Source: a bacterium (GTDB lineage: Bacteria > UBA9089 > JASEIO01). Taken from it: a DNA stretch of 12,631 nt. The position numbers were made by a program, and so were the translations under genes. Of the stretch, positions 1 through 12,631 are shown one piece after another; within the stretch, counting starts at the first letter, position 1; each line of letters begins with the position of its first letter. Below the pieces are notes generated by a model that did not search any database, was not told the origin of the DNA, and saw nothing but the letters and a program-made list of their open reading frames with translations. Where the stretch lies: assembly GCA_030017475.1 (NCBI GenBank), contig JASEIO010000044.1, forward strand, positions 1 through 12,631, in the 5' to 3' direction.

Positions 1-1
1 T

Positions 2-1036
2 TATGAGATTATTAAGGAAGAGTTGCTTGAAATAAAAGACAAATATGGTGATGACCGAAAGACACAGATTATTGAAAGGGCAGAAGAACTGACCATAGAA
101 GATTTGATTAAAGATGAGGATATGGTAATAATTGTCTCTCATACTGACTATATAAAAAGGTTACCTATAACTTTATATCGAAAGCAGAGGAGAGGGGGAA
201 GGGGAGTAATAGGTATGGATGTAAAAGATGAGGATTTTGTAAAAGGTCTGTTTATCGGCTCTACTCATGATTATATCCTTTTCTTTTCAAATATTGGTAA
301 GGTTCACTGGTTACGTGTATTTGAAATTCCTGAAGGGGGAAGACTATCAAGAGGTCGGCCTTTAGTGAATTTACTCTCTCTTTCTTCCGGGGAAACAATC
401 GCTGCAGCCATCCCTATAAAAGAGTTCCAAAAGGAAGGATATTTAATAATGGCTACAAAGAAGGGATTGATTAAGAAGACCACGATTTCTGCATATAGTC
501 GTCCAAGAAAGGGTGGAATTGTTGGGATAAATTTAGTAGAGGGTGATGAATTGATTTCGGTAGGGAAAACCGAAGGAGCGGATAATATCATTTTGGCCAC
601 ACGAAAGGGAAAGGCAATTAGGTTTTCGGAGACGGATGTGAGGGAAATGGGAAGGGCTGCAAGTGGAGTAAGAGGAATAAGTTTAACAGGGGATGATCAA
701 GTGGTAGGGATGGAGATTGACAATGGTCCTCTTTCTCTTCTTACTATAACAGAAAGAGGCTATGGGAAAAGGACTGATTTTGAAAAGTACAAGATTCAGA
801 AAAGGGGAGGAAAGGGAATAATCAATATAAAAATAATCCAAAGAAATGGAGAGGTGGTTGGTATAAAGAAGGTAGGAGACAAAGATGAATTGATGATGAT
901 AACATCCAAGGGGATTATTATTAGGTATGGAGTACAGGACCTACCTAAGGTTGGAAGAGCCACTCAAGGGGTAAAATTAATCAACTTAGAGGAAGGGGAT
1001 AAAGTAGTAAATGCAGCAAGAATATCCCACTTATAG
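2..1036 (+). CDS. gyrA: DNA gyrase subunit A, C-terminal part (5' end cut by window)
   Basis: Subunit A of DNA gyrase, the ATP-dependent type II topoisomerase that introduces negative supercoils. Only the last 344 codons are here: the frame is open from base 2, with residues YEIIKEELLEIKDKYGDDR marking the end of the coiled-coil/breakage-reunion part. The catalytic tyrosine region lies outside the window. The rest is the six-bladed beta-pinwheel that wraps DNA. The GyrA box QRRGGRG is intact at 185-205, which separates GyrA from ParC. Degenerate blade motifs follow (SRPRKGG, GRAASGVRGI, KRGGKGI, GRATQGVKLI). The protein ends shortly after the last blade with VNAARISHL, so it lacks the acidic tail of Escherichia coli GyrA. 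A TTG at 23 is not a real start because homologous sequence continues upstream of it. The call is firm. Confidence 0.96.
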   Translation, partial: YEIIKEELLEIKDKYGDDRKTQIIERAEELTIEDLIKDEDMVIIVSHTDYIKRLPITLYRKQRRGGRGVIGMDVKDEDFVKGLFIGSTHDYILFFSNIGKVHWLRVFEIPEGGRLSRGRPLVNLLSLSSGETIAAAIPIKEFQKEGYLIMATKKGLIKKTTISAYSRPRKGGIVGINLVEGDELISVGKTEGADNIILATRKGKAIRFSETDVREMGRAASGVRGISLTGDDQVVGMEIDNGPLSLLTITERGYGKRTDFEKYKIQKRGGKGIINIKIIQRNGEVVGIKKVGDKDELMMITSKGIIIRYGVQDLPKVGRATQGVKLINLEEGDKVVNAARISHL

Positions 1037-1067
1037 TTCGTAATTGCTAATAAAATTTGGGGGAAAT

Positions 1068-1087
1068 CACAGACGAACACAGATAAA
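1068..1087 (+). repeat. Two tandem copies of a decamer, CACAGAYRAA
   Basis: Copies are CACAGACGAA (1068-1077) and CACAGATAAA (1078-1087). They lie in the 110-base gap between gyrA and the cyclase fusion, where I see no good promoter and no terminator. Read on the other strand the unit gives an ATCTGTGTTCRTCTGTG-like string, which resembles short dispersed repeats I recall from other bacterial genomes; that link is from memory only. Two copies could be chance. Confidence 0.4.
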
Positions 1088-1146
1088 AGGAACAAGGTGA
1101 TGGTTTAGGGAGGGAGTCCATTTAAGGTTTAGAGGGGTAAAGTTAA

Positions 1147-4100
1147 ATGGAAATGGATGAGAGATTGATAAGGCTTGCCTATACCGATGATTTAACCGGA
1201 CTTTTTAATCGGAGATACCTCTATCAGATCTTACCAAAAGAGATTAAGGTTTCTGAAAATCTGGTTCTTCTAATGGTAGATATCGATAAATTTAAAAATT
1301 TTAACGATAGATACGGGCATTTAACCGGCGATCATATCCTACGCCAGGTTTCAATGGTATTAAAAGAGGATAGGAGAAAAGAGGATGTAGTAATTAGATA
1401 CGCAGGAGATGAATTTATCGTTATTCTACCGCATACCCAGGAAGAAGGGGGATTTGCTGTGGCCGAAAGAATTAGAAAAAAGGTAGAAGATTCTGTATTC
1501 TGTGTTCAAGAAGAAGGCCCCGCTCTTTTTACTACCTTAAGCATTGGTCTTGCTACCTATCCCAAGGATGCAAGTAGTGTAGAGGAACTGATTAACCAAG
1601 CAGATAAGGCATTGTATTATTCTAAGGAGAAAGGAAGAAACAGAACCTCTAAGATCTCTGATATTAAAGAAGAGGTGATTGATAAAAGTAAAATCTTGGA
1701 TGCCTTTCCTTGTAAAAAATTGGTCAATAGGAAAGAGGAGATCTTAAGTTTTCAAGAGTCTTTAGATTTAAAGCAGGGGGTTATTTTATTAAAGGGTGAT
1801 GCTGGGGTTGGAAAGACTCGTCTCTTAGAAGAATTCAAACGTATTGCTCAAAAAAAGGGATTTATAGTACTTCATGGAATGTGTTATGAGGAATATACAG
1901 AAAGCCCTTATCGGCCCCTCCAGACTATCTTAGAAAGGTATTTTAAAATTTTAGGAGAGATTTCTACCTTAAGATTCCTTAAGGGTTTAAAAAGGAGCGA
2001 TCTAAATGGATTAATTAAACTTATCCCTTCTCTTGGTAAAATGTTTCATTATGAAAACCTGCCTGATGAAAGGGTTCAGGTTTTTAGATGTATATCTTCG
2101 GTCTTAAACAATTTATCTAAAGAAACACCACTCGTTTTATTATTTGATGATTTTCATTGGGTAGATTCTGGGACGATTCAAGTTATTTCAGAGATAACTA
2201 AAAAAGAGACAAGGATCTTAGTGATAGGGGCATTTAGGTATGAAGAGGCAAGGGATTCCTTAAAAGGATTTAGAAGAGAAATAGAAAGGAAAAGACTCTT
2301 TTTGGAATTGGAGCTAAAACCATTTTCCTTGCTTGATGTTTCAGAAATGATTCAGGCTATTTTTCAGGGATTAAAAAGGGATCCGGAATTTGACCAATTA
2401 ATTTATCGTGTCACCGAAGGGAACCCTCTTTTTATAGAGGAGGTTTTAAAATCATTAGTTGAAGAGAATTTTATTTATTATAAAGATGGAATGTGGCATA
2501 GGAAAGAGATCTATCAGGAAAATATTCCTTCCTCATTGAGAGAGGTCATATACCGTAGATTTACCACTTTAGATGAAGAGACGAAAGACATTTTAAATAA
2601 GGCATCTGTAATTGGGAAAAGCTTTAATCTTATGACCTTACAAAAATTGGGGGATATAAATGAAGGATATTTAAGGGAGATTATTGATAGGGCATTGGCT
2701 TGCAAGTTAATTAAACAAGAGACAGACACGGAATTTGGTTTTGTCTCAGAGATCATTCAGGAATCTCTATATCAAAGGGCAGCGAATAAAAAGGATTTTC
2801 ACCTCCGGATAGGTGAGATTGAAGAAAAAGGAGGAGATATAGAAGAGATAGCTGCAAAATTGGCATATCATTTTCAAAAAGGTGGAGATATAGAAAAGGC
2901 AACCCTTTATGCAGTTAAGGCTCGGGAAAAGGCAAAAGAACTTTTTGTTTATGAAGAGGCAGCAAAATACCTGGAGAGAATGGAACGTCCCCCAATGGAG
3001 GTAGCAGAACATCCCTTAGATGAAGAATCTTTCCGTTTAATGATAGATGAGGTAAAATTTTTAACCATTGCTATAACCAACGTAAGGATGTACCCTAAAG
3101 GATCAGAGATTATAAAAGGTTCTCTCGAAAAGGCATATAAAAATTTGGCTGCGGTTTTAGAAAGGAATGAGGCAGTGACCTTAAGTGATGTTGAGGGAAG
3201 ATTGTTGATTAATGGGGAAGAATTGGGAAAGGAATTTTCCCTCTCTCAAAATCGCCTACTTTCTTTTATGAGAGACCTTGGATTATCAAGTATTACCATT
3301 TTAAAGGGCTTAGATTTACAGGAATTGAATACCTTTTTAGAGGCCACTTGTAAAAGGAGAGAGGAGTTCTATAAGGTGAAACTTTCCCATATAGGTTTTA
3401 ATTTAAGGAAATATGTGACTATGGATGAATTTTCTCAAGCGCTCTCTAAAGTGGATATAAAAAGGGTTTTGAAAGAATATGAACGGAGAGAAGAAGAATA
3501 TGAACGGAAAGAAGAGGAAGAAGGAGAAGAAAAGGGATTTCGCTTTAAAGAAGCAGGTGAGGTTTTTAGAAAAAAGGCTGAGCATATAAAAAGGGAGATA
3601 GGGGAATTCTCAAAACACATATTCCAAGAGAATCCTGAAGAGGCATTAAGAGAGATAGAGAAAAGGGTATCTACTGTAAATGGAGAGAAAAGGGAGGATA
3701 CCCTGGACCTCATTTCAGAAGAGATTTCAAGTCTTCCATCAGCGGTATTGACTCATCTTTTAACTCAAGAATCCTCAAGGCGCTTAGGGATAAAGGATAG
3801 AATAATCTCTCGCTTACCCTTTACGAAAACAATGGAGTTACTTGATCAGGCAATTAAAGAGTATAAAGAGAAAGGAAGTGAAGACCTTGAAGAGATTCTT
3901 TCTTATTTCTTGCGGCAAGAAAAAGAGAACTTCTCTCCCGAGGTTTATCAAAAATTGTATAAGGCTGGAATACTTAAAAAAATCCTTTCCAAGATAGATA
4001 AACCCAAAAAAGAGAAAAAAGAGGAGGAGTTAATTAGAAAGGCAAAGGAGTTTTTGGGTTTAGAGGTTATTCCCATGCGTCTCTTTGATGAAATCCCTGT

Positions 4101-5244
4101 GACCGCAACTGAACTTTTAGCCTTCGGAGAGGATGGATTGGTAGAGGATATAATCCTAAGATTGATCTCAGATTTAGAGAAAGACAAAACAAAATTTAAG
4201 GACGCATTTGCCTTAAAAAGGATCTTTTCCAGTTTAAAACACTTAGGAAAGGAAGATATTTCACGTAAATTGATGGGTCAATTAATTTCTCACTTCAGGA
4301 AGGAAAAAGATACTCAGGTATTTTTGGAATTGGCGGGTATCTTAGAGGAGATGGCTAAAGGTCTCCTGAAAGATAAGGTATATGAAGAGGGAAAAAGGAT
4401 AATCGATTTGTTTGGAAGAGAGTATGATCAAGAAAAGAATGATTATTTGAGGGGTGCCTTGGAAAGGATACGGGAGGAGAACCTATCTGAATTGATAATG
4501 GATTTTATAAAAGGGCACTCCTTGCAAGATGTATCAGAAATCCTAATTACAATAAGGGCTGATTTACCCTTGATTGATGTGATTAAAAGGGAAGATGATT
4601 TAGAGATAAGGAAGGCAGCATCCAGTTGTTTAAATAAAATGGGTAAAGAGGCCATCTTAAGATTAGGGAATGAATTGATGTGTGACTTGCCAGCTGAAAA
4701 CTTAGTTAGAATGCTTGAAGTGATCCCGGAGATTGAAGATCCGGATATATTCGAAAAGGCATCCCGTTTATTAACCAATCCAGATTTTAAGGTGAAGAAA
4801 AAGACACTTGAAGTTTTGTGTAAGAGAGGGGATAGGTTTGCACTTGAATTAATCCTCCAGGCCTTAAATGATGAAGAGATTTACCTTAGAAGATATGCCC
4901 TAAATATATTAGGAGAGATGAAAAAAGAGATAAAGATCTTAGCCTTGGAGGCATTAATTGACCTATTAGATAGAGAGGAGGATGTGTCTCAAAAAAGAGA
5001 GATATGTAATCTATTAGGAGATATAGGTGATACCAGGGCGCTTTCCCCATTAAATAGTGTAATTAAGGAATCAAGCCTTTTTTTGTTTCGAAGGGAGATC
5101 GATAGAGGATTAGTAATTGCCGCAATAAAATCCATAGGGAAGATTGGTGGAGAAGAAGCAAAAAGGATATTAGAAGAAGTGGCTATGGATAAAAGGAGAG
5201 AGGTCAGGACGATGGCTGAGATAACTTTAAGAAGATTAGGGTAA
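1147..5244 (+). CDS. Diguanylate cyclase (GGDEF) fused to STAND-type ATPase and HEAT-like repeats
   Basis: Predicted cytoplasmic c-di-GMP synthase under control of an NTPase. Residues 8-165 form a GGDEF domain with DDLTGLFNRR, the Mg-binding MVDIDKFKNFND, and GHLTGD with the Asp that selects guanine. The active-site loop is RYAGDEF (AGDEF at 86-90), with an RxxD inhibitory site (RKED, 77-80) exactly five residues before it. Residues about 190-460 are an AAA_16/MalT-like ATPase: Walker A GDAGVGKT (217-224), Walker B LVLLFDDFHWVD (329-340), and EGNPLFIEEVL (424-434). Residues 560-612 are TPR-like helices. Residues 630-760 (MYPKGSEIIKG, VEGRLLINGEEL) resemble a module found before HEAT repeats in large bacterial proteins. 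A charged coiled-coil stretch lies at 775-820 and HEAT-like helix pairs at about 1130-1365. The start is fixed by an in-frame TAA just before the ATG; GAGGGG (1132-1137) is the ribosome site. No membrane segment or signal peptide is seen. The domain calls are strong; the regulation is inferred. Confidence 0.88.
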   Translation: MEMDERLIRLAYTDDLTGLFNRRYLYQILPKEIKVSENLVLLMVDIDKFKNFNDRYGHLTGDHILRQVSMVLKEDRRKEDVVIRYAGDEFIVILPHTQEEGGFAVAERIRKKVEDSVFCVQEEGPALFTTLSIGLATYPKDASSVEELINQADKALYYSKEKGRNRTSKISDIKEEVIDKSKILDAFPCKKLVNRKEEILSFQESLDLKQGVILLKGDAGVGKTRLLEEFKRIAQKKGFIVLHGMCYEEYTESPYRPLQTILERYFKILGEISTLRFLKGLKRSDLNGLIKLIPSLGKMFHYENLPDERVQVFRCISSVLNNLSKETPLVLLFDDFHWVDSGTIQVISEITKKETRILVIGAFRYEEARDSLKGFRREIERKRLFLELELKPFSLLDVSEMIQAIFQGLKRDPEFDQLIYRVTEGNPLFIEEVLKSLVEENFIYYKDGMWHRKEIYQENIPSSLREVIYRRFTTLDEETKDILNKASVIGKSFNLMTLQKLGDINEGYLREIIDRALACKLIKQETDTEFGFVSEIIQESLYQRAANKKDFHLRIGEIEEKGGDIEEIAAKLAYHFQKGGDIEKATLYAVKAREKAKELFVYEEAAKYLERMERPPMEVAEHPLDEESFRLMIDEVKFLTIAITNVRMYPKGSEIIKGSLEKAYKNLAAVLERNEAVTLSDVEGRLLINGEELGKEFSLSQNRLLSFMRDLGLSSITILKGLDLQELNTFLEATCKRREEFYKVKLSHIGFNLRKYVTMDEFSQALSKVDIKRVLKEYERREEEYERKEEEEGEEKGFRFKEAGEVFRKKAEHIKREIGEFSKHIFQENPEEALREIEKRVSTVNGEKREDTLDLISEEISSLPSAVLTHLLTQESSRRLGIKDRIISRLPFTKTMELLDQAIKEYKEKGSEDLEEILSYFLRQEKENFSPEVYQKLYKAGILKKILSKIDKPKKEKKEEELIRKAKEFLGLEVIPMRLFDEIPVTATELLAFGEDGLVEDIILRLISDLEKDKTKFKDAFALKRIFSSLKHLGKEDISRKLMGQLISHFRKEKDTQVFLELAGILEEMAKGLLKDKVYEEGKRIIDLFGREYDQEKNDYLRGALERIREENLSELIMDFIKGHSLQDVSEILITIRADLPLIDVIKREDDLEIRKAASSCLNKMGKEAILRLGNELMCDLPAENLVRMLEVIPEIEDPDIFEKASRLLTNPDFKVKKKTLEVLCKRGDRFALELILQALNDEEIYLRRYALNILGEMKKEIKILALEALIDLLDREEDVSQKREICNLLGDIGDTRALSPLNSVIKESSLFLFRREIDRGLVIAAIKSIGKIGGEEAKRILEEVAMDKRREVRTMAEITLRRLG
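3475..3516 (+). repeat. Two tandem copies of a 21-bp unit inside the cyclase fusion gene
   Basis: The units at 3475-3495 and 3496-3516 differ at two bases and encode EYERREE and EYERKEE. Each adds one heptad of a charged helix, so a copy change keeps the frame and only lengthens or shortens the coiled-coil linker between the middle module and the C-terminal repeats. Confidence 0.85.
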
Positions 5245-5248
5245 GAGA

Positions 5249-6082
5249 ATGAGGATTTTAATTACGGGCGTAAAAGGTATGCTTGGGCAGGATTTAAAGC
5301 GAGGATTATCATCTCATGAATTATTTGGGGTTGATATATCGGATTTTGATATTACGGATAGATATTTGACTCAAAAAAGGATTGGGGAGATTAAACCAGA
5401 GATGGTTATTCATACTGCGGCTTATACGGATGTTGATGGATGTGAAAAGGATCCAGATCTTGCCTATAGGGTTAATGCTGTGGGTACTCAAAATGTAGTT
5501 CTTGCTTGTAAGGAGTATCATGTAATTATGGTATATATAAGTACGGATTTTGTTTTTTCGGGAGATAAAAAGGAGCCTTATATTGAATTCGACCACCCAA
5601 ATCCAATAAACGTTTATGGCCAGTCAAAATTGGCTGGAGAGTGGTTTGTACAAAATCTACTTGACCGATTTTTTATCATAAGAACCTCTTGGTTGTTTGG
5701 CAAAAACGGAAGGAATTTTGTAGATACAATCTTAAAGCTGGCAGCCGAAAAGGATTTTTTGGAGGTAGTTAATGATCAAGTAGGATCTCCTACCTATACT
5801 GTTCATTTAGCACAGGAGATAAATCGGCTTATTAAAACTTCGAGCTTTGGTATCTATCACATATCAAACCGCGGATATTGTTCATGGTTTGAGTTTGCCA
5901 AAAGGGTGTTAAAGATTTCAGGTAAAGAAACCCGGGTTTTGCCGATAAAATCTCAGGAATTAAATCTCCCAGCAAAAAGACCTCCATATTCTGTATTAAG
6001 AAATTATTGTTTAGAGCTAACCATTGGAGACGAGATGAAAGAGTGGGATGTGGCATTAGAGGAATATTTAAGTACAAAATAG
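5249..6082 (+). CDS. rmlD: dTDP-4-dehydrorhamnose reductase
   Basis: Last step of dTDP-L-rhamnose synthesis: NAD(P)H-dependent reduction of dTDP-4-dehydro-beta-L-rhamnose, a cytosolic short-chain (extended SDR) enzyme. The 277-residue length is normal. The N-terminal nucleotide-binding motif is ITGVKGMLG (5-13). D61-V-D-G-C-E in the substrate region is typical of RmlD. The catalytic triad is present: YISTDFVFSG with T99, and Y123-GQS-K127. The late conserved motif AKRPPYSVL (242-250) is intact. The ATG lies 4 bases after the stop of the cyclase fusion gene, with AGGG (5238-5241) as ribosome site inside that gene's end, so the two are very likely co-transcribed. rmlA, rmlB and rmlC are not in the window. 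The rhamnose would feed the glycosyltransferases just downstream (inference). The sister activity, a sugar reductase for a related dTDP-sugar, cannot be ruled out from sequence alone. Confidence 0.93.
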   Translation: MRILITGVKGMLGQDLKRGLSSHELFGVDISDFDITDRYLTQKRIGEIKPEMVIHTAAYTDVDGCEKDPDLAYRVNAVGTQNVVLACKEYHVIMVYISTDFVFSGDKKEPYIEFDHPNPINVYGQSKLAGEWFVQNLLDRFFIIRTSWLFGKNGRNFVDTILKLAAEKDFLEVVNDQVGSPTYTVHLAQEINRLIKTSSFGIYHISNRGYCSWFEFAKRVLKISGKETRVLPIKSQELNLPAKRPPYSVLRNYCLELTIGDEMKEWDVALEEYLSTK

Positions 6083-6094
6083 TAATTACTTTTT

Positions 6095-6176
6095 CCCTAT
6101 CCCTTCCTAAGGCAATCTTTATAATATCTATAATATCAACTTCATCATCGGCAATTAATATCCTTTTCTTTCGCAT
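6095..6176 (-). pseudogene. N-terminal remnant of a response-regulator receiver domain
   Basis: Reading leftward from an ATG at 6176-6174, the first 27 or so codons give MRKKRILIADDEVDIIDII, then KIALGRDRE. This is the textbook start of a receiver domain: beta-1 ILIADDE with the acidic pair, then helix 1. After that the frame runs into the antisense of rmlD and no longer resembles a receiver domain; the phospho-accepting Asp, the Thr/Ser and the Lys are all missing. The likeness stops within about 15 bases of the rmlD stop codon, which looks like a rearrangement or deletion breakpoint. No clear ribosome site precedes the ATG. It is not a copy of the N-terminus of the regulator at 10811. Best read as a gene fragment, probably non-functional. 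Confidence 0.65.
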
Positions 6177-6186
6177 GGCAATTATC

Positions 6187-6216
6187 TTGACATTTACCTA
6201 ATTTTCAAAGTATACT
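6187..6216 (+). promoter_or_regulatory. Sigma-70 promoter for the glycosyltransferase pair
   Basis: A perfect -35 box TTGACA (6187-6192), an 18-base spacer and a -10 box TATACT (6211-6216, one mismatch to TATAAT). Expected transcription start is near 6223, giving a leader of roughly 70 bases before the GT2 start codon. The -10 sits in an 8-bp palindrome AGTATACT (6209-6216), so it also reads as TATACT leftward, but no matching -35 exists in that direction. Confidence 0.75.
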
Positions 6217-6296
6217 ATTTTTAGTGAGGGGTAGTTTTTTGTTGAGGAGATACCGATCTTTCGAGGATCCTTTCAGTAACCGTAGAGTGAAATAAG

Positions 6297-7247
6297 ATGT
6301 ATAGGGATAAACGAATTGGAGTAGTGATTCCATGCTTTAATGAAGAGAGACTGATTGAACGTACTATAACTACAATACCTAATTGGGTGGATAGGATGAT
6401 TGTAGTTGACGATGGATCGCATGATAAGTCTGTAGTAAAAATAAAGGAGCTAATGAATGAGTTAAAGGATAGGCTTATTCTCATTGAGCATGGAGAAAAT
6501 AAAGGGGTTGGGTCAGCTATTGTAAGTGGTTATAAAAAGGCATTGGAAGAGGGGCTCGATGTAGTTTGTGTGATGGCAGGAGATTCACAAATGGACCCAG
6601 AAGATCTCACCCATATTATTTCTCCAGTAGTTTCAGGAAAGGCAGATTATGTTAAAGGGAATAGATTATTTACTGGTGAAGCCTGGAAGAGGATTCCTAA
6701 ATACAGATATTTAGGAAATTCTATTCTATCCCTTTTAACAAAGATTGCATCTGGATATTGGCATGTAGCTGATTCCCAATCGGGTTATACTGCTATTACA
6801 CGGGATGTGTTAGATATCTTAGATTTAGATTCCATTTATTCAGGATATGGTTATACAAATGATTTATTGGTCAGATTAAACGTATATAATTTCCGGGTAA
6901 AGGATGTATCGATAAACCCTATTTATAATATCGGGGAGAAATCCAGGATAAATTTGTTAAGGGTCATACCTAGTATCTCCTTTTTATTACTTCGTAGATT
7001 CTTCTGGAGATTGAAAGAGAAATATGTCATTCGTGACTTCCATCCATTGGTCTTCTTCTATCTCATGTCCTTCCTTCTCCTTCCCGCTGGAGTGGTTTTT
7101 GGAGCCTATCTTATTTATCTAAGGCTTCGGCTTGGTGGAATTGCCCTTCCAGGGGTTATCCTCGATGCAGTTCTTTTAATCTCTGGCTTCCAGTCCTTGT
7201 TCTTTGCCTTCTGGTTTGATATGGATTATAATAAGGATCTAAAATGA
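6297..7247 (+). CDS. Family 2 glycosyltransferase, polyprenyl-phosphate glycosyltransferase type, membrane anchored
   Basis: A GT-A fold transferase that probably moves a sugar from a nucleotide donor to a polyprenyl (undecaprenyl) phosphate on the inner face of the cytoplasmic membrane. Visible motifs: VVIPCFNEE (9-17), VVDDGSHDKS (36-45), and GENKGVGSAIVSGYKKAL (67-83), typical of the dolichyl-phosphate mannose synthase-like group. The metal-binding motif is AGDSQMDPEDL (94-104) instead of the usual DADGQ form. YWHVADSQSGYTAI follows at 154-167. Two C-terminal hydrophobic segments (about 249-275 and 283-306) anchor the protein. An in-frame TGA at 6288-6290 excludes an earlier start; the ribosome site before the ATG is weak. 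Its own promoter lies at 6187-6216. The gene overlaps the next glycosyltransferase by 4 bases (ATGA), so translation is probably coupled. The sugar and acceptor cannot be named. Confidence 0.88.
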   Translation: MYRDKRIGVVIPCFNEERLIERTITTIPNWVDRMIVVDDGSHDKSVVKIKELMNELKDRLILIEHGENKGVGSAIVSGYKKALEEGLDVVCVMAGDSQMDPEDLTHIISPVVSGKADYVKGNRLFTGEAWKRIPKYRYLGNSILSLLTKIASGYWHVADSQSGYTAITRDVLDILDLDSIYSGYGYTNDLLVRLNVYNFRVKDVSINPIYNIGEKSRINLLRVIPSISFLLLRRFFWRLKEKYVIRDFHPLVFFYLMSFLLLPAGVVFGAYLIYLRLRLGGIALPGVILDAVLLISGFQSLFFAFWFDMDYNKDLK

Positions 7248-8398
7248 GAATCTTTATGCTAACCACTTCCTTCCCTCGAGAAAAAGGAGATTTTGCAGGG
7301 ATATTTGTATATGAATTGGCTAAAGGATTAGTAAGAATTGGTTATGATATCAATGTAATCTGTCCAAGTAGTGTTGAAACAAAAGGGTTTGAGGTCATGG
7401 ATGGAATTAAGATATATAGATTTAATTATTTCATACCTCGTATCCTACAAAAAGTGGCTTATGGGAGTGGCATCTTCCTTAACCTAAGGAAGAGTATATT
7501 GGCAAAGCTTGAATTACCTCTGTTTGCCTTCTTTTTCCTGATAAAGGCCGTAGTATTATGTAAAGGGTGTGATCTTATCCATGCCCATTTTGTCTTTTCA
7601 GGATTGATAGGTATTTTTGTAGCTAAGATTTATAAAATAAAGATAGTTTTAACCGCCCATGGAAGTGATATAAACTATTTAGAGAAAAGTGGTCTATTGA
7701 GAAGAACGTGTCTTTTTATCCTTCGTAGGGTCTGCAGGGTGATAGCGGTTAGCAATTCATTGAAGCACAAGATGGTGGAGATAGGGATTTCATCTTGCAA
7801 AATTACAGTAATTCCGAATGGTGTAAATCTTCAAAATTTTAAACCACGAAAAAGGGACAAAGTAGGCTTCCAATTACTTTGGGTTGGAAGGTTGATTGAG
7901 GAGAAGGGTGTAGTATTTCTAATTGAAGCGCTTAAATGGGTAAATGAGGAGATTCCACATACTAAGCTAATCCTTATTGGGGAAGGAGAGCTTAAGGAGA
8001 GACTTAAAAGGCTTTCTCGCCATTTAGCTCTCTATAATGTTGATTTTATGGGAGAGGTAAGTCATTCCGTAATTTCAGGATATATGGAATCTGCAGATTT
8101 ATTCATCTTACCTTCCCTACAGGAAGGACTACCTTTAGCTCTATTGGAGGCAATGGCTATGGGTTTGCCAGTGATTGCTACATCGGTTGGAGGGATTAAA
8201 GATGTTGTTATCCATGAAAAAACTGGCATATTGATTCCTCCCAAAAAACCACGCCTATTAGCGGAAAAGATAATATATTTGTTGAAAGATGAAGATCTGA
8301 GAAAAAAGATAGGAGAAAATGGGAGGAGAAGGGTTGAGGAGCACTTCACATGGGATAGGATTGTAAAGGATACCTCTCGGGTTTATAATTGGGTTTGA
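7244..8398 (+). CDS. Family 4 glycosyltransferase (GT-B fold)
   Basis: A retaining nucleotide-sugar glycosyltransferase, likely acting on a lipid-linked or surface polysaccharide at the cytoplasmic side of the membrane. The N-terminal acceptor lobe has MLTTSFPREKGDFAGIFVYE, the HAHFVFSG region (113-120) and LTAHGSDIN (136-144). The linker has VIAVSNS and ITVIPNGVNLQNF (187-199). The donor lobe has LLWVGRLIEEKGV (211-223) and the E-x7-E motif EGLPLALLE (294-302), followed by AMAMGLPVIATSVGG. These are the hallmarks of GT4 enzymes, and the 384-residue length is normal. The ATG overlaps the GT2 stop as ATGA, and AAGGA (7233-7237) sits six bases upstream within the GT2 gene. A hydrophobic stretch near 92-105 may help membrane association. 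Substrate is unknown; nearby rmlD makes dTDP-rhamnose one candidate donor (inference). Confidence 0.92.
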   Translation: MRIFMLTTSFPREKGDFAGIFVYELAKGLVRIGYDINVICPSSVETKGFEVMDGIKIYRFNYFIPRILQKVAYGSGIFLNLRKSILAKLELPLFAFFFLIKAVVLCKGCDLIHAHFVFSGLIGIFVAKIYKIKIVLTAHGSDINYLEKSGLLRRTCLFILRRVCRVIAVSNSLKHKMVEIGISSCKITVIPNGVNLQNFKPRKRDKVGFQLLWVGRLIEEKGVVFLIEALKWVNEEIPHTKLILIGEGELKERLKRLSRHLALYNVDFMGEVSHSVISGYMESADLFILPSLQEGLPLALLEAMAMGLPVIATSVGGIKDVVIHEKTGILIPPKKPRLLAEKIIYLLKDEDLRKKIGENGRRRVEEHFTWDRIVKDTSRVYNWV

Positions 8399-8423
8399 CA
8401 TTCTGTGTGATTTGTGGTATCAT
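8395..8423 (+). promoter_or_regulatory. Sigma-70 promoter overlapping the GT4 stop codon
   Basis: A perfect -35 box TTGACA (8395-8400) shares its TGA with the stop codon of the GT4 gene. A 17-base spacer leads to TATCAT (8418-8423, one mismatch to TATAAT). Expected transcription start is near 8430, about ten bases before the hairpin at 8441. It would serve the kinase/regulator operon or a short leader RNA. Confidence 0.75.
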
Positions 8424-8440
8424 AATATAAAGGGATAATC

Positions 8441-8520
8441 AGCCACGAGGAGCACAACTTTTAAGATATAAGGGTATGGAGCGATTGAATCTTGTTGTGT
8501 CTTTTCGTGGCTTCTTTTTT
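8441..8520 (+). terminator. Long imperfect hairpin followed by a U-tract; terminator or attenuator
   Basis: Left arm 8441-8467 pairs with right arm 8489-8512. There are 12 continuous pairs (8441-8452 with 8501-8512, two of them G-U), a one-base bulge (T8500), 6 pairs (8453-8458 with 8494-8499), a four-T bulge (8459-8462), and 5 pairs (8463-8467 with 8489-8493), for 23 pairs in all. The base of the stem is GC-rich (AGCCACGA / TCGTGGCT), and TTCTTTTTT follows directly (8513-8520), the classical layout of an intrinsic terminator on the + strand. The G-U pairs favour folding of the + strand RNA. The 21-base loop (8468-8488) holds AGGG and the ATG at 8476. It may end the glycosyltransferase transcript, attenuate the kinase operon, or end a short RNA begun at the 8395 promoter. 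No folding energy was computed. Confidence 0.6.
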
Positions 8521-10734
8521 AAATCAACCATGAGACATCTTCGTGGTTTATTAAAAAACAGGTTAGTGGTTGGTGGGGGGATAGGGATATTTGTAGCCAC
8601 ATTTTCCTTTATTATATCTCAAATTGAAGTTTTTGAAACATTGGAATTGAGACTGCTTGATTATAGATATCCTTTAAAATGGAAAGATACGACTAGCTCA
8701 AATATAATTATAATATTAATAGATGAGGAGTTTAAAGAGGAGGATTTTCCTTTCCTTTTTAAGGAATTGCTGGATAAGGGGGCACGTGTTTTGTGTTTTG
8801 ATGTCTTTTTAAAGGATGAAGCAGTAAAAATGGCTATAGAAGAGCTGGCCTTTGCCAATCCACTAAATTCCATTATCTATCCCATTAAATTTATCCTAAA
8901 AAGGCATATCTATTATGACTTAGGAGAACATGCCTATGCCAATAAAATCTTAGCCTCAAGCCATATAATCATGCCTTATCATAGATTGGCCTTCTTAAGA
9001 ATTCGTTCCTCAATGTTTGGTCAGACAAACACATGCCTGGATTTGGATGGGAAGGCGAGGCATGTTCCAGTTGTAGTAGAATATGAAGATAGATTTTATC
9101 CTGCTTTAGGGGTGCAGGCAGTGAATAGCTATTTAGAAGATAGGAGGGAGAAGGGAGAAGAGGAAATAGAAATAATCCCTGGGAAAAGGGTTAAGGTGAG
9201 AGGGATTAGTATTCCAATTGATAAAAATGGATTGGCATTAATAAATTACTATAGAGATATGTTTAAGACTTACAAAGCCTCTCAAGTTATCACCCACCAC
9301 TCATCATCAATCCCTCCTCACCTATTCAAAGATAGGATTGTTTTTATTGGGGCAAAGGAATCTATCCCTACACCTCTTCGGATTGATTCACCCGAGATAT
9401 TGGTTCAAGCAACCATAGCCAATAATATATTAGAGGGGGAGATGCTTCGGAAGGCAAATGGGTTTACGGATTTCCTCCTCACAGTCCTATTAGGGATATT
9501 GATTGGGTTGAGTTTACGATTTCGACATCTTTCTGCGCTTATATACACCATCCTTACATTTTCATGTTTTGTTATTCTTTCTTTCTTAGCCTTCTCCCTT
9601 GGGGTGGTAGTGGATGTTTTACCAGAGATTTTAACTACCCTCTTTTGTTTTCCTTTGGTTACTATTTATGGATATGCGTTAACAGAAAGGAAGATTGTTA
9701 GCTCCTTAGATAGGCTTAAATATTATAATCAATCAGTTATTGATTCTATGAATAGTGGTCTTATTGTGGTGGATAGGGAAGGGAAAATAACTACATTTAA
9801 TAATAAAGCCCGGGAGATATTAGGGATAGATAAAGACCTTACGGTTATTGGTCTTCATTTCGAACAGGTATTTGAAGGAATGAAGGAATTGAGTGAGGTT
9901 TTGAGGTATTTGCTAACCGAACAAAGGAATTTCCAAAATTTCGAATTTGAACATGATAATAAAAATATTATTCTTAATACCTCTATATTAAAAGATAGGA
10001 GGAATGAATTGATTGGAGGTTTGGTTGTTTTTCAAGATGTAACGATGATGAAACGCTTGCAGGCTGAAGTAGAATTGAAAAAAAGGTTATCTGCTATTGG
10101 TGAATTAGGGGCAAAGCTTGCCCATTCATTAAGAAATCCATTAGGGGCAATTTTAGGTGCTTCTAAGCTTTTAAGGGATGAGATGGAGTGTGATAATGAG
10201 TATTTGAAGATTATCTTGGATGAGGGTCGGGAATTGAATAATCTGATTGAAGAATTTTTAAACTTTTCTAAGCCATTTTCTATGTGGTTGCAAGAGGTAG
10301 ATATAAATGAGATATTAGAAGATAGCCTATCTTTTTCCTTGCAAAATGTAGAAAGGGATAATATAATAATAAAGAAGGAATTGGCTTACGATTTACCAAA
10401 GGTAAAGGTGGATATAAACCGAATAAAAGAGGTATTTATGAATTTAATTGATAACGCCCTATCTTCCATGCCGGATGGTGGGGAGTTAAGTATTCGTTCA
10501 ACGTTCAACGTTCAACGTTCAACGATAGAGGTTGAATTTAAAGATACTGGTTGTGGTATTTCCAAGGAAAATATTGGGAAGATATTTGATCCATTTTTTA
10601 CTACAAAAGAAAAAGGAACTGGACTTGGACTATCCATTGTACATAAAATAATTGAGCTTCACAAAGGGAAGATAGAATGCCAGTCCGAGGTTGGTAAGGG
10701 AACAATCTTTACCATTGAGCTGCCATGCGGGTAG
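8476..10734 (+). CDS. CHASE2-PAS sensor histidine kinase
   Basis: Membrane sensor kinase of the NtrB-like group, partner of the regulator at 10811. Order: N-terminal membrane helix (about 29-49), extracytoplasmic CHASE2 domain (about 50-325; LELRLLDYRYPLK, ILIDEE, GARVLCFDVF, DRIVFIGA), three membrane helices (about 333-348, 352-376, 379-400), and a PAS domain (415-525; SGLIVVDREGKITTFNNKA). The HisKA domain carries H550 in LAHSLRNPLGAI. The HATPase domain has NLIDNALSSMPDGG (656-669), DTGCGIS (690-696), FDPFFTTK and GTGLGLS (714-720). The residue after the phospho-histidine is Ser, where Glu or Asp is usual. Start is uncertain. ATG 8476 lies in a hairpin loop with AGGG only one base away. 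ATG 8530 (residue 19) lies after the U-tract and begins a normal basic tail plus membrane helix, but lacks a ribosome site; I think 8530 is at least as likely. A heptamer repeat interrupts the ATPase domain at 10495-10522. Confidence 0.92.
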   Translation: MERLNLVVSFRGFFFKSTMRHLRGLLKNRLVVGGGIGIFVATFSFIISQIEVFETLELRLLDYRYPLKWKDTTSSNIIIILIDEEFKEEDFPFLFKELLDKGARVLCFDVFLKDEAVKMAIEELAFANPLNSIIYPIKFILKRHIYYDLGEHAYANKILASSHIIMPYHRLAFLRIRSSMFGQTNTCLDLDGKARHVPVVVEYEDRFYPALGVQAVNSYLEDRREKGEEEIEIIPGKRVKVRGISIPIDKNGLALINYYRDMFKTYKASQVITHHSSSIPPHLFKDRIVFIGAKESIPTPLRIDSPEILVQATIANNILEGEMLRKANGFTDFLLTVLLGILIGLSLRFRHLSALIYTILTFSCFVILSFLAFSLGVVVDVLPEILTTLFCFPLVTIYGYALTERKIVSSLDRLKYYNQSVIDSMNSGLIVVDREGKITTFNNKAREILGIDKDLTVIGLHFEQVFEGMKELSEVLRYLLTEQRNFQNFEFEHDNKNIILNTSILKDRRNELIGGLVVFQDVTMMKRLQAEVELKKRLSAIGELGAKLAHSLRNPLGAILGASKLLRDEMECDNEYLKIILDEGRELNNLIEEFLNFSKPFSMWLQEVDINEILEDSLSFSLQNVERDNIIIKKELAYDLPKVKVDINRIKEVFMNLIDNALSSMPDGGELSIRSTFNVQRSTIEVEFKDTGCGISKENIGKIFDPFFTTKEKGTGLGLSIVHKIIELHKGKIECQSEVGKGTIFTIELPCG
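8538..8548 (+). repeat. Additional copy of the TTCGTGG hairpin arm, downstream of the U-tract
   Basis: The 11 bases at 8538-8548 can also pair without a gap with 8441-8451, the left arm of the upstream hairpin (two G-U pairs). The same left arm therefore has two possible partners, 8501-8512 and 8538-8548. The second pairing would enclose the ATG at 8530. This may be an alternative leader fold, or simply another copy of a short dispersed repeat. Confidence 0.4.
10495..10522 (+). repeat. Four perfect tandem copies of the heptamer CGTTCAA in the kinase gene
   Basis: Units at 10495-10501, 10502-10508, 10509-10515 and 10516-10522, all identical. Read in the kinase frame they give the loop RSTFNVQRST between two strands of the ATP-binding domain, just before the DTGCGIS box. 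Seven is not a multiple of three, so gain or loss of one or two units shifts the frame, while three units add or remove seven residues in frame. Confidence 0.97.
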
Positions 10735-10798
10735 AAATGGAAAATGGAGATTGGAGAAATAGAGGTCTTTAATTTCTTAGTTTCTAATTCCCTTATTT

Positions 10799-10805
10799 GG
10801 AGGAG
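10799..10805 (+). promoter_or_regulatory. Strong ribosome binding site for the response regulator
   Basis: GGAGGAG, five bases before the ATG at 10811. It is the best Shine-Dalgarno sequence in the window and suggests the regulator is translated more strongly than the kinase before it. I see no separate promoter in the 76-base gap 10735-10810. Confidence 0.85.
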
Positions 10806-10810
10806 AGAAG

Positions 10811-12178
10811 ATGGCTTCTATATTAGTAGTGGACGACCATAAATCTGAAAGATTGGTTATGAGCGCTCCGTTGCGGAAAGAAGGTCATGAGTTGGAAGAG
10901 GCAGAGTCAGGGGAAGAGGCATGCAAGAAATTAAATGATAAGGTATTTGATGTGGTGGTAACGGATATAAAAATGGGGAAGGTATCTGGTTTAGATGTTT
11001 TAAGGGAGATAAAGAAGACCTCACCCCACACCATTGTGATTTTAGTTACTGCTTATGGCACAATTGAACAAGCTGTACAGGCTATAAAAGAAGGGGCTTA
11101 TGATTTTATAACCAAGCCTATTGATACTGCGGAGTTACTGGTAAAGATAAATAAAGCTATTCAACAATTGGATATAATCTCAGAAAATATATATCTCCGG
11201 GAGAGGATAAAAACAGAGGTCGGGGAGATTATAGGGGATACCGAAGAGATTCGAGAGGTATATAGGGCCATAGATAATATAGCCAAGTTAGAAACCCCAG
11301 TATTAATTAGTGGAGAGAATGGAGTTGGGAAGGAATTGGTAGCCAGGGCAATTCATGAAAGATCCCAAAGAAGAGATAAGCCATTTATAGCTGTAAATTT
11401 AGCTGCTGTGCCTTTGGGTTTGATTGAGTCAGAATTATTTGGTCATGAGAAAGGGGCATTTACCGGAGCTGATCGACGTAGAATTGGAAGGTTTGAATTG
11501 GCTCGAGAGGGTACCCTATTTTTAGATGAGATTGCAGAAATACCACAAGTATTGCAGGTAAAGTTATTAAGAGTTCTACAAGAGAAGGAATTTCAGAGGG
11601 TAGGCGGCACTGCTACTTTAAAAACAGATGCCCGAATTATCGCTGCTACAAATCAAGATTTAGAAAAAAGGATAGAGGAAAATAGGTTTAGGGAGGATCT
11701 TTATTATAGATTAAATGTATTTCCTATACATGTTCCACCCTTACGAGAAAGGAAAGAAGATATTCCTAAGTTGATTAGTTATTTTATTTCGAAATACAAT
11801 GCAATTATGATGAAAAATATAGAAGGAATTTCTCGGGATGCATTAGATGTATTGGTTCGATATGACTGGCCAGGGAATATAAGAGAACTTCAAAATATTA
11901 TTCAGAGAATGATTATTCAATCAAGGCACGCCCTTTTAGAACTGGAAGATGTCCCTTTAGAAATAAGAGAGCCAAGTAAAAAGGTAAAGAAAATGGATTT
12001 TTCTCAAGCCATTGACAATTTAATTGAGGCATATGATTTTGAAAAAGGCAAATCTTTATGGGACGATACCCAGAGGATGCTTGTTCGACATATGGTAAAA
12101 AAGGTAGGAGAAAAGAATAAATCAGCGGAACTCTTAGGTATCTCAAAGCCAACCCTTTATAGCTGGCTAGAGAAATAA
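10811..12178 (+). CDS. NtrC-family sigma-54-dependent response regulator
   Basis: Cytoplasmic transcription activator that, once phosphorylated by its kinase, opens sigma-54 RNA polymerase promoters. Receiver domain 1-120: acidic pair D8/D9, phospho-accepting D52 in VVTDIKM, T80 and K102. AAA+ domain about 140-375: Walker A GENGVGKE (168-175), the sigma-54-contacting loop GAFTGA (215-220), Walker B GTLFLDEI (234-241), arginine-finger segment [12 protein letters not shown] (293-304), and the [10 protein letters not shown] sensor-II motif (353-362). A Fis-type helix-turn-helix ends the protein ([21 protein letters not shown] region, 435-455). At 455 residues it is the normal length. It follows the CHASE2 kinase by 76 bases in the same direction, the usual kinase-regulator pairing. 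Its targets are unknown: I found no -24/-12 promoter (TGGCAC-N5-TTGCA) in the gaps of this window, so it probably acts elsewhere. Confidence 0.96.
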
Positions 12179-12439
12179 AAAGGTGGTGTGATTTGAATTA
12201 ACAGATAGTTGTGTAAACTGTCCCTTCATTTCCTCTAAGGTATGTCCTGTGTAGCCCCAGTCTTATTAAGATGGGCTCGAGTGTACTCTTAATTTGAAGA
12301 TACCCTTTATTCTCCTCATTTACAGATACAATGACAGAAAACGATTGAACCCACCTGCCGCCAACACTGCAGGGCACAGAACTTTGAAAAACCACTGCAA
12401 GCAATTCTTTTAAATAGTCACTATCCTTAGTAAAATTGT
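12179..12439. other. Stretch without a confident gene after the response regulator
   Basis: No convincing terminator hairpin follows the regulator stop. The minus strand has a 68-codon open frame from a TTG at 12404 down to 12198 (interior residues SVIVSVNEENKGYLQIK). It has no good ribosome site and no family I recognise, and its in-frame open region overlaps the frame preferred at 12440-12631. The + strand is broken by many stops. This part looks less AT-rich than its neighbours. Confidence 0.4.
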
Positions 12440-12631
12440 TTATCTCTCTTCTCCAGGTATAGTTCTCTTTCCTCCAAATATAAACCGAAGCCCAAGCATT
12501 GGTCCGCCAATGTTTTTTCTACCTGTATTTGCCCAAAGATAACTTGCAGATAGATATGCCTCAAAGAATGGCTTTCCTGAACACCCTTTAACCTCCTTGG
12601 GTTTCTTGAACTCCCAAGAAAGAATTTGAAG
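12440..12631 (-). CDS. Possible 3' end of a converging gene, beta-barrel-like (5' end beyond window)
   Basis: On the minus strand the frame is open from the window edge to a TAA at 12442-12440, 63 codons. The product is rich in Gly and aromatic residues with alternating polar and apolar positions (GKPFFEAYLSASYLWANTG, then GGPMLGLRFIFGGKR), as in the last strands of an outer-membrane beta-barrel. Codon choice (AGA for Arg, GGA for Gly, ATA for Ile) fits the window. A second minus-strand frame is open for about as long, so the choice of frame rests on composition alone. The gene would converge on the response regulator. I do not recognise a family. Confidence 0.35.
   Translation of the reverse strand, partial: LQILSWEFKKPKEVKGCSGKPFFEAYLSASYLWANTGRKNIGGPMLGLRFIFGGKRTIPGEER

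Follow-up and report, generated by a model that had tools for sequence, protein, structure and literature searches.

Introduction

A leader that combines a promoter, a strong hairpin, a U-tract and a possible start codon ahead of a sensor kinase gene raises the question of whether the cell uses it as a regulatory RNA. Such a leader occurs in the window, the whole stretch of 12,631 nucleotides analyzed here (contig JASEIO010000044.1 of assembly GCA_030017475.1, lineage UBA9089; Table 1). An initial annotation of this DNA had left three readings open: an attenuator of the kinase/regulator operon, a stable RNA of roughly 90 bases, or the end of the glycosyltransferase operon. We evaluated these readings, together with a further one that emerged from comparison with dispersed repeats.

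Results

Table 1. Features of the window that bear on the leader of the sensor kinase gene
Feature	Positions	Strand	Remarks
Family-4 glycosyltransferase (GT4)	7244..8398	+	5' of the kinase; stop codon overlaps the -35 of the 8395 promoter
Promoter TTGACA-17-TATCAT (probable)	8395..8423	+	TTGACA 8395-8400, 17-nt spacer, TATCAT 8418-8423
Imperfect palindrome / RNA hairpin	8441..8512	+	18 outer + 5 inner pairs; arms GCCACGAGGAGCACAAC and GCCACGAAAAGACACAAC (reverse complement)
CHASE2-PAS-HisKA-HATPase sensor kinase	8476..10734	+	frame at its longest, starting at ATG 8476; ATG 8530 is another possible start
U-tract TTCTTTTTT	8512..8520	+	directly 3' of the stem; outside the repeat family
Small second hairpin AACCATGAG-ACATC-TTCGTGGTT	8524..8547	+	ATG 8530 lies inside it; repeat motif in the right arm (CCACGAAGA on -)
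NtrC-type response regulator (receiver, sigma-54 activator)	10811..12178	+	3' of the sensor kinase

Genes and promoter

The kinase gene is preceded by genes for RmlD and for GT2 and GT4 glycosyltransferases, and the NtrC-type regulator encoded behind it is its probable operon partner. A second strong promoter-like site, TTGACA-18-TATACT at 6187-6216 (+), lies ahead of the GT2 glycosyltransferase gene. Between rmlD and this site the minus strand (6087-6176) carries the cut-off start of a response-regulator receiver, 30 codons long (MRKKRILIADDEVDIIDIIKIALGRDREKV). No second copy of this fragment was found in the organism's own genome, and it looks like the remnant of a truncated gene. Positions 1147-5244 (+) encode a single protein of 1365 residues in which a GGDEF domain, an AAA_16 ATPase and HEAT repeats are joined in an unusual architecture.

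The site at 8395, located where the initial annotation had put it, matches the promoter consensus at 11 of 12 positions, and a TG precedes its -10 element. Throughout the 1.64-Mb genome there are 39 sites of the form TTGACA-N16-18-TATNAT versus 2 of the reversed pattern. This enrichment indicates that a sigma-70-like grammar is used in this organism and that the 8395 site is probably a real promoter, from which RNA is predicted to start near 8430. The leaders behind 30 strong promoters of this genome are usually short (median, 11 nt). When the 100 nt after each predicted start were compared, the 8395 leader was the most structured of the 30, with a z score of about -4 to -5; the next had a z score of -2.1. 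These values bear out the earlier view that the leader goes beyond an ordinary 5' UTR.

Fold of the leader

RNAfold predicted an outer stem of 18 pairs with one bulge (8441-8458 with 8494-8512) and an inner stem of 5 pairs (8463-8467 with 8489-8493), in agreement with the 23-pair imperfect stem described previously. The segment 8425-8560, for which folding had been suggested, has a minimum free energy of -42.8 kcal/mol, far below the mean of its dinucleotide shuffles (-24.7 kcal/mol; n=200; z -5.4), none of which equaled it. The 92-nt unit expected as the putative transcript (8430-8521) has a z score of -4.7, and the hairpin stem itself has an energy of -29.8 kcal/mol. The fold of the minus strand is weaker (-29.7). 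Four transitions are present in the paired arms, two per hairpin, and all of them leave G-U pairs in the RNA of the plus strand, which is the strand transcribed from 8395; the chance expectation of such a four-of-four pattern is 1 in 16. A search of Rfam 15 with the leader unit gave no match above the gathering score. SpF61, which came up at permissive E-values, was rejected as a chance match (18.6 bits versus a cut-off of 60). The remainder of the unit 8430-8520 has no other match in the organism's own genome.

Relationship to a dispersed palindromic repeat

The hairpin's outer arms are similar to a palindromic repeat, GCCACGAAGRCACGAAG...CTTCGTGYCTTCGTGGC, that occurs dispersed and whose arms consist of an octamer-like CCACGAAGRCACGAAG in inverted orientation, built from tandem 8-base units CACGAAGR. 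On the left the arm reads GCCACGAGGAGCACAAC and on the right, after reverse complementation, GCCACGAAAAGACACAAC; both are like GCCACGAAGACACGAAG. The motif was picked after the window had been viewed, and its abundance was then checked independently: with one mismatch allowed, CCACGAAGNCACGAAG has 153, 66 and 46 matches in genomes of the same phylum versus 0 to 1 in the reversed control. The fetched examples often form inverted pairs 50 to 220 bp apart, whose loops span roughly 20 to 200 nt. The CCACGAAGRCACGAAG repeats reach tens to more than 100 copies in five genomes (G001, G011, G015, G017 and G058), and in G015 they are often near contig ends, where they may break assemblies. A scan of genome contigs with a variant motif gave one match, in a Bryobacterales MAG, and was uninformative. 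A search of the literature with repeat strings found no description of the CCACGAAG palindrome family.

Only about five copies are recognizable in the organism's own genome. The best is a 118-bp palindrome (C67:26869-26986; L032 1500-1617), which, like the hairpin in the window, has a promoter-like sequence (TTGACA-17-TACTAT, recognized by eye) on one side and the start of the next gene on the other. Another, a CCACGAAG palindrome (C111:33789; L038 1500-1575), extends over the 3' end of the preceding frame and is situated about 30 bases ahead of a ligase-like frame. Further copies of the motif are found at C18:11656-11682 and C52:11530. Palindromes of a second dispersed family also occur in this genome (L050 1604-1663 and L055 1882-1932); their arms are of the type CTGATTACACAGA / TCTGTGTAATCAG.

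The inverted arms in the window agree with a start of RCCACGAAGR at 18 of 20 positions, a resemblance of moderate strength for which permutation of stem columns gave a p value of 0.0018 anchored at the stem end and 0.02 unanchored. The right arm of the second hairpin also resembles the repeat (permutation p 0.0035), and two exact copies of CCACGARGA lie within 104 bp in the window. Two or more ungapped CACGAAGR units per arm, as the family has, are not present here: 1- to 2-nt insertions separate the two units, and the second is shifted by that distance and diverged (CACAAC). When the window was scanned with a sharp position profile of the repeat, nothing scored above shuffles, and the single-arm scores were unexceptional on their own. 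At both G-U pairs of the first hairpin one arm retains the family base, A from the right arm and G from the left, so that the two arms combined spell GCCACGAAGA. These comparisons, with permutation p values from 0.02 to 0.002, moderately support membership in the repeat family, and the palindrome at 8441-8512 is a probable decayed relative of the CCACGAAG family rather than an intact member.

U-tract and terminator character

The U-tract sits behind the stem as reported earlier, and its first base (8512) is also paired in the minimum-energy fold. Among palindrome ends in other genomes, some of them from overlapping fetched loci, only 1 of 46 is followed by a T-rich tail, and by this comparison the U-tract is particular to this copy. 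Its presence is the strongest reason to think that this copy acts as a terminator.

The description of the hairpin as terminator-like is fair. A stable stem is followed at once by the U-tract, as in an intrinsic terminator, and terminators exist in this genome. The size does not conform, since with 18+5 pairs and an apical region of 21 nt both stem and loop exceed canonical ones, and a consensus terminator scan (loops of 3 to 8) missed the hairpin because its loop is long. Strict short-loop terminators with T tails numbered 20 at the scanned own-genome loci versus 7 for the A-tail control; with stems of at least 7 pairs, at least 4 of them G-C, the ratio was 9:0 in 138 kb, and a further count gave 10:1. 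This excess suggests that intrinsic termination is probably in use in the organism. A loose count of hairpins followed by T runs showed no excess over A runs in 141 kb and was judged uninformative given the stricter count. The hairpin at 8441-8512 has the lowest energy of all hairpins with a T run in about 141 kb, one tRNA-like fold excepted.

Alternative pairing and the kinase start codon

The alternative partner proposed for the left arm exists, as the duplex with 8538-8548 has an energy of -16.4 kcal/mol. Forcing this pairing gives -34.1 kcal/mol versus a minimum of -41.5 kcal/mol, a cost of about 7 kcal/mol. Because polymerase must already have cleared the U-tract before 8538-8548 is transcribed, this segment has no way of acting as an antiterminator, and it is the sole alternative partner; snapshots of the growing RNA fold straight into the terminator hairpin. 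The match is most simply attributed to the presence of the same repeat motif in both hairpins.

The loop was said to hold both AGGG and the first possible ATG. The ATG at 8476 is indeed unpaired in the loop; the AGGG upstream of it is half paired. ATG 8530 is fully paired in the second hairpin. It has no Shine-Dalgarno sequence, and ATG 8476 has AAGG at short spacing. A tblastn search of GTDB contigs found no kinase orthologues. The nearest CHASE2 kinase found, in G011, is 32% identical over residues 136-733, and its start is within about 100 nt of a contig end. It has approximately 5 to 11 residues before the first transmembrane stretch, compared with 12, counted by eye, in the form starting at 8530. 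The sequence comparison leans toward a kinase start near 8530, as the 18-residue extension that results from a start at 8476 has no counterpart in the G011 kinase, but the missing Shine-Dalgarno sequence counts against 8530, and either codon may be the start.

Discussion

The explanation that we prefer, with about even confidence, is that a decayed repeat palindrome with a U-tract acts as a constitutive, leaky terminator in the kinase leader. The dispersed palindromic repeat, with its inverted CCACGAAGRCACGAAG arms, would sit between the promoter of the kinase operon and the start codon, and hairpin and U-tract together would form a passive intrinsic terminator of partial efficiency. Most transcripts from 8430 would then stop near 8520, giving an RNA of about 90 bases, as would transcripts reading through from the glycosyltransferase operon; the remaining transcripts would continue into the kinase and regulator genes. 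We infer that termination does take place, that it is leaky and that no regulating signal is involved. The leader would probably trim the amount of kinase message rather than serve as a sensing switch. Its structure is real and ordinary in kind.

An inert repeat insertion is unlikely; polymerase would simply read through it, and translation would start either in the exposed loop (8476) or close to 8530. The copies in the organism's own genome are in varied intergenic places, with one reaching into a coding frame at its 3' end, copies in other genomes are without U-tracts, and the first ATG is unpaired, all of which would fit an insertion of this kind. However, it would leave the 9-base U-tract right at this stem, unlike the other copies, to coincidence, and strict terminators are present in the genome. 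Less probable still is an attenuator in which a protein, a ribosome or a small molecule chooses between termination at 8520 and read-through of the kinase operon. It is suggested by the crowding of a promoter, a strong hairpin, a U-tract and a start codon into 135 bases, by the potential of a start codon in the loop to couple translation to opening of the hairpin, and by wobble differences that in every case leave the plus-strand RNA paired. Yet no competing structure precedes the terminator, the proposed partner is behind the U-tract, there is no Rfam match, and the similarity of the arms is accounted for by repeat kinship. Thus, the attenuator reading of the initial annotation is not supported. 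We see a similarly slim prospect, to be judged separately, that the repeat palindrome, of a kind common in this uncultured phylum, now serves the CHASE2 kinase/NtrC operon as a regulated switch of transcription or translation, with the start codon in its loop and the 90-base RNA as a by-product.

The spacing of promoter and terminator-like end is also compatible with the stable RNA of about 90 bases that had been suggested, and a separate gene for a trans-acting small RNA (8430-8520) could be proposed from its own promoter, its suitably spaced end and its compact fold. We consider this very doubtful, as nothing specific speaks for it: the unit belongs to no Rfam family, its arms are repeat-like and the rest of it is unmatched in the genome. 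Furthermore, it overlaps the kinase frame from 8476 and would leave the kinase without another nearby promoter. The hairpin is compatible with a role as terminator of the glycosyltransferase operon, as it begins 43 bases past the glycosyltransferase stop codon, a usual distance for terminators, and that operon is served by a promoter of its own (6187-6216). That this is its whole function, the 8395 promoter being idle and kinase transcripts coming from read-through or from elsewhere, is the least probable of these readings, because the 8395 site is an 11/12 match to a grammar whose occurrences in this genome are hardly ever random.

The leader illustrates a trap for anyone who infers regulatory RNA from sequence only. 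A single palindromic repeat, present in several copies, can give a leader the look of a switch, with a strong hairpin, a second partner for one of its arms and a start codon that is buried. Several of the phylum's genomes contain the CCACGAAG family in high numbers.

Comparison with known systems

Like classical attenuators and riboswitches, the window has a promoter, a terminator hairpin and a U-tract before a coding region; unlike them, it has no antiterminator ahead of the terminator and no Rfam match. REP elements and BIMEs are likewise intergenic palindromes that can lower downstream transcription, BIMEs being associated with transcription attenuation in the account that PMC12306157 and PMC3049150 give of Espeli 2001. 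However, no REP consensus was seen, and the arms here are tandem CACGAAGR units with highly variable loops. The SPRITE repeat of Streptococcus pneumoniae has an 18-bp stem and a U-rich tract, and its co-option as a terminator has been proposed (PMC3049150). It resembles the window in being a dispersed repeat in which a stem of about 18 bp is followed by a U-rich tract, with the look of an oversized Rho-independent terminator. Its sequence is unrelated, its U-rich tract is within the repeat whereas that of the window is outside it, and SPRITEs are mostly at the 3' ends of genes whereas the copy in the window is 3' of a promoter. If termination is real, the window would add a further case, like the pneumococcal SPRITEs, of a repeat put to use in termination, in this instance within a 5' leader.
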